Positions 1 to 64,000 of a DNA stretch of 64,000 nucleotides are shown here, piece after piece. Each line of letters starts with the position of its first letter. Positions within the stretch are counted from its first letter, which is position 1. The stretch comes from Pseudomonas borbori (GTDB lineage Bacteria; Pseudomonadota; Gammaproteobacteria; Pseudomonadales; Pseudomonadaceae). The position numbers and the translations under genes are program-made. The notes beneath the pieces were generated by a model that ran no database searches, was not told where the DNA came from, and saw only the letters and a program-made list of their open reading frames with translations. The DNA is taken from contig NZ_FOWX01000005.1 of assembly GCF_900115555.1 (NCBI RefSeq), forward strand, positions 124,001 to 188,000, read 5' to 3'.

Positions 1-845
1 TCAAGATCTACTACCTGGGGCAGCTGGGAACCTCGACTGAAATGGTTGAGCAGACGGCTGACGGTGCGGTCAATTTCGTCAACGTCGCAGTGGGCGCATT
101 GGGCACCTTGGTGCCGGAGTCCCAAGTATTCTTGATGAACTATGTGCTGCCGGACAACCCCTCGGCCATAACCCAGCTGCTCAGTTCAGAGAGTCTTTTG
201 CGTGGCGATCTGGGCACGGCTTTCGAGGAAAAGGGCTTGAGATTGCAGGCGCTGTTCTCCGAGGGACCACAGGTTTGGACTACGAATCGTCTGGTGCGCA
301 GTCCTGCTGATTTGAAAGGTTTCAAGATGCGCGTCATGGTTTCGCCAGTGTTACTCGATGCCTACTCTGATTTGGGGGCGAGTCCGACGCCGATGCCGTT
401 TGGCGAAGTCTACGGTGGCCTGCAGTTGAAGCAGATCGACGGGCAAACCAACCCGGTGCCAGCCATCCAGGAAATGAAGTTTTACGAAGTAACCGATTTC
501 ATGATCTGGGCCGGAGAGCAGGAGCTGGTGACGGCGATCATGGCTGGTGATGATTGGTATCAGAATCTTTCGCCGCAGCGGCAAAGTCTGATTGACGAGA
601 CCATAAGCGGCATGAATGGCTATATCGCTGAAGCGGTGCAGCAATACAACGCCGAGCGTTTGCAGGCCATCCAATCGGCCAAGCCTAGCATGCAGATGGT
701 GCAGTTGAGCGAAGCCGAGCGGGAAGTGTTTCGCCAAGCCAGCCAGAAAACCCATGAGAAAGTTGGAGAGCATATCGGCGTGCGCGGCAAAAAGCTGCTT
801 GCCTCGATCCTGCAAGAGGTCGCGAAAGGAGAAAACGCTAATTAG
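1..845 (+). CDS. TRAP transporter substrate-binding protein, DctP family (5' end missing)
   Basis: The open frame runs in from the window edge (first full codon at base 3), so the N-terminus and signal peptide lie outside. The visible 280 residues match the C-terminal two thirds of a periplasmic DctP solute receptor. They include the LKGFKMRV stretch, whose Arg contacts the substrate carboxylate in this family, and the DGQTNP motif. The receptor should capture an organic acid in the periplasm and hand it to the DctQM permease encoded directly downstream. The substrate cannot be told from sequence alone. The gene stops with TAG, and an inverted repeat follows before dctQ. Confidence 0.9.
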   Translation, partial: KIYYLGQLGTSTEMVEQTADGAVNFVNVAVGALGTLVPESQVFLMNYVLPDNPSAITQLLSSESLLRGDLGTAFEEKGLRLQALFSEGPQVWTTNRLVRSPADLKGFKMRVMVSPVLLDAYSDLGASPTPMPFGEVYGGLQLKQIDGQTNPVPAIQEMKFYEVTDFMIWAGEQELVTAIMAGDDWYQNLSPQRQSLIDETISGMNGYIAEAVQQYNAERLQAIQSAKPSMQMVQLSEAEREVFRQASQKTHEKVGEHIGVRGKKLLASILQEVAKGENAN

Positions 846-855
846 GGTGTCGCAG

Positions 856-889
856 CCTACAGTCAGGCACGCGCCGGTTTGGCTGTAGG
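856..889 (+). other. Intercistronic hairpin between dctP and dctQ
   Basis: The 7-bp arms CCTACAG (856-862) and CTGTAGG (883-889) face each other in the 81-nt gap between dctP and dctQ. Such hairpins often protect the abundant receptor mRNA from 3' decay in TRAP and ABC operons. That role is inferred here. Confidence 0.35.
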
Positions 890-926
890 TGCCCGATCAA
901 TTTAAGACGCCGCAATAGAGGCAACT

Positions 927-1583
927 ATGTACAAGAATAAGATGTCGCCTGTAAATCATGTTCTTATTGGTCTGGATTGCTTGCTTGGTAGAGTTGAAAG
1001 TGCGGTTCTGGGAATGGCAATACTGGCTTTGGCGGCCTTTGCTTGCGCCAATGTTTTCGGGCGATTCGTGTTCAGTGAGAGCATCTATTTCGTCGAGGAG
1101 CTCAATGAGTTCCTGATGGTGCTGATTACCTTCTTCGGGCTTGGTTACGTCACTCGCAATGGGCGACATATCCGGATGACGGCCATTTATGATCAGCTTC
1201 CGGCCGTTACCAAGAAAGCGCTGATGATAGTGATTGCCCTGGTGACGGCTGGCATCATGTTTGCCTTGGCCTATTTCGCCATCGAATACGTCGCCAAGAC
1301 CGCCAGTCGCGGGCGGTTGACGCCGGCGTTGAAAGTCCCGCTGTACCTCGCCTATGTTCCGGTGGTGCTGGGCTTCGTGATTACCGGCGTCCAGTATCTG
1401 CTGACTGCCTGGCGTAACCTCGATTTTACCGATCCCGATGTTTATGTCTCCTACAGAACGCGTGATGAATACGAGGCGGTAGAGCTCGCCGATTCGTCTG
1501 TGATGGACGATGCGGGACGCGATAAGCATAGTCCGCAACCCTGTAACGATGCGCGTGACGCAGTGCTCAAGGAGGTCAAGTAA
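927..1583 (+). CDS. TRAP transporter small permease DctQ
   Basis: This 218-residue inner-membrane protein has four predicted hydrophobic segments and the family stretch FVEELNEFLMVLITFFGLGYV, typical of the DctQ (small, 4-TM) subunit. It joins DctM to form the Na+-driven TRAP permease. An AGAGG ribosome-binding site sits 7 nt before the ATG. The C-terminal tail after about residue 175 is hydrophilic and longer than usual for DctQ. The stop codon shares one base with the dctM start (TAATG), which implies translational coupling. Confidence 0.9.
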   Translation: MYKNKMSPVNHVLIGLDCLLGRVESAVLGMAILALAAFACANVFGRFVFSESIYFVEELNEFLMVLITFFGLGYVTRNGRHIRMTAIYDQLPAVTKKALMIVIALVTAGIMFALAYFAIEYVAKTASRGRLTPALKVPLYLAYVPVVLGFVITGVQYLLTAWRNLDFTDPDVYVSYRTRDEYEAVELADSSVMDDAGRDKHSPQPCNDARDAVLKEVK

Positions 1584-2863
1584 TGACTGCCTTAATGCTG
1601 ATCATTATGGTCATTTTTCTGCTGGCAGGGTTTCCCATGATGGTGCCGCTACTGGGCGCTACACTGGGTGCTTTTATATTCTATTTGCCTGACTTGAGTC
1701 CGCAGCTGATTATTCAACAGATGATCGGCGGAGTAAAACCGGCATCACTGATCGCCATACCGATGTTCATGTTCGCCGCTGACGTCATTACCAAGGGGCA
1801 TTCGGCCGATCGCCTGCTCGACCTGGTGCTGAGGTTTGTCGGTCACCAACGGGGCGGCTTGGCGGTGGCGGTGGTTAACGCCTGTGGCATGTTCGGCGCG
1901 GTTTCCGGTTCGACCCAAGCCACAGTAGTGGCGATCGGCTCGCCTATGCGCACGAAAATGCTCCAGGCCGGCTATAGCGACAGCTTCACCATCGCCCTGG
2001 CGGTCAACTCGGCCGGCCTGGCCTGTCTGATTCCGCCGTCGATCGGCATGATCGTGTTTGGCGTGGCCTCGGGCACTTCGGTCTCTGAGCTGTTTATCGC
2101 CGGTATCGGGCCTGGGCTGCTACTGCTCCTGGCGTTCTCCTGCTACAGCTTCTTCTATGCCGTCCGCCGAAACATCCCGACTGTCGAGAAAGCCAGCTGG
2201 CCCGAGCGCTTCTCGGCGATGCGCCGAGCCCTCTGGCCAGCGGGTTTTCCGGCAATCGTCATTGGCGGCATCTATGGCGGAATTTTCAGCCCGACGGAGG
2301 CCGCGGCTGTTTGCGCGATCTATGCGATCATCCTTGAGGTTGTGATTTTCCGTTCGATCAAACCGGCGGAGCTGCTGGGCATTGCGCGCTCGACAGGCAT
2401 GATCACCTCGGTGGTCTTCATCCTGATTGCGGCGGGAGCGGCATTTTCCTGGGTGCTGGCCTATGCGCAGATACCGCAGGGGATCATCCAGTCGTTCGGC
2501 CTCGATGGGGCAGATCCTTACACCGTTCTATTTGCGATTACCTTGGCATTCTTCATCGGCTGCATGTTTGTCGACTCGATCGTCGTGATTCTGGTGCTGA
2601 CGCCGATCTTTATGCCGCTGACTGTTGCTTCTGGGCTTGATCCGGTGCTGGTGGGGGTGATCGTCATCCTGCAAGTGGCGATCGGTGGTGCGACGCCGCC
2701 GTTCGGTTGTGACATCTTCACCGCGACAGCTGTGTTTCGCCGACCCTATATCGATTGTATTCGCGGCTCCTTGCCCTTCTTCCTGCTCAAGATTGGTGCC
2801 GCGGTGGCTTTGATCTATTTCCCACCGATTGCACTCTTTCTCAGGGATATGGTCTTCAGATGA
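1583..2863 (+). CDS. TRAP transporter large permease DctM
   Basis: This 426-residue protein is hydrophobic throughout with about 12 membrane segments, the usual length for DctM. Visible family landmarks include VNACGMFGAVSGSTQATVVAIG (about residues 92-113), the NSAGLACLIPPSIGMIVFG stretch and the GGIYGGIFSPTEAAAV motif. It forms the transport channel with DctQ and is fed by the upstream DctP. A GC-rich inverted repeat immediately follows the stop, so the operon appears to end here. The IS66 element is inserted just beyond. Confidence 0.93.
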   Translation: MTALMLIIMVIFLLAGFPMMVPLLGATLGAFIFYLPDLSPQLIIQQMIGGVKPASLIAIPMFMFAADVITKGHSADRLLDLVLRFVGHQRGGLAVAVVNACGMFGAVSGSTQATVVAIGSPMRTKMLQAGYSDSFTIALAVNSAGLACLIPPSIGMIVFGVASGTSVSELFIAGIGPGLLLLLAFSCYSFFYAVRRNIPTVEKASWPERFSAMRRALWPAGFPAIVIGGIYGGIFSPTEAAAVCAIYAIILEVVIFRSIKPAELLGIARSTGMITSVVFILIAAGAAFSWVLAYAQIPQGIIQSFGLDGADPYTVLFAITLAFFIGCMFVDSIVVILVLTPIFMPLTVASGLDPVLVGVIVILQVAIGGATPPFGCDIFTATAVFRRPYIDCIRGSLPFFLLKIGAAVALIYFPPIALFLRDMVFR

Positions 2864-2869
2864 GCTCAC

Positions 2870-2897
2870 GCCAACGCCGTCTGAGGGCGGCGTTGGC
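2870..2897 (+). terminator. Hairpin after the TRAP operon
   Basis: A perfect 10-bp stem (GCCAACGCCG with CGGCGTTGGC, 8-nt loop) begins 7 nt after the dctM stop. It lacks a clear T-run, so it is a terminator-like hairpin rather than a certain intrinsic terminator. Confidence 0.55.
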
Positions 2898-2983
2898 GTT
2901 GCCACTGGCTTGGTTTCCTGTCCCGCCATGATCGATCTCCTCGCCAGTGACCTCGATTGACTGAAGAAACCCGCTCAAGCCCG

Positions 2984-2991
2984 GTTTTTCC
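2984..2991. repeat. IS66 target site duplication, left copy
   Basis: GTTTTTCC, identical to bases 5044-5051, immediately outside the left inverted repeat. Confidence 0.9.
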
Positions 2992-3074
2992 GAAAGCGCT
3001 CCATAAACCCCATCTTCAAATGATCCGAAGGCCAGCCAATGCTGTGCTCCGATTTCTTTCTGGAGCCAGCCGCC

Positions 3075-3434
3075 ATGATGCGTCCCGATGCCAAGGTCGA
3101 AAAAGTCTACCTCTACCCCAAACCCGTCGACTTTCGTAAATCCATCGACGGGCTGGCCGCCTTGGTCGAGTTGGATATCAAGGTGGCGGTGTTCGACCCG
3201 GTGTTGTTCGTCTTCCTCAACAAGTCGCGCAACCGGGTGAAGATCTTGTACTGGGAGCGCAACGGCTTCTGTTTGTGGCTCAAGCGCCTTGATGCCGAGC
3301 GATTCAAAACATCGCCTGACGATCAAGACGAAGCCATCGTGCTGACGGTCCAGGAATTGAACTGGCTGCTGGATGGTTTCGACCTGTGGCGCAACCGCCC
3401 GCACCAGGTTTTGACGCCGCGTTTCGTGACCTGA
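3075..3434 (+). CDS. tnpB: IS66 family accessory protein TnpB
   Basis: I chose the ATG at 3075 (MMRPDAKVEKVYLYPKPVDF), which gives 119 residues, the usual TnpB size. An upstream in-frame ATG at 3039 would add 12 residues without family similarity. The stretch PVDFRKSIDGLAALVE and the region around ILYWERNGFCLWLKRLD are signatures of IS66 Orf2. The protein is required for IS66 transposition, but its biochemical role is not settled. It sits 18 bp before tnpC in the same orientation. Confidence 0.92.
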   Translation: MMRPDAKVEKVYLYPKPVDFRKSIDGLAALVELDIKVAVFDPVLFVFLNKSRNRVKILYWERNGFCLWLKRLDAERFKTSPDDQDEAIVLTVQELNWLLDGFDLWRNRPHQVLTPRFVT

Positions 3435-3452
3435 GCCGGTATAATCCACGGC

Positions 3453-4997
3453 ATGATTTCCGTGCCCGAAACCCTTCCTGACGATCCCGAAACGCTCAAG
3501 CAGCTGCTGTCTGACGTGCTGCTGGAGCGTCAGTCGAATCTGGGCAAGATCACGCAACTGCAAGAGCAGGTTGCCTTGCTGCGTGATCGCCTGTTTGGCC
3601 GCAAGTCCGAGCAGACCAGCGATCCCGAGTCGCCGCAATTGCCCTTGCTCAACAAGGCCGAGGTGCTGGCCGAGCAGCCCAATGGCGATGGTCAGGACGA
3701 CGTCGAAACGGTCGAACTGCGCCCTGTCGCCGTCAGCAAACCGCGTGGCAAGCGCCAGTCACTGCCGGCCGAACTGCCTCGCATCGAAGTCATTCACGAG
3801 TTGCCCGAGCACGAACTGACCTGCGAATGCGGTTGCCGCAAACACGTCATGGGTGAGGAAACCAGCGAACAACTGGAGATCATCCCGATGCAGATCCGGG
3901 TGATCAAACACATCCGCAAAACCTACGCCTGCAAGGGCTGCGAACGCGCGCCAGTCACCGCCGATAAGCCGGCGCAGTTAATCGAGAAAAGCCTGGCCAG
4001 CCCCAGCGTGTTGGCCATGCTGCTGACCACCAAGTATGCGGACGGCCTGCCGCTGTATCGCTTCGAGACGGTTCTGAGCCGCCATGGCATCGACATCCCC
4101 CGCCAGACCCTGGCGCGCTGGGTGATTCAGTGTGGCGAGCAGTTGCAGCCCTTGCTCAACCTGATGCGCGACAAGCTGCTGGACAGCCCGGTGATCCATT
4201 GCGATGAAACCCGTGTGCAGGTGCTGAAAGAGCCGGGGCGCGATCCGAGCAGTCACTCCTGGATGTGGGTGCAAACCGGCGGCCCGCCGGACAAGCCGGT
4301 GATCCTCTTCGACTACACCGCCAGCCGTGCCCAGGAGGTACCACTGCGCCTGCTTGCTGGCTATCGCGGCTATTTGATGACCGACGACTACGCCGGCTAC
4401 AACGCCGTGGCCGCACAGTCGGGTGTTGAACGTCTGGCCTGCTGGGCGCATGCACGGCGCAAATTCGTCGAAGCGCAAAAGGTGCAACCGAAGGGCAAAA
4501 CCGGACGCGCCGACATCGCGTTGGGGATGATCAACAAGCTGTACGGCATCGAGCGCGACCTCAAGGAAGCCAGTGCCGAGCAACGCCATCAGGGCCGTCA
4601 GCAGCACAGCCTGCCGCTGCTCGCCCAGCTCAAGGTCTGGCTGGAGAAAACCCAGCCGCAGGTCACCGCGCAGAATGCCCTAGGCAAGGCGGTGAACTAC
4701 CTGGCGAGCAACTGGAGCAGGCTCGAACGCTATATCGAGGGCGGCCACCTGCCGATCGATAACAACGCCGCCGAGCGGGCCATCCAGCCCTTCGTCATCG
4801 GCCGCAAAAACTGGCTGTTCAGCGACACGCCGAAGGGCGCGACAGCCAGCGCGCAGCTCTACAGCCTGGTGGAAACCGCCAAAGCCAACGGTCACGAGCC
4901 TTATGCCTGGCTGTGCCATATCCTCGAGCGCCTGCCCCAAGCCACTACCGTTGAGGACTATGAAGCGCTACTGCCCTGGAACCTGAAGGCGATTTAA
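3453..4997 (+). CDS. tnpC: IS66 family transposase TnpC
   Basis: This 514-residue DDE transposase has an N-terminal coiled-coil/leucine-zipper region (about residues 10-55). A zinc-finger-like Cys cluster follows (CECGCRKH, then CKGCERAP, about residues 125-170). The catalytic core includes [20 protein letters not shown] and the C-terminal [21 protein letters not shown], which holds the catalytic Glu. Length and all blocks are those of full IS66 transposases, so the element looks functional. The C-terminal IS66 Orf2-type tail ends 26 bp before the right inverted repeat. Confidence 0.95.
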
Positions 4998-5043
4998 AAC
5001 CAAACTGCCTGAACTGGGTAGGTGGGGTTTATGGAGCGCTTTC

Positions 5044-5051
5044 GTTTTTCC
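5044..5051. repeat. IS66 target site duplication, right copy
   Basis: GTTTTTCC, identical to bases 2984-2991, immediately outside the right inverted repeat. Confidence 0.9.
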
Positions 5052-5057
5052 GCACTA

Positions 5058-5073
5058 CGGACGTCAACGTCCG
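5058..5073. other. Short palindrome downstream of the IS
   Basis: CGGACG-TCAA-CGTCCG is a perfect 6-bp hairpin with a 4-nt loop. It belongs to the original intergenic DNA beside the IS. There is no T-run, and its function is unknown. Confidence 0.3.
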
Positions 5074-5243
5074 ACAGGCTCTTAGGCAGCGTCCGTCCGT
5101 GCTCAGGTCTGCCATATAGCATTCCTCCGCCCTGTAGCGACCGCTCGGCAGTATTCATCAAATTGTCATGGTTCTGTGGCAGCGCGCTCGAGCGAATGTC
5201 AGCAAACTCGCGTCTCAATGGGGTTCTGCGTTCTGGTGTTTGC

Positions 5244-6233
5244 ATGCGTGCGTTAATTTTTCTGGCCGTACTCCTGTGCGGCTGGCCTGTGTTGGCCAGC
5301 GAGCGCTGCGATGTGCAGGCGCCGACCTTCAAGGTCGAGTTGGGCGAGGTGCAACTGGCCTACCAGAGCATCGGCCGCGCCAGTGATCCGGTGTTGCTGA
5401 TGGTCATGGGCCTGGGTGGGCAGCTGATCCACTGGCCGGACGAGGTGGTCGCGCGCCTGTGCGAGCAAGGCTTCCGGGTGATCCGCTTCGACAACCGCGA
5501 TGTCGGCCTGAGCAGCTGGGTTCAGGCTGCGCCGCCGGCCAACCTCGCCTACGAGGCGCTGCGCTACCGCCTGGGGTTGTCGGTATCGGCGCCGTACCGC
5601 CTGCGCGACATGGCCGGCGATGCCCTGGGCCTGATGGATGCCCTGGGCGTGCGCCAGTTTCATGTGCTCGGCGCCAGCATGGGCGGGATGATCGCCCAGC
5701 ACTTGGCCGACCTGGTGCCGGCACGGGTGCAGAGCCTGACCCTGATCATGACCAGCTCCGGCGCCCAGGGCCTGCCGGCGCCCAGTCCGGCATTGCTGGC
5801 CTTGCTGGCCGAGCGCGAGGCGCCAAGCCGCGAGGTGGCCGTCGAACAGCAGGCCGATCTGCTCGCCGCCCTCGGCAGTCCATTGGTCAGCGACGATCGT
5901 CAAGCGCTCCTGCAACAGGCCGAAACCGCCTACGACCGTGCCTTCAACCCGGAGGGCGTGCAGCGCCAGCTGCTGGCGATTCTCGCCGAGTCCAGTCGGG
6001 TCGAGCTGCTCAATCGTTTGCAGGTACCGACCCTGGTGGTGCACGGCACCGCCGATCCGTTGCTGCCGGCGATGCACGGCGTGCATGTGGCCGCGCATAT
6101 CCAGGGCAGCGCGCTCAAGCTGATTCCCGGCCTGGCCCATCGCTTCCAGGAGGCGTTCAAGGAGCCGTTGCTGGCGGCGGTACTGCCGCATCTTAAGGCG
6201 AATCACCGGGACGGGCACTGGGCGCGGTTGTAA
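5244..6233 (+). CDS. Exported alpha/beta hydrolase
   Basis: The start at 5244 gives a 329-residue protein with a clear signal peptide (residues 1-18, cleavage after PVLA). The longer open frame back to 5022 begins inside the IS end and is not a plausible start. The hydrolase fold carries the nucleophile elbow GASMGG (Ser145), a probable acid in VHGTADPLL and a His in GLAHRF. The oxyanion-region HG motif is replaced by MGLGGQ, as in many esterases of this group. It should be a periplasmic or secreted esterase/lipase-like enzyme of unknown substrate. It is convergent with glpD. Confidence 0.88.
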   Translation: MRALIFLAVLLCGWPVLASERCDVQAPTFKVELGEVQLAYQSIGRASDPVLLMVMGLGGQLIHWPDEVVARLCEQGFRVIRFDNRDVGLSSWVQAAPPANLAYEALRYRLGLSVSAPYRLRDMAGDALGLMDALGVRQFHVLGASMGGMIAQHLADLVPARVQSLTLIMTSSGAQGLPAPSPALLALLAEREAPSREVAVEQQADLLAALGSPLVSDDRQALLQQAETAYDRAFNPEGVQRQLLAILAESSRVELLNRLQVPTLVVHGTADPLLPAMHGVHVAAHIQGSALKLIPGLAHRFQEAFKEPLLAAVLPHLKANHRDGHWARL

Positions 6234-6299
6234 GCGACTCAGGTGTAAAAAGCCCCGCGTCTCGGGCGATCGGCGAGGCGAAGGATCTGCAAGAGAGAG

Positions 6300-7841
6300 T
6301 CAGGTCGCGTGGGCATCTTCCGGGCTGTTAGGCGATGCGATGCACAGGTAGCGGATCAGTCTGGCCTGCTGTGAGGGCGTCATGAACAACCCCAGCTTGG
6401 TCCGCCGCCAGAGGATGTCGGCCGCCTGCATGGCCCATTCCTGCTGGCACAGGTAGTCCACTTCGCGCGTATACAGGCCGCCGCCCAGGTGTTCGCCGAG
6501 GTCGCTCAGTTCCCGCACGCCCTCGAGCAGGACCCAGCTGCGGCTGCCGTAGCAGCTGGCCCAGCGCCGGGCGAGGGCGGTCGACAGCCAGCCGCAGCGG
6601 GTGCACAGGGCTGCGACCATGGCGCTCTGGCTGTCCAGGTTTTCCGCGCCGGGGAGCAGGGAGGTGGCGGTCCAGCGCGGTTTCATCTGCGGGAAGTGCG
6701 GCGCCAAGTGCGCCAGCGCCGCTTCCGCCAGCTTGCGGTAGGTGGTCAGCTTGCCGCCGAATACCGAGAGCAGCGGCGCCTCGCCCGGTAGGCCGGACAG
6801 GGCCAGGGTGTAGTCGCGGGTGACGGCGGAGGGCTGGTCGGACTCGTCGTCGCACAGCGGGCGCACGCCGGCATAGGTATGCAGGATGTCCGTGCGCTGC
6901 AGCTGCTGCTTGAAGTGGGCGTTGACCACGCTCAGCAGGTAGTCGATTTCTGCCTCGCTGATCGCCACCTTGGCCGGGTCGCCGGTGTATTCGCGGTCGG
7001 TGGTGCCGATCAGGGTGAAGCGTTCCAGGTAGGGGATGGCGAAGACGATACGGCGGTCTTCGTTCTGCAGGATATAGGCCTGCTCACCGTCGAACAGCTT
7101 CGCCACGATGATGTGGCTGCCCTGGATCAGGCGGATGCCATAGGGCGAGGCCTGCTTGATACCGTCGCGGATAAAGCGCGCGACCCAGGGGCCGGCGGCA
7201 TTGACCAGGGCGCGGGCGCGGATCGAGAACAGGCTGCCATCGACGCGCTCCATGTGCATGTGCCACAAGCCCTTGCTGCGCCTTGCGCTGACGCAGCGGG
7301 TGCGAGTGTGCACATGCGCCCCTTGTTCGCGGGCGGCCATGGCGTTGAGCACCACCAGGCGGGCGTCGTCGACCCAGCAGTCGGAGTATTCGAAGCCGCG
7401 GCTGATTTCCGCCTTCAGCGGGCTGCCGGGGCCGAAACGCAGGCTGCGTGAGGAGGGCAGTTTCTCGCGCTTGCCCAGATGGTCGTAGAGAAACAGGCCG
7501 GCGCGGATCATCCAGGCCGGGCGGAGGTGCGGGCGGTGCGGCAGGATGAAGCGCAGCGGCTTGACGATATGTGGGGCCTTGGCCAGCAGCACCTCGCGCT
7601 CGGCCAGGGCTTCGCGCACCAGGCGGAATTCGTAATGTTCCAGGTAGCGCAGGCCGCCGTGGATCAGCTTGCTGCTGGCCGAGGAGGTGTGCTCGGCCAG
7701 GTCGTCCTTTTCGCAAAGGAATACCGACAGGCCGCGGCCGGCCGCATCGGTGGCGATGCCGACGCCATTGATGCCGCCACCGACAACCGCCAGATCGTAG
7801 ACTTCGGCGACAGGCGCAATATGCTTGGGGCGAGAAGGCAT
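6300..7841 (-). CDS. glpD: Aerobic glycerol-3-phosphate dehydrogenase
   Basis: GlpD oxidises sn-glycerol 3-phosphate to dihydroxyacetone phosphate at the inner membrane, passing electrons via FAD to ubiquinone. The 513-residue product has the N-terminal FAD-binding fingerprint LAVVGGGINGVGIATDAAGRG (about residues 18-38), the SSKLIHGGLRYLEHYEF block and the VRPLCDDE region. Length matches Pseudomonas GlpD. A GlpR-like operator lies 33 bp upstream of the ATG and glpR lies behind it in the same orientation, so glycerol-3-phosphate induction through GlpR is expected. Confidence 0.96.
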   Translation of the reverse strand: MPSRPKHIAPVAEVYDLAVVGGGINGVGIATDAAGRGLSVFLCEKDDLAEHTSSASSKLIHGGLRYLEHYEFRLVREALAEREVLLAKAPHIVKPLRFILPHRPHLRPAWMIRAGLFLYDHLGKREKLPSSRSLRFGPGSPLKAEISRGFEYSDCWVDDARLVVLNAMAAREQGAHVHTRTRCVSARRSKGLWHMHMERVDGSLFSIRARALVNAAGPWVARFIRDGIKQASPYGIRLIQGSHIIVAKLFDGEQAYILQNEDRRIVFAIPYLERFTLIGTTDREYTGDPAKVAISEAEIDYLLSVVNAHFKQQLQRTDILHTYAGVRPLCDDESDQPSAVTRDYTLALSGLPGEAPLLSVFGGKLTTYRKLAEAALAHLAPHFPQMKPRWTATSLLPGAENLDSQSAMVAALCTRCGWLSTALARRWASCYGSRSWVLLEGVRELSDLGEHLGGGLYTREVDYLCQQEWAMQAADILWRRTKLGLFMTPSQQARLIRYLCIASPNSPEDAHAT

Positions 7842-7873
7842 GGTGGCACCCTAAAGTCGAAAGTGAACTTACT

Positions 7874-7893
7874 TATGTTCAGTTTCGAAAATA
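7874..7893. promoter_or_regulatory. Candidate GlpR operator upstream of glpD
   Basis: TATGTTCAGTTTCGAAAATA matches the two inverted half-sites of the E. coli GlpR consensus as I remember it (WATKYTCGWW and its complement) at 18 of 20 positions. The right half is perfect. It lies in the 132-bp glpD-glpR gap, 33 bp upstream of the glpD ATG. Confidence 0.6.
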
Positions 7894-7973
7894 TGCTAGT
7901 CGAATGTACGCACGCTCGCCACCTCGCTGCACGATTTCGCGCCGAGCGGTCGTGAAGGGCCGTGGAGGAGGGA

Positions 7974-8732
7974 TCAGACAAGGTCCAACTGCACCTTGTT
8001 CTCGGCCAGCAGACGGCTGATCGCCAGCGAGGGCTGGGCGTCGGTGAACACGCGGTCGACCAGAGTGATCGAGCCCAGGCGCACCACCGCGTTGCGGCCG
8101 AACTTGCTCGAATCGGCGGCGAGGAAGACCTGCCGCGCATTGCCGATGATGGCCTGGGACACCCGTACTTCCTGGTAATCGAAGTCGAGCAGGCTGCCGT
8201 CCTCGTCGATGCCGCTGATGCCGACCAGGGCGAAGTCGACCCTGAACTGCTGGATGAAATCCACCGTCGACTGGCCGACGATGCCGCCGTCGCTGCGCAC
8301 CGTGCCGCCGGCCACCAGTACCTCGAAATCCGCCTTGGCGCTGAGCTGGGCGGCGACGTGCAGGTTGTTGGTGATGATCTTCAGGCCCTTGCGCTTGAGC
8401 AGCTCGCGGGCGATCGCTTCGGTGGTGGTGCCGATGCTGATGAACAGCGAGGCGTGGTCGGGAATGTGCGCGGCTATGGCTTCGGCGATGCGCTGCTTCT
8501 CCTCGCGCATCTGCCCGGCGCGCATGGCATAGGCGGTGTTCTGGGTGCTCGAGGCTTCGCTCGCCGCACCGCCATGGGTACGGCGCAGCAGGCCCTGCTC
8601 GGCGAGCTGGTTGATGTCGCGGCGGATGGTCTGCGGGGTGACGGCAAAGGCCTGGGCCAGTTCGTCTATGCTGACGTAGCCACGCTCGCGGGCGAGGTTG
8701 AGAATGTCGTGTTGGCGCGGTGCCAGGGTCAT
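7974..8732 (-). CDS. glpR: Glycerol-3-phosphate regulon repressor (DeoR family)
   Basis: The start at 8732 ([20 protein letters not shown]) gives 252 residues, the usual GlpR length; a longer in-frame extension to 8906 is not family-like. The N-terminus holds the DeoR helix-turn-helix (about residues 6-57, with the signature [23 protein letters not shown]). The C-terminal DeoRC sugar-phosphate sensor domain follows, with [14 protein letters not shown] and [10 protein letters not shown]. It should repress glpD and the divergent ybaK-glpK unit until glycerol 3-phosphate binds. Confidence 0.94.
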
Positions 8733-8836
8733 GGGAGCGATCCTTGTTGTGCACGGCAGTATAGGCTGCCGGCCGGCAAATTTTATGGCCTGCCATCCAT
8801 GGCGGCCACCCTGCGGGCCGTCGCTGCACGACGTTA

Positions 8837-8859
8837 AAAACTGCTCCTGGCAGTTTTTT
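8837..8859. terminator. Terminator-like hairpin in the glpR-ybaK divergent spacer
   Basis: AAAACTGC and GCAGTTTT form a perfect 8-bp stem around a 5-nt loop, with six T after the stem on the plus strand and five on the minus strand. It looks like a bidirectional intrinsic terminator, yet it lies between two divergent genes. It may attenuate ybaK-glpK or end a short leader RNA. Confidence 0.5.
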
Positions 8860-8887
8860 CGGCTAAGGTACGCGAACTCAGCCAGAT

Positions 8888-8907
8888 AATTTTCACAAAC
8901 GAACATG
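8888..8907. promoter_or_regulatory. Candidate GlpR operator overlapping the ybaK start
   Basis: AATTTTCACAAACGAACATG fits the recalled E. coli GlpR palindrome at 17 of 20 positions and ends on the ybaK ATG (8905). With the glpD site it would place ybaK-glpK under GlpR control. Confidence 0.45.
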
Positions 8908-9375
8908 ACTCCCGCTATCGACCTGCTGAAAAAACATAAGGCTGCGCATCGGATGCACAGCTACAGCCACGATCCAAAAGCCGCTTCCTATGGTCTGGAA
9001 GCGGCGGAAAAACTCGACCTCGAGCCGGCCCGGGTGTTCAAGACGCTGCTGGTCGCTAGCGAAAAAGGCGAGTTGCTGGTGGCGGTGGTGCCGGTAGCCG
9101 GCAGCCTCGATTTGAAGGCCCTGGCCCAGGCCGCCGGGGTGAAGAAGGTCGACATGGCCGACCCCGTTGCGGCGCAACGCGCCACCGGCTATCTGCTCGG
9201 CGGCATCAGCCCGCTGGGGCAGAAGAAGCGCCTGCGCACCTTCATCGACGACTCGGCGCAACTGTATCCGACCCTCTTCGTCAGCGCCGGGCGGCGCGGG
9301 CTGGAGGTGGAACTGGCGGCCGAGGTGCTGGCGCAACTGACCGGGGCCGGGTTCGCCGCCATCGGCCGACAGTAA
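8905..9375 (+). CDS. ybaK: Cys-tRNA(Pro)/Cys-tRNA(Cys) deacylase YbaK/EbsC
   Basis: The 156-residue protein is a single YbaK/ProX editing domain covering the whole length. It has the conserved Lys near residue 46 in [10 protein letters not shown], the [13 protein letters not shown] block and [16 protein letters not shown] near the C-terminal third. The family hydrolyses mischarged Cys-tRNA(Pro) in trans. It lies 46 bp ahead of glpK in the same direction and is probably cotranscribed with it. The ribosome-binding site is weak, and a possible GlpR operator overlaps the start. Confidence 0.93.
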
Positions 9376-9421
9376 GCCGCCCGACGGTCTGATCCCTAGG
9401 CATAACAACAAGGAAATCCGC

Positions 9422-10909
<1,488 letters not shown>

Positions 10910-10939
10910 GTGGGGAGTCAGCGATACAATTTGACCCTG

Positions 10940-10971
10940 GCGCCAACGTAGGGTGCGCCGCGCGCACCAAT
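10940..10971 (-). repeat. Dispersed intergenic repeat, copy A
   Basis: Read on the minus strand this is ATTGGTGCGCGCGGCGCACC followed by CTACGTTGGCGC. A near-identical copy lies at 14258-14290 on the plus strand. The core is an imperfect palindrome. Together with 10986-10997 it also forms a 12-bp inverted repeat (GTAGGGTGCGCC/GGCGCACCCTAC) downstream of glpK that could help stop transcription. Confidence 0.6.
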
Positions 10972-11016
10972 CTGTTGGCTCCCATGGCGCACCCTACCGG
11001 GTTGAGTTGGTGCGCC

Positions 11017-11799
11017 TCAGGATCCTGCCAGCATCACCCCTTCATACTGGCTGGTCAGCTCGTTCATCTGCCACAGCAGGGTTTCGCTGGTGGTGGCGAT
11101 CACCGTGGGTACGAAGCGCGAGTCGGCGGAGAGGTTGAAGCCGGCGCGGGTGAAGCGCCATTGCGCTTCGGCCTGCTGCAGGCCCTTGGCGATGGCCGGG
11201 GTGTTCTGCCGGGCCTGTTGCAGTTCCTGCAGGGCCTGGTCGAATTCCTCCACCGCCTGATTGAACGATTGTTGCAGGCCGGCGACCGGCAAGTGCCAGT
11301 TCATGGCCAGGTAGAGCTTGGCGATGCGCTGGCTGAGCATGCGCTGGCGGCCGCTGCGGTTGACCAGCCGGGCGCTTTGCCCGCCGCTGTGGCGTTCGAG
11401 CAGTTGCACCACCAGCTCGCTCTGCGCCAGCAGTTGGTCGCTGAGTTCCAGGATGACCGGCGCCCGCTGCTTGTCCGGGCGTGACAGGGCTAGTTCGCGG
11501 TAGCGTTGCCAGGTTTGGCCCACGTCGTTCAGGGCGTTGCGAATCTGTGCGGTGGGGGCGTATGCGTCGAGGGCCAGATAGTTGCTCTCGAACTTGGCGA
11601 TGCTCTGGTCGAGCTGCTGTTCGGCCAGATCCGGGCGGACCTCGGCGCCGATCATCAGGTAGCTCTTGGCGATGCGCTGACTGAGCATGCGCTGCATGCC
11701 GGACAGGTTCATCGCCTCGGCGGCGTTGATGGTCGCCCAACTCGGCGGGCTGAGCAGGGCGAGACCGAACAGCAGGCCGGCAATAATCGGGTTGAGCAT
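11017..11799 (-). CDS. Periplasmic protein with two PilJ-type sensor domains
   Basis: This 260-residue protein has a signal peptide (about residues 1-22) and a duplicated motif, GMQRMLSQRIAKSYL near residue 34 and GRQRMLSQRIAKLYL near residue 150. That motif is the hallmark of the type IV pilus methyl-accepting N-terminal (PilJ) domain. No transmembrane anchor, HAMP or signalling domain follows, so it is a free periplasmic sensor-like protein rather than a chemoreceptor. Its role is unknown. It is transcribed in the same direction as the porin gene upstream, with a 59-bp gap. Confidence 0.82.
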   Translation of the reverse strand: MLNPIIAGLLFGLALLSPPSWATINAAEAMNLSGMQRMLSQRIAKSYLMIGAEVRPDLAEQQLDQSIAKFESNYLALDAYAPTAQIRNALNDVGQTWQRYRELALSRPDKQRAPVILELSDQLLAQSELVVQLLERHSGGQSARLVNRSGRQRMLSQRIAKLYLAMNWHLPVAGLQQSFNQAVEEFDQALQELQQARQNTPAIAKGLQQAEAQWRFTRAGFNLSADSRFVPTVIATTSETLLWQMNELTSQYEGVMLAGS

Positions 11800-11858
11800 G
11801 GGGATGTCTCCTTGAGACCCGCGGCGGCAACGGCCGCGGGCACAGCGGGGCCGGGACG

Positions 11859-13088
11859 TCAGTAGCTGTATTGCAGTTGCGCCCAGAACTTGTCGGTGTC
11901 CACGGAGAACCCGTCGGCGTCGTAGCTGGCGTACTTGACCAGGCCGACCAGACCCTTCACGCCGGGAATCGGGTGGGCGTAGGAGACGTCGATCTCCGAG
12001 CCGTAGTCGCTGCTGCCCTGTTCGGCGCTGAAGTTGTGGTACCAGGCTGCCAGGTTGCCGCCGAGCAGGGGGGCAGTAAAGCCGAGGTAGGCGTCCTCGA
12101 CGCCATCGGCCGGGGTCAGCAGGAAAATGTCGGCCCAGCCCTGGAAGGCGTGTTTGGTCGCCAGTGGGGTCTGGAAGGCGCGGTTGCCCGGCCCTTCATC
12201 GCCGCCGAGCACTTCGTAACCGGCCTTAAGCGCGATGCCTTTGATCGTGTAGCCCAACTCGCCGAGGTAGTAGTCGCTGTCCAGTTGCAGCGGGTTGTCG
12301 GCGTACTCCTTCTGCTGGGCGTATTCCAGGGCATAGCTGATGCCGGCGATGGCACCATTGAGGCGGACACCGCTGGTCTGGCTCGATTGGCTGCCCAGCG
12401 CCAGGTTATCCAGGCCCAGGCGGTACTGGTAGGCGGTGGCGGTCAATTCGGGCATGACCATGTACTGGGCATTCAGCAGGTGGCTGTGGCCTTCGATATT
12501 GGCCGGGTTGGCGGCGGTATCGAAACGATTGTCGCCGGGGCCGAAGATGCTGTTGATGTTGTCGATGTAGGCGTAGGTCAGGGTCAGGCCGTCCAGTGGT
12601 TTCAGCTGGCCGAGCACACCGTCATAGGTCTGCTCGTTCTGCCGCCAGGCGACGCCGCCGATGAAGCGCTGGTTGTCCAGGTTGATGCGCTGACGGCCGA
12701 GCACCGCGTTGCCCAGGGTGTGGTCATAGCGCAGCAGGGCCTGGTTGACCTCGCTACCGTCCGGGTCGGCGACCACCGAGTAGTCGCCCTGGCCGTTGCG
12801 CGTGCTGTTGTAGCTGGCGTCGCCGATGCGGCTGACGTTGTCGGCCTCGATCAGCGCCGAGAGGCCGTACCACTTGCCGCTCTGGAAGCCGACGCGGGTG
12901 CGCAGGGTCTGGGCGTTGGCGTTGTTCAGCGCGTTGTCCTGGTCGACGTGCTCGTAGCGGTAGCGCAGGTCGAGGATCGGCTTGCCTTCAGTGATCAGCG
13001 TGCTCAGTGGCTGGGTAGCGGAAGCGGCGTGGCTGAAGGTGCTGCTGGCGATGGCCAGGGACAGGAGGGAGAGGGTTATCGGGCGCAT
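11859..13088 (-). CDS. Outer-membrane porin of the alginate-export family
   Basis: The start at 13088 gives 409 residues with a signal peptide (about residues 1-22, ending SHAASA). The longer frame to 13304 lacks a signal at its start. The mature part alternates short beta strands rich in aromatic residues and ends in YSY with a C-terminal aromatic, as outer-membrane barrels do. The opening (LRYRYEHVDQDN, ALIEADNV, GRQRINLDNQRF) matches the alginate_exp family, whose members include AlgE and several substrate-specific porins. The substrate is unknown. A sigma54-type promoter and a terminator-like leader hairpin precede it. Confidence 0.8.
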   Translation of the reverse strand: MRPITLSLLSLAIASSTFSHAASATQPLSTLITEGKPILDLRYRYEHVDQDNALNNANAQTLRTRVGFQSGKWYGLSALIEADNVSRIGDASYNSTRNGQGDYSVVADPDGSEVNQALLRYDHTLGNAVLGRQRINLDNQRFIGGVAWRQNEQTYDGVLGQLKPLDGLTLTYAYIDNINSIFGPGDNRFDTAANPANIEGHSHLLNAQYMVMPELTATAYQYRLGLDNLALGSQSSQTSGVRLNGAIAGISYALEYAQQKEYADNPLQLDSDYYLGELGYTIKGIALKAGYEVLGGDEGPGNRAFQTPLATKHAFQGWADIFLLTPADGVEDAYLGFTAPLLGGNLAAWYHNFSAEQGSSDYGSEIDVSYAHPIPGVKGLVGLVKYASYDADGFSVDTDKFWAQLQYSY

Positions 13089-13116
13089 GGCATGCTTCCT
13101 ATATGGGCCAAAATCG

Positions 13117-13171
13117 CAAAAAAAAACGTCACAGTGTCCGCGGCTCGAAGATGAGCGGGGTACCGTGACGT
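13117..13171 (-). terminator. Terminator-like hairpin in the porin leader
   Basis: On the minus strand ACGTCACGGT (13171-13162) pairs with ACTGTGACGT (13135-13126) over all 10 positions (one G-T wobble). Nine T follow at 13125-13117. It is a textbook intrinsic terminator, but lies 28 bp before the porin ATG and downstream of the sigma54-like promoter, so it may act as an attenuator or end a short RNA. Confidence 0.65.
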
Positions 13172-13222
13172 CGTTGTCGGATGTATGGCAGACACGCCGT
13201 TGTGCTGACCGGGGCTGGTCAT

Positions 13223-13238
13223 AGCAGGTGGCGTGCCA
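13223..13238 (-). promoter_or_regulatory. Sigma54-type (RpoN) promoter candidate for the porin
   Basis: On the minus strand TGGCACGCCACCTGCT has the -24 GG and -12 GC exactly 10 nt apart. It differs from the consensus TGGCACG-N4-TTGCW mainly at one core base. It lies 135 bp upstream of the porin ATG, leaving room for a leader of about 120 nt. Confidence 0.6.
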
Positions 13239-13431
13239 GAATCTGCAAGTGTCTGATTTATTGAGGGTTGGTGGTTTTTTTAGAACCTTTCGCGATTGAT
13301 CCATGCACCGTGCTCGTTCGCGGCGCCTTGAGACAGTGCAGCTGTAATGTCTTTATCGGGGGCGACTGTAGCGGGCGCACGGGCGCGGATTTCGGCATTC
13401 TCGACTCATTGCGGATCAGGAGTATCCCCCT

Positions 13432-14250
13432 ATGCAACTCGAGTTCCATCAGGTCGACGCCTTCAGCAATCGTCCCTTCGCCGGCAACCCGGCCATGGTC
13501 TATCGCCTGGACAGCTGGCTCAGCGACACGCTGATGCAGCAGATCGCCGCCGAACACAATCTGGCGGAAACCGCCTTTGTGGTGAAAGAGGGCGCCGTCT
13601 GGCATATCCGCTGGTTCACCCCCGTCGCCGAGGTGCCGCTGTGCGGGCATGCCACCCTGGCCAGTGCCCATGTGCTGTTTGAGTGCTATGCCGAGCCGGG
13701 CGAGAGCATCGACTTCATCTGTCAGTCCGGCGCTCTGCGGGTGAGTCGCGAGGCCGGCCGTCTGGTGCTGGATTTCCCAGTGCGCAGGACCGAACCCTGC
13801 GCATTGACCGCGCAGGTCGAGCAGGCCATGGGCATGCCGGTGCAAGCGCTATTGGTGCTGAAGGCGCCGCAGGGCATTCAGGAGCTGCTGGTGATCCTGC
13901 CAACGGAGGCCGCCGTGCGCGGGTTTCGGCCGAACCTGCCGGCCCTGGCCGAATTACCGGGCTTGGGAGTGCTGATCACGGCGCCCGGTGAACGGCATGA
14001 TTTCGTCTCGCGTTACTTCGCCCCTGCAATCGGCATCGATGAAGACCCGGTCACCGGCTCGACCCATTGCATGCTCACGCCCTACTGGGCCGAGCGTTTG
14101 GACAAGACCGAGCTGAGTGCTTACCAGTGCTCGGCGCGTGGCGGCGAGCTGCACTGTCGGCTGGAGGGGGAGCGAGTCAAAATTGCCGGCCAGGCGGTAT
14201 TGGTGGCCAGCGGCCGGTTGTGCCTGAACGAGGATGTTGGACAGGGTTAA
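13432..14250 (+). CDS. PhzF-family isomerase
   Basis: The 272-residue product has the two-lobed PhzF fold. The N-lobe begins LEFHQVDAFSNRPFAGNPA and carries the catalytic-position Glu in EHNLAETAFV (Glu46), then PLCGHATLASAH. The C-lobe has IDEDPVTGSTHC, the conserved Asp-Pro-Val-Thr-Gly block. No phenazine genes are nearby, so it is one of the widespread stand-alone PhzF/YddE-like proteins, and its substrate is not known. It is convergent with the ABC ATPase gene. Confidence 0.92.
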   Translation: MQLEFHQVDAFSNRPFAGNPAMVYRLDSWLSDTLMQQIAAEHNLAETAFVVKEGAVWHIRWFTPVAEVPLCGHATLASAHVLFECYAEPGESIDFICQSGALRVSREAGRLVLDFPVRRTEPCALTAQVEQAMGMPVQALLVLKAPQGIQELLVILPTEAAVRGFRPNLPALAELPGLGVLITAPGERHDFVSRYFAPAIGIDEDPVTGSTHCMLTPYWAERLDKTELSAYQCSARGGELHCRLEGERVKIAGQAVLVASGRLCLNEDVGQG

Positions 14251-14257
14251 CCGTGGC

Positions 14258-14290
14258 ATTGGTGCGCGTGGCGCACCCTACGTCGGGCGC
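14258..14290 (+). repeat. Dispersed intergenic repeat, copy B
   Basis: ATTGGTGCGCGTGGCGCACC followed by CTACGTCGGGCGC, the plus-strand twin of 10940-10971. It lies in the 59-bp convergent gap between the PhzF gene and the ABC ATPase gene. Confidence 0.6.
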
Positions 14291-14309
14291 AAGGGGTGAG
14301 GTTGAACCG

Positions 14310-15416
14310 TCAGCTGGCGCTGCTGTAACGCCTGACCCCTGAGTCGCCGAGGTTGACCTGGGTGGCGATGCTGCCGGGGGCGGGGAACACCACCAGGTGA
14401 TCGGCCGCCACGCGAATGCCGACGTGTTCGCCAGGGCGGTGGTCGGCATGGCTGGGGAACAGCGATTCCAGCTGACTTCCAGTAGCAAGCTGCAGCCGAT
14501 ACAGGGTAGCCGCGCCGAGGAAGGTCTTGCCGACGATCAGCGCTTTCAGCTCGCTGTCGGGGGCGTAGACGATGTCGTCCGGGCGCAGCAGCACATCCAC
14601 TGCGCTGCCGGTCGGCCAGATATAGGCACGGTTGCCACTAATCAGGCCCAGTTCGGTTTGCACCGCTTCGGGGCTGAGCAGCTGGCCGCGGATGAAGTAG
14701 CCCTGGCCGATGAAGCTGGCAACGAATGGGGTCAGCGGTTCGTGGTAGAGGTTGAAGGGCGTGTCCCACTGCTCCAGCTTGCCTTGATTGAATACCCCGA
14801 CATGGTCGCTGACGGCGAAGGCTTCCTCCTGGTCGTGGGTGACCAGAATGGCGCTGATGCCGCGGGCCTTGAGGATGTCGCGGACTTCATGGCTCAGGCG
14901 CCGGCGCAACTCGCCATCGAGGTTGGAAAAGGGTTCGTCGAGCAGCAGCAGGCGCGGCTCGGGGGCCAAGGCGCGGGCCAGGGCCACACGCTGTTGCTGG
15001 CCTCCGGACAGTTCATGGGGGTAGCGCTTGCTCAGTTGACCGAGCTTGACCAGGTCCAGCAGTTCGTTGGTGATGCGTTGGCAATTGGTTTGCTGACGAA
15101 TGCCGAAGGCGACGTTTTCCGCCACGCTCAGGTGCGGGAACAGCGCGTAATCCTGGAACACCATGCCGATTCGGCGCTTCTCCGGCGCCAGGGTGAAACC
15201 GGCGCGGGAGATCACTTCATCGGCCAGCTGGATCTCGCCTTCGAGCACCGGCTCGAAGCCGGCGATGGCGCGCAGGGTAGTGGTCTTGCCACAGCCTGAG
15301 GGGCCGAGCAGGCAGCCAATGTCGCCAGCGTTGAGATGCAGATGGAGGTTCTGTACTACCTTGTGTTCGGGGTAACCGCAGCTCAGGTCGCGCAGGTTCA
15401 GCAGCGGTTGGCTCAT
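14310..15416 (-). CDS. ABC transporter ATP-binding protein (FbpC/PotA type)
   Basis: This 368-residue importer ATPase has Walker [10 protein letters not shown] (about residues 38-46), the Q-loop [13 protein letters not shown], the signature [15 protein letters not shown], Walker [14 protein letters not shown] and the switch His in [12 protein letters not shown]-terminal TOBE-like domain (after about residue 240) follows. Overall it resembles ferric-iron or polyamine/spermidine type ATPases. No permease or binding protein is nearby, so the transporter partners must be elsewhere. Its ATG overlaps the argF stop by 4 nt, so it is translated as the second gene of an argF operon. Confidence 0.9.
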
Positions 15417-16333
15417 GCGTGGTGGTACGCCGGTTCGACCAGGAATTCGAGCAAGGCCTTCTGCGCATGCAGGCGGTTTTCCGCCTGGTCCCAGGCCGCC
15501 GAGCGTGGGTCGTCGAGCAGGTCTGTGCTGATCTCTTCACCGCGGTGGGCCGGCAGGCAGTGCAGGAACAGCACGTCTGCGGCGGCGGCGTCGAGCAGGG
15601 CGCAGTTGACCTGATAGGGGGCGAACAGCTTGGCCCGCTCGGCGATTTCCTCTTCCTGGCCCATCGAGGCCCAGACATCGGTGCTCACCAGGTGCGCACC
15701 CGCTACCGCTTCGCGCGGGTCGCGCAGGATCTGCACCCGATCACCGGCATTGGCCAGGAACCCGGGGTTCGGCTCGTAGCCCTCGGGGCAGGCCACGCGC
15801 AGCTGGAAGTCGAATTGCTCGGCGGCTTCTATATAGGAGTTGCACATGTTGTTGCCATCGCCGATCCAGGCCACGGTCTTGCCCTTGATGCTGCCGCGCT
15901 GCTCGTGGAAGGTCTGCATGTCGGCCAGCAGTTGGCAGGGGTGCAGGTCATCGGACAGTCCGTTGATCACAGGCACTCGCGAATTCGCGGCGAACTCGGT
16001 CAGGGTGCTGTGGGCGAAGGTGCGGATCATCACCGCATCGAGCATGCGCGACATGACGATGGCGGCATCGCCGATCGGCTCGCCGCGGCCGAGCTGGGTG
16101 TCGCGTGGCGAGAGGAAAATTGCCTGGCCGCCCAGTTGGATCATGCCGGCCTCGAACGACAGGCGGGTACGGGTCGAGGCCTTCTCGAAGATCATCCCCA
16201 GTACGCGGTTCTTCAGCGGCTCGAACAGCACGCCTCGGTTGCGCAAGTCCTTCAACTCGATGCCGCGGCGGATCAGGCCCACCAGCTCTTGCGGTGTGCA
16301 GTCCTTCAGCGAGAGAAAGTGTCTTGCGCTCAT
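15413..16333 (-). CDS. argF: Ornithine carbamoyltransferase, anabolic
   Basis: ArgF condenses ornithine and carbamoyl phosphate to citrulline in arginine biosynthesis. The 306-residue protein has the carbamoyl-phosphate site STRTR (residues 53-57), the ornithine loop region around [13 protein letters not shown], and the HCLP motif (258-261). Length and synteny with the downstream ABC ATPase fit the anabolic Pseudomonas enzyme rather than catabolic ArcB. The next arginine gene, argG, lies 10 kb away. Confidence 0.95.
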
Positions 16334-16445
16334 GGTTAACTACCTTTTGACAACAGGGCGCAGGTTCAACGGCCGGATTTAACAGAAAAATGGCAGAACC
16401 TGCGGCTGGGAGCCGCACAGTGCGACGAAACGGGGAAGGCGCGAT

Positions 16446-16495
16446 CTTATAAGGAAATGCCGAGCAGGCGCAAACTGTCCAGTCGCTCACAGTTT
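16446..16495 (-). promoter_or_regulatory. argF promoter with overlapping palindrome
   Basis: On the minus strand a -35-like TTGCGC (16473-16468) and a -10-like TATAAG (16451-16446) are 16 nt apart, about 110 bp upstream of argF. A perfect inverted repeat AAACTGT-N10-ACAGTTT (16472-16495) overlaps the -35 and could be a regulator site. I do not recognise it as the Pseudomonas ArgR box. The rest of the 327-bp argF-lipoprotein spacer shows nothing else I can support. Confidence 0.45.
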
Positions 16496-16660
16496 GCGGG
16501 GCGTCGTGTAAGCCATCGCCTAATTCCGCGTGCGAGATGTCATAAAGCCCTTATCCATGCTTGCCCGCTCCAGGCCGGGCTTCTAGGATGCGCCCGCCTT
16601 TCGGGCAATGCATTGCCCCGCAATGGGGTATCCATGGAATGTTATGCAAAGGAGTTTTGC

Positions 16661-17092
16661 ATGAAACGTATCGCAACTATCGCCACTATCTCTGCGTTCG
16701 CCCTGTTGACTGGCTGTGCCAGCCAGAACGTTAGTCAGCCTGCAGTGCCGTTGAACGGTACCGTTGAGACTAACCTCAAGGCCGACGTGAAAGTGGGCGA
16801 AACCATCTCCGGTGAGTCTTCGGTGAACATCCTGTTCAATGTGTTCAAGCTGGGTGGCGATACCCAGTTCGCCGATGGCGTCACCTACGGTGGTAGCGAA
16901 GGTGGTTTTGCCCTGGGTCTCGACCCGGTGACATCCGCCAAATCCGCCGCTGCTTACAAGGCAGTCACGGCCTCGGGTGCCGACGTGATCGTCGCCCCGC
17001 GTTATGAAGTGAAGGTTCAGGATTACTTCGTATACAAAACCGTGCACGTCAAGGTGACCGGCAACAAAGGCACTGTGACGGCAATTCGCTAA
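16661..17092 (+). CDS. Small conserved lipoprotein, function unknown
   Basis: The ATG at 16661 follows an AAGGAG ribosome-binding site and gives 143 residues with a lipoprotein signal peptide ending LLTGC (Cys19). The mature part is a compact, Gly- and Ala-rich sequence of mixed polarity with no catalytic motif that I recognise. Its repeated pattern of V-K-V strands at the end suggests a small beta-rich fold. The gene stands alone between argF and the molybdopterin enzyme. It should be an outer-membrane lipoprotein (residue +2 is Ala, not Asp). Confidence 0.8.
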   Translation: MKRIATIATISAFALLTGCASQNVSQPAVPLNGTVETNLKADVKVGETISGESSVNILFNVFKLGGDTQFADGVTYGGSEGGFALGLDPVTSAKSAAAYKAVTASGADVIVAPRYEVKVQDYFVYKTVHVKVTGNKGTVTAIR

Positions 17093-17128
17093 GAATCAGC
17101 CGTTACCGGGAGCAAAAGCTCTGCGCCT

Positions 17129-17157
17129 GAATCGGCCGGCATGATGCCGGCCGATTC
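17129..17157. terminator. Long palindrome after the lipoprotein gene
   Basis: GAATCGGCCGGCAT and ATGCCGGCCGATTC form a perfect 14-bp inverted repeat with a single central base, 36 nt after the stop. There is no T-run. It probably acts as a terminator or 3' stabiliser. Confidence 0.55.
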
Positions 17158-17254
17158 ATGAGACGAACGCTACTGGCACAGTCCCTCTGCAGTCCCCATA
17201 GTCATGTTCGTAGCGACCGTTGCGCTCGTTTGAACAAGAATATGAGGCCAGGCC

Positions 17255-19363
17255 ATGACCAAGACCCTCCATCACCGTGCGTGCCATTTGTGCGAGGCCA
17301 TCTGTGGCCTGACCATCGAAACACAAACCCAGGATGACGGCTCGACGCAGATCCGCTCGATCAGGGGCGACGCCCAGGACAGCTTCAGTCGCGGCCATAT
17401 CTGCCCCAAGGCCGTGGCCTTGCAGGATATTCAGAGCGACCCCGACCGCCTGCGCCAACCGATGCGGCGGGTCGGCAAGCAGTGGCAGACCATCGACTGG
17501 GACGAGGCCTTCGAGCTGGTCGCCGGGCGCCTGAGCGAGATTCAGGCGCGCCATGGGCAGAACGCCGTGGCGGTCTATCAGGGCAACCCGAGTGTGCACA
17601 ACTACGGGCTGATGACCCACAGCAACTACTTCCTCGGCCAGTTGAAAACCCGCAACCGCTATTCCGCCACCTCGGTCGATCAGTTGCCGCATCACCTGAC
17701 CAGCCACCTGATGTACGGCCACGGCCTGCTGATCCCCATCCCCGATATCGACCACACCGACTTCATGCTGATCCTGGGCGGCAACCCGCTGGCCTCCAAC
17801 GGCAGCATCATGACGGTGCCGGACGTGGAAAAACGCCTCAAGGCGATCAAGGCGCGCGGCGGCAAGCTGGTGGTGGTCGACCCGCGGCGTAGCGAGACGG
17901 CGGCGATTGCCGATCAGCACATTTTCGTCCGTCCGGGTCAGGACGCGGCGCTGTTGTTCGGCCTGCTCAATACCCTGTTCGAGGAGCACCTCGCCCGCGC
18001 CAGCCATCTGCCGGTAGATGGGCTGGACGAGGTACGTCAGGCCATCGCCGGTTTTACCGCCGAGGCCATGAGCGAGCGTTGTGGCGTGCCTGCCGCAACC
18101 ATCCGCCAGCTGGCGCGCGATTTTGCGGCGGCCGACAAGGCGGTCTGCTATGGCCGCATGGGTGTTTCCACCCAGGCCTTTGGCACCCTGTGCCAGTGGC
18201 TGGTGCAGTTGATCAACCTGACGACCGGCAATCTCGACCGTGTCGGTGGTGCGCTGTGCACCGAACCGGCAGTGGACCTGGTCGCCGCGACGTCGGGCGG
18301 GCATTTCAATCGCTGGCAGAGCCGGGTTTCCGCGTTGCCGGAATACGGCGGCGAGCTGCCGGTGTCGGCCCTGGCCGAGGAAATGCTCACCCCGGGCGAG
18401 GGGCAGATTCGTGCGCTGGTCACGGTGGCGGGCAACCCGGTGTTGTCCACGCCCAACGGCCGGCAGTTGGAGCAGGCGCTGGACGGCTTGGAGTTCATGC
18501 TCAGCATCGACTTCTATATCAATGAAACCACCCGCTATGCCGACCTGATCCTGCCACCCAGCGGGCCGCTGGAGCACGATCACTACGACACCACCTTCAA
18601 TCTGTTCGCCGTGCGCAACGTCACCCGCTTCAACGAGGCGGTGCTGGCCAAGCCGGCGGGCGCGCTGCATGACTGGGAAATCTTCATCGGTCTGGCCAAA
18701 GCCTTTGCGGCGAAAACCGGCGGCGAGTTGCGTCCGAGCATGCCTCCCGAGCAGATGATCGACATGGGCCTGCGCGCGGGGCCTTATGGCGACAAGTCCG
18801 CGCGCAAGCTGTCTCTGGCGGCCCTGCGCGAGCATCCCCATGGCTTGGACCTGGGCGCGCTCAAGCCGAACCTGGTTGGTCGATTGAAAACCCCGACCCA
18901 GACAGTGCAGGCGGCGCCTGGCATCATCATGGCGGATCTGCAACGCTTCGCCGGGCAGGTTGCGCCCAAGGCGGGCGGGTTGCTGCTGATCGGCCGCCGT
19001 CATGTGCGCAGCAACAACTCCTGGATGCACAACTACCACCGTCTGGTGAAGGGTAAGCCGCGCCATCAACTGCTGATGAATCCGCAGGATCTGGCCCGGC
19101 GCGGTCTCAGCGACGGGCAGTTGGTGAGCGTGCGTTCGCGGGTCGGCGCCATCGAGGTGGAAGTCGCCGCCAGCGAGGAGATGATGCCCGGCGTGGTCAG
19201 CTTGCCCCACGGCTGGGGCCATGCCCGCCCCGAGGTGCAGATGGCCATCGCCAGTGCGCAACCGGGCGCCAGTGCCAACGACCTGACTGACGAGCGTCAG
19301 CTCGATGCCCTGTCCGGCAACGCGGCGCTCAATGGTGTGCCGGTCGAAGTGGAGGCCGCCTGA
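17255..19363 (+). CDS. Molybdopterin oxidoreductase, orphan, formate-dehydrogenase/BisC-like
   Basis: The 702-residue product begins with a [4Fe-4S] motif C-x2-C-x3-C-x32-C (Cys10, 13, 17, 50). The molybdopterin-dinucleotide domains follow, with ILGGNPLASNG, VVDPRRSETA and the C-terminal cofactor-binding RRHVRSNNSWMHN and LMNPQDLARRGLSDGQLVSV. At the place where many relatives carry the Mo-ligating Cys/SeCys I see no Cys (around RNRYSATSVDQ), so Ser or another residue may ligate Mo. No electron-transfer subunit, maturation factor or export signal is adjacent, so it is probably a cytoplasmic single-subunit enzyme of unknown substrate. Confidence 0.88.
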   Translation: MTKTLHHRACHLCEAICGLTIETQTQDDGSTQIRSIRGDAQDSFSRGHICPKAVALQDIQSDPDRLRQPMRRVGKQWQTIDWDEAFELVAGRLSEIQARHGQNAVAVYQGNPSVHNYGLMTHSNYFLGQLKTRNRYSATSVDQLPHHLTSHLMYGHGLLIPIPDIDHTDFMLILGGNPLASNGSIMTVPDVEKRLKAIKARGGKLVVVDPRRSETAAIADQHIFVRPGQDAALLFGLLNTLFEEHLARASHLPVDGLDEVRQAIAGFTAEAMSERCGVPAATIRQLARDFAAADKAVCYGRMGVSTQAFGTLCQWLVQLINLTTGNLDRVGGALCTEPAVDLVAATSGGHFNRWQSRVSALPEYGGELPVSALAEEMLTPGEGQIRALVTVAGNPVLSTPNGRQLEQALDGLEFMLSIDFYINETTRYADLILPPSGPLEHDHYDTTFNLFAVRNVTRFNEAVLAKPAGALHDWEIFIGLAKAFAAKTGGELRPSMPPEQMIDMGLRAGPYGDKSARKLSLAALREHPHGLDLGALKPNLVGRLKTPTQTVQAAPGIIMADLQRFAGQVAPKAGGLLLIGRRHVRSNNSWMHNYHRLVKGKPRHQLLMNPQDLARRGLSDGQLVSVRSRVGAIEVEVAASEEMMPGVVSLPHGWGHARPEVQMAIASAQPGASANDLTDERQLDALSGNAALNGVPVEVEAA

Positions 19364-19541
19364 TTGCGCTAGACCCCATGTCCATGTGCAAGGTCTGCGG
19401 CATCGTAGACCCGGCTAGGGCTTGAGAGGAATGGGGGATGAGGAATGAGGTTGTGCTGGCCTCGATGGCGGGGCTCGATCCCCCATCCCTAATTCCCCAT
19501 AGCGCCCGTAGCCCGGCACGGGTTGACCGAGCCGCGTCAAG

Positions 19542-19565
19542 GCCGAGCATTGCGCTCGGCTTTTC
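19542..19565 (+). terminator. Intrinsic terminator after the molybdopterin oxidoreductase
   Basis: GCCGAGC-ATTGC-GCTCGGC followed by TTTT. It lies 59 bp ahead of grxD. A -10-like TACAAT for grxD follows directly. Confidence 0.65.
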
Positions 19566-19624
19566 GCTACAATGCTGCCACAGCGCCGACCCTTGAGTCG
19601 GGAAGTTAAGACCTGAGGTGCCCC

Positions 19625-19951
19625 ATGGATATCATCGAAACCATCAAAGAACAGATCGCCAACAACACCGTTCTGTTGTACATGAAAGGCTCGCCGAATG
19701 CCCCGCAGTGCGGTTTTTCCTCCAAAGCCGCCCAGGCGGTGATGGCCTGTGGGGAAAAATTCGCCTATGTCGACATTCTGCAGAACCCGGAAATCCGCGC
19801 CAATTTGCCGAAGTACGCCAACTGGCCGACCTTCCCGCAGCTCTGGGTTGGCGGCGAACTGGTCGGCGGCAGCGACATCATGACCGAGATGTTCGAGAAC
19901 GGTGAGTTACAGGCCCTGATCAAGAACGCCGTGCAGAAAGCTGACGCCTGA
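19625..19951 (+). CDS. grxD: Monothiol glutaredoxin Grx4/GrxD
   Basis: This 108-residue CGFS-type glutaredoxin has the CGFS active site at residues 29-32, the glutathione-binding TFPQLWV segment and GGSDI near residue 80. Such proteins bind and hand on glutathione-ligated [2Fe-2S] clusters, partnering BolA proteins, and connect iron-sulfur assembly to iron status. Its place among iron-storage genes (bfr, bfd) and an iron receptor is consistent. A strong terminator follows. Confidence 0.96.
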   Translation: MDIIETIKEQIANNTVLLYMKGSPNAPQCGFSSKAAQAVMACGEKFAYVDILQNPEIRANLPKYANWPTFPQLWVGGELVGGSDIMTEMFENGELQALIKNAVQKADA

Positions 19952-19969
19952 GTCGGCTTTATGTTGAGA

Positions 19970-19993
19970 AACCCCGCTGAGGCGGGGTTTTTT
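19970..19993 (+). terminator. Intrinsic terminator of grxD
   Basis: AACCCCGC and GCGGGGTT form an 8-bp stem with a 4-nt loop and the run ends in six T. Confidence 0.85.
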
Positions 19994-20056
19994 CTGCGTG
20001 CGGCATACAGCTGAATGCGTATTTAGTTCCGTTGCGGATGAATATTTTTTTTAAAT

Positions 20057-20075
20057 GTGTTTGAGAATGATTGTC
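20057..20075. promoter_or_regulatory. Fur box candidate before the TonB receptor
   Basis: GTGTTTGAGAATGATTGTC matches 12 of 19 positions of the classical Fur palindrome, concentrated in the core GA-AAT-ATT-TC pattern. It lies 56 bp upstream of the receptor ATG, as expected for iron repression. Confidence 0.6.
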
Positions 20076-20130
20076 TTTAAATTAGGATGCCCGCCAATTT
20101 GTAAAGAAACTGTCAAATTGGGGGATAAAC

Positions 20131-22278
20131 ATGCGCTATTCGTTCCTGACCCTGGCCGTCGCACTGGCCAGTGGAGCCACCTGGGCCCAGGCGGCAGAGC
20201 CGCTCAAGCTGGGTTCCAGCGAGATCATCGGCAGCAAGGCCAAGGCCGCCGAGTTGCCCGGCTCCGGCACCGTGCTGACCCAGGAAGACCTGGATAAATT
20301 CAAGTACACCGATATCAATCGCGTGCTGGCCGAGGTCCCGGGGGTCTACCTGCGCAGCGAGGATGGCTACGGCCTGCGGCCGAACATCGGCATCCGTGGT
20401 GCCGCTGGCGAGCGTTCGCAGCGTATCACCCTGATGGAAGATGGCATCCTCATCGCCCCGGCCACCTATGCCGCACCGGCGGCCTATTACTTCCCGACCA
20501 CCGGCCGTATCGCCGGAGTCGAGGTGCTCAAGGGGCCGGCGGCCATTGCCAATGGCCCTTACACCATCGGCGGTGCGCTCAACCTGCTGTCCACGGCGAT
20601 TCCGGTTGAACCTTTCGCCGGTCGTTTCACCCAGGAGCTGGGCAGCGACAATATGTACCGCACCCACGCCCACGTGGGCGGCTCCAGCAGCAACTTCGGC
20701 TGGTTGGTAGAGGGGCACACCCAAGCCACCGACGGCTATGCCGACATCGACCGCGCTTCCGATAAGACCGGCTTCGACAAGGACGACCTGATGGTCAAGC
20801 TGCGTCTCAACTCCGACCCGGGTGCCGCTATCTATCACCAGCTGGACCTGAAACTGCAGTACGCCCAGGAAGACTCCGACCAGACTTACGTCGGCCTTAC
20901 CGACCGCGACTTCAAGCGTGACAGTGAGCGCCGTTATGGCCTGAGCAAGCTGGATAACATGCGCAACAACTTCAAGGGCACCACCCTGGGTTACCTGGTC
21001 GACACCGGCGACTTGCGCGTCAGCACCCAGGCCTACTACCACGAGTTCCAGCGCAACTGGTACAAGGTCGACAAGATCGGCGGCCTGAGCCTGGGCAACT
21101 TTTTCAACTGCGCCAACTTCGGCGGCAACTGCGGCGGCGTGGGCAGTCAGGCCAACGCCCAGGCGATTCTCGACGGCAACGCCGCCGGACGAGTGGACGT
21201 CAAGGGCAACTTCCGCAAATACCAGTCCAAGGGTATCCAGACCAAGCTCAACAAGGATCTGCAACTGGGCAGCATCGAGCACGGCCTGGAGCTGGGTGCG
21301 CGCTACCATGAGGACCAGGAATTCCGCGACCAGTACAGCGACCGCTTTCAGCAGGACGCCAATGGCAACCTGGGTTTCGTCTCGCGCAGCCATGAGGCCA
21401 AGCAATTGCAGCGTGCCAAGGCGCTGTCCTACTACGTCACCGATGCGATCAGGCTGGGCGACTTGACCCTGACCCCGGGCATGCGCGTGGAGGACTACAA
21501 GATCGGCCGGCGCAACGACGGCAAGCAGGACCAGCACGACCGCGAAACCCTGTTCGGCCTGGGCGCCCTGTACAAGCTGAACCCGCAGTGGAGTCTGCTG
21601 GCCGGCGTGCACGAAGGCTTCTCCCCGACCTCCAGCGTCGGTGCCGACGTCGAGGAGGCGCTGAACTACGAGCTGGGCGCGCGCTACAACGACGGGCGTT
21701 TGTCCGCCGAAGTGGTCGGCTTCTACAGCGATTACGATAACCTGCTGGGCACCTGCACGGCCTCCACGGGCGCCAACTGCGATCCGGGCGATCAGTTCAA
21801 CGGTGGCGAAGTCGAGGTCTATGGCATCGAGTCGCGCTTGGGCTATGAGCTGGTGCGCGGCAATGGCTTCACCATCCCGGTGGCGCTGACCTACACCTGG
21901 ACCGAGAGCGAGTTCCAGACCTCGTTCAGCAACGAGTTCTTCGGCTCAGTGGAGAAGGGCGATGCCCTGCCCAACCTGCCGGAACATCAGGCCGTGTTGA
22001 GCGTCGGCTATCGCAACGAGCAGGGCTTCGCCACGGATCTGCGTACCAGTTGGTATGACAACACCTGCAGTTTCGCCACCTGCAATACCTACGAGAAGAT
22101 CGACAGTTACTACACCGTCGACTTGGCCACCCGCTACGCCCTGGACAAGCAGACCGAGGTCTACCTCAACCTGCTCAACCTGACCGACAGCACAGACGAC
22201 ATCATCGCCCGCCAGCCGGCCGGTGCCCGTGGGCAGATGCCACGTAGCGCCATTGTCGGGGTCAGTTACAGCTTCTGA
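20131..22278 (+). CDS. TonB-dependent ferric-siderophore/citrate type outer-membrane receptor
   Basis: This 715-residue protein has a signal peptide (about residues 1-22), then a plug domain (VLTQEDLDKFKYTDINRVLAEV, RPNIGIRGAAGERSQRITLMEDGI, VEVLKGPAAIANG). A 22-strand barrel follows, ending in the Phe-terminated VGVSYSF. There is no N-terminal signalling extension, so it should not drive an ECF sigma system. The closest type by feel is FecA-like iron receptors, but the ligand is not determined. External loops contain Cys pairs (CANFGGNC, CTASTGANC, CSFATC). The upstream Fur box predicts induction in low iron. Confidence 0.88.
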   Translation: MRYSFLTLAVALASGATWAQAAEPLKLGSSEIIGSKAKAAELPGSGTVLTQEDLDKFKYTDINRVLAEVPGVYLRSEDGYGLRPNIGIRGAAGERSQRITLMEDGILIAPATYAAPAAYYFPTTGRIAGVEVLKGPAAIANGPYTIGGALNLLSTAIPVEPFAGRFTQELGSDNMYRTHAHVGGSSSNFGWLVEGHTQATDGYADIDRASDKTGFDKDDLMVKLRLNSDPGAAIYHQLDLKLQYAQEDSDQTYVGLTDRDFKRDSERRYGLSKLDNMRNNFKGTTLGYLVDTGDLRVSTQAYYHEFQRNWYKVDKIGGLSLGNFFNCANFGGNCGGVGSQANAQAILDGNAAGRVDVKGNFRKYQSKGIQTKLNKDLQLGSIEHGLELGARYHEDQEFRDQYSDRFQQDANGNLGFVSRSHEAKQLQRAKALSYYVTDAIRLGDLTLTPGMRVEDYKIGRRNDGKQDQHDRETLFGLGALYKLNPQWSLLAGVHEGFSPTSSVGADVEEALNYELGARYNDGRLSAEVVGFYSDYDNLLGTCTASTGANCDPGDQFNGGEVEVYGIESRLGYELVRGNGFTIPVALTYTWTESEFQTSFSNEFFGSVEKGDALPNLPEHQAVLSVGYRNEQGFATDLRTSWYDNTCSFATCNTYEKIDSYYTVDLATRYALDKQTEVYLNLLNLTDSTDDIIARQPAGARGQMPRSAIVGVSYSF

Positions 22279-22298
22279 AGCCGCTGATCTGCAGATAG

Positions 22299-22327
22299 AA
22301 AAACGGGAGCCATTGGCTCCCGTTTTT
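22299..22327. terminator. Bidirectional terminator between TonB receptor and bfr
   Basis: ACGGGAGCC-ATT-GGCTCCCGT flanked by A-tract and T-tract on the two sides. It can serve both convergent genes. Confidence 0.88.
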
Positions 22328-22347
22328 GCGTCTGTGATTGCGCGTGA

Positions 22348-22818
22348 TCAGTCGTCCATCTGCGACTGCAGGTAGTTCTGCAGGCCGACGGCTTCGAGCA
22401 GACTCAGCTGGGTTTCCAGCCAGTCGATATGGTCTTCTTCCGAGCAGAGGATTTCTTCCAGCAGTTCGCGACTGGCGTAGTCGCCAATGCTTTCGCAATA
22501 GGCAATCGCTGCCTTCAGGTCAATGTGTGCCTTGTGCTCGATCTTCAGGTCGCACTCGAGCATTTCCTTGGTGTTTTCACCGATCAGCAGCTTGCCGAGG
22601 TCCTGTACGTTCGGCAGGCCTTCGAGGAAGAGGATGCGCTTGATCAGCCTGTCCGCATGCTTCATCTCGTCGATGGATTCGTGGTACTCGTGCTCGCCGA
22701 GTTTCTTCAGGCCCCAGTCTTCGTACATCCGTGCGTGCAGGAAGTACTGGTTGATGGCGACCAACTCGTTACCGAGAACCTTGTTCAGATGCTGGATGAC
22801 TTTCTTATCGCCTTTCAT
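22348..22818 (-). CDS. bfr: Bacterioferritin (heme-binding, BfrB type)
   Basis: This 156-residue four-helix-bundle iron store has all ferroxidase ligands in place: Glu18, Glu51, His54, Glu94, Glu127 and His130, plus the heme-ligating Met52. It oxidises Fe(II) and stores ferric mineral in a 24-mer in the cytoplasm. Bfd, encoded just upstream on the same strand, reduces it to release iron. The 195-bp gap to bfd indicates a separate promoter. Confidence 0.96.
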
Positions 22819-22976
22819 AGTCTGAGCTGCCTTGCTGGAATAGGTAATGTGAAATTCTGGGCCGGGTAATACCGTCTGTCAAACCTAAGTATTTGAAATT
22901 TCAATAGAAATAAATACTAACAAGAACGATTTTACTCCGTATCCGGAGCCTAAGCACTTGAATTACAGGCATAAAA

Positions 22977-22997
22977 AACCGGACACGAGGTCCGGTT
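22977..22997 (-). terminator. Intrinsic terminator of bfd
   Basis: On the minus strand AACCGGAC pairs with GTCCGGTT around a 5-nt loop and is followed by T-rich sequence (22978-22973), 17 bp after the bfd stop. Confidence 0.8.
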
Positions 22998-23013
22998 GTT
23001 TACATCGCCTGAT

Positions 23014-23232
23014 TCAGGCCGCAACAAAATTCGCTGGATAGGCCAGGGCGGCCTGACTGCTCTGCACTTCGCTGAGGGTGTCGCGAACCACTTGTTTGGC
23101 CAGGCAGGCGCATTTGCCGCATTGGCTGGCGACGCCGAGAGTGGTGCGCACGTCACGGTAGCTGCAGCAACCTTCGAAGATTGCGTCGCGGATCTGGTTG
23201 TCGGTGACACCTTCGCAGAGGCAAACGTACAT
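23014..23232 (-). CDS. bfd: Bacterioferritin-associated ferredoxin
   Basis: The internal ATG at 23232 gives the canonical 72-residue Bfd starting MYVCLCEGVTD; a 6-residue upstream extension is possible but atypical. The [2Fe-2S] ligands Cys4, Cys6, Cys38 and Cys41 are all present in the Bfd-type C-x-C...C-x2-C pattern. Bfd passes electrons to bacterioferritin to mobilise iron. A Fur box about 50 bp upstream predicts expression in low iron. Confidence 0.95.
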   Translation of the reverse strand: MYVCLCEGVTDNQIRDAIFEGCCSYRDVRTTLGVASQCGKCACLAKQVVRDTLSEVQSSQAALAYPANFVAA

Positions 23233-23279
23233 GAATAAGGCCCGTCGCATGACAGTGGTTGGTTGCGATCGATACTAAT

Positions 23280-23298
23280 AGTAATGAGAATGCTTGTC
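23280..23298. promoter_or_regulatory. Fur box upstream of bfd
   Basis: AGTAATGAGAATGCTTGTC matches 13 of 19 positions of the classical Fur palindrome and sits 48 bp upstream of the bfd ATG. Confidence 0.65.
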
Positions 23299-23418
23299 AA
23301 AACACTATTTCAGTCTAGCGGCCGAATTCGCGCGCAGCAGATGAACGGTCTAGGCGGGCCAGGGCAAACGGTCTGGTCGAGAACGCTGCCAGCCTGTAAG
23401 GCTTGCGCGACGTTCAAA

Positions 23419-23441
23419 AAAACCGGCTCGATGCCGGTTTT
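23419..23441 (-). terminator. Intrinsic terminator downstream of rnt
   Basis: On the minus strand AAAACCGGC-ATCGA-GCCGGTTTT is followed by more T (up to 23416). It would end the pyrC-rnt transcript after it crosses the REP-like repeat. Confidence 0.75.
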
Positions 23442-23460
23442 GTGGCAGGGCTTCATTAAT

Positions 23461-23541
23461 GTAGGAGCGGTCCATGGCCGCGAGGCTTTAGTGCCTGGTA
23501 CAGCCGTTCGGGGCATGGTGCTGGGCGTACCCCGCTCCTAC
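23461..23541. repeat. REP-like inverted repeat between bfd and rnt
   Basis: GTAGGAGCGG at 23461-23470 and CCGCTCCTAC at 23532-23541 bracket GC-rich sequence. The GTAGGAGCG edge is the familiar Pseudomonas REP end, also seen at 27739-27801. With the rnt terminator and the bfd Fur box it accounts for most of the 324-bp spacer; I see no gene there. Confidence 0.7.
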
Positions 23542-23556
23542 GAATGAATAGAGGTT

Positions 23557-24234
23557 TCAGTCGTCGAAGTCGTGCCAGCCGCCCATTTCCTTCCAGCGGT
23601 TGACAATGCCGCAGAACAGTTCGGCGGTTTTTTCGGTGTCGTAGCGCGCCGAGTGGGCTTCGCGGCCGTCGAACTCGATGCCGGCGGCCTGGCAGGCCTT
23701 GGCCAGCACTGTCTGGCCGTAGGCGAGGCCGGCGAGGGTGGCGGTGTCGAAGCTGGAGAAAGGGTGGAAAGGGTTGCGCTTGATGTCGCAGCGCATGACG
23801 GCGGCATTGAGGAAGCCGAGGTCGAAGTTGCTGTTGTGTCCGACCAGGATCGCCCGCTTGCAACCATTGGCTTTCAGCGATTTGCGCAGGCTGCGGAAAA
23901 TCTCGCTCAGCGCGTGTTCTTCGCTGACCGCCATGCGCAGGGGGTGATCGAGCTTGATCCCGGTGAAGTCCAGGGCCGCCTGTTCGATATTGGCGCCGGC
24001 GAAGGGCTCGACGCGGAAGAACAGGGTGTGCTCGGGGTAGAGGAAGCCGCCTTCATCCATGCCGATGGTGGTGGCGGCGATTTCCAGCAGGGCATCGGTG
24101 GCGCAGTTGAAGCCGCCGGTTTCCACATCCACGACGACCGGCAGGTAGCCGCGAAAGCGTTCCGCCATCGGATGGCGCGAGCCGCTGCCGGCATTCGGGT
24201 GATCCAGCTCGGTGTCGAAATGTTCGCCGCTCAC
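23557..24234 (-). CDS. rnt: Ribonuclease T
   Basis: RNase T trims the 3' ends of tRNA and other stable RNAs. The 225-residue protein carries the DEDDh exonuclease motifs: [11 protein letters not shown] (Asp, Glu), [11 protein letters not shown] (Asp), and [14 protein letters not shown] (His, Asp). It starts with GTG overlapping the pyrC stop (GTGA), so the two genes are translationally coupled, the order seen in other pseudomonads. Confidence 0.95.
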
Positions 24235-25277
24235 GCGTTGTCCTCCAGCAGGCGCCAGCGCAGTTTCTCACCGGCGCGCAGCGGGATTACGGTTTGCTCG
24301 CCCAGCGGTAGTTCGCCAGGCACGATCCAGTCCTGACGAACCAGGGTGACGGTCTCGCTGTTGCGCGGCAGGCCGTAGAAGTCGGGGCCATGCTGGCTGG
24401 CGAAGGCTTCGAGTCTGTCCAGCGCGTTGCGCTGCTCGAAGGCCTCGGCGTACAGCTCGAGGGCGGCATAGGCGCTGTAGCAGCCGGCGCAACCGCAGGC
24501 GGCTTCCTTGGCGTGCCGGGCATGCGGCGCCGAGTCGGTGCCGAGGAAGAACCTGGCGCTGCCGCTGGTGGCGGCGTCGAGCAGCGCTTCCTGGTGCAGG
24601 TTGCGCTTGAGAATCGGCAGGCAGTAGAAGTGCGGGCGGATGCCGCCGACCAGCATGTGGTTGCGGTTGTACAGCAGGTGGTGGGCGGTGATGGTGGCGC
24701 CGACGTTGGCCGGTGCGGCATTGACGAATTCGACCGCGTCACGGGTGGTGATGTGCTCGAACACCACCTTGAGGGTCGGGAAGCGCTCGACCACCCGGCT
24801 CAGTTGTTCGTCGATAAAGTACTTTTCGCGGTCGAAGACATCGATCTCGCTGCGCGTCACTTCACCGTGCACCAGCAGCGGCAGGCCGACTTCGGCCATG
24901 GCCTCGAGGGTCGGGAAGATCTTGTCGATGCTGGTCACACCGGAATCGGAATTGGTGGTGGCGCCGGCCGGGTAGAGCTTGGCCGCATGGACAAAGCCCG
25001 AAGCTTTGGCCGCGCGCACATCGGCCGGGCTGCTCAGGTCGGTGAGGTAGAGCACCATCAAGGGCTCGAAACGACTGCCGGCCGGACGTGCGGCGAGAAT
25101 CCGCTGGCGGTAGGCATCGGCCTCGCTGGCATTGCGTACCGGCGGCACCAGGTTGGGCATGATGATGGCGCGGGCGAAGGTCCGGGCGGCGTCGGCGACC
25201 GTGTGCGGCAGCACGGCGCCATCGCGCAGGTGAATGTGCCAGTCGTCGGGACGCAGCAGAGTGAGGCGGTCGGTCAT
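24231..25277 (-). CDS. pyrC: Dihydroorotase (class II)
   Basis: PyrC cyclises carbamoyl aspartate to dihydroorotate in pyrimidine synthesis. The 348-residue amidohydrolase has the metal ligands His14 and His16 in [10 protein letters not shown], the carboxylated-Lys position Lys100 in [14 protein letters not shown], and later His residues in the LVHGEV and HIT segments. The Asp of [10 protein letters not shown] completes the site. Full length and intact. It is first gene of the pyrC-rnt pair and divergent from motY. Confidence 0.96.
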
Positions 25278-25484
25278 GGAAGTTTCCAGGCGGGCATTAC
25301 GTGCCGGGAATGCTACCGGAAAAGCCCCGTCAGGGCACGCCGAAAGCGGCTCGTGGGTGATGAGCTGTCGCGCTAAAAGCTAGGTCGGGTAAGCGATCAA
25401 GCGGACGTCCAGGCAATCGGCGGCTCAAGTTTTGCCCGGCGGCACCGATAGTCAGAGGGTACGTGGTATTTTCTGGAGTCTTCC

Positions 25485-26369
25485 GTGCGTCCGCCGTCAG
25501 TCGTCCTCCTGTGCCTGTTGGCCAGTCAGCCAGCGCTAGCCATCACCTTTCAGACCCGCTTGGAGAAGGTCGAGTGGGCGGTTGCCGGTGACCAGTTCGA
25601 GTGCCGCCTGAGCCAGCCGATCACCGACTTCGGCGCGGGAATCTTCGTGCGCCGGGCCGGCGAGCAGGCGACCTTCAATTTGCAGGTGGCCGAGCGTTGG
25701 CTGGGCACCGGTTCGGCGACCCTGCTGGCGGCGGCTGCGCCCTGGCAACCGGGGCGCGGCGATATCAACCTGGGCTCGGTCAGGGTTGGCGACGGTGAGA
25801 TGCCTTTCAGCAGTACCCAGGAGCAGGCCAGTCGTCTGCTCGCCGGCTTGCTCGAGGGCCGTAGCCCGCTGATTCGCCATCGTACCCGGCATGCTGGCGA
25901 CGGCCTCGAAGTGCGCTTGCTGCCGGTCAGATTCCGTCAGGCCTACAACGATTATCTGGCCTGCACGGCCAAGCTGTTGCCGGTCAATTTCGAGCAGATC
26001 CGCCAGTCCCATGTCGGCTTTCCGGGCGGTGGCGTGGATCTGGCGCCGCAAGCCCAGGCCAAGCTGGACATCATCCTCGGTTATCTCAAGGCCGACCCCA
26101 GCGTCAATCGCATCGAGCTCGACGGGCATGCCGACAACAGCGGCAATCGTTTGACCAATCGCGACCTGTCGCGGCGCCGCGCCCTGGCGGTGATGGAGTA
26201 CCTGAAGGCCAATGGCGTGCCGGCCGAGCAGATCACCCTGCGCTTTCATGGCGAGCGTTACCCGCTGGCACCCAATAACAGTCAAGCCAATCGCGCCAAG
26301 AACCGCCGGGTAAGCGTGGCGTTGGCGCGTGTCGCCGAGGCCTCTGAAGCGCCTGAAACCCCGCTGTAG
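25485..26369 (+). CDS. motY: Sodium-driven flagellar/OmpA-domain protein MotY
   Basis: This 294-residue protein starts with GTG behind GGAG. It has a signal peptide (about residues 1-19), an N-terminal MotY-specific domain (about residues 20-165) and a C-terminal OmpA peptidoglycan-binding domain with [23 protein letters not shown] and NRAKNRRV. MotY forms the T-ring of the polar flagellar motor and anchors stator units. The gene lies between pyrC and argG as in P. aeruginosa (from memory), away from the flagellar cluster. Confidence 0.9.
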
Positions 26370-26514
26370 CAGTAGCTGCAGCGGCGTCCAGGTCGATCTG
26401 GGCGGGGTAGGGCGTTGGCGCTTCGTCGTCACCGGCTGTCGCGGTGCTGTAAATCATCCTGCGCGATCAGTAGAATCACGGGTTTTCCCGAACAACCCCG
26501 TGGAGTTGATTGGC

Positions 26515-27732
<1,218 letters not shown>

Positions 27733-27738
27733 GGCTAA

Positions 27739-27801
27739 TGTAGGAGCGAGGGGCGCCGAGTCCTTGCTCGCGAAACAATTGCGAGCAAGCTCGCTCCTAC
27801 A
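27739..27801. repeat. REP-like inverted repeat after argG
   Basis: TGTAGGAGCGAG at 27739-27750 is mirrored by CTCGCTCCTACA at the right edge (27790-27801), with the inner pair CTTGCTCGC/GCGAGCAAG. It is a typical Pseudomonas REP pair (BIME-like). Confidence 0.8.
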
Positions 27802-27813
27802 GGCAAAACGCAG

Positions 27814-27835
27814 CCCCGGCCATAAGCCGGGGTTT
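27814..27835 (+). terminator. Terminator downstream of argG
   Basis: CCCCGGC-CATAA-GCCGGGG followed by TTT, directly before gloA. Confidence 0.7.
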
Positions 27836-27867
27836 GCATTTATAGGGTCGTAAAGAGGAGGAACCCG

Positions 27868-28260
27868 ATGAGACTGCTGCACACCATGCTGCGAGTCGGC
27901 GATCTGGATAAATCCATCGCCTTCTACACCGACGTGCTGGGCATGACCCTGTTGCGGCGCAAGGATTATCCGGACGGCCAGTTCACCCTGGCCTTCGTCG
28001 GCTACGGCGACGAGGCGCACAACAGCGTGATCGAGCTGACCCATAACTGGGGCGTGGACAGCTACGAGCTGGGCACCGGCTACGGCCATATCGCCCTGGA
28101 AGTGGCGGATGTGTACAAGGCCTGTGACGACATCCGTGCCCGTGGCGGCAAGATCACCCGCGAGCCGGGGCCGATGAAGCACGGCAGCAGCATCCTGGCC
28201 TTCGTCGAGGACCCGGACGGTTACAAGATCGAGTTGTTGTCGCCGTCGCGCAAGGATTGA
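27868..28260 (+). CDS. gloA: Lactoylglutathione lyase (glyoxalase I)
   Basis: GloA converts the methylglyoxal-glutathione hemithioacetal to lactoylglutathione. The 130-residue protein has all four metal ligands, His5, Glu56, His74 and Glu122, as in the short Ni-type bacterial enzymes. An AGGAGG ribosome-binding site lies 6 nt upstream. A strong terminator follows 40 nt after the stop. Confidence 0.96.
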
Positions 28261-28300
28261 CGATCCCTGGTGACACCCCCAGGTGCGCCCGATAAAAATG

Positions 28301-28330
28301 AAAAAGCCCCGCAAATCTGCGGGGCTTTTT
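28301..28330. terminator. Bidirectional terminator between gloA and the PA3496-like gene
   Basis: AAAAAGCCCCGCA and TGCGGGGCTTTTT form a perfect 13-bp stem with a 4-nt loop, with T-runs on both strands. Confidence 0.92.
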
Positions 28331-28345
28331 CATATCGGCTTGGGC

Positions 28346-28525
28346 TCACAGGTCGAAGTCATATTCGGCCAGTTGTTTGTGCAAGCGCCGCTCTTCGAGG
28401 AAGTTGTCGATGACACGCCGCTTGGTCAGGTTGGTTTTGGCAACCTCCACAGGGGCTTCGCCATCGTCCGCATCTTCTGCGACAAAGTCTTCGTCGAGCT
28501 CGAGGTCTTCTTTACCAGTGCTCAT
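28346..28525 (-). CDS. Small acidic protein, PA3496 family
   Basis: The start at 28525 (MSTGKEDLELDEDF) gives 59 residues. The N-terminal half is strongly acidic; the C-terminal half is a basic/hydrophobic helix (TKRRVIDNFLEERRLHKQL). It resembles the small protein next to nth in P. aeruginosa (PA3496), sometimes described as envelope-integrity related. I cannot assign a function. It has no signal peptide or membrane segment. Confidence 0.75.
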   Translation of the reverse strand: MSTGKEDLELDEDFVAEDADDGEAPVEVAKTNLTKRRVIDNFLEERRLHKQLAEYDFDL

Positions 28526-28630
28526 GTTTTCCACTCCCGGCTGCAAGGCCATTTGCGCACCTTATAGCGGCAAAATCGGGGCGGGTAAAAAAGATTTTTT
28601 CAATCGATCAGGCGTCGAATTATTGAAAAC

Positions 28631-29269
28631 TCAATCGTCCGAGGTCTTGTGCTTGTATTCGCACAGGTCTTCGATGCGGCAACTGCCGCAGCGCGGCTTG
28701 CGCGCCTGGCACACATAGCGGCCATGAAGGATCAGCCAGTGGTGTGAATCGAGGAGAAATTCCGTGGGCACGAACTTCAGCAACTTCTTTTCCACCTCCA
28801 GCACATTCTTGCCGGGGGCGATGCCGGTACGGTTGCTAACCCGGAAAATATGCGTATCCACGGCCATGGTCAGCTGGCGAAAAGCCGTATTGAGCACCAC
28901 GTTGGCGGTCTTGCGCCCGACTCCGGGCAAGGCCTCGAGCTCTTCGCGGGTCTGCGGCACCTGGCTGCCATGTTTTTCCACCAGGAGGCGGCAGGTCTCG
29001 ATGATGTTCTTCGCCTTGCCGTTGTACAGGCCGATGGTCTTGATGTATTCGCTCAAGCCTTCGACCCCAAGGGCATGGATGGCCTCGGGGGTATTGGCTA
29101 CCGGGAACAGCTTGGCGGTGGCCTTGTTGACCCCGACATCGGTGGCCTGGGCCGAGAGGATCACCGCGATCAGCAGCTCGAAAGGCGAGCTGTAGGCCAG
29201 CTCGGTCTTGGGCTCGGGATTGTCTTCCTGCAGGCGACGAAAGATTTCGCGGCGCTTGGCGGCATTCAC
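28631..29269 (-). CDS. nth: Endonuclease III
   Basis: Nth is a bifunctional DNA glycosylase/AP lyase removing oxidised pyrimidines. The 212-residue protein has the helix-hairpin-helix [11 protein letters not shown] with catalytic Lys120, catalytic Asp138, and the C-terminal [4Fe-4S] ligands Cys187-x6-Cys194-x2-Cys197-x5-Cys203. It starts with GTG overlapping the rnfE stop (GTGA), so it is the last gene of the rnf operon, a common gamma-proteobacterial arrangement. Confidence 0.96.
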
Positions 29270-29979
29270 TCGATCACTCCGGTGACCCTGACCCGACGGC
29301 TTTGTGCCGGTGCTTGCGGCTGCGTGGCCCTGGCCCGTTCGGCCAGTATTTGGTCGATGCGGTTCTTTCCGGCAATCAGCAGGCCGAGCATGATGAAGGC
29401 GCCGGGCGGCAGTATGGCCAGCAGGAAGCCTCGGTAGTCGGTGAAAAGGGTCAGCTGCCAGTCGGCCGCGATCGGGCCGAACAGCAGGTGCATGTTGGCC
29501 AATACTGCGCCGGTGCCGAACAGCTCGCGCAGGGCACCGATCATGACCAGTACTGCGCCGAAACCCAGGCCCATGACCAGGCCGTCATAGGCGGCGCGGC
29601 CGGGGTCGTTCTTCGCCGCGAAGCCATCGGCGCGGCCGAGGATCACGCAGTTGGTGGTGATCAGCGGGATGAAGATGCCGAGGATCTGGTACAGCTCGTA
29701 GGTGAAGGCCTGCATCAGCAGTTCGATGCAGGTGGTCAGGGCGGCGATGATCATCACGAAGGCCGGCAGGCGCACGGCGGTATTGACCACGCCGCGCACC
29801 AGCGACACCGCGGTGTTGGAGCAGATCAGCACCACCGCGCTGGCCAGCGCCAGGCCGAGGGCGTTGACCGTGGAGTTGCTGACGCCGAGCAGCGGGCAGA
29901 GGCCGAGCAGCTGGACCAGCGCCGGGTTGTTCTTCCACAGGCCGTTAAGGGTGATGTCGCGATAGCTGGGGCTGCTCAT
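29266..29979 (-). CDS. rnfE: Rnf/Rsx electron transport complex subunit E
   Basis: This 237-residue integral membrane protein with six predicted helices has the hallmark [22 protein letters not shown] opening and [12 protein letters not shown] in the middle, both shared with RnfA. RnfA and RnfE form the membrane pair that holds a [2Fe-2S] cluster. Its start overlaps the rnfG stop by 4 nt and its stop overlaps nth. The C-terminal tail (about 30 residues) is basic and probably cytoplasmic. Confidence 0.95.
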
Positions 29980-30710
29980 GGCGCGGTTCCTCGATCGTCG
30001 GGGGCGCTGCCGTCGTCCTCGCCGGCCGGCAGGCCGACGGCGCTAGCGGCGGGTGCATCGCTGGCTGCGGAGTCGGGCAAGGCGTTAGCGCCGGCAACCA
30101 GCAGTTCGGCGCGATGCTCATCGAAATACAACAGCGCGTTATGCACCGCCTTGACCACCGCGCGCGGCGTGATGGTGGCGCCGGCGAACTGATCGAATTC
30201 GCCGCGATCCTTCTTCACCGCCCAGCCGCTTTCACCCGGGTTGCTCAGCGACTTGCCGATGAAACCCTGGATCCAGTTGCTTTTGCTCAGCTCGATCTTG
30301 TCGCCCAGGCCGGGGGTCTCACGGTGGTTGAGTACGCGCACGCCGGCCAGGCGACCATCGGCTTGAATGCCGACCAGCAAGCGGATCGCGCCGCTGTAAC
30401 CGTCCGGCGCGGTGGCCTGGAGGATCACTGCGCTGGCGCGACCATCCTTCAGCGCGATGTAAGCGGGCTGCGGGCTGCGGCTGCCGAGCAGGGGGTCGTG
30501 CAGGCGAATACTGTTATCCAGCAGGTGGTTGTCATAGCTGCCGGGCGGCAGGATCTGGCCCAGCGCGCGTACTTGAGCGTCGCGCGCGGAGGCCTCGATC
30601 CGCGAGGCGGTGGCTTGCTGGATCAGTGTCACCAGGCCCACAGTGACGACGGCGAAGAGGCCGAGCACCAGGCTGTTTTTCAGCATCGAACGGCTGATTT
30701 CCGGGAGCAT
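29976..30710 (-). CDS. rnfG: Rnf complex subunit G, covalent FMN carrier
   Basis: This 244-residue protein has one N-terminal membrane helix (about residues 10-32) and a periplasmic FMN-binding domain. The flavinylation motif is visible as [12 protein letters not shown], where the Thr takes FMN by a phosphodiester bond. A low-complexity Ala/Pro-rich tail of about 35 residues follows the conserved domain. rnfD ends 3 nt upstream and rnfE overlaps by 4 nt. Confidence 0.94.
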
Positions 30711-30713
30711 GCT

Positions 30714-31745
30714 CTATTCTCCCAACTTGAAGCCGCGAGTCGGCTTGCGATGACCGTAGGTGCGCGGCCTCGTGTAGTAATCGATGGTTGGTGCGGCCAG
30801 GTTCATCAGCAGTACGGCGAAGGCCACGGCATCCGGGTAACCGCCCCAGGCGCGGATCACATAGACCAGCACGCCGACCCCGACGCCGAAGATCAGCCGG
30901 CCACTATTGCTGGTGGCGCCGGATACCGGGTCGGTGACGATGAAGAAGGCACCGAGCATGGTGGCGCCGGTGAGCAGGTGAAACAGCGGCGAGCCGTTGG
31001 AGTCCGAGCCGGAGCCGTTCCAGAACAGCAGGCTCATGAGCGCCAGGGCGGCGAGCATGCCCACGGGCGCGTGCCAACTGAACAGGCGCCTGTAGAGCAG
31101 GTAGAGGCCGCCGGCGAGAAAGGCCAGATTGACCGCCTCGACCGCAGTGCCGCCGAAGCGGCCGAACGCCGGGCTTTGTGCCCAGAGTTCGTCCATGGTC
31201 AGGCTTTTATTGATCTTGATGGCATCCAGTGCGGTGGCCTGGGTCCAGCCATCGGGCAGGGCGGCCAGGCCGAAAATGTGCTGCAGGCCATCGAGCGGGC
31301 CGACCGCGTGCGGCGCCGGCCAACTGGTCATTTCCACCGGGAAGGAGATCAGCACCACCACATAACCGAGCATCGCCGGGTTGAACGGGTTCTGCCCGAG
31401 GCCGCCGTACAGTTGCTTGCCGAAGACGATGGCGAAGCCGGTGGCGATCAGGGTCAGCCACCAGGGCGAGTAGGGCGGTAGAGCCAGGGCCAACAGCACC
31501 GCGGTGACCAAGGCGCTGTAGTCCTTGAGGAAGAACGCCAGGGGGCGCTGGCGCAGGGCCAGGATCGCCGCCTCGAAGCCCAGGGCGCAGGCACTGGCCC
31601 AGAGCAGGTTGATCAGGGTGCCGAAGCCGAACAGCCAGGTCAGGGCGAGCACGCCGGGCACTGTGGCCAGCAGCACCTGCAGCATCACCTGCTGGGTACG
31701 ATTGCTGCCCTTGGCGTGGGGCGATGTGATGCGGGGCAGGGCCAT
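30714..31745 (-). CDS. rnfD: Rnf complex subunit D
   Basis: This 343-residue protein has nine or ten membrane helices and a covalent-FMN motif, DPVSGATSNSGR, with the modified Thr in S-G-A-T. The GKQLYGGLGQNPFNPAMLGY signature typical of NqrB/RnfD is present near residue 110. It should conduct Na+ or H+ coupled to electron flow. A 121-nt spacer containing a strong hairpin separates it from rnfC. Confidence 0.95.
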   Translation of the reverse strand: MALPRITSPHAKGSNRTQQVMLQVLLATVPGVLALTWLFGFGTLINLLWASACALGFEAAILALRQRPLAFFLKDYSALVTAVLLALALPPYSPWWLTLIATGFAIVFGKQLYGGLGQNPFNPAMLGYVVVLISFPVEMTSWPAPHAVGPLDGLQHIFGLAALPDGWTQATALDAIKINKSLTMDELWAQSPAFGRFGGTAVEAVNLAFLAGGLYLLYRRLFSWHAPVGMLAALALMSLLFWNGSGSDSNGSPLFHLLTGATMLGAFFIVTDPVSGATSNSGRLIFGVGVGVLVYVIRAWGGYPDAVAFAVLLMNLAAPTIDYYTRPRTYGHRKPTRGFKLGE

Positions 31746-31812
31746 TGGCGCTCCGGTTGGTGTCTTGCGTTGGCGGCGCGGTGCGCGGCCTTAACAGCTG
31801 TTCAAAATGTGG

Positions 31813-31852
31813 CCCAGATGCGATCCCGGGGATGCCCGGGATTGCATCTGGG
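31813..31852. other. Strong hairpin in the rnfC-rnfD spacer
   Basis: CCCAGATGCGATCCCGGG and CCCGGGATTGCATCTGGG form an 18-bp stem with one G-T wobble and a 4-nt loop. No T-run follows on the minus strand. It lies 15 nt after the rnfC stop and may be a processing, pausing or mRNA-stability element. Confidence 0.75.
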
Positions 31853-31866
31853 TTACAGGGTGTCGG

Positions 31867-34488
31867 TTAGTCTGCGTGTTCCTGCAGTTTCTGTTCGGCT
31901 TCTGCCAAGCGTTGCCGGGCTGCGGCCAGGGTGTCGGTGGCGCTGCTGTCGTCGCGTTCCAGCTTGCGCAGGTCGGCGCGGGCGAAGGCCACTTCGGTTT
32001 TCAGGCTGCGGGTGGCGTCGTCGGTCGCGCGCACCAGTGTTGGTGCAGGCTTGGCGGACGCCGCTTCGGCGGTGTGCAGGGCCTGTTCGGCCTGAGCCAA
32101 CGCATCGCGCAGACTGCCCAGTGCGGCGTCATCGCTGCCGGCTTTCTCGGCTTTTCTCAGCTCGGCGCGTTTCATTGCCAGTTCGATCTTGGCCTTCTTC
32201 AGGGCGCCGTCGTCGACCGGCGTTGCCGGCGGCGCGGTTTGCAGGCCGGCCAAAGCCTTTTCCGCCTCTTCGAGCTGCTGGCGCAGGCGGGCCAGTTCGG
32301 CCTGCTGGTCGTCGTCCGGGGCCTCGAGTTTCTCCAGCTTGCGCAGCTGGGCGCGGAGCATGGCGGCGTCGATCTTGGCTTTCTTCAGGGCGCTGTCGTC
32401 GACCGGCGTTGCCGTTGGCGCGGTTTGCAGCTCGGCCAGGGCTTTTTCGGCTTCTTCGAGCTGCTGGCGCAGGCGCGCCAGTTCGGCCTGCTGGTCGTCG
32501 TCCGGGACCTCGAGCTTCTCCAGCTTGCGCAGCTGGGCGCGGAGCATGGCGGCGTCGATCTTGGCTTTTTTCAGGGCGCCGTCGTCGACCGGCGTTGCCG
32601 GCGGCGCGGTTTGCAGGCTGGTCAGGGCTTTTTCGGCTTCTTCGAGCTGCTGGCGCAGGCGGGCCAGTTCGGCCTGCTGGTCGTCGTCCGGGGCCTCGAG
32701 TTTCTCCAGCTTGCGCAGCTGGGCGCGGAGCATGGCGGCGTCGATCTTGGCTTTTTTCAATGCGCCCTCATCCGCCGCAGGGGTTGCTGCTGGCGGGCTG
32801 GCCTCCAGGGCGGCATCCAGGGCCTGTTGTGCGGCTGTTGCGGCACTGCGCAGTTGGTCGACCTGGACCTGCAGTTCGGGCGTGGCGTGGGCCGTCAGTT
32901 GTTTCTCGGCCTTCTTCAGCGCGACCTGGGCCATGCTGGCTTCGATCTTGAGTCTCTTCAGCTCGTCGCCGAGGCCAGCCGGTTTGCCTGCCTGCGCGCC
33001 GTCGGTGCTCGCTGGCGCCTCGGCCTGGGCGGCCTTGGCGCGGGCGGCTTTCTCGGCGCGGGCCTTGCGCTCGGCCTCTTTCTGCTCTTCGGCGCGGCGC
33101 AGACGCTCCTGGCGCAGCTCGAAGCGCTGCTTGGACTGTTCGGCCTTGAGCTGCTTCTGTTCCAGGTCGCGAATCTCGCCCTTGGCCGCGCGGTAGTACT
33201 GCACCAGCGGGATGCTTGACGGGCAGACATAGGCGCAGGCACCACATTCGATGCAGTCGAACAGGTTGTGCGCCTTGAGCTGCTCATGTTCCTGGCCGAT
33301 GGCGAAGAAGTGCAGCTGCTGCGGCAGCAGGCTGGCCGGGCAGACCTCGGCGCACTCGCCGCAGCGGATGCAGGGCATGGCCGGCGGCGGTGGCGGCAAT
33401 TCGGCGCTGGTCGCCGCGAGCAGGCAGTTGGTGGTCTTGATCAGTGGCACGTCGAAGTCGGGCAGGGTAAAGCCCATCATCGGCCCGCCCATGATCAGGC
33501 GGTCGAGCTTGCCGCGCTCGAGTCCGGCAAACTCCAGCAGTTCGCCCACCGGAGTACCCAGCAGCACCTCGACGTTCGTCGGCCGCGCCAGGGCTTCGCC
33601 GGTGAGGGTGGTGATGCGCGAGATCAGCGGTTTGCCGAGCACCACCGCGTCGTGGATGGCTTTGCAGGTGCCGACGTTCTGGCAGAGGATGCCGATATCC
33701 GCCGGCAGGCCGCCGCTGGGCACCTCGACGCCGGTGAGAATCTGGATCAGCTGCTTTTCGCCGCCGGAGGGGTATTTGGTCGGGAATACCCGCAGTTGAT
33801 AGCTGCGCTCGCGCAAGGCCGCGCGCAGTGCGGCGATGGCTTCAGGCTTGTTGTCTTCGACGCCGATCAGCACCTGGTCCGGCTGGATCAGTTGGGCGAG
33901 GATGTCGATGCCGGAGATCAGTTGTTCGGTGCGCTCGCGCATCAGCAGATCGTCGGCGGTGATATAGGGCTCGCACTCGGTGCCGTTGATCACCAGGGTA
34001 TGGATCTTCTGGGTCGGTCGCGCGTTGAGCTTGACCGCCGTGGGGAAGCCGGCGCCGCCCAGGCCGCCGATCCCGGCCTGGCGGATCATCTCCAGCAGGT
34101 CGCTGTTTGGCAGATGGCGGTAGTCCGGGCAGGGCGTCAGCTCGCACCACTGATCCAGGCCGTCGCTGTCGATGACGATGGCCGGGGCGAGCATGCCGGA
34201 GACATGCGGGTAAGGCTGCGGCCCGATGAAACTGACGGTGCCTGAGGTCGGCGCATGCAGCGCCGCGCTGACGAAACCAGTGGCAGAGGCGATCAGTTGA
34301 CCCTTGAGTACCCGTTGGCCCAGGGCAACCACCGGTTCGGCCGGCGCACCTATGTGCTGGTTGAGCGGCAACACCAGGCGCCTGGGCAGTGGTGCCGGCT
34401 GGATCGGCGTGCGGTTGGAGAGGTGCTTGCGCTCCGGCGGATGAATGCCGCCGGGAATATCCCAAACCAGGGGTTGCATTGCCGTCAT
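31867..34488 (-). CDS. rnfC: Rnf complex subunit C with repetitive C-terminal tail
   Basis: RnfC is the NADH-oxidising, FMN-containing peripheral subunit. The ATG at 34488 overlaps the rnfB stop and gives 873 residues. The first 440 residues are the conserved NqrF/NuoF-like region with [13 protein letters not shown] (residues 141-153) and two [4Fe-4S] motifs (Cys373, 376, 379, 383 and Cys412, 415, 418, 422). After residue 440 comes a charged Ala/Glu/Arg coiled-coil tail. It includes three nearly identical 62-residue units (about 576-761) plus degenerate copies before and after. Tails of this kind vary in length among gamma-proteobacteria; their role is unknown. Confidence 0.93.
32206..32763 (-). 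repeat. Three tandem 186-bp in-frame repeats within rnfC
   Basis: The units are 32763-32578, 32577-32392 and 32391-32206; each encodes [20 protein letters not shown] followed by the rest of a 62-residue unit. Copies differ at only a few bases. The spacing is exactly 186 bp (for example GCGCAGCTGG on the plus strand starts at 32341, 32527 and 32713). A degenerate fourth copy follows to about 32110. Confidence 0.93.
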
Positions 34489-35060
34489 GCTGCCTGCTCC
34501 CGATCGCTGGCGATCAACTGGCCGGGTGGCAGGGGCTTGCTCCACTTCCAGCTCTGCACGCTGCTGCCCAGCGGGATCATGTCGATACAATCCACCGGGC
34601 AGGGTTCGACGCAGAGGTCGCAGCCGGTGCATTCGGAGACGATCACCGTGTGCATCTGCTTGGCCGCGCCGACGATGGCGTCCACCGGGCAGGCCTGAAT
34701 GCATTTGGTGCAGCCGATGCACTCGGCCTCGCGGATGTAGGCGACCATCTGCGGTTTTTCGCCTTCCACGGCGTCTAGCGGTTCGGCCTCGACATCCAGC
34801 AGGTCGGCCAGTGCCTGGATGGTCGCTTCGCCGCCCGGTGGGCATTTGTTGATCTTGTCGCCGCTGGCAATCGCCTCGGCGTAAGGCTTGCAGCCGGGAT
34901 AGCCGCACTGGCCGCATTGGGTCTGCGGCAACAGGGCGTTGATCTGCTCGGCGATCGGGTTGCCTTCGACCTTGAAGCGCACCGCGGCGAAGCCGAGGAT
35001 GGCGCCACAGACCAGGCACAGTGCGAACAATGCCAGAACGGCGATCAGCACCAGGCTCAT
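34485..35060 (-). CDS. rnfB: Rnf complex subunit B, ferredoxin-like
   Basis: The start at 35060 gives 191 residues: one N-terminal membrane helix, a Fes-type [4Fe-4S] domain (Cys49, 52, 57, 73) and two ferredoxin clusters (Cys114, 117, 120, 124 and Cys144, 147, 150, 154). It links the soluble ferredoxin side to the membrane subunits. Both ends overlap neighbours by 4 nt (rnfA stop, rnfC start), so the operon is tightly coupled here. Confidence 0.96.
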
Positions 35061-35641
35061 AGCTTGATCAGCCCGGTAAAGCCCATGAAGGCCAGCGACA
35101 TAAGGCCGGCGGTGACCATGCCGATGGCGGCACCCTGGAAACTCTTCGGTACGTCGGCGATGGCGATGCGCTCGCGCATGGCGGCGAACAGCACCAGCAC
35201 TAGGGAGAAGCCCAGGCCGGCGGCAAAGCCGTGGGCGGTGGCCGTGATGAAAGAGAACTCGGCCTTGTTGGCGTTGAGCAGGGCCACGCCGAGGACGATG
35301 CAGTTGGTGGTGATCAGCGGCAGGAAGATGCCGAGCACGCGGTACAGCAGCGGGCTGGTCTTGTTCACCACCATCTCGGTGAACTGCACGGTCACCGCGA
35401 TCACCAGGATAAAGCTGATGGTGCGCAGAAACTCCAGATCCAGCGGCTTGAGCACGTATTGCTGGACCAGGTAGCTGCACATGGCCGCCAGGGTCAGGAC
35501 GAAGGTGGTGGCCAGGGACAGGCCGATGGCCGTCTCGATCTTCTTCGACACGCCCATGAACGGGCACAGGCCGAGAAACTGCACCAGCACGAAGTTATTG
35601 ACCAGGATGGCGCTGACCATGATCAAGGCGAGTTCGGTCAT
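35057..35641 (-). CDS. rnfA: Rnf/Rsx electron transport complex subunit A
   Basis: This 194-residue protein with six membrane helices opens with [32 protein letters not shown] and carries [17 protein letters not shown]; the Cys residues in these two segments hold the shared cluster with RnfE. It is the first gene of rnfABCDGE-nth. In other gamma-proteobacteria the homologous Rsx complex also reduces SoxR. Confidence 0.96.
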
Positions 35642-35677
35642 TGCGGGTTCCGTTGGTGGACAGGCAAAAGGCCGTTT

Positions 35678-35721
35678 CCCTCATCCGGCGCTGCGCGCCA
35701 CCTTCTCCCAGGGGTAGAAGG
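35678..35721. repeat. Dispersed intergenic element between rnfA and metG
   Basis: The stretch beginning CCCTCATCCGGCGCTGCGCG and ending CCAGGGGTAGAAGG contains the inverted pair GGCGC/GCGCC and resembles a widespread intergenic repeat known from many pseudomonads and xanthomonads. No gene is visible in the 235-bp spacer. Confidence 0.5.
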
Positions 35722-35876
35722 TCAGAAGGATGACGTCGCTGCGCGACTCATATGTTCAAGGGCGACTATTATCGGCAAGCCGATCCGGCCACACAAGCTG
35801 GATCAGCGCCCCTGAGTGGCTGGCATAAGGCTGGCGCGGCGGGTTGGGGCACGCTGCGCCAATCCGCCGCAGGTGT

Positions 35877-37919
35877 TTACTTGACCCGCTGGCCCGGTTT
35901 GGCGCCGCTGTCCGGGCTGAGCAGGTAGATTTCCTCGCCGCCGGGGCCGGCGGCCAGGACCATGCCTTCGGAAATGCCGAACTTCATCTTGCGTGCGGCC
36001 AGGTTGGCCACGTACAGGGTCAGGCGGCCCTCCAGTTGGCTCGGATCCGGGTAGGCGCTCTTGATGCCGCTGAACACGTTGCGTTTGGCGTCGCCGATGT
36101 CCAGGGTCAGGCGCAGCAGCTTGTCGGCGCCTTCGACGAACTCGCATTTTTCGATCAGGGCGATGCGCAGGTCGACCGCGGCGAAGGCGTCGAAGGCGAT
36201 TTCGGCGGCCAGTGGGTCTTTTGCCAGCTCGCCGTTGCCGGCAGGCGCCGCCGGGGTGTCGCTGGCGGCGAGGTCTTCTTTGGAGGCTTCGATCATGGCG
36301 TCGATTTTCGTGGGCTCGATACGGGTCAGCAGGGCGCTGAACGGGTTCAGTTGGTGGTTGGCCAGCTGGCTCTGGTGGTCGTCCCAGGTCAGCGGTGCGA
36401 CATTGAGGAAGGCCTCGGCGTCGCTGGCCAGTTTCGGCAGCACCGGCTTGAGGAAGATCAGCAGCTGGCGGAACAGGTTGATGCCCAGGGCGCAGATGGC
36501 TTGCACCTCGTCCTGCTTGGCGTCCTGTTTGGCCAGGGCCCAGGGCGCCTTGTCGGCGATCCAGGCGTTGGCGCGGTCGGCCAGGCCCATGATCTCGCGC
36601 ATGGCGCGGGCAAAGTCGCGCGCCTCGTAGGCCTCGGCGATGCTCGGCGCGGCGGCCTGGAAGGCCTCGGTCAGCTCGGGTGCGGCGTTGCCGGCGACCA
36701 GCAGGCCGGCGTTGCCCTTGTGGATGAAGCCGGCGCAGCGGCTGGCGATATTCACCACCTTGCCGACCAGATCCGAGTTGACCTTCTGCACGAAGTCTTC
36801 GAGGTTGAGGTCGAGGTCTTCAATGCCGCGGCCCAGCTTGGCGGCGTAGTAGTAACGCAGGTATTCGGGGTTCAAATGATCCAGGTAGGTGCGCGCCTTG
36901 ATGAAGGTGCCGCGCGACTTGGACATCTTCTGGCCGTTGACGGTCAGGTAGCCATGCACGGCGACCGCGGTCGGCTTGCGCAAGCCCGCGCCTTCGAGCA
37001 TGGCCGGCCAGAACAGGGCGTGGAAGTTGACGATGTCCTTGCCGATGAAGTGGTACAGCTCGGCGGTGGAGTCCTTGCCCCAGAAGGCGTCGAAGTCCAG
37101 CTCGGGCGTGCGCGCGCAGAGGTTCTTGAAGCTGGCCATGTAGCCGACAGGGGCGTCCAGCCAGACATAGAAGTACTTGCCGGGCTCGTCGGGGATCTCG
37201 AAGCCGAAGTAGGGCGCATCGCGGCTGATGTCCCATTCCTGCAGGCCGGAATCCAGCCATTCGGCGATCTTGTTGGCCACCGCATCCTGCAGGGCGCCGC
37301 CACGGGTCCAGCTTTTCAGCATGGCCTCGAAGTCCGGCAGCTTGAAGAAGAAGTGCTTGGAGTCGCGCAGTTCGGGCACGGCGCCGGAGATGGCCGAGCG
37401 CGGGTTCTTCAGCTCGGTGGGCTCGTAGGTGGCGCCGCATTTCTCGCAGTTGTCGCCGTACTGGTCCTCGGCGCCGCACTTGGGGCAGTTGCCCTTGATG
37501 AAGCGGTCGGCGAGGAACATGCCCTTTTCCGGGTCGAAGTACTGGGTCACCGAACGGGTGGCGATATGCCCGGCGTCGCGCAGTTTCAGGTAGATGGCCG
37601 CCGACAGCTCGCGGTTTTCTTCGGAGTGGGTCGAGTGGTAGTTGTCGAAGTTCACCAGAAAGTCGCCGAAGTCGGCCGTGTGTTCGGCCTTGACGTTGGC
37701 GATCAGCTGTTCCGGGGTGATGCCTTCTTTCTCGGCGCGCAGCATGATCGCCGAGCCATGGGCGTCGTCGGCGCAGACGTACACGCATTGATTGCCGCGC
37801 AGCTTCTGGAAGCGCACCCATATATCGGTCTGGATGTACTCGAGCATATGGCCGAGGTGGATGGAACCGTTGGCATAGGGCAGGGCGCTGGTAACGAGAA
37901 TCTTGCGGGCTTCGCTCAT
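35877..37919 (-). CDS. metG: Methionyl-tRNA synthetase
   Basis: The start at 37919 ([10 protein letters not shown]) gives 680 residues; a second in-frame ATG 15 bp upstream is possible. The class I signatures HLGH (residues 21-24) and KMSKS (about 333) are present, as is a zinc knuckle with [18 protein letters not shown] (about 145-162). The C-terminal Trbp111-type tRNA-binding/dimerisation domain starts near residue 575. This is the long, MetG1-type enzyme. Confidence 0.97.
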
Positions 37920-37964
37920 GGGAATCGGCTGCACTGGTAACTCAGGGAAGCCGGTAACTATAAA

Positions 37965-38001
37965 GGAAGCGGCAAGCTACAAGCCAGAAGCGACAAGAAA
38001 A
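37965..38001. repeat. Short degenerate repeat between metG and mrp
   Basis: AAGCGGCAAGCTACAAGC is followed by AGAAGCGACAAG: alternating AAGC and ACAAG words, as in short tandem elements common between Pseudomonas genes. Low information content. Confidence 0.3.
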
Positions 38002-38091
38002 AGCCTTGCATTCCGGGCGCTGCCCCGTGCAGCTTGCAGCTGCTGCTATGATATCCGTCTATTTTTCTCGGTCTTTCCCTGGGAGCCCTCT

Positions 38092-39183
38092 ATGTCTGTT
38101 ACCCGCGCAGCGATCGAAGCTGCACTGTCGCAATACACCGATCCCCACCTCGATCAGGATCCGGTCAGCGCCGGCTGTCTGCGTGAGGTCGATATCCAGG
38201 GTGGCAAGGTCAGCGTGCGTCTGCAGCTGGGTTACGCCGCCGGCCTGTTCAAGAGCGGCTGGGCGCAGCTGCTGCAAATGGCCCTGGAAAACCTCGACGG
38301 CGTCGACAGCGCGCAGGTCCAGGTCGATTGCCTGGTCGAGGCGCACAAGGCCCAAGACCAGGTGCCGGCCCTGGCCAACGTGAAGAACGTGATCGCGGTG
38401 GCTTCGGGCAAGGGCGGGGTGGGTAAATCGACCACGGCCGCCAACCTGGCGCTGGCGTTGATGCGCGAGGGCGCCAGGGTCGGCATTCTCGACGCGGATA
38501 TCTATGGGCCGAGCCAGGGCATCATGTTCGGCATCGCCGAGGGTACGCGCCCCGAGGTGAAGGAGCAGAAGTGGTTCGTGCCGCTCAAGGCGCACGGCGT
38601 CGAGGTCATGTCCATGGCCTTTCTCAGCGATGAGAACACCCCTATGGTGTGGCGCGGGCCGATGGTCTCCGGCGCGTTGATCCAGTTGCTCACCCAGACG
38701 GCCTGGGGCAACCTGGATTATCTGGTGGTCGATATGCCCCCGGGTACCGGCGACATCCAGCTGACCCTGGCGCAGAAGGTGCCGGTATCCGGCGCGGTGA
38801 TCGTCACCACGCCGCAGGATCTGGCGCTGCTGGATGCCAAGAAGGGCGTGGAGATGTTCCGCAAGGTGAATATCCCGGTGCTCGGTGTGGTGGAAAACAT
38901 GGCGGTGCACATCTGCTCGAACTGCGGGCATGCCGAGCATCTGTTCGGTGAGGGTGGCGGCGAGAAGCTGGCGGCGCAGTTTGGGGTCGAGCTGCTGGCG
39001 TCCCTGCCGCTGTCGATGGCCATTCGCATGCAGTCCGACGGCGGCAAGCCGACCACCATCGCCGATCCGCAAAGCCAGATCGCCATGATCTATCAGGAAA
39101 TCGCGCGTAACGTCGGTGCACGCATCGCCCAGGGTGGGCAGCAGGCCCAGGCCATGCCGAGCATCGTGATATCCGAGGACTGA
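38092..39183 (+). CDS. mrp: Iron-sulfur cluster carrier ATPase Mrp/ApbC
   Basis: The start at 38092 (MSVTRAAIEA) gives 363 residues: an N-terminal MIP18/DUF59-like domain (about residues 5-80) and a ParA-type deviant Walker A GKGGVGKST (106-114). The cluster-binding CSNCGH (C-x2-C) is in the C-terminal third. The family inserts or transfers [4Fe-4S] clusters. It is divergent from metG, the common gamma-proteobacterial pairing. Confidence 0.95.
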   Translation: MSVTRAAIEAALSQYTDPHLDQDPVSAGCLREVDIQGGKVSVRLQLGYAAGLFKSGWAQLLQMALENLDGVDSAQVQVDCLVEAHKAQDQVPALANVKNVIAVASGKGGVGKSTTAANLALALMREGARVGILDADIYGPSQGIMFGIAEGTRPEVKEQKWFVPLKAHGVEVMSMAFLSDENTPMVWRGPMVSGALIQLLTQTAWGNLDYLVVDMPPGTGDIQLTLAQKVPVSGAVIVTTPQDLALLDAKKGVEMFRKVNIPVLGVVENMAVHICSNCGHAEHLFGEGGGEKLAAQFGVELLASLPLSMAIRMQSDGGKPTTIADPQSQIAMIYQEIARNVGARIAQGGQQAQAMPSIVISED

Positions 39184-39261
39184 GGTATCGACGCCGCGCA
39201 ATTGCTGCGTGGCGTCTTCACCCTCATCCTTATGACGTTCCCTCGCCAGATGGTCGGCCAC

Positions 39262-39288
39262 AAAAAAGCCCCGCACATGGCGGGGCTT
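39262..39288 (-). terminator. Terminator of the cold-shock gene
   Basis: On the minus strand AAGCCCCGC-CATGT-GCGGGGCTT is followed by T up to 39262, 24 bp after the csp stop. Confidence 0.85.
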
Positions 39289-39312
39289 CTTCTCAAGCGA
39301 GCTTAGCTCAGG

Positions 39313-39522
39313 TTATACAACCTGAACTTCCTCAGCTTGCATGCCTTTCTGACCGCGGGTGGCCACGAAAGTCACTTGCTGGCCTTCTTTCAGGCTCTTG
39401 AAGCCATCGCTCTGGATAGCTTTGAAGTGTACGAACAGATCGTCACCGGATTGCGGAGTGATAAAGCCGTAGCCTTTTTCATCGTTAAACCACTTGACGG
39501 TACCATTCTGACGATTCGACAT
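39313..39522 (-). CDS. Cold-shock domain protein (CspA/CapB family)
   Basis: This 69-residue single cold-shock domain has RNP1 KGYGFITP and RNP2 LFVHF, binding single-stranded RNA/DNA as an RNA chaperone. It starts behind AGGAG. The 326-bp spacer to dcd contains its long 5' leader, with the small hairpin CCTGG-GCTTTT-CCAGG about 35 nt before the start, typical of regulated csp leaders. Which paralogue it is cannot be told. Confidence 0.95.
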
Positions 39523-39848
39523 TTTATGTCTCCTAACAATTTTTTAATAACAGCCCTGGAAAAGCCCAGGCCGGGACTGAGTGCAACGAGTACTAGGAGT
39601 CGGACGATGTTTGGATCGAAATCTAGGCATCAAGTAGCGATTCGCGGTGACACATGCAGCACAGTGGCGCTACTGTACGCGCTTTTAACGCTAAGCGCGA
39701 ACGCTCTGTAGGCCTTTCTGTTATTTAGCGATGGATGCAGTAAAGCCAGGCTGGTGCGAGGACGTTGGTCGACAGCCTTTGAAGCCTGTCGCCGACCCCG
39801 GTAAGATGCGCTCACTTTTTCATCACCCGCTTATTCAGGACACCCGCC

Positions 39849-40415
<567 letters not shown>

Positions 40416-40433
40416 TCGATTTGCGGCGTTACG

Positions 40434-40472
40434 AAAAAGCCGGTTTGCGCGTTGTGCGGAAACCGGCTTTTT
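40434..40472. terminator. Bidirectional terminator between dcd and nadE
   Basis: AAAAAGCCGGTTT and AAACCGGCTTTTT make a 13-bp perfect stem with a 13-nt loop. Confidence 0.88.
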
Positions 40473-40491
40473 CTTGCCTGCGCTTTTGCTA

Positions 40492-41319
40492 TCAGGGCGC
40501 CAGTGGCAGCTCGCGCTTGTGCCGGCTGTTGTCGTAGGTGCGGGTGATGATGGCATACGCCTCGTCGCGAACCGGCTGGCCATGCAGGAAGGCGTCGATC
40601 TCGGCGTAACTGACGCCATGCGCTTCTTCGTCCGGCTTGCCGGGGCGCAGTTCCTCCAGGTCGGCGGTGGGCACCTTGAACACCAGGTTCTCCGGTGCGC
40701 CAAGCTGCTGGGCGATGGCGCGCACCTGGCCCTTGACCAGGCCGCTGAGCGGGGCCAGGTCGCAAGCGCCGTCACCGAATTTGGTGAAAAAGCCCATGAC
40801 CGCCTCGGCCGCATGGTCGGTGCCGATGACCAGGCCGTTATTGGCGTTGGCGATGGCGAACTGGGCGACCATGCGCAGGCGCGCCTTGATGTTGCCGACG
40901 ACGAAGTCGCGGCGTGCATCGCTGAGTTTCTGCAGATGACTGACCTGCTCGCCGAGTCCGTGCACGCTGCCTTCGATATTCACAGTGTCTTCTTCGTCGG
41001 CGCGGATAAATCGCAGCGACGCCTGGGCGTCGTGCTCGTCGTGCTGGGTGCCGTGCGGCAGGCGTACGGCGATGAAGCGGTACGCGGCGTCGCCGGTCTC
41101 GTGGCGCAGTTCTTCCACGCTCAGTTGCGCGAGGCGCCCGGCGGTCAGCGAGTCGACCCCGCCGCTGATGCCCAGCACCAGCACTTTCAGGCCCGCGTTA
41201 CGCAGGCAATCCTTGATAAAGGTTTTGCGCCGCTCGATTTCTGCCAGCAGGGCGGTTTTGTCGGCAAAGGGGGGCACCACGTTCAGGGCGGTGGCGATCT
41301 CGGCTTGGCGGCTGCTCAT
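40492..41319 (-). CDS. nadE: Ammonia-dependent NAD+ synthetase
   Basis: NadE amidates deamido-NAD to NAD. The ATG at 41319 gives 275 residues, the usual length; a further ATG six codons upstream is possible. The ATP-pyrophosphatase loop SGGVDS is at residues 52-57, and [22 protein letters not shown] and [15 protein letters not shown] are the substrate-site signatures. There is no glutaminase domain. The upstream leader contains a long inverted repeat (41359-41399). Confidence 0.96.
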
Positions 41320-41358
41320 GGTGGTTCCTTGGGGCAAGTCGGTACGCGGATGATGGGG

Positions 41359-41399
41359 GCGGCAAGTGACGGCCTGTTCAGTGGGCAGTCACTTGCCGC
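41359..41399. promoter_or_regulatory. 12-bp inverted repeat in the nadE leader
   Basis: GCGGCAAGTGAC and GTCACTTGCCGC are perfect 12-bp mirror arms separated by 17 nt, starting 40 bp upstream of the nadE ATG. It could be an mRNA hairpin or a dimer operator. I do not recognise a NrtR or NadR site. Confidence 0.5.
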
Positions 41400-41597
41400 A
41401 GGATCATAAGCCAACTATGTCCCCCGAGTTAATCTGCAAAGTAGTGCATGGGACTGAAATTCAAGCGAAAAACAGGCGCCTTGGATTCTTCGCTGGCATC
41501 GATGCATTGGTTCCGCAGAGCGCTGGCGCAGTGCCGTTCACATCAAGGATGTCGGTCGTTTCGTGGTTTCACCTCTGGGACGGTTGGTCGGTGCTGG

Positions 41598-41624
41598 ATT
41601 TCCCCCGGATTCCATCCGGGCTAC
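41598..41624 (-). repeat. Dispersed repeat GTAGCCCGGAT, copy 1
   Basis: On the minus strand this reads GTAGCCCGGATGGAATCCGG followed by GGGAAAT. It matches 46703-46728 in all but about two positions. It lies in the nadE-to-41811 spacer of about 490 bp, whose remaining part (41400-41597 and 41625-41810) shows no gene, RNA or terminator I can support. Confidence 0.6.
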
Positions 41625-41810
41625 AAAAATCTGTTCACTTGGCTTAACCGAGCAGCATTGCAGGCTGCGAATGGTGCTGAAACATCTGGAAAGGCTGTTC
41701 GGTGCGGTAGAGCCTGCGGCAATCGAATTGCTTTGCTAGGGTGGGGCTAACCAGAACCCTGTCCGCCAGTGTGCGGGCGATCGAGTATTTTAGTGCGGGA
41801 GGCATCAGTC

Positions 41811-42038
41811 ATGACGACGTGGAAAATCACTTACAGCAAAGATGAGCGCACCGAGGTGTTCGAACTTCAGTCCGCCAGCAAACCGAGCATGGAACAGGCG
41901 GTAGCGGCGTTGCTCAAGATGGCCGAGAAGGTCTACGAGCGCGAAGAGCCGAGAGACCTTCCCAATGAAATCCAGACCCCGGCCGTGCGTCTGGCTGAAT
42001 GTTACGGCATCACCATTACCGGGATTACCCGCGACTGA
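41811..42038 (+). CDS. Small conserved hypothetical protein
   Basis: The ATG at 41811 (MTTWKITYSKDERTEVF) gives 75 residues. It is a short mixed alpha/beta sequence with no signal peptide, membrane helix or recognisable catalytic motif. The first 25 residues look like two beta strands, then an amphipathic helix (AVAALLKMAEKVYERE). I do not recognise the family. It is isolated and convergent with the acylase operon. Confidence 0.65.
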   Translation: MTTWKITYSKDERTEVFELQSASKPSMEQAVAALLKMAEKVYEREEPRDLPNEIQTPAVRLAECYGITITGITRD

Positions 42039-42081
42039 CCCTTGTCGCCCGCCGGGCAGGCGCGCGGCGAAATCACGCGCA

Positions 42082-42104
42082 AAAAAAAGGCGCCCAAAGG
42101 CGCC
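42082..42104 (-). terminator. Terminator of the acylase operon
   Basis: On the minus strand GGCGCC-TTTG-GGCGCC is followed by eight T (42088-42081), about 85 bp after the acylase stop. Confidence 0.8.
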
Positions 42105-42188
42105 CTGAAACGATGATCTATGGAGTAAGTCCGTTAATTCAGAGCCGATGCCTGGCTGGTTAGTTCAGCAGCCGCCGACCAACGGCGA

Positions 42189-44726
42189 TTATTGTCCCGG
42201 CGTCAGGATCAGTCGTCTGTTGCCATAGACCTTGTCGAGGTTCTGCGGCTGGAACGGGAAACTCATGTACTGGCCCTTGCGCCAGGCCTCGATGCCGTCG
42301 GCGTAATGCGCGCTCGCCGGGTTGCCGGATTGGCCGGAGCTGTTCAGACCGAGCAGCGGCTCTGCGCGGCCGAAGTCGACGACGATGCGCATGGCCGGGA
42401 TCAGCCAGGTGTCGAAATCCTGTCCCCAGTGGTAGGCCGAGACATTGAGGGTGCTGTGATCGCCTCCGGCCGGGTGGGGGCCACGGTCGAGATAACCCTT
42501 CAGCGAGTTGATCGCGGCGCGCTGGCTGGTGCTCATGTAGGGCGCCAGTTTGCTGGTCTCGCTGACCCAGTCGTAGCTGTGCAGCTTGCCCCATTGCCAG
42601 GCGCTGCGCTCACTGCCGAGTTTGCTTTCGGCGAAGGTCACGGCGGCGGCCAGGCTGCGGGCGAGAATGGCCGGTTTGTCTTCTTGCTGGGCACTACCGA
42701 TATCGTTCCAGAACGGGCTGTCGTCGCGGCCCAGCAGGTGGTCGGCCTGGGCCGAATAGGATTTGTCGGCGGTTTCCACCAGGGCCAGCCAGGCCGGGCT
42801 GGTTTCGGGGCCCAGTTCGTCGAGGAAGATCTGGCGCGCACTTTCATGCAGGAAGGCGCCGTAGAGTGCGGCATCCGCTGAGGTGGCGGCGAGCTTGCCG
42901 TCGAAGGCCATCAGCCGGTTGTAGGCTTCGCGCGCCTTTGCACGCTCCGGCGCGGGCAGAGCGTCGATGGCTTGTTGCAGTGGCTCGGCCATGCCGGGCG
43001 CTGCGAACATGCTTTGCAGCTTGGCGACGAAGGGCGTGGTCTGGTCGTACTGCATGGCGATCATGCTGCGGGTGTCGTGCTTGCCGCTGCCAGCCAGCTG
43101 CGCCAGGCGCTCGTAGCGCTCCGGGTAGTACCAGGAGTTGGACAGCTGCATGCCGTAGCCGCGCGGTACGCTGCGCTGGTTGGCGGTGCCCAGCCAGCCT
43201 TGCTGCGGATCCTGGTCATAGGGGTGGAGCATCGGGTCGGCGAAGCCATCCCAGTCATAACGGCCGTCCCAGCCTGGCGAAGGCATGAGGCCAAGGCCTT
43301 CGCGGCGATTGGGAAAGCGCCCGGTGACTTGCCAGCCGATGTGCTGGGTGTCGGCGAAAACGATATTCAGGGGTATGGCACGCACTTCGCGGGTGGCCTC
43401 GAAGGCTTGCTCAACCGATTGTGCGCGGGACAGGTCGAACAGCGCATCCAGGGTCTGGTCGGCCTCGAATTGCGTGGTTTGCAGGGCCAGGCCGTAGCCG
43501 CTGGCCAGTTGCAGGGGTTGCAAGGGGTGTTTGCGTTCGCCCAGCACCGAGTTGAGCAGCGGGCCGTGACGGGTCTCGTAGAGGGTTTCGCGGATCGGCC
43601 GCTGGCCCTTGATGAAGAAGGTTTCCTGGCGCTCGCGGGCGGCCAGCCATTGGCCGTCGGCCTGGTAATAGAGGCGGTTGCCCCGACGCTGGATTTTCTC
43701 CAGGAACAGATCTTGGTTGTCGCCCATGACCATGGTCATGCCCCAGCCGAGCTTGCCGTTGAACCCGGCGACGATGGCGGGCACGCCGGCTATCGACACG
43801 CCGGCGGCCTGGAATTTCGGCGAACGAATCTGTACGAAGTTCCAGGCCGAGGGCATCGCCAGCGGCAGGTGGGTATCGTTGGCCAGCAGGCTCTTGCCGC
43901 TACGGCTGTGCTGCGGGGCGATCGCCCAGTTGTTGGACGCGGCGACGCCGAGCATGTGAGCGGCGGCGAACTGGCTGGCCGCCTGGTTGACGGCGGCCAG
44001 GCCGGGGAGTTGTCCGCTGAGGGGCAGGCCTTTGAGTTTTGCGGCCTCATCGAACGGCAGCGGTTCGTCCGGGTAGGTGGGCAGCAACCACGCGAGTTGT
44101 TCGCTGCCGGCTTTCTGCGCCAGCACCAGGGCGGCGATTTCTTCCTGCAGGTTGACTGACAGGCCGAAGTTTAGCAGGCAGAACACCAGCACCGAGTCTG
44201 CGGCTTTCCAGTAGGGCGGGCGATAACCGGACTGGGCCAGGTCCATCGGCAGCTTGTCGCGATAGCGGAACAGGTAGGCGTTGACGCCGCGGGCATACAC
44301 CTCGAAGAACTTCTTCAGCCGTGGCGAGGCGCTGGCATGGAGCACTTCGGCGCTTTTCTTCAGGTTGACCGCGCGCATCAGGCGATCGATTTCCAGCACA
44401 CCGGGACCTGCCATCTCCGCCAGGCGACCTTCGGCCATCAGGCGCAGGCCGACCATCTGGCTGAGGCGATCACTGGCATGCACATAGCCGAGGGCGAACA
44501 GGGCGTCGTGGAAGGTGTTGGTTTCGATCAGCGGCATGCCCAAGGCATTGCGCCGAATCACAACGCTTTGCGCAAGACCCTGAACGCGCACGCTGCCCTG
44601 ATCCGGGTGCAGGCTATCGCGGTAGCGGCTGTCGAGAAACGACTGGCAGCCACTCAACGCCAGGCCGGCAGTGAGGGTGGCGGCGAGGCCCAGCAGGGCC
44701 AGGGGGCGGAATGCGCGCGATAGCAT
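42189..44726 (-). CDS. quiP: Penicillin-amidase family acylase, QuiP-like, predicted lipoprotein
   Basis: The start at 44726 follows AAGGAG and gives 845 residues. The N-terminus is a lipoprotein signal (lipobox LSGC, Cys27). The Ntn-hydrolase layout is visible: an alpha subunit (about 28-240), a linker, then the autocatalytic cleavage site GVAA/SNNW with nucleophile Ser264, and a large beta subunit with the conserved [11 protein letters not shown]. Gene order with a SEC-C protein upstream resembles the locus of the AHL acylase QuiP of P. aeruginosa, from memory. Substrate (acyl-homoserine lactone, beta-lactam or other amide) is not shown by sequence. It is the last gene of a four-gene unit. 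Confidence 0.8.
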
Positions 44727-44800
44727 GCAGCGAGCTCCTTGCAGAACGCAGGACTGGACGGATCGGTGGATGAAAGTGCTGCTCAACCTACCCGGCAGGG

Positions 44801-45256
44801 TCAACTGCCGGTGCGCTTCAGGCCTTCGTCGAGCAGCCAGCGTGCGGCTGTGCGAGCGGCGGCCTTGTGCTGCAGTTCCAGTTCGTTGAAGTGCTTTTCG
44901 TGCTGGCGCCGCTCGGTCAATTCCAGTGCCTTCCAGCTGGCATGGGTCGGTACCTGGGCGGTGGCTTCGAACAGCAGGTGAAATACCTGGCAGCGGCTGT
45001 CCTGGCTCAGCGCGCTGTCGTAGTTGTCCAGCAGCACCTTGATCCGGATGGCACCTTCGATCAACGGTAGCTGGCCATCGAGCAGGCTGCCGGCGAGTAT
45101 TTGCAGATCGCCGGCCAGGCGTTCGCGGCGCTGCTGTTCTGCCTGTTGCCGATCACGCTGTTGCGCCCAGACGCGGCGCCACAGCGACAGGGCGTACAGC
45201 GCCAGTGCCATCACCACCAGGGTGCCGGCCAACAGGAGCAGATTAACGCTGGTCAT
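44801..45256 (-). CDS. DUF2489 membrane-anchored protein
   Basis: The start at 45256 ([18 protein letters not shown]) gives 151 residues. One N-terminal membrane helix (about residues 4-24) is followed by a basic Arg/Gln-rich coiled segment and a helical cytoplasmic domain typical of DUF2489. Function unknown. It begins 7 nt after the SEC-C miniprotein and precedes the acylase by 74 nt in one transcript. Confidence 0.82.
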
Positions 45257-45263
45257 GGATTTG

Positions 45264-45461
45264 TCAGGCGCCGTGGCATTTCTTGAATTTCTTCTGACTG
45301 CCACATGGGCAGGGGTCGTTGCGGCCGACGTCCTTCAGGGCGTTGCGCACCGGCTCCTGGTGAGCATGGTTGCAGTCCGGGCCGTGCACGTGTCCGTGGT
45401 CATGATGATCGTGTTCGGCGTGGTTGCAGTCGGGACCGTGTACGTGGGCGTGTTGGTTCAT
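45264..45461 (-). CDS. His/Cys-rich miniprotein with SEC-C zinc motif
   Basis: Only 65 residues. The first half holds two copies of [10 protein letters not shown] separated by HDHHDHG, so His and Cys make up a large share of it. The second half is a SEC-C zinc-binding motif, [19 protein letters not shown], with the canonical C-x-C and C-H ligands. It probably binds Zn(II), Ni(II) or similar metals as a chaperone or buffer. It lies 6 nt after the LEA lipoprotein gene and 7 nt before DUF2489. Confidence 0.9.
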
Positions 45462-45467
45462 GTGCGT

Positions 45468-45965
45468 CTACTCGGGAATGAAATCGCCGGGGATTATCTC
45501 TCCATTACGCGACATGTGCACGCTACGGCCGAACAACAAACCGGTTTTTACCTGGCCTTCGAGGCGATAGCGAATCGGCTCCTCGGGGCGCTCCAGCAAT
45601 TTGACGATCTGCCGCAGGTGCCGCCAGAGGTTGGTGCGTACAGGGACATCGAATACATGGTGGCCATGGGCCGGAACCGTGAACCAGGTGTCGGATTGGC
45701 CTTCTGCCAGCTTCACCTCGTTGAGGTGTACCCGGTAATCCAGGCCGCGCACCGGCAAGCTCATGCTGTTGGGGTTGTCGATACGGAAACGCAGGACGAA
45801 CTGCTGTTCCAATAACTTGGCCCTGATGACCTCGACCTTGACCAGGCGGACATCCGGATCCTTGAACCCGCCGCTGGTCCAGGTGGAACATCCGCCGAGC
45901 CCGCAAAACAGGCCGAAAAACATCAATAGGCTGAGAATTCTTATAGTTGGCGCCTGGGAAAACAT
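45468..45965 (-). CDS. LEA14-type lipoprotein
   Basis: The start at 45965 (MFSQAPTIRILSLL) gives 165 residues with a lipoprotein signal ending LGGC (Cys26). The mature domain is LEA type 2 (WHy), with RFRIDNPNSMSLPVRGLDYRVHLN as the signature block; such domains are stress-associated binding folds. The role in Pseudomonas is unknown. It is the first gene of a unit with SEC-C, DUF2489 and the acylase, and divergent from the gene at 46078. Confidence 0.85.
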   Translation of the reverse strand: MFSQAPTIRILSLLMFFGLFCGLGGCSTWTSGGFKDPDVRLVKVEVIRAKLLEQQFVLRFRIDNPNSMSLPVRGLDYRVHLNEVKLAEGQSDTWFTVPAHGHHVFDVPVRTNLWRHLRQIVKLLERPEEPIRYRLEGQVKTGLLFGRSVHMSRNGEIIPGDFIPE

Positions 45966-46077
45966 TTCATACTCCAAAGGACGCGCCAGTGTAACAAGCA
46001 CGTGCCGGGCTGCAACGTGTTGTGAGGGTAAAAAAACCTGCGCCATACTGGACACCGATAAAGACAGGAGTATGACC

Positions 46078-46635
46078 ATGGTTCGTTACGAGATCGCCTT
46101 TGCCGGCCAGCTTGAGCCGGGGGCGCAGCTGGAGTCGGTCAAAGCCAATCTGGCCAAGTTGTTCCAGGCCGATGCTCAGCGCATTGCCTTGCTGTTCTCC
46201 GGGCGGCGCATCGTGATCAAGAACAACCTGGATGCGGCCGGCGCGGAAAAATACCGCAGCACCTTGCTGCGCGCCGGCGCTCTGGTCGAAGTGCGGGTCA
46301 TGGCAGAGGAAATCGAGGAAATCGAACTGGCGCCAGCGCCTGCCGTTGCAACGCCCGACGCTGTGCCTGCGGTAACCACGCCGGCGCCGGCCGGCAAACG
46401 CCTGCAAGTGCTGCCGCGCGATGAGTATATGGCGGCATTTGCGGAGGTCGATGCGCCGGATTTCGGGATCGCCCCGCTAGGTGAGGACGTGCAGGACGGC
46501 AAGCCCGAACCGCAAGCGCCGCCTCTCGATCTGTCGCACTTCAGCCTGGCTCCTGTCGGTAGCGACATGGGCGAGATCAAGGCCGCCCCCGCCGCACCGC
46601 CGCCGGATATTTCCCATCTGAAATTACAGGAGTAG
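46078..46635 (+). CDS. Conserved protein with an N-terminal domain and Pro/Ala-rich tail
   Basis: The start at 46078 is preceded by AGGAG 7 nt away; an earlier ATG (46072) is too close to it. The 185-residue product has a compact N-terminal domain (about residues 1-77, beta-alpha-beta, with LLFSGRRIVIKNNLD), then a Pro/Ala-rich linker. Acidic motifs follow, with repeated short forms DFGIAPLGED, DLSHFSLAPVG and DISHLKLQE. It has no signal peptide or membrane segment. The family is not recognised with confidence. Confidence 0.7.
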   Translation: MVRYEIAFAGQLEPGAQLESVKANLAKLFQADAQRIALLFSGRRIVIKNNLDAAGAEKYRSTLLRAGALVEVRVMAEEIEEIELAPAPAVATPDAVPAVTTPAPAGKRLQVLPRDEYMAAFAEVDAPDFGIAPLGEDVQDGKPEPQAPPLDLSHFSLAPVGSDMGEIKAAPAAPPPDISHLKLQE

Positions 46636-46702
46636 GCGAGGTCGGGTTTGCTGCGCCCGGAAAGCGTGCAGGCCGTTAAGCGGGGCGGGTGAGCGGCTTT
46701 TC

Positions 46703-46728
46703 GTAGCCCGGATGAAATCCGGGGAAAT
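46703..46728 (+). repeat. Dispersed repeat GTAGCCCGGAT, copy 2
   Basis: GTAGCCCGGATGAAATCCGG followed by GGAAAT. It is the plus-strand twin of 41598-41624, lying in the 158-bp convergent gap before the YchJ-family gene. Confidence 0.6.
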
Positions 46729-46793
46729 TATTGACGACAGGTGTTCTGTCGAGTTTCCCCCGCGCTGCGCAGGCGGAACTGGTGCCTGTCGCT

Positions 46794-47282
46794 TCAGACA
46801 AAACCCGCACAGCACTTCTTGAATTTCTGTCCGCTGGCGCAAGGGCAGGGGTCATTGCGGCCGGCCTGCAGCGCGACCGTGGGGTCGATAAAGTACCAAT
46901 GACCCTGGTGCTGGACGAAGGCCGAGCGTTCGCGATGGGTGTGTTCGCCGGCGTCATCGTGCCAGCGGGCGGTAAAGGTCACGAACGCATGTTCCGGCTG
47001 ACCGCCCAGCACTTCGCTGCTTTCGACTTCCAGGCCAAGCCAGGTGCTGTGCAGGCTCCAGGCGCTAATGGCGGCGCGATCGAGTCCTGAACGCTGTGCC
47101 GCCAGGGTGGTCGCCAGCAGGTAATCGACCCGCCCCAGTGCATAGGCGCTGTAACGTGAGCGCATCAGCGTTTCGGCACTCGGCGCCGGCAGTCCGGCAT
47201 GATAGCGGCCGCAGCACTCGCTCAGCGGATCGCCACTGCCGCAAGGACAGCTTGGCGGGGTCTCGGCGTCGGTTGTCGTCAT
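46794..47282 (-). CDS. YchJ-family SEC-C zinc protein
   Basis: The start at 47282 ([17 protein letters not shown]) gives 162 residues with a SEC-C-like motif at each end: [13 protein letters not shown] near the N-terminus and [15 protein letters not shown] at the C-terminus. The middle is an NTF2-like YchJ domain ([17 protein letters not shown]). Function is unknown; zinc binding is likely. The upstream gene on the same strand ends 5 nt before it. Confidence 0.9.
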
Positions 47283-47287
47283 GTGAG

Positions 47288-47785
47288 TTACCACCAGTAC
47301 TTGCCAAAGTTTTCCGGGTTGGCCCAGAACTTGGCGTTGAGCCAGTCGGGTACCTGTTTGTAGTCGAGCAGGTCGTAGGTGAATAGGCTCAGGGTCTGTT
47401 CGCCGCGCTGAAAACGCTCGCTGACCTGCAAGGCCAGGGCGAAGAAATCGGTGTCCTGCCAGGCGCAGGCCTGCAGGTCGACCAGCACCGCCAGGCGGCT
47501 GGCGTTCAGGTTGCGGATGCCGCCGAGCAGTTGCAGCCCCGTGCGTTTGGGCAGGTGTTCGAGGCAGTCGACGACCAGCGCCAGGTCGAATCGTTGTGCG
47601 GCCAACTCGGCCGGCAGGGCGCCTGCGGCGGCGTAGGCGATCTGGCAATCGGCGTGAGCGGCCCGAAAAGCGACCAGTGCCGGCAGTTCGCTGGCGCCTA
47701 TCAACAGCAGGCGGCGCGGCGCGTAACGCTCCAGCAGAGCGGCCAGCGCTTGCTGTGGCGTGCGGGAAGAAATACTCTCGGTCAT
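47288..47785 (-). CDS. DUF6231-type protein with a methyltransferase-like fold
   Basis: This 165-residue protein has a Rossmann-like pattern ([17 protein letters not shown], then [17 protein letters not shown], with an ELHL-like loop) reminiscent of SAM-dependent methyltransferases. It lacks a classical GxGxG and is shorter than most, so activity is doubtful. It is cotranscribed with the YchJ-family gene 5 nt downstream. I assign the DUF6231 label only by memory. Confidence 0.6.
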
Positions 47786-47943
47786 CGATAATCCTCGATC
47801 GGTTCGGAAAAGACTAACCTGTGGTCGGGTTAAGGCCCCGAATATTCTTAACGGGTATGCATATCATGTCTGGCGGATTCTAAAACGGCAGTCTTTAATC
47901 CATAAGTGTCGGTTTTGGTCCGATTCCTACTGGAGATATGCAT

Positions 47944-48570
47944 ATGAGCATCATAAGGAAAGCTGTACCCCTGATTCTGACGACCAGCTTCCTGACGGGC
48001 TGCGCCGGCTTGCAGAAAAGCGATTGGCCAACTTGTGCTGCTGTCGGCGGTGTGGGTGGCGCGGCATTGGGCGCGATCGAGAGTTCTACCTGGGCGGGTG
48101 GAGGCGCATTGGTCGGTGCCGGCATGGCGGCAGCCTATTGCTGGGTGCATGGCGCCGAAGAAGTGGTGATGGTCGAGGAGGTGATGGTTGAAGAGACGCC
48201 CATGCCCGAGCCAGTCGCAGAAGCGGTGCGGGTCGAGCTGGATGTGAAGTTCGATTTCGACAAGTCGGTAGTCAAGGAAGGCAGCTTCGCCGACATCAAG
48301 AGCGTTGCAGACTTCATGGCGCAATACCCGCAAACTACCACCGTGGTCGAAGGGCATACCGACTCCATCGGTACCGATGCCTACAACCAGGGCTTGTCTG
48401 AGCGTCGCGCCAACGCCGTGCGCGAAGTGCTGGTCAACCAGTATGGTGTGGCCGGTGAGCGCGTCAACGCAGTAGGTTATGGCGAAAGCCGGCCGGTTGC
48501 CGACAACGCGACCGCGGAAGGACGGGCGATCAACCGTCGAGTCGAGGCTGAGGTCGAGGCGCAGCCTTAA
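47944..48570 (+). CDS. OmpA-family lipoprotein, first of a tandem pair
   Basis: I chose the ATG at 47944, 8 nt after GGAG; the ATG at 47938 is too close. The 208-residue product has a lipoprotein signal (lipobox LTGC, Cys20) and a Gly/Ala-rich hydrophobic segment (about 30-65). An acidic Val/Glu/Met linker leads to a C-terminal OmpA peptidoglycan-binding domain (about 110-205) with EGHTDSIGTDAYNQGLSERRA and GRAINRRVE. It should tether the outer membrane to the cell wall. The downstream gene is its close paralogue. Confidence 0.92.
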   Translation: MSIIRKAVPLILTTSFLTGCAGLQKSDWPTCAAVGGVGGAALGAIESSTWAGGGALVGAGMAAAYCWVHGAEEVVMVEEVMVEETPMPEPVAEAVRVELDVKFDFDKSVVKEGSFADIKSVADFMAQYPQTTTVVEGHTDSIGTDAYNQGLSERRANAVREVLVNQYGVAGERVNAVGYGESRPVADNATAEGRAINRRVEAEVEAQP

Positions 48571-48628
48571 GCGGCATTAGGCGCTCCTTTCAGGGGCGTA
48601 CTTGTACTATCCGGGAGAGACGGCTTAA

Positions 48629-48665
48629 CTCCTGTGTTACTGGCAGCACGCCAGTAACACAGGAG
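48629..48665 (+). promoter_or_regulatory. 16-bp perfect hairpin sequestering the ribosome-binding site of the second OmpA gene
   Basis: CTCCTGTGTTACTGGC (48629-48644) and GCCAGTAACACAGGAG (48650-48665) are perfect complements with a 5-nt loop. The 3' arm ends in AGGAG, the ribosome-binding site of the gene starting at 48673. Opening would be needed for translation, or the hairpin may double as terminator for the first OmpA gene. Confidence 0.8.
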
Positions 48666-48672
48666 ATTCGCC

Positions 48673-49404
48673 ATGAGAATCAGACTCTTCAGGGTTGCTT
48701 TCCCCCTTCTCTTGGCCAGCAGTGTTCTTTCGGGTTGCGTCACGACTTCCAGTACGGGAGATGCGGCACTCAACCAGGGGAACTGGCCCTTGTGCAGCGC
48801 GCTTGGCGGTCTGGCCGGTGGTGGCTTGGGCGCAATCGAAAGTTCGGCTTGGGCAGCAGGTGGCGCCGTGGCCGGTGCGGTCGTAGGCGGCCTTATTTGC
48901 TATGCCCAGGATGGTGACCAAGACGGCGACGGCGTGTTCGATCGCCGCGATCGTTGTCCGGATACGCCGCCCAATACTCCAGTGCGCCACAATGGCTGCC
49001 CATTGCCGGTGTATGAGAGCCCGCCTGAAGTGATGCAACCCGATGAGCCTGCAGTGCCGGTTCGAGTCGAGTTGGACGTCAAGTTCGACTTCGACAAGTC
49101 GGTAGTCAAGGAAGGCAGCCACGCCGACATCAAAAACCTGGCCGACTTCATGAAGCAGTACCCGCAGACAAGCACCGTTGTCGAGGGACATACCGACTCC
49201 ATCGGCTCCGATGCCTATAACCAGGGCTTGTCCGAACGCCGTGCCAACGCCGTGCGCGAGGTGCTGGTCGAGCAGCATGGTATCGAAAGCAATCGGGTAT
49301 CGGCTGTGGGTTACGGCGAAGCACGCCCGGTTGCCGATAACGACAGTGAGTCTGGACGCGCAATCAACAGAAGGGTCGAGGCGGCAGTCGAAGCGCTGCC
49401 CTAG
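48673..49404 (+). CDS. OmpA-family lipoprotein with calcium-type repeat, second of the tandem pair
   Basis: The 243-residue protein has a lipobox LSGC (Cys22), the same Gly/Ala-rich stretch as its neighbour, then an inserted thrombospondin-type-3-like segment DQDGDGVFDRRDRCPDTPPN that may bind Ca2+. A C-terminal OmpA domain (about 133-240) follows, almost identical to that of the upstream protein (for instance VKFDFDKSVVKEGS and DAYNQGLSERRANAVREVLV). The pair arose by duplication. Its ribosome-binding site is buried in a hairpin. Confidence 0.93.
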   Translation: MRIRLFRVAFPLLLASSVLSGCVTTSSTGDAALNQGNWPLCSALGGLAGGGLGAIESSAWAAGGAVAGAVVGGLICYAQDGDQDGDGVFDRRDRCPDTPPNTPVRHNGCPLPVYESPPEVMQPDEPAVPVRVELDVKFDFDKSVVKEGSHADIKNLADFMKQYPQTSTVVEGHTDSIGSDAYNQGLSERRANAVREVLVEQHGIESNRVSAVGYGEARPVADNDSESGRAINRRVEAAVEALP

Positions 49405-49523
49405 CCAGGGTCAGCCGATGCGGGCCGGTCGTTGACCTGCCAGGCGGGAGGCCTCTGCAGTTTTTGCTAGCCCGGCGCAAAGCGGTTAAGGTGCGGCGGA
49501 ACAAAAAATTGCCAGGGGCGGAC

Positions 49524-49829
49524 ATGAGCATCTTGTTGGGGCTGGGGAAAGTACTGACCGCGTTGTTTTGGGGCGTGGTCTTGGCCAATCTGCTCGATCC
49601 GTTCGCGCAGCCTTTCGCACTGCTGCTGCATCTGGCGGGTGCTTTGCTCGTGCTGATCCATGGGCTGGAATTGTGGCTGTTCAGTGAGCGCGTGAGCGGG
49701 CGTACTCGGCCCGGGCTGGAGCGCGTGCAGATTTTACTGTTCGGCATTTTTCACTTGCAGGCCCTGTTGTCGGCGCCGGTGCAGCCGCTGAGCGCGGCAC
49801 CTGCGGAGTTGGAGGTCGAGCATGCGTAG
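49524..49829 (+). CDS. DUF1145 small membrane protein
   Basis: The start at 49524 (MSILLGLGKVLTALF) gives 101 residues with three predicted hydrophobic helices and the family layout of DUF1145. Function unknown. The final 8 nt overlap the start of the collagen-like gene, so the two are coupled. Confidence 0.8.
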   Translation: MSILLGLGKVLTALFWGVVLANLLDPFAQPFALLLHLAGALLVLIHGLELWLFSERVSGRTRPGLERVQILLFGIFHLQALLSAPVQPLSAAPAELEVEHA

Positions 49830-50584
49830 CCTGTTGCTGCTGGCCGCACTGTCCAGCCCGCTTGCGTTGGCGCAGAGCCTGATCGACGTGCAGTCGCATG
49901 CCTTGCTGCGCTTGCCTGCGGTAACCAGCGTGGTGCGGGTGGAACGCCTGCATGTTGCGGATCATGGCACCTTGCTGATCCCGTCCGGGCTGAGCGAAAT
50001 GCATGTCGCAGAGCTGCGCCTGGGGCGTGATGCACGGATTGCCATTGCACCTGGCGAGCCAGCCTTTCGTCTGGACGTGGTGAACGCTGAGATCGCAGCC
50101 GGTGCGCAAATCAGCGCACGCGGTGCCCCTGGCTCGTTTCTGCAACCGGCAGTGCCGGGCCGTACGCTCAGCATCCGTCTGCGCGGTGTGGTGGTCGAGG
50201 CGCTCCTGCTCGATGCCCGTGGCGGCATGGGGGCACCAGGTTACGTTGGCCTGGATGGGGCCGATGGCAAGCCGGGCGGCTGTGCCTGGGGGGCAGGCCA
50301 GCCGCGGCCATGACGGGCTGAACGGCAGTGATGGTCAGGCCGGCGCTCGCGGTGGCCAGGTGCGTCTGGAAGTGCCGCTGGACTTTCCACTGGAGCGCTT
50401 GCAGGTACTCCTCGATGGCGGGGCAGGCGGTGCAGCCGGTAATGGCGGTAACGCTGGCGTCGGTGGCGCGAGCAAGGGCTGCTGGCTGTACAGCACGCAG
50501 CCTGCTCGCGATGGGCTGCCCGGCCAGGCTGGCCGGGCGGGGGCTGCAGGGGCGGCAGGCAATCTGGATGTAGTGCGCTTTTAA
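49822..50584 (+). pseudogene. Exported collagen-like (Gly-X-Y) protein, frameshifted
   Basis: The first frame (49822-50313) encodes a signal peptide (about residues 1-17) and a beta-rich domain, then stops after GGCAWGAGQPRP. The next frame resumes immediately with GQASRGHDGLNGSDGQAGAR and a Gly-rich tail to 50584. Removing one G from the six-G run at 50288-50293 joins both into a single protein of about 253 residues. It is either a disrupted gene, a sequencing error, or a phase-variable G-tract. Function unknown; probably periplasmic or surface exposed. Confidence 0.75.
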
Positions 50585-50621
50585 ATCTGCGGCTACAGGG
50601 CCAGGAGCGCCAGGCTCAGCC

Positions 50622-51086
50622 TCAAAAACCTGGGCGGGCGGCGGCGATGCTGACCACTACCAGGCCGAGGATCAGGTTGATACCCACCAGGCGGCGAATA
50701 CGCCCGAGCACAGCGCCGCCGCTCGGCCAGTCCGCGGCGGCCACTGCACGGCGCAGTTCGGGCAGTTGCAGTGCCTGCACGCGGATAAACAGCGCGAGCA
50801 TGGCGATATACAGGCCGATCATGATGTGCACATAGCGCGGCGCGGTCTCGAAACCGGAAAAGCGCAGGTGGAGCATGCCCACGCCGGTGACCGGCAGCAC
50901 TATCACGGCGGCCCAGACCCAGTAGAAGAAGCGCGGGAATACCTCGAGCCACAGTTTCAGGCGAGCGGGCGCCTCCAGTGCGCTGACCGCGGCGGGGCGC
51001 AGGATCATCCAGGCGAAGAACATGCCGCCGACCCAGACGAGTGCGGCGAGCAGATGCAGGGCGTAGGTCACAGCGTAAGGTGTCAT
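50622..51086 (-). CDS. CopD-family/DUF membrane protein
   Basis: This 154-residue protein with four predicted helices has a CopD-like pattern (HLLAALVWVGGMFFAWMILRP, FYWVWAAVIVLPVTGVGMLH). It may bind heme or copper via the conserved His in the first helix. No copper genes are nearby, so its function is unknown. It is divergent from dinG. Confidence 0.8.
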   Translation of the reverse strand: MTPYAVTYALHLLAALVWVGGMFFAWMILRPAAVSALEAPARLKLWLEVFPRFFYWVWAAVIVLPVTGVGMLHLRFSGFETAPRYVHIMIGLYIAMLALFIRVQALQLPELRRAVAAADWPSGGAVLGRIRRLVGINLILGLVVVSIAAARPGF

Positions 51087-51202
51087 GTAAAACTCCAGTC
51101 CGGGTTCTGCGCGTTAGCGCTTAGCGCGCTATGATAGCGGCCGTTGCCAGACACTGAAAATTTATCCAGCCTTTTCGCGCCCAGACCCTAGATTCAGATC
51201 CC

Positions 51203-53347
51203 ATGCTCAGTACCGAACTCAAGTCCCAGATCCAGGGCGCCTACACGCGTTTTCTCGAAGCCAAATCGCTCAAGCCACGTTATGGTCAGCGCTTGATGAT
51301 CGCCGACATCGCCAAGGTGTTGGGCACGATCGAGGTCGACGGGGAAGGTCGGCGCGAGGGCGAACCCGCCGTGGTGGCGGTCGAGGCCGGTACCGGCACC
51401 GGCAAGACGGTGGCCTATTGCCTGGCGGCGATTCCCGTGGCCAAGGCCGCCGGCAAGCGTCTGGTGATCGCCACCGCGACCGTGGCCCTGCAGGAGCAGA
51501 TCGTGCACAAGGATCTGCCCGATCTGATGCGCAACAGCGGTCTGAATTTCAGTTTCGCCCTGGCCAAGGGCCGTGGCCGCTACCTGTGCCTGTCCAAGCT
51601 CGATCTGCTGCTGCAGGAGGGCCATGCGCAAAGCGCCACCGCCCAGTTGTTCGAGGAGGAAGGCTTCCGCATCGACGTCGACGAGCAGAGCCAGAAACTG
51701 TTCGTCGCCATGATGGAAAAGCTCGCCGGCAACAAATGGGACGGCGACCGCGACAGCTGGCCCGAGGAGCTGGAGGACGCGCGCTGGTCGCAGCTGACCA
51801 CCGATCACAGCCAGTGCACCAGCCGGCATTGCCCGAACTTCCAGCAGTGTGCCTTCTACAAGGCCCGTGAAGGCATGGGCAAGGTCGACGTGATCGTCAC
51901 CAACCACGACATGGTCCTGGCCGATCTGGCCCTGGGCGGCGGCGCCGTGCTGCCCGACCCGCGCGAAACCCTCTATGTGTTCGACGAAGGCCATCACCTG
52001 CCGGACAAGGCCATCGGCCACTTCGCCCATTTCACCCGTTTGCGCTCGACCGCCGACTGGCTGGAACAGACCGCGAAGAATCTCAGCAAGCTGCTGGCCC
52101 AGCACCCCTTGCCGGGTGACCTGGGACGCTTGATCGAGCAGGTGCCGGAGCTGGCGCGGGAGATCAAGACCCAGCAGCAGTTCATGTTCAGCGCCTGCGA
52201 GCAGGTGGCCGAGTTCAAGCCCGGCGAAGACATGCAGGGCCGCGAACGGCCGCGTCACCGTTTCGTCGGCGGCCAGGTGCCGGAGCACCTGCGTGAGCTG
52301 GGCACCGAGTTGAAGAAGGGCTTTTCCAAACTCTCCGAGCTGTTCACCGGGGTGACCGAAAAACTCAAGGAAGCCATGGACGGCGAGGCCACCATCGGTA
52401 TCGCCAGTCACCAGGCCGAGGAGTGGTACCCGTTGTTCGGCAGTTTATTGGCCCGTGCCCATGGCAGCTGGGAATTGTGGCTGGCCTTCAGCGCCGAAGA
52501 CCCCGAAGACAGCCCGCCGATGGCGCGCTGGCTGACCCTGGCCGACAGCGGCGCCTTGTTCGACATCGAAGTCAACGCCAGCCCGATCCTCGCCGCCGAA
52601 ACCCTGCGGCGCAGCCTGTGGAACGTCGCCTACGGCGCCCTGGTGACCTCGGCGACGCTGACCGCGCTGGGCACCTTCGACCGCTACCGGATGCGCGCCG
52701 GCCTGCCCAAGGCGGCGGTGACCTCCGTGGTGCCGAGCCCTTTTCATCATGCCGATGCCGGCGTCTTGCGGGTACCGAACCTGAATGCCGATCCGCGCGA
52801 TGCGGTGGCGCATACCGCGGCTATCATCCGCGATCTGCCGGCGCTGGTGGCAGGCTCGCGCGGTACTCTGGTGCTGTTCTCCTCGCGCAAACAGATGCAG
52901 GACGTGTTCGAGGGCCTGGAGCGCGATTGGCGCAAGCGCGTGTTCATCCAGGGCAACCTGTCCAAGCAGGAAACCCTCAACAAGCACAAGGCGCGGGTCG
53001 ACAGCGGCGAGGACAGCGTGTTGTTCGGCCTGGCCAGTTTCGCCGAAGGCGTCGACCTGCCCGGCGCCTATTGCGAGCACGTGGTGATCGCCAAGATCCC
53101 CTTCGCCGTGCCGGATGACCCGGTGGAGGCGGCGCTGGCCGAGTGGATCGAGGCGCGCGGCGGCAACCCCTTCATGGAAATCGCCGTACCCGACGCCTCG
53201 CTGCGCCTGGTCCAGGCCTGCGGCCGACTGCTGCGTACCGAAGAGGACCGCGGCACCATCACCCTGCTCGACCGGCGGGTGGTGACCCAGCGCTATGGCA
53301 AGGCGATCCTCAATGCACTGCCGCCTTTTCGCCGGGAAATCGGCTAG
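51203..53347 (+). CDS. dinG: ATP-dependent DNA helicase DinG
   Basis: This 714-residue XPD-like superfamily 2 helicase has Walker A EAGTGTGKT (residues 61-69), the DEGH box (261-264) and four Cys fitting the [4Fe-4S] domain (Cys129, 205, 210, 216). Later motifs include VTSATLTALGTF and QACGRLLRTEEDRG. It unwinds 5'-3', resolving R-loops and G-quadruplexes. I find no LexA box in the 110-bp upstream region, so SOS control is not supported here. Confidence 0.95.
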   Translation: MLSTELKSQIQGAYTRFLEAKSLKPRYGQRLMIADIAKVLGTIEVDGEGRREGEPAVVAVEAGTGTGKTVAYCLAAIPVAKAAGKRLVIATATVALQEQIVHKDLPDLMRNSGLNFSFALAKGRGRYLCLSKLDLLLQEGHAQSATAQLFEEEGFRIDVDEQSQKLFVAMMEKLAGNKWDGDRDSWPEELEDARWSQLTTDHSQCTSRHCPNFQQCAFYKAREGMGKVDVIVTNHDMVLADLALGGGAVLPDPRETLYVFDEGHHLPDKAIGHFAHFTRLRSTADWLEQTAKNLSKLLAQHPLPGDLGRLIEQVPELAREIKTQQQFMFSACEQVAEFKPGEDMQGRERPRHRFVGGQVPEHLRELGTELKKGFSKLSELFTGVTEKLKEAMDGEATIGIASHQAEEWYPLFGSLLARAHGSWELWLAFSAEDPEDSPPMARWLTLADSGALFDIEVNASPILAAETLRRSLWNVAYGALVTSATLTALGTFDRYRMRAGLPKAAVTSVVPSPFHHADAGVLRVPNLNADPRDAVAHTAAIIRDLPALVAGSRGTLVLFSSRKQMQDVFEGLERDWRKRVFIQGNLSKQETLNKHKARVDSGEDSVLFGLASFAEGVDLPGAYCEHVVIAKIPFAVPDDPVEAALAEWIEARGGNPFMEIAVPDASLRLVQACGRLLRTEEDRGTITLLDRRVVTQRYGKAILNALPPFRREIG

Positions 53348-53429
53348 CCTGCCGCGCGGGTTCCCAAGTGCGGTGCGGGCTGGAACAATACGCGGCTGAT
53401 CATCCATTCCCCCGACCAAGGAGCCGCCT

Positions 53430-54575
53430 GTGCAGATTCAGGGCTATTTTGACCTTCAGTTCGAGGCCGTCAAGGACGCCTTCGCCGCCTTGTTCGAGGA
53501 CCCGCAGGAACGTGGCGCGGCGCTCTGCGTGCAGGTGGCCGGCGAGACGGTGCTGGATATCTGGGCCGGGGTGGCGGACAAGGACGCTCAGCAGGCCTGG
53601 CACAGCGACACCATCCTCAACCTGTTTTCCTGCACCAAGACCTTTACCGCCGTGACTGCCTTGCAGTTGGTCGGCGAGGGCAAGCTCGAGCTGGACGCGC
53701 CCGTGGCCCGCTATTGGCCGGAGTTCGCCGCCGCCGGCAAGGAAAAAATCACCCTGCGCCATCTGCTCTGCCACCAGGCCGGGCTGCCGGCGCTGCGCCA
53801 GATGCTGCCGGCCGAGGCGCTGTACGACTGGCAGGCCATGACCGCGGCCCTGGCAGCCGAACAACCCTGGTGGCCGCTCGGCGAGGGCCATGGTTATGCG
53901 CCCATCACCTACGGCTGGCTGGTTGGCGAACTGCTGCGGCGCATCGAAGACCGCGGTCCGGGCGAGTCGATAGTCGCGCGCACCGCCAAACCCCTGGGTC
54001 TGGATTTTCATGTCGGCCTGGCCGATGAGGAGTTCGAGCGGGTAGCGCATATATCCCGCGGCAAGGGCAACCTGGGCGACGCCGCCGCCCAGCGCCTGCT
54101 CAAGGTCATGATGAGCGACTCCGCGGCCATGAGTACGCGCGCCTTCAGCAACCCGCCGTCGATCATGACCAGCACCAACAAGCCGCAATGGCGGCGCATG
54201 CAGCAGCCGGCGGCCAACGGCCACGGCAATGCACGCAGCCTGGCCGGTTTTTACAGTGGTTTGCTCGATGGCCGCTTGCTGGAAAGCGAATTGCTCGACG
54301 AGCTGACCCGTGAGCATGGCGTCGGTGACGACAAGACCCTGCTGACCCGCACCCGCTTCGGCCTGGGCTGCATGCTCGACCAGCCCGAGGTGGCCAATGC
54401 CACCTATGGCATGGGGCCGCGGGCGTTCGGACACCCTGGGGCGGGCGGCTCCAGCGGTTTTGCCGATCCGGAACGCGATGTGGCGTTTGGCTTCGTGGTC
54501 AATAATTTGGGACCGTTCGTCTTGATGGACCCTCGTGCACAGAAACTTGCGCGTGTTTTGGCAGATTGTCTGTAG
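53430..54575 (+). CDS. Serine esterase of the beta-lactamase (class C/EstB) fold
   Basis: The 381-residue cytoplasmic protein has the active-site S-x-x-K (Ser67-Cys-Thr-Lys70) in LFSCTKTFTAV and the HLLCHQAGLPAL block. A Tyr-containing segment (GYAPITYGW) lies near residue 155, and HPGAGGSSGFADP near the end replaces the KTG box. Such proteins are usually esterases rather than beta-lactamases. There is no signal peptide. The substrate is unknown. It follows dinG by 82 bp. Confidence 0.88.
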   Translation: MQIQGYFDLQFEAVKDAFAALFEDPQERGAALCVQVAGETVLDIWAGVADKDAQQAWHSDTILNLFSCTKTFTAVTALQLVGEGKLELDAPVARYWPEFAAAGKEKITLRHLLCHQAGLPALRQMLPAEALYDWQAMTAALAAEQPWWPLGEGHGYAPITYGWLVGELLRRIEDRGPGESIVARTAKPLGLDFHVGLADEEFERVAHISRGKGNLGDAAAQRLLKVMMSDSAAMSTRAFSNPPSIMTSTNKPQWRRMQQPAANGHGNARSLAGFYSGLLDGRLLESELLDELTREHGVGDDKTLLTRTRFGLGCMLDQPEVANATYGMGPRAFGHPGAGGSSGFADPERDVAFGFVVNNLGPFVLMDPRAQKLARVLADCL

Positions 54576-54672
54576 GAAGCTCGGCTAAACTCCCCAGCAC
54601 ATTAGGCTTGTTCAAATTGTTCATACCGGCCCGGCGCCGGTTTCCTTAGACTATTTCGCATGTGGATGACCG

Positions 54673-55323
54673 ATGCTCGCCAATAAATCTCTCGCCTTCG
54701 CCCTGTGTCTGCTCCTCGCCGGTTGTGCCGGCACCGAGAAGAGCAAGAAGCCACTAGCGGTTGCCATGCCGAGTCCGAAAGTCACCCAGGCCTGGCTCGA
54801 CGATTACGAGCCGCGCGTACGTGAGGCAATCAAGGGCAGCCACTTCGAGCTGGAGCGGCGCGAGAACCTGCTGGTGGTGACGGCGCCGGTGCAGGGCACC
54901 TTCAACCCGGATCGTCCCTTCATGCTGCTGCCGGTGACCCTCGGGCCGATCAGCCGGGTTGCCAAATTGCTGGAAGGCGACCAGGGTGTTGCCGTGCTGG
55001 TGATCGGCCATGCCGACAGCAGCGGCGCCGCTGCGGCCAACCGCGAGCTGAGTCATGAGCGGGCGCGGGCCTTTACCGCAATCTTCCGGCTCAGTGGACT
55101 GAAGCAAAATCGTTTGATGGTCAAAGGCATGGGCTCGGACATGCCGCGGGCGGCCAATGACAGCGTCGAGGGTCGTGCGCTCAATCGGCGGGTGGAAATC
55201 ATCCTGACTTCAAAGGACACCATGCGGGGGCTGGTCGCCAAATACAGCCAGCCGGCTCCGGCCGCGCTAGTCGCAGTCAGCGCCAAGCCGAAAGACAGTG
55301 CCGATTCGGCGGCAGGCAAGTAG
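54673..55323 (+). CDS. OmpA-family lipoprotein
   Basis: This 216-residue lipoprotein (lipobox LAGC, Cys18) has an N-terminal alpha/beta segment (about 30-85) and an OmpA peptidoglycan-binding domain with VIGHADSSGAAAANRELSHERARAF and GRALNRRVEI. An Ala/Lys-rich tail follows. It is a distant relative of the pair at 47.9-49.4 kb, not a copy. It lies 74 bp before pdxH. Confidence 0.9.
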   Translation: MLANKSLAFALCLLLAGCAGTEKSKKPLAVAMPSPKVTQAWLDDYEPRVREAIKGSHFELERRENLLVVTAPVQGTFNPDRPFMLLPVTLGPISRVAKLLEGDQGVAVLVIGHADSSGAAAANRELSHERARAFTAIFRLSGLKQNRLMVKGMGSDMPRAANDSVEGRALNRRVEIILTSKDTMRGLVAKYSQPAPAALVAVSAKPKDSADSAAGK

Positions 55324-55397
55324 ATCCTTGCCCTGGATCAAGCCAAGTCGGGTGGCTCCGGGTAAGCTAGGCAGCTTCCGTTCTCAAGGGCTTTGTC

Positions 55398-56045
55398 ATG
55401 ACCCAGACCTTGGCCGATATGCGCCGCGACTACATCCGTGATGGCTTGAGCGAGGCGCAGGCGCCTGCCGAGCCATTCAGCTTGTTCAAACAATGGTTTG
55501 CCGATGCGGTGAAAACCGAGCAACCCCCGGTCGAGCCCAATACCATGACCCTGGCCACCGTCGATACCGACGGCCGTCCACATTGCCGGGTGCTGCTGCT
55601 CAAGGGGCTGGACGAGCGCGGGTTCACCTTCTTCAGCAACTACGACAGTGCCAAGGGCGAGCAACTGGCCGCCAGGCCCTACGCGGCCATGACCTTCTTC
55701 TGGCCGAGCCTGGAGCGTCAGGTGCGCATCGAAGGGCGGGTCGAACGTGTTACTGCGGCCGAATCCGATGCCTATTTTCAGGTGCGTCCGCTGGGCAGCC
55801 GCCTGGGCGCCTGGGCTTCGCCGCAGAGCCAGGTGATCAAGGATCGTGCCGAGCTTGAAAGGCTGTTGGCGCAAGTCAAGGAGCGCTTTCTCGAGCAGGC
55901 GCCACATTGTCCGCCACACTGGGGTGGTTATCGTCTGCTGGCCGAGCGTGTCGAGTTCTGGCAGGGCCGCGCCAGTCGTCTGCATGACCGCCTCGATTAC
56001 CGCCTGCACGACGGTGTCTGGAGTCGCGAGCGGCTGGCGCCCTGA
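55398..56045 (+). CDS. pdxH: Pyridoxine/pyridoxamine 5'-phosphate oxidase
   Basis: PdxH makes pyridoxal 5'-phosphate using FMN and O2. The 215-residue protein has the FMN/substrate blocks [43 protein letters not shown] and [14 protein letters not shown], and the C-terminal [10 protein letters not shown]. Full length and intact. Confidence 0.96.
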
Positions 56046-56158
56046 TCCCCGGGCTGGATCCGATCTGTTGCATACGGGGCGCCTGCGGGCGCCCCGCTGT
56101 TTTTGCGCGAGTGATAACTGCCTTCGCTGAGCGCCGCCGGCGGGCGCAGGCTCTCCCC

Positions 56159-56395
56159 TCAGGGCGCCCGGTAGTCGGCGGCCGCGCGTTCCAGCCAGGC
56201 CTGCAGTTCGCGGCGCTTGACCTTGCCGGCCTGGGCTTCGCTCAGGCGCTGGAGCATGTAGGCCTTCTTTGCGGCGTCCTTGCCGGCCAGCGATAAGGCC
56301 AGGTCGCGGTCTGCCCAGCGCTTGATGCGCACGAACAGCCACCAGTGGAAGTAAAGCCCGGCACAGGTCAGGCTGGCGATGATGAAGTAATCCAT
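56159..56395 (-). CDS. Small membrane-anchored hypothetical protein
   Basis: This 78-residue protein has one N-terminal membrane helix (MDYFIIASLTCAGLYFHWWLFV) and then a charged helical cytoplasmic part rich in Arg, Lys and Ala. There are no motifs I recognise. It is convergent with pdxH and divergent from the SlyB-like gene. Confidence 0.65.
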   Translation of the reverse strand: MDYFIIASLTCAGLYFHWWLFVRIKRWADRDLALSLAGKDAAKKAYMLQRLSEAQAGKVKRRELQAWLERAAADYRAP

Positions 56396-56549
56396 GGGGG
56401 CTGTCCCTCCTTAATGCGGCGAAGCCTAACCGATAGCCTAAGCTGACTGAAGCAGGCTGGCCGTTGCGCAGGGTTTTTCCAGGGGCAGGATGACAGCTGC
56501 GTGCTTTGTCGGTCTAATAAGCCAAATATTGCAAGCGGAGGCGGTTCTC

Positions 56550-57014
56550 ATGCGTAAGCCAGTTGCGTTGGTTACAGTTTTTACGGCATTGGCTCTGATC
56601 CTGGGTGGATGCGCGTCCAGTCTGACGGGCGACACTTATTCGCGCGATGAGGCGCGCGCGGTGCAAACCGTGCGCATGGGGACTATCGAATCGCTGCGGC
56701 CGGTGAAGATCGAAGGTACCAAGACGCCGATCGGCGCCGGCGCCGGTGCGGTGGTTGGGGGCGTAGCCGGCAGCGGTGTCGGTAGTGGTCGCGGCAGCGC
56801 CGTGGCGGCAGTGATTGGAGCAGTGGCCGGTGGCTTGATTGGCGCCGCGACCGAAGAGGGCTTCACGCGCACCCAAGGTGTGGAAATCACTGTGCGCGAG
56901 GACGATGGCACCATGCGCGCCTATGTCCAGGCTGTCGAGGAGAATCAGGTCTTTCGGGTTGGTCAGCGTGTACGGATCATGACGGTCAACGGCACCAGCC
57001 GCGTCGCCCCTTGA
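56550..57014 (+). CDS. SlyB-like outer-membrane lipoprotein (17-kDa antigen family)
   Basis: The start at 56550 (MRKPVALVTVF) gives 154 residues with lipobox LGGC (Cys21). The Gly-rich glycine-zipper segment GAGAGAVVGGVAGSGVGSG (about 62-80) and the C-terminal domain VEITVREDDGTMRAYVQ match the Rickettsia 17-kDa antigen/SlyB family. It probably inserts in the outer membrane and supports envelope integrity. An intrinsic terminator follows. Confidence 0.9.
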   Translation: MRKPVALVTVFTALALILGGCASSLTGDTYSRDEARAVQTVRMGTIESLRPVKIEGTKTPIGAGAGAVVGGVAGSGVGSGRGSAVAAVIGAVAGGLIGAATEEGFTRTQGVEITVREDDGTMRAYVQAVEENQVFRVGQRVRIMTVNGTSRVAP

Positions 57015-57024
57015 ACCATGCTCA

Positions 57025-57056
57025 AGCCGGGTCAGCGTCAGCTGATCCGGCTTTTT
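57025..57056 (+). terminator. Intrinsic terminator after the SlyB-like gene
   Basis: AGCCGGGTCAGC pairs with GCTGATCCGGCT (one wobble) around GTCA, ending in five T. Confidence 0.85.
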
Positions 57057-57119
57057 CGTGTGCGTAATTCAACGATTCCTACCCACCCGCTGGCAGTCTG
57101 TTGAACGGCTACCTGCGAT

Positions 57120-57144
57120 GCCCCTCTTGATAAAAGAGAGGGGC
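57120..57144. other. Hairpin upstream of the antiporter operon
   Basis: GCCCCTCT and AGAGGGGC form a perfect 8-bp stem with a 9-nt loop. No T-run follows. Confidence 0.4.
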
Positions 57145-57193
57145 GTTAAAAACCGGCCTGCTACAGTCAGACAATCCCGCAGGTTGCGATTTT

Positions 57194-57490
57194 AGTAATA
57201 CTTCTATTCGTATTGCTGCATCGATAGGCATGGATAATCGTGAAATAATCCCGCGCCGACAAAGGCTTAGCCGGCTCTGACAGAGGTCGGCGAGCGGCGG
57301 TCGAGCAATGTAAAAGGGCTCTCGGGGAATGACCACGGCCTTCCCGGGTCACGCAGCAGGCGTAGACCTGCCAATACGATAAGGCGCGCCAGAGCCATGA
57401 CGCGGATTCAGCGTCACGGGGCCTGGCGTAGCAGTTTGGACGCTAAGCGTCGGCCATGATCTGGTCGGCGGACTTGCAAAAAGGGGTTTT
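57194..57490 (+). promoter_or_regulatory. Long structured leader of the Na+/H+ antiporter operon
   Basis: The 480-bp gap before mnhA has no gene. It contains an imperfect inverted repeat AGTAATAC-N8-GTATTGCT (57194-57217), a 7-bp stem CGCCGAC/GTCGGCG (57254-57292) and small hairpins near 57398-57416 and 57439-57451. They suggest an operator and a structured 5' leader. I do not recognise any riboswitch class. Confidence 0.35.
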
Positions 57491-57494
57491 GTGT

Positions 57495-60287
57495 ATGGCG
57501 CTTGCGCTAATTGTCGCCTTGCCATTCTTGGGGATGATCCTGCCATTGCTGGCCGAGCGAGTGGGGCGTTCGGCCTGCTCGGTGGCGGCGGGACTGGCGC
57601 CGATGCTGGCCCTGATCCTGTTGTTGTCGCAACAATCGTCGGTGTTTGCCGGTGATCTGGTCAGGGTCAAGCTGAGCTGGTTGCCGTCGCTGGGGCTGAA
57701 TCTGAGCTTACGCCTGGATGGCCTGGGTTTCCTGTTCGCCTTGCTGATTCTCGGCATCGGCCTGCTGGTGATTCTCTACGCCCGCTACTACCTGGCGAAA
57801 CAGGAGCCGATGGGGCGTTTCTTCGCGTTCCTGCTGCTGTTCATGGGCTCCATGCTCGGCGTGGTGTTGTCGGAAAATCTGCTGCTGATGCTGATGTTCT
57901 GGGAGCTGACCAGCCTCTCGTCGTTCCTCCTGATCGGCTTCTGGAGTGGCCGTTCGGATGCCCGCACCGGTGCGCGCATGGCCCTGGCAGTGACCGGCGG
58001 CGGCGGTCTGGCCCTGCTCGCGGGGATCCTGCTGATTGGCCATATCGCCGGCAGCTTCGAGCTGTCGCAGGTACTGGCGGCCGGTTATGCGATTCGCGCC
58101 CATGCGCTGTATCCCCTGGCCCTGGTGCTGGTGCTGCTCGGGGTGTTCACCAAATCGGCGCAGTTTCCCTTCCACTTCTGGCTGCCCCACGCGATGGCGG
58201 CGCCGACCCCGGTTTCGGCCTATCTGCACTCGGCGACCATGGTCAAGGCCGGGGTGTTTCTGCTGGCGCGGCTGTACCCGGCACTGGCCGGTTCCGAATG
58301 GTGGTTCTACCTGGTCAGCATCACCGGCCTGGTGACCCTGTTGGTCGGCGCCGGTATGGCCCTGTTCCAGCACGACCTCAAGGGCCTGCTGGCCTACTCG
58401 ACCATCAGCCACCTGGGGCTGATCACCCTGCTGTTCGGCCTCGACACGCGCCTGGCGGCGGTGGCGGCGGTGTTCCACATCATCAACCATGCGACCTTCA
58501 AGGCCTCGCTGTTCATGGCCGCAGGGATCATCGACCACGAGACCGGCAGCCGCGACATGCGCCGCATCAACGGCATGTGGAAGTACATGCCGCACACGGC
58601 CATGCTGGCGATGGTAGCGGCCTCGGCGATGGCCGGGGTGCCCCTGCTCAACGGCTTCCTGAGCAAGGAGATGTTCTTCAGCGAGACCCTCAACCAGCAC
58701 CTGCTCGGCAGCTTCAACTGGGTGATCCCGGCGGCGGCGACCCTGGCCGGGGTGTTCTCGGTGGCCTATTCGCTGCGCTTTATCCATGACGTGTTCTTCA
58801 ACGGCGAACCGATCAACCTGCCGAAGTACCCGCCCCATGAGCCGCCGCGCTATATGAAAGTACCGGTGGAAGTCCTGGTATTCCTCTGCCTGCTGGTCGG
58901 CATAGTGCCGGCCTACACGGTGGCGCCGCTGCTCGCCGTGGCGGCGACCTCGACCCTGGGCGGCGGCCTGCCCGAGTACAGCCTGGCAATCTGGCATGGC
59001 TTCAACCTGCCGTTGCTGATGAGCTTCATCGCCCTGTTCGGCGGGATTCTCGTCTATTCCTGCCGCCAGCCATTGTTCCGCTGGTATGCCGGGCTGCCGA
59101 GCATGGATGCCCGTTTGCTGTTCGAGCAGGCCATGCTGCTGCTGGTGCGGGGCTGCGTGGCCATTACCAGGCGCCTGGAGAACGGTTCGCTGCAGCATTA
59201 TCTGGCGCTGCTGCTGGGCGCCGCGCTGGTGGTGGTGACTGTCGGTCTCGGCCCCTTGCCGCAAGTCACCGGCTCGCTGGCGCTGACCCCGATCGACGGT
59301 ATCACCGCCCTGGGTCTGGGCATTCTGGCCCTGGCCGCTCTGACCACTGTGGTGTTCCATCGTCAGCGCCTGGTGTCGCTGCTGATGCTTAGCGTGGTCG
59401 GCCTGATGGTGGCGCTGGCCTTTGCCCGTTACTCGGCACCGGATCTGGCCCTGACCCAGCTGTCAGTGGAGGTGGTGACCATCGTCCTGCTGATGCTGGC
59501 GCTGTACTTCCTGCCCGCTCATACGCGCGGCGAGTCGAGCAGCATCCGCGGTCTGCGCGATTTCACCCTGGCGGTAGGCAGCGGCGTGATGGTGGCGATC
59601 CTGGTATTCGCCGTGTTGACCCGTCCTTACGACAGCATCTCCAGCTTCTTCCTGGACAACAGCCTGTCCGGTGGTGGGGGCAGCAACGTGGTCAACGTGA
59701 TCCTGGTGGACTTCCGCGGCTTCGATACTCTGGGTGAAATCAGCGTGCTGGCGATTGCCGGCGTCGGCATCTACGCCATGCTCGACGGCCTGCGTCTGTT
59801 CCAGCCGCACGCCGACGCCGAAGGCCGCAGTTGGGCGCGTGATCGCCATCCGCTGATCCTGGCGACATTGTCGCGGGTGTTGTTGCCGATGGCGCTGTTG
59901 ATTTCGGTGTTCATCTTCCTGCGCGGCCACAACCTGCCGGGTGGGGGGTTCATTGCCGGCCTGGTCACCGCCGTGGCGCTGATCCTGCAGTACGTCGCCA
60001 GCGGCGTGCAGTGGACCCAGTCGCGGCTGCCGCTCAACTATCACCGCGTGGCCGGCGCCGGGGTGCTGATCGCCGGTCTTACCGGACTTGGCAGTTGGCT
60101 GTTCGATCGGCCGTTCCTGACCTCGGCATTCGGCCATTTCGAGATCCCCCTGGTCGGAGAGATCGAATTGGCCACTGCCATGCTGTTTGACCTGGGGGTG
60201 TACCTGACCGTAGTCGGTGCGACCCTGCTGATTCTCGCCAACCTGGGCAAGCTGACCCAGGAAAAGGCCGGACAAGAGGTACTTTGA
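57495..60287 (+). CDS. mnhA: Mrp-type Na+/H+ antiporter subunit A fused to subunit B
   Basis: The start at 57495 ([13 protein letters not shown]) gives 930 residues. The first 650 form the NuoL/ND5-like antiporter channel with about 14 to 16 helices and the conserved [29 protein letters not shown] block. After an MnhA-specific region comes an MnhB-like domain (about 790-925) with [22 protein letters not shown] and B are thus one polypeptide, so the operon has six genes, as in P. aeruginosa shaA and the PhaAB type. It exchanges Na+ (or K+) for H+. Confidence 0.95.
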
Positions 60288-60288
60288 G

Positions 60289-60618
60289 ATGGAAGCTTTG
60301 TTTGCCGGAGCCCTCGGCATCCTCACTGCCAGCGGTGTCTACCTGCTGCTGCGGGCGCGCACCTTTCCGGTGGTGATGGGTCTGACGCTGATCTCCTACG
60401 CGGTCAACCTGTTCCTGTTCGCCATGGGCCGCCTGCAGACCGGGGTGACCACGGTGATCGGCGCTAACGCCGGCTATGCCGATCCGCTGCCACAGGCATT
60501 GGTGCTGACCGCCATCGTGATTGGCTTCGCCATGACCGCCTTCGTGGTGGTGCTGGCGCTGCGCAGCGTCGGCGAAATGAAGACCGACCACGTCGATGGC
60601 CGGGAGTCCGCACGATGA
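60289..60618 (+). CDS. mnhC: Mrp-type antiporter subunit C
   Basis: This 109-residue NuoK-like protein has three membrane helices and the family segment FPVVMGLTLISYAVNLFLFAMG. The sequence ADPLPQALVLTAIVIGFAMTAFVV is a hallmark of MnhC. It starts one base after the mnhA stop codon and overlaps mnhD by 4 nt. Confidence 0.94.
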   Translation: MEALFAGALGILTASGVYLLLRARTFPVVMGLTLISYAVNLFLFAMGRLQTGVTTVIGANAGYADPLPQALVLTAIVIGFAMTAFVVVLALRSVGEMKTDHVDGRESAR

Positions 60619-62120
60619 ATCATGGCTTGATCCTGCCGATAGTGCTGCCGATGTTCATCGGCTGCCTGCTGCTGTTCGGTGCCCGGCTGAGCATACCGGT
60701 CAAACGCAGCCTGTCGTTGAGCAGCGCCGCCGTGCTGGTGCCGCTGAGCTTGTGGCTGATGGGGCAGGCCGACCAAGGGGGGCTGCAGGTCTATGCCCTG
60801 GGCAACTGGCAGCCGCCGTTCGGCATCATCCTGCTGCTTGATCGGCTCAGTGCGCTGCTGCTGGTGGCCACCGCGCTGCTGGCATTTTTCGCCCTGCTCT
60901 ATGCGACACGCGGCGATGACCAGCGCGGGCGCAACTTCCATGCGTTGTTCCAGTTCCAGTTGATGGGTATCAACGGCGCCTTTCTCACCGGCGACCTGTT
61001 CAACCTGTTCGTGTTCTTCGAGATCCTGCTGATCGCCTCCTATTCGCTGCTGCTGCATGGCGGCGGGCCGGAGCGGGTGCGCGCCGGCTTGCACTACGTG
61101 ATCCTCAACCTGGTCGGTTCGGCCTTGTTCCTGTTGGCGGTCGGCGTGCTCTACGGCATCACCGGCACCCTGAACATGGCCGACCTGGCCGTGCGGGTCG
61201 CGGCGGCCACTGCCGATCAGGCGCCATTGCTGGGCGCCGCCGGCTTGCTGCTGCTGGTGGTGTTCGGCCTGAAGGCGGCGTTCCTGCCGCTGTATTTCTG
61301 GCTGCCCAGGGCCTACGCCTCGGCCACGGCGCCGGTGGCGGCGCTGTTCGCGATCATGACCAAGATCGGCCTGTACTCGATCTTGCGCGTGTACACGCTG
61401 ATCTTCGGTGACGATGCCGGCATGCTGGCCAACATGGCCCAGGACTGGCTCTGGCCGCTGGCCCTGCTGACCATCGGTCTGGGCGTCATAGGTGCATTGG
61501 CGGCAGGCAGTTTGCACGGCTTGCTCGCCTACCTGGTGGTGGTCTCGGTCGGCACCCTGCTCGCGGGGATTTCCCTGGGCACGCCGCAGGCCTTGGCCGC
61601 CGCCCTGTATTACCTGCTGCACAGCACCTGGATCGCCGGTGGCCTGTTCCTCCTGGCCGACCTGATCGCGCGCCAGCGCGGGGACAAGGCGGCCCAACTG
61701 ATCCAGGGGCCGGCCCTGCAGAACCCGCATCTGCTGGGGATCCTGTTCTTTGTCGGCGCGATCAGTGTGGCCGGCTTGCCGCCGCTGTCCGGCTTCATCG
61801 GCAAGTTGTTATTGCTGCGTGCGGTCGAACCGGGCCTGCAGGCACTGTTCTTCTGGCCGGTAGTGTTGGGCGGTGGCCTGGCCACCCTGATCGCCCTCAG
61901 CCGCGCCGGCAGCACCCTGTTCTGGCGGGTCGGCCTGAGCCAGCTGGACAGCGCCGAGCTGGACCGCGGGCGCCTGCTGGCCTGTATCGGCTTGCTGCTG
62001 CTCAGTCCGCTGCTGGTCGGTCTGGCAGCGCCCCTGTTGACCTATGTCGAGGCGACGGCGGCCCAGTTGCTTGACCTGCAGTTGTATCGCCAGATCGTAG
62101 TGCCGGGAGGTGCATCATGA
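60615..62120 (+). CDS. mnhD: Mrp-type antiporter subunit D
   Basis: This 501-residue NuoM/ND2-like subunit has about 14 membrane helices, LTGDLFNLFVFFEILLIASYSLLLHG (residues about 115-140) and AAFLPLYFWLPRAYASATAPVAALFAIMTKIG. It carries conserved Glu/Lys residues for proton movement. Start and stop overlap neighbours by 4 nt each. Confidence 0.95.
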   Translation: MNHGLILPIVLPMFIGCLLLFGARLSIPVKRSLSLSSAAVLVPLSLWLMGQADQGGLQVYALGNWQPPFGIILLLDRLSALLLVATALLAFFALLYATRGDDQRGRNFHALFQFQLMGINGAFLTGDLFNLFVFFEILLIASYSLLLHGGGPERVRAGLHYVILNLVGSALFLLAVGVLYGITGTLNMADLAVRVAAATADQAPLLGAAGLLLLVVFGLKAAFLPLYFWLPRAYASATAPVAALFAIMTKIGLYSILRVYTLIFGDDAGMLANMAQDWLWPLALLTIGLGVIGALAAGSLHGLLAYLVVVSVGTLLAGISLGTPQALAAALYYLLHSTWIAGGLFLLADLIARQRGDKAAQLIQGPALQNPHLLGILFFVGAISVAGLPPLSGFIGKLLLLRAVEPGLQALFFWPVVLGGGLATLIALSRAGSTLFWRVGLSQLDSAELDRGRLLACIGLLLLSPLLVGLAAPLLTYVEATAAQLLDLQLYRQIVVPGGAS

Positions 62121-62620
62121 AGGCCCGTCGCTGGCTGCCCCATCCACTGCTGAGCCTGACCTTGCTGCTGGTCTGGCTGCTGCTGGTGAACGACATGAGC
62201 CTTGGCCACTGGTTGCTGGGTGCGCTGCTCGGCTGGCTGATTCCGCTGTTGACCCAGGTGTTCTGGATCAACCCGCCGCGTGTGCGCAAACCGCTGAAAC
62301 TGTGCCTGTTCCTCCTACGGATACTGGGTGACATCGTCATCGCCAACCTGCAGGTGGCCAAGCTGATTCTCGGCCCCAGCGCCAGGTTGCGTCCGGCTTT
62401 CGTCGAAATCCCCATGTTGCTGGAAGACGAACTGGCCCTGACCATGCTCGCCAGCATCATTTCCCTGACCCCGGGTACGGTGTCCGCCGATTTGAGCGAC
62501 GACCGCAAGATCCTCTTGGTGCATAGTCTGGATGTGGACGACGAAGCCGCTCTGGTCGAGCAGATCAAGCACCGCTACGAAGCACCACTGCTGGAGGTAT
62601 TCGCATGCTCGCCTACGTGA
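62117..62620 (+). CDS. mnhE: Mrp-type antiporter subunit E
   Basis: This 167-residue protein has two or three N-terminal membrane helices and a soluble C-terminal half containing IPMLLEDELALTMLASIISLTPGTVSADL, the MnhE signature block. It overlaps mnhD by 4 nt and mnhF by 16 nt. Confidence 0.94.
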   Translation: MKARRWLPHPLLSLTLLLVWLLLVNDMSLGHWLLGALLGWLIPLLTQVFWINPPRVRKPLKLCLFLLRILGDIVIANLQVAKLILGPSARLRPAFVEIPMLLEDELALTMLASIISLTPGTVSADLSDDRKILLVHSLDVDDEAALVEQIKHRYEAPLLEVFACSPT

Positions 62621-62874
62621 TTCCATTGTGCCTGGCGATCATGGGCCTGGCCTTGGTGCTGACCCTGGCGCGCCTGATCAAGGGGCCCGATATGCCGGAC
62701 CGCATCCTGGCCCTGGACACCCTGTACATCAACGCCATCGCCTTGCTGGTGCTGTTCGGCATCTGGCTGGGCTCGGATCTGTATTTCGAGGCGGCGCTGC
62801 TGATCGCCGTGATGGGCTTTATCGGTACCGTGGCGGTGGCTAAATACCTGCTGCGCGGCGACATCATCGAGTGA
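62605..62874 (+). CDS. mnhF: Mrp-type antiporter subunit F
   Basis: This 89-residue protein has three membrane helices with the family block RLIKGPDMPDRILALDTLYINAIALLVL and a C-terminal GFIGTVAVAKYLLRGD. The start lies inside the end of mnhE, as usual in this operon. Confidence 0.94.
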   Translation: MLAYVIPLCLAIMGLALVLTLARLIKGPDMPDRILALDTLYINAIALLVLFGIWLGSDLYFEAALLIAVMGFIGTVAVAKYLLRGDIIE

Positions 62875-62883
62875 GGAATGGTC

Positions 62884-63216
62884 ATGCATAGCTGGATCGA
62901 AGCCTTGGTCGCCCTGTTTCTGCTGCTGGGCAGCCTGTTTGCCCTGGTCGGCGCCATCGGCCTGTACCGCCTGCCGGACTTCTTCATGCGCCTGCACGGT
63001 CCGACCAAGTCGACCACCCTGGGCGTGGGCGGCATGGTCATCGCCTCGCTGATCTACTTCGGCAGCCGGGGCGAGGGCATCAGCCTGCACGAGCTGCTGA
63101 TCACCCTGTTTTTGTTCATCACCGCGCCGGTCAGCGCCCACATGCTGGCCAAGGCCGCCCTGCAGCAGAAGCTGCGCCTGAGCGACAAGACCCGCGGCCG
63201 GCCCTGGCAGCAGTAG
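62884..63216 (+). CDS. mnhG: Mrp-type antiporter subunit G
   Basis: The start at 62884 is preceded by GAGG 7 nt away; an ATG two codons earlier is too close to it. The 110-residue protein has three membrane helices, and GLYRLPDFFMRLHGPTKSTTLGVG is the MnhG signature. It is the last gene of the operon. Confidence 0.94.
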   Translation: MHSWIEALVALFLLLGSLFALVGAIGLYRLPDFFMRLHGPTKSTTLGVGGMVIASLIYFGSRGEGISLHELLITLFLFITAPVSAHMLAKAALQQKLRLSDKTRGRPWQQ

Positions 63217-63229
63217 GGCGATTGGACGG

Positions 63230-63250
63230 CGTTGCGTTCGGAGCGCAACG
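63230..63250. terminator. Hairpin after the antiporter operon
   Basis: CGTTGCG-TTCGGAG-CGCAACG forms a perfect 7-bp stem, 14 bp after the mnhG stop, without a T-run. The rest of the 180-bp gap to the next gene shows nothing else. Confidence 0.45.
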
Positions 63251-63396
63251 ATAACCCGCACAGCTTTGTGCCGCGTCGGTGAACCCATAGCGCACTGCCT
63301 GCCCAACCAGCGCCAGGCGCACAGTTCGCGCAGCCGACTGTACCTGTCCGCGCTGCATCGGCCTCTCTACACTCCAGTTTTTGCGTGGAGCGACCT

Positions 63397-64000
63397 ATGA
63401 GAGGGCAGGGCAGGGGAGTGGCAGTGGTCTGCCTGATCGTGGCCATGGCGCTGTGGGGCAGCTCCTTCATCGCCCTGAAATGGGCCTTCGCCGAGTTGCC
63501 GGCGCTGTGGGTGATCTTCGCCCGCATGGCCTTGGGCAGCCTGGTGTTCCTGCTCGCCTGGCGCTGGCGTGGACGCATCCTCTATCGTGCCGGCGACTGG
63601 AAGTACCTGCTCGGCCTAGCCGCCTGCGAGCCCTGCCTTTACTTCATCTTCGAGGCCCTGGCGCTGCAGAACACCAGCGCCGCACAGGCGGGGATGATCA
63701 CCGCGCTGCTGCCGTTGCTGGTGGCCATGGGCGCCTTTATCTTTTTGCACGAACGCATCAGCCGCACCACCCTGGCCGGCTTTCTGCTGGCGCTAGCGGG
63801 GGCGATCTGGCTGAGCCTGGCCGGCAATGCCGATGTCCATGCGCCGAAGCCGCTGCTCGGCAACTTCTACGAACTGCTCGCCATGCTCTGCGCCATGGGC
63901 TACACCCTGCTGCTCAAGCACCTGTCCGCGCGCTATTCGGCCTTTATCCTGACGGCGATGCAGGCGTTTATCGGCAGCCTGTTCTTCTTGCCGCTGGCGC
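63397..64000 (+). CDS. EamA-family (DMT) transporter, 3' end missing
   Basis: The frame starting at 63397 (MRGQGRGVAVVCLIVAMALW) runs out of the window. The visible 201 residues contain about six membrane helices with EamA features: GSSFIALKWAFAELPALWV and TSAAQAGMITALLPLLVAMGAFIFLHERISRT. This should be a drug/metabolite exporter of unknown substrate, not part of the antiporter operon. Confidence 0.85.
   Translation, partial: MRGQGRGVAVVCLIVAMALWGSSFIALKWAFAELPALWVIFARMALGSLVFLLAWRWRGRILYRAGDWKYLLGLAACEPCLYFIFEALALQNTSAAQAGMITALLPLLVAMGAFIFLHERISRTTLAGFLLALAGAIWLSLAGNADVHAPKPLLGNFYELLAMLCAMGYTLLLKHLSARYSAFILTAMQAFIGSLFFLPLA

Follow-up and report, generated by a model that had tools for sequence, protein, structure and literature searches.

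At the transposase genes of IS10 and IS200, RNA entering from outside the element folds to cover the ribosome-binding site (RBS), blocking read-through expression. In phage T4, the region that encodes the 5′ strand of the masking helix of gene e also contains late promoters (PMC3014915, in excerpt), and in Pseudomonas putida KT2440 the 5′ untranslated region (5′-UTR) of the ISPpu9 transposase leader buries the RBS, with an antisense RNA proposed as the opener (PMC8450116, in excerpt). The OmpA-family lipoprotein Pba/PA1041 of P. aeruginosa is under study (PMC7947798, in excerpt), as is PA1048 of the same species, a substrate of LbcA-CtpA (PMC12569750, in excerpt). According to the excerpt of the latter report, an operon fusion of the non-coding region upstream of PA1048 shows expression, with a downward trend in stationary phase, and the LbcA-CtpA substrate genes are described by the authors as all monocistronic or first in their operon (PMC12569750); PA1048 is also tabled among RpoS-regulated genes (PMC3224232, in excerpt). 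PA1041 and PA1048 are set beside the genes treated here as members of the OmpA family only, not as orthologues.

The subject of the present analysis is the leader of gene 2, the second of two co-directional OmpA-domain lipoprotein genes lying in a 64-kb stretch of DNA, the whole of which is referred to as the window (Table 1). Both proteins pass the PF00691 gathering cut-off of 27.2 bits (79.9 for gene 1, 84 for gene 2) and both have lipoprotein-type signal peptides, the lipobox being recognised by eye, while gene 2 has an insert with a weak resemblance, below the Pfam cut-off, to the TSP type 3 repeat. A preliminary description of this DNA spoke of nearly identical anchors, a term that overstates the likeness of two proteins with 56% identity (135 of 243 aligned columns) that are close mainly in the OmpA domain. 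Gene 1 is flanked in the window by a divergent DUF6231 gene. Beyond gene 2, a collagen-like glycine-rich frame in 49822-50584 stops at 50313 and similar glycine-rich sequence goes on in another frame to 50584; from the sequence, this gene looks frame-shifted, or the assembly may be in error.

Table 1. Features of the tandem OmpA-domain lipoprotein locus, in window coordinates.
Feature	Position	Strand	Basis or remark
Gene 1, OmpA-domain lipoprotein, upstream paralogue	47938..48570	+	ORF; Pfam OmpA PF00691, E 1.9e-22; lipobox LTGC by eye
Gene 2, OmpA-domain lipoprotein	48673..49404	+	ORF, Pfam
Gene 1 promoter-like pair, CTGGC ... TTTAAT	47870..47899	+	same register as in relatives
Small hairpin just past gene 1 stop	48581..48599	+	fold; more stable structure here in many relatives
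−35-like TTGTAC (gene 2)	48602..48607	+	TTG 17 bp from −10-like box in relatives
−10-like TTAACT (gene 2), overlapping first 2 nt of 5′ arm	48625..48630	+	TTTACT in most relatives
Complete 16-bp SD-masking hairpin	48629..48665	+	fold, covariation, genome search
Outer 5′ arm CTCCTGTGT, pairing with SD region; only in upstream-started RNA	48629..48637	+	
Predicted transcription start, inside hairpin	48637..48639	+	inferred, 7-9 nt past −10-like box
Inner stem-loop ACTGGC / GCCAGT; would stay at 5′ end of short RNA	48639..48655	+	fold
Shine-Dalgarno (SD) AGGAG of gene 2	48661..48665	+	7-nt spacer to ATG 48673

The hairpin that precedes gene 2 has perfect arms, CTCCTGTGTTACTGGC (48629-48644) and GCCAGTAACACAGGAG (48650-48665), around the loop AGCAC, and is followed by ATTCGCC and the ATG at 48673; the preliminary description was thus right about the arms and the burial of AGGAG within a perfect 16-bp helix 7 nt before the start codon. 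Its energy is −29.6 kcal/mol at 37 °C, and the 161-nt region around it folds with a z of −4.9, with none of 200 shuffles folding equally well. Two perfect 16-bp hairpins (loops of 3-12 nt) occur in the window, this one and another at 28298-28333, and the longest arm in 20 first-order Markov sequences of window length is 14. The second, with an A-run on one side and a T-run on the other, resembles a bidirectional terminator; a perfect 14-bp hairpin with a 3-nt loop lies at 17128-17158. When the source genome was searched with a model of the gene 2 hairpin (E ≤ 1), a single place was returned (reported on both strands), which rules out REP or other dispersed palindromes and marks the hairpin as a local device. 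Across 293 genomes of the order the model matched in four at E ≤ 0.01, all of the same genus and the source genome included, a count that is no prevalence figure, given the strict filters and the few genomes of that genus sampled.

Relatives of the leader were gathered by a DNA search in which 38 of 57 genomes, the source genome included, matched somewhere along the query and the best outside matches spanned the leader. The best 80 of 305 loci (78 titled Pseudomonas), together with regions from further genomes, provided 251 distinct leaders, namely 122 of gene 1, 122 of gene 2 behind gene 1 (tandem) and seven of gene 2 alone (solo). A first filtering left out 2 of 290 without a start, 44 duplicates, one too short, one with Ns and three boxless (L044, L113, L185), and a second left out seven without a start, four not lipoprotein-like, 32 duplicates and four boxless (L044, L113, L185 and the N row L059); L113 and L185 also look degraded. 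The covariation alignment consists of 70 distinct hairpins from the 122 tandem leaders, and standard pairs fill 92% of the cells of its 16-pair structure, a figure outside which L113, L185 and the solo leaders stand, compared with 37-50% in slid structures. Both sides have changed in 8 of the 16 pairs (3.0 in shuffles, 1-6 in slid structures) and in 25 cells (4.2 in shuffles, 2-13 in slid structures), and none of 500 shuffles reaches either value, in a test that is tree-unaware and in which relatedness by itself can lift sequences above shuffles in the absence of structure; the slid controls, together with the differing versions of the outer arm among relatives (GTGT/ACAC, GAGT/ACTC, GTGA/TCAC, CAGTG/CACTG) would nonetheless argue against mere relatedness. 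SD masking by an element with changes on both sides across relatives, a check that the preliminary description had named, is thereby supported. Pairing is poorest at column 14/33 (31 of 70), beside the predicted start, and the consensus that RNAalifold itself derives from the 70 rows retains 8 of the 16 pairs. One gene 2 leader with the hairpin kept behind gene 1 (L210, in genome G182) is followed by no gene 2 frame of at least 100 aa in the stretch examined.

The preliminary description missed the promoter-like boxes that overlap the 5′ arm, which would allow gene 2 to be translated without any opening of the hairpin. In relatives, the gene 2 leader follows the pattern CTTG, a variable spacer, GTC and TTTA(C/A)T; TTTA and the preceding GTC hardly vary among 59 representatives, and CTTG lies 24 nt ahead of the box. 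The −10-like box was recognised by resemblance to GTC-TTTACT, a choice in which the −35 side played no part; the latter therefore serves as an independent test, and TTG lies exactly 17 bp from the box in 121 of the 122 tandem gene 2 leaders with a recognised box. Among the 122 gene 1 leaders, 119 have CTGGC in this register; over the full 122, CTGGC and GTCTTTA(C/A)T are near-invariant, and the exact combined pattern is found nowhere else in the source genome. Of the promoter-like bases, only the last two of the −10-like box take part in the pairing of the hairpin. Lacking an A at the second position of the sigma-70 −10 box, TTTACT is non-consensus, and a stock promoter scan of 47780-48700 that demands this A listed nothing at the gene 2 box. 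At up to one mismatch, the promoter pattern has 11 matches in the source genome (one exact, that of gene 1) against 7 control matches, on which count a regulon sharing the pattern was rejected; the window's own gene 2 site, more than one letter away from the pattern, is absent from those 11. With the predicted start within the hairpin, the RNA of gene 2's own promoter would be without the masking arm.

On balance, we think that the hairpin probably silences gene 2 on read-through RNA and that the overlapping promoter supplies the translatable RNA. This reading is built on the computed hairpin, the burial of the SD, conservation with covariation, the fixed promoter-like spacing and co-occurrence with gene 1. 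Gene 2 would use its own promoter, CTTG(T) and TTTACT separated by 17 bp, whose −10 box overlaps the 5′ arm, and from the start that we infer its mRNA would begin inside the hairpin, lack the SD-pairing arm, keep the short inner stem-loop and be translatable. RNA started upstream, which would arise chiefly by read-through from gene 1, would carry the entire hairpin, and gene 2 would not be translatable on it, so that its protein output would be uncoupled from gene 1 transcription. Read-through into gene 2 is plausible inasmuch as a terminator scan of 47780-48700 reported none at the small structure at 48581-48599, nor at the gene 2 hairpin. In modelled RNAs, the AGGAG of the window is open at 0.002-0.005 when they start at 48500, 48540, 48571 or 48625, and at 0.25-0.96, varying with the 3′ end modelled, when they start at 48634-48641. 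Over the 122 tandem leaders, the median SD opening is 0.004 for the long RNA and 0.126 for the short one, the gain being at least 10-fold in 77; in 42 leaders most of the SD pairing persists in the short-RNA model (open < 0.05), and 15 have no gain.

The strength of the mask tends to go with the presence of gene 1. In all 122 tandem leaders, and in none of the seven solo or the 122 gene 1 leaders, a gene 1-like coding sequence terminates no more than 260 nt upstream; a mechanical ORF check picks up some frame on the same strand, at most 250 nt upstream, for 75 of the 122 gene 1 leaders, so that for gene 1 leaders the claim is limited to the absence of a gene 1-like OmpA gene. The outer-arm duplex has a median of −15.4 kcal/mol in tandem, −5.5 in solo and −7.2 in gene 1 leaders, and it attains −12 kcal/mol or better in 106 of 122, none of seven and one of 122, respectively. 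It is weaker than −12 in 16 tandem leaders and weaker than −8 in seven of them (L063, L075, L076, L084, L093, L173, L176), five of which belong to the P. putida-like leader set. The pairing of the SD with the pre-start arm, at a probability of at least 0.8 in 100 of 110 tandem, 73 of 122 gene 1 and two of seven solo leaders, separates the classes less than duplex energy does. The assertion that gene 1 lacks a comparable structure holds broadly within the window, where the outer-arm duplex is −4.3 kcal/mol for gene 1 and −15.3 for gene 2, but not in full: gene 1 leaders have in common with gene 2 leaders a promoter-like box, a short SD pairing and an inner stem, the equivalent being, by eye, ATCGG / CCGAT. 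One solo genome (G321) lacks gene 1 and has, as the upstream neighbour of gene 2, a divergent gene of DUF6231, the family found beside gene 1 in the window, and in another (G148) the nearest identified upstream gene is a divergent YchJ-like/SEC-C gene. The solo set represents few independent events, and since six of its seven leaders have the gene 1-like CTGGC or TTGGC, solo leaders may simply be those of gene 1.

A trade-off in which a weaker mask accompanies a more stable upstream structure is suggestive only: Spearman is −0.26 (p 0.046) over 61 representatives with relatedness ignored, and the upstream median of −28.6 kcal/mol in five weak-mask leaders compares with −23.3 in 51 strong-mask leaders, with overlapping ranges. 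In L170, the one relative with such an upstream structure for which a scan of the gene strand gave a match, a terminator-like hairpin of 13 pairs, distinct from the masking hairpin and bearing a T-run, immediately precedes the −35-like box, and the masking hairpin is kept. Sequence similar, by eye, to this upstream hairpin is present in L171, L172, L175, L178 and L179. In L173 and L176, a 13-bp stem takes in the −35-like CTTGT; the T-run of L173 is on the other strand only, so not every such upstream hairpin is a gene 1 terminator.

An extension of the preferred reading, and one that we hold to be rather improbable, is that the gene 1 transcript acts as a long untranslatable isoform of gene 2, so that induction of gene 1 would add silent RNA and, by crossing the gene 2 promoter, lower the short mRNA, making of the pair a transcription-driven reciprocal switch between two peptidoglycan anchors. 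Untranslated long isoforms are known in yeast, and the proposed switch would be their bacterial counterpart.

Among the alternatives to silencing on read-through RNA, the one that survives best, though we rate it as unlikely, is a regulated switch in which transcription starts upstream, every gene 2 mRNA has the hairpin, and a trans-acting RNA, protein, ion or helicase opens it. The burial of the SD together with covariation is equally what such a switch would show, and the ISPpu9 transposase leader offers a Pseudomonas precedent, going by the excerpt of its report (PMC8450116). Against it, the promoter-like boxes put the start inside the hairpin, the loop varies in both length and sequence among relatives, and Rfam 15, thermometers and riboswitches included, has no match at gathering score within the window. 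Temperature, an opener suggested in the preliminary description, is improbable on predicted stability, SD opening in the long form being predicted at 0.0004 at 20 °C, 0.003 at 37 °C and only 0.011 at 50 °C; an RNA thermometer is rejected on the same ground, the helix being predicted to stay shut up to 50 °C. Coupling from gene 1 seems unlikely as an opener since the gene 1 stop lies 58 nt before the hairpin.

A second alternative places the function in the DNA: the dyad over the −10 box and the start would be a repressor or activator site and the complementarity to the SD a by-product, which we consider decidedly unlikely. The dyad does overlap the promoter-like −10 box, symmetric changes in the two arms are expected of a dyad too, and the excess of G-U over A-C cells failed as an RNA-specific signature: there are 70 G-U and 15 A-C cells, but two positions account for 53 of the 70 (17 and 15 elsewhere), and shuffled columns give 81 and 25.5, so that the ratio is a matter of composition. 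What disfavours an operator is the variable spacing of the outer arms, whose 9-nt segments are separated by 16 nt in two of the 122 leaders, 17 in 26, 18 in 71, 19 in 17 and 20 in six, where half-sites would call for a fixed distance; the arm sequences also differ between relatives, and the genome holds the element in a single place.

We are more doubtful still that the inner stem alone matters, as a 5′-terminal stem-loop that stabilises mRNA, and that the outer pairing is a side effect of a conserved −10 box (..CTCC) meeting a conserved SD (GGAG). A 5′-terminal stem-loop stabilises the E. coli ompA mRNA, and the gene 1 and solo gene 2 leaders have the inner stem with only weaker outer pairing. 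The outer arm is, however, 9 bp long in most tandem gene 2 leaders, and paired changes fall outside CTCC/GGAG, in the GTGT/ACAC, GAGT/ACTC and GTGA/TCAC versions. Least probable is the transcription terminator or 3′-end stabiliser for gene 1 that the preliminary description had entertained, for which the distance of 58 nt from the gene 1 stop and the great stability would speak, but which is contradicted by the lack of a T-run after the stem, where only ATTCGCC-ATG follows, by the terminator scan of 47780-48700, which reported none there, and by L170, which keeps the masking hairpin besides its separate upstream terminator-like hairpin.

If gene 2 is silenced on read-through RNA in the way preferred here, the occurrence of a conserved and covarying promoter-in-helix on bacterial chromosomes would suggest that tandem paralogues are kept independent in the cell by this means, and reads mapped to gene 2 in RNA-seq would be no measure of its expression. 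The literature searched, mostly without subscription papers and without supplements, yielded no account of this leader, and the novelty that we see lies in its being chromosomal, covarying and linked to a tandem pair of genes, and in the inner stem that the short RNA would retain. The comparison with IS10 and IS200 is one of described behaviour, not of sequence, and these, unlike gene 2, are mobile elements. The ISPpu9 leader is alike in burying an RBS in Pseudomonas, but differs in its long 5′-UTR, its proposed antisense opener, and its gene and structure (PMC8450116, in excerpt). Thermometers such as those of Yersinia ompA (PMC8245352, in excerpt) and the ROSE-like elements of Pseudomonas (PMC3669281, in excerpt) likewise restrain translation through a structured 5′-UTR, one of them on an ompA gene, but they open in the physiological range, whereas the gene 2 helix is predicted to be shut to 50 °C. 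Closest is T4 gene e, with which, as with soc, 49 and I-TevI, the likeness lies in long upstream-started RNAs that bury the SD and/or the start codon (PMC3014915, in excerpt). For gene 2, prediction and covariation point to an SD sequestered in the long upstream-started RNA, and for a promoter whose RNA would lack the 5′ strand there are conserved promoter-like boxes at a fixed spacing and a predicted start, with a non-consensus −10. The T4 switch serves phage developmental timing, whereas the present case, known from sequence prediction, concerns a bacterial chromosomal gene behind a co-directional paralogue, and here, unlike in gene e, the short RNA would keep an inner stem. With these differences, and by analogy, the gene 2 leader most likely follows the logic of T4 gene e.
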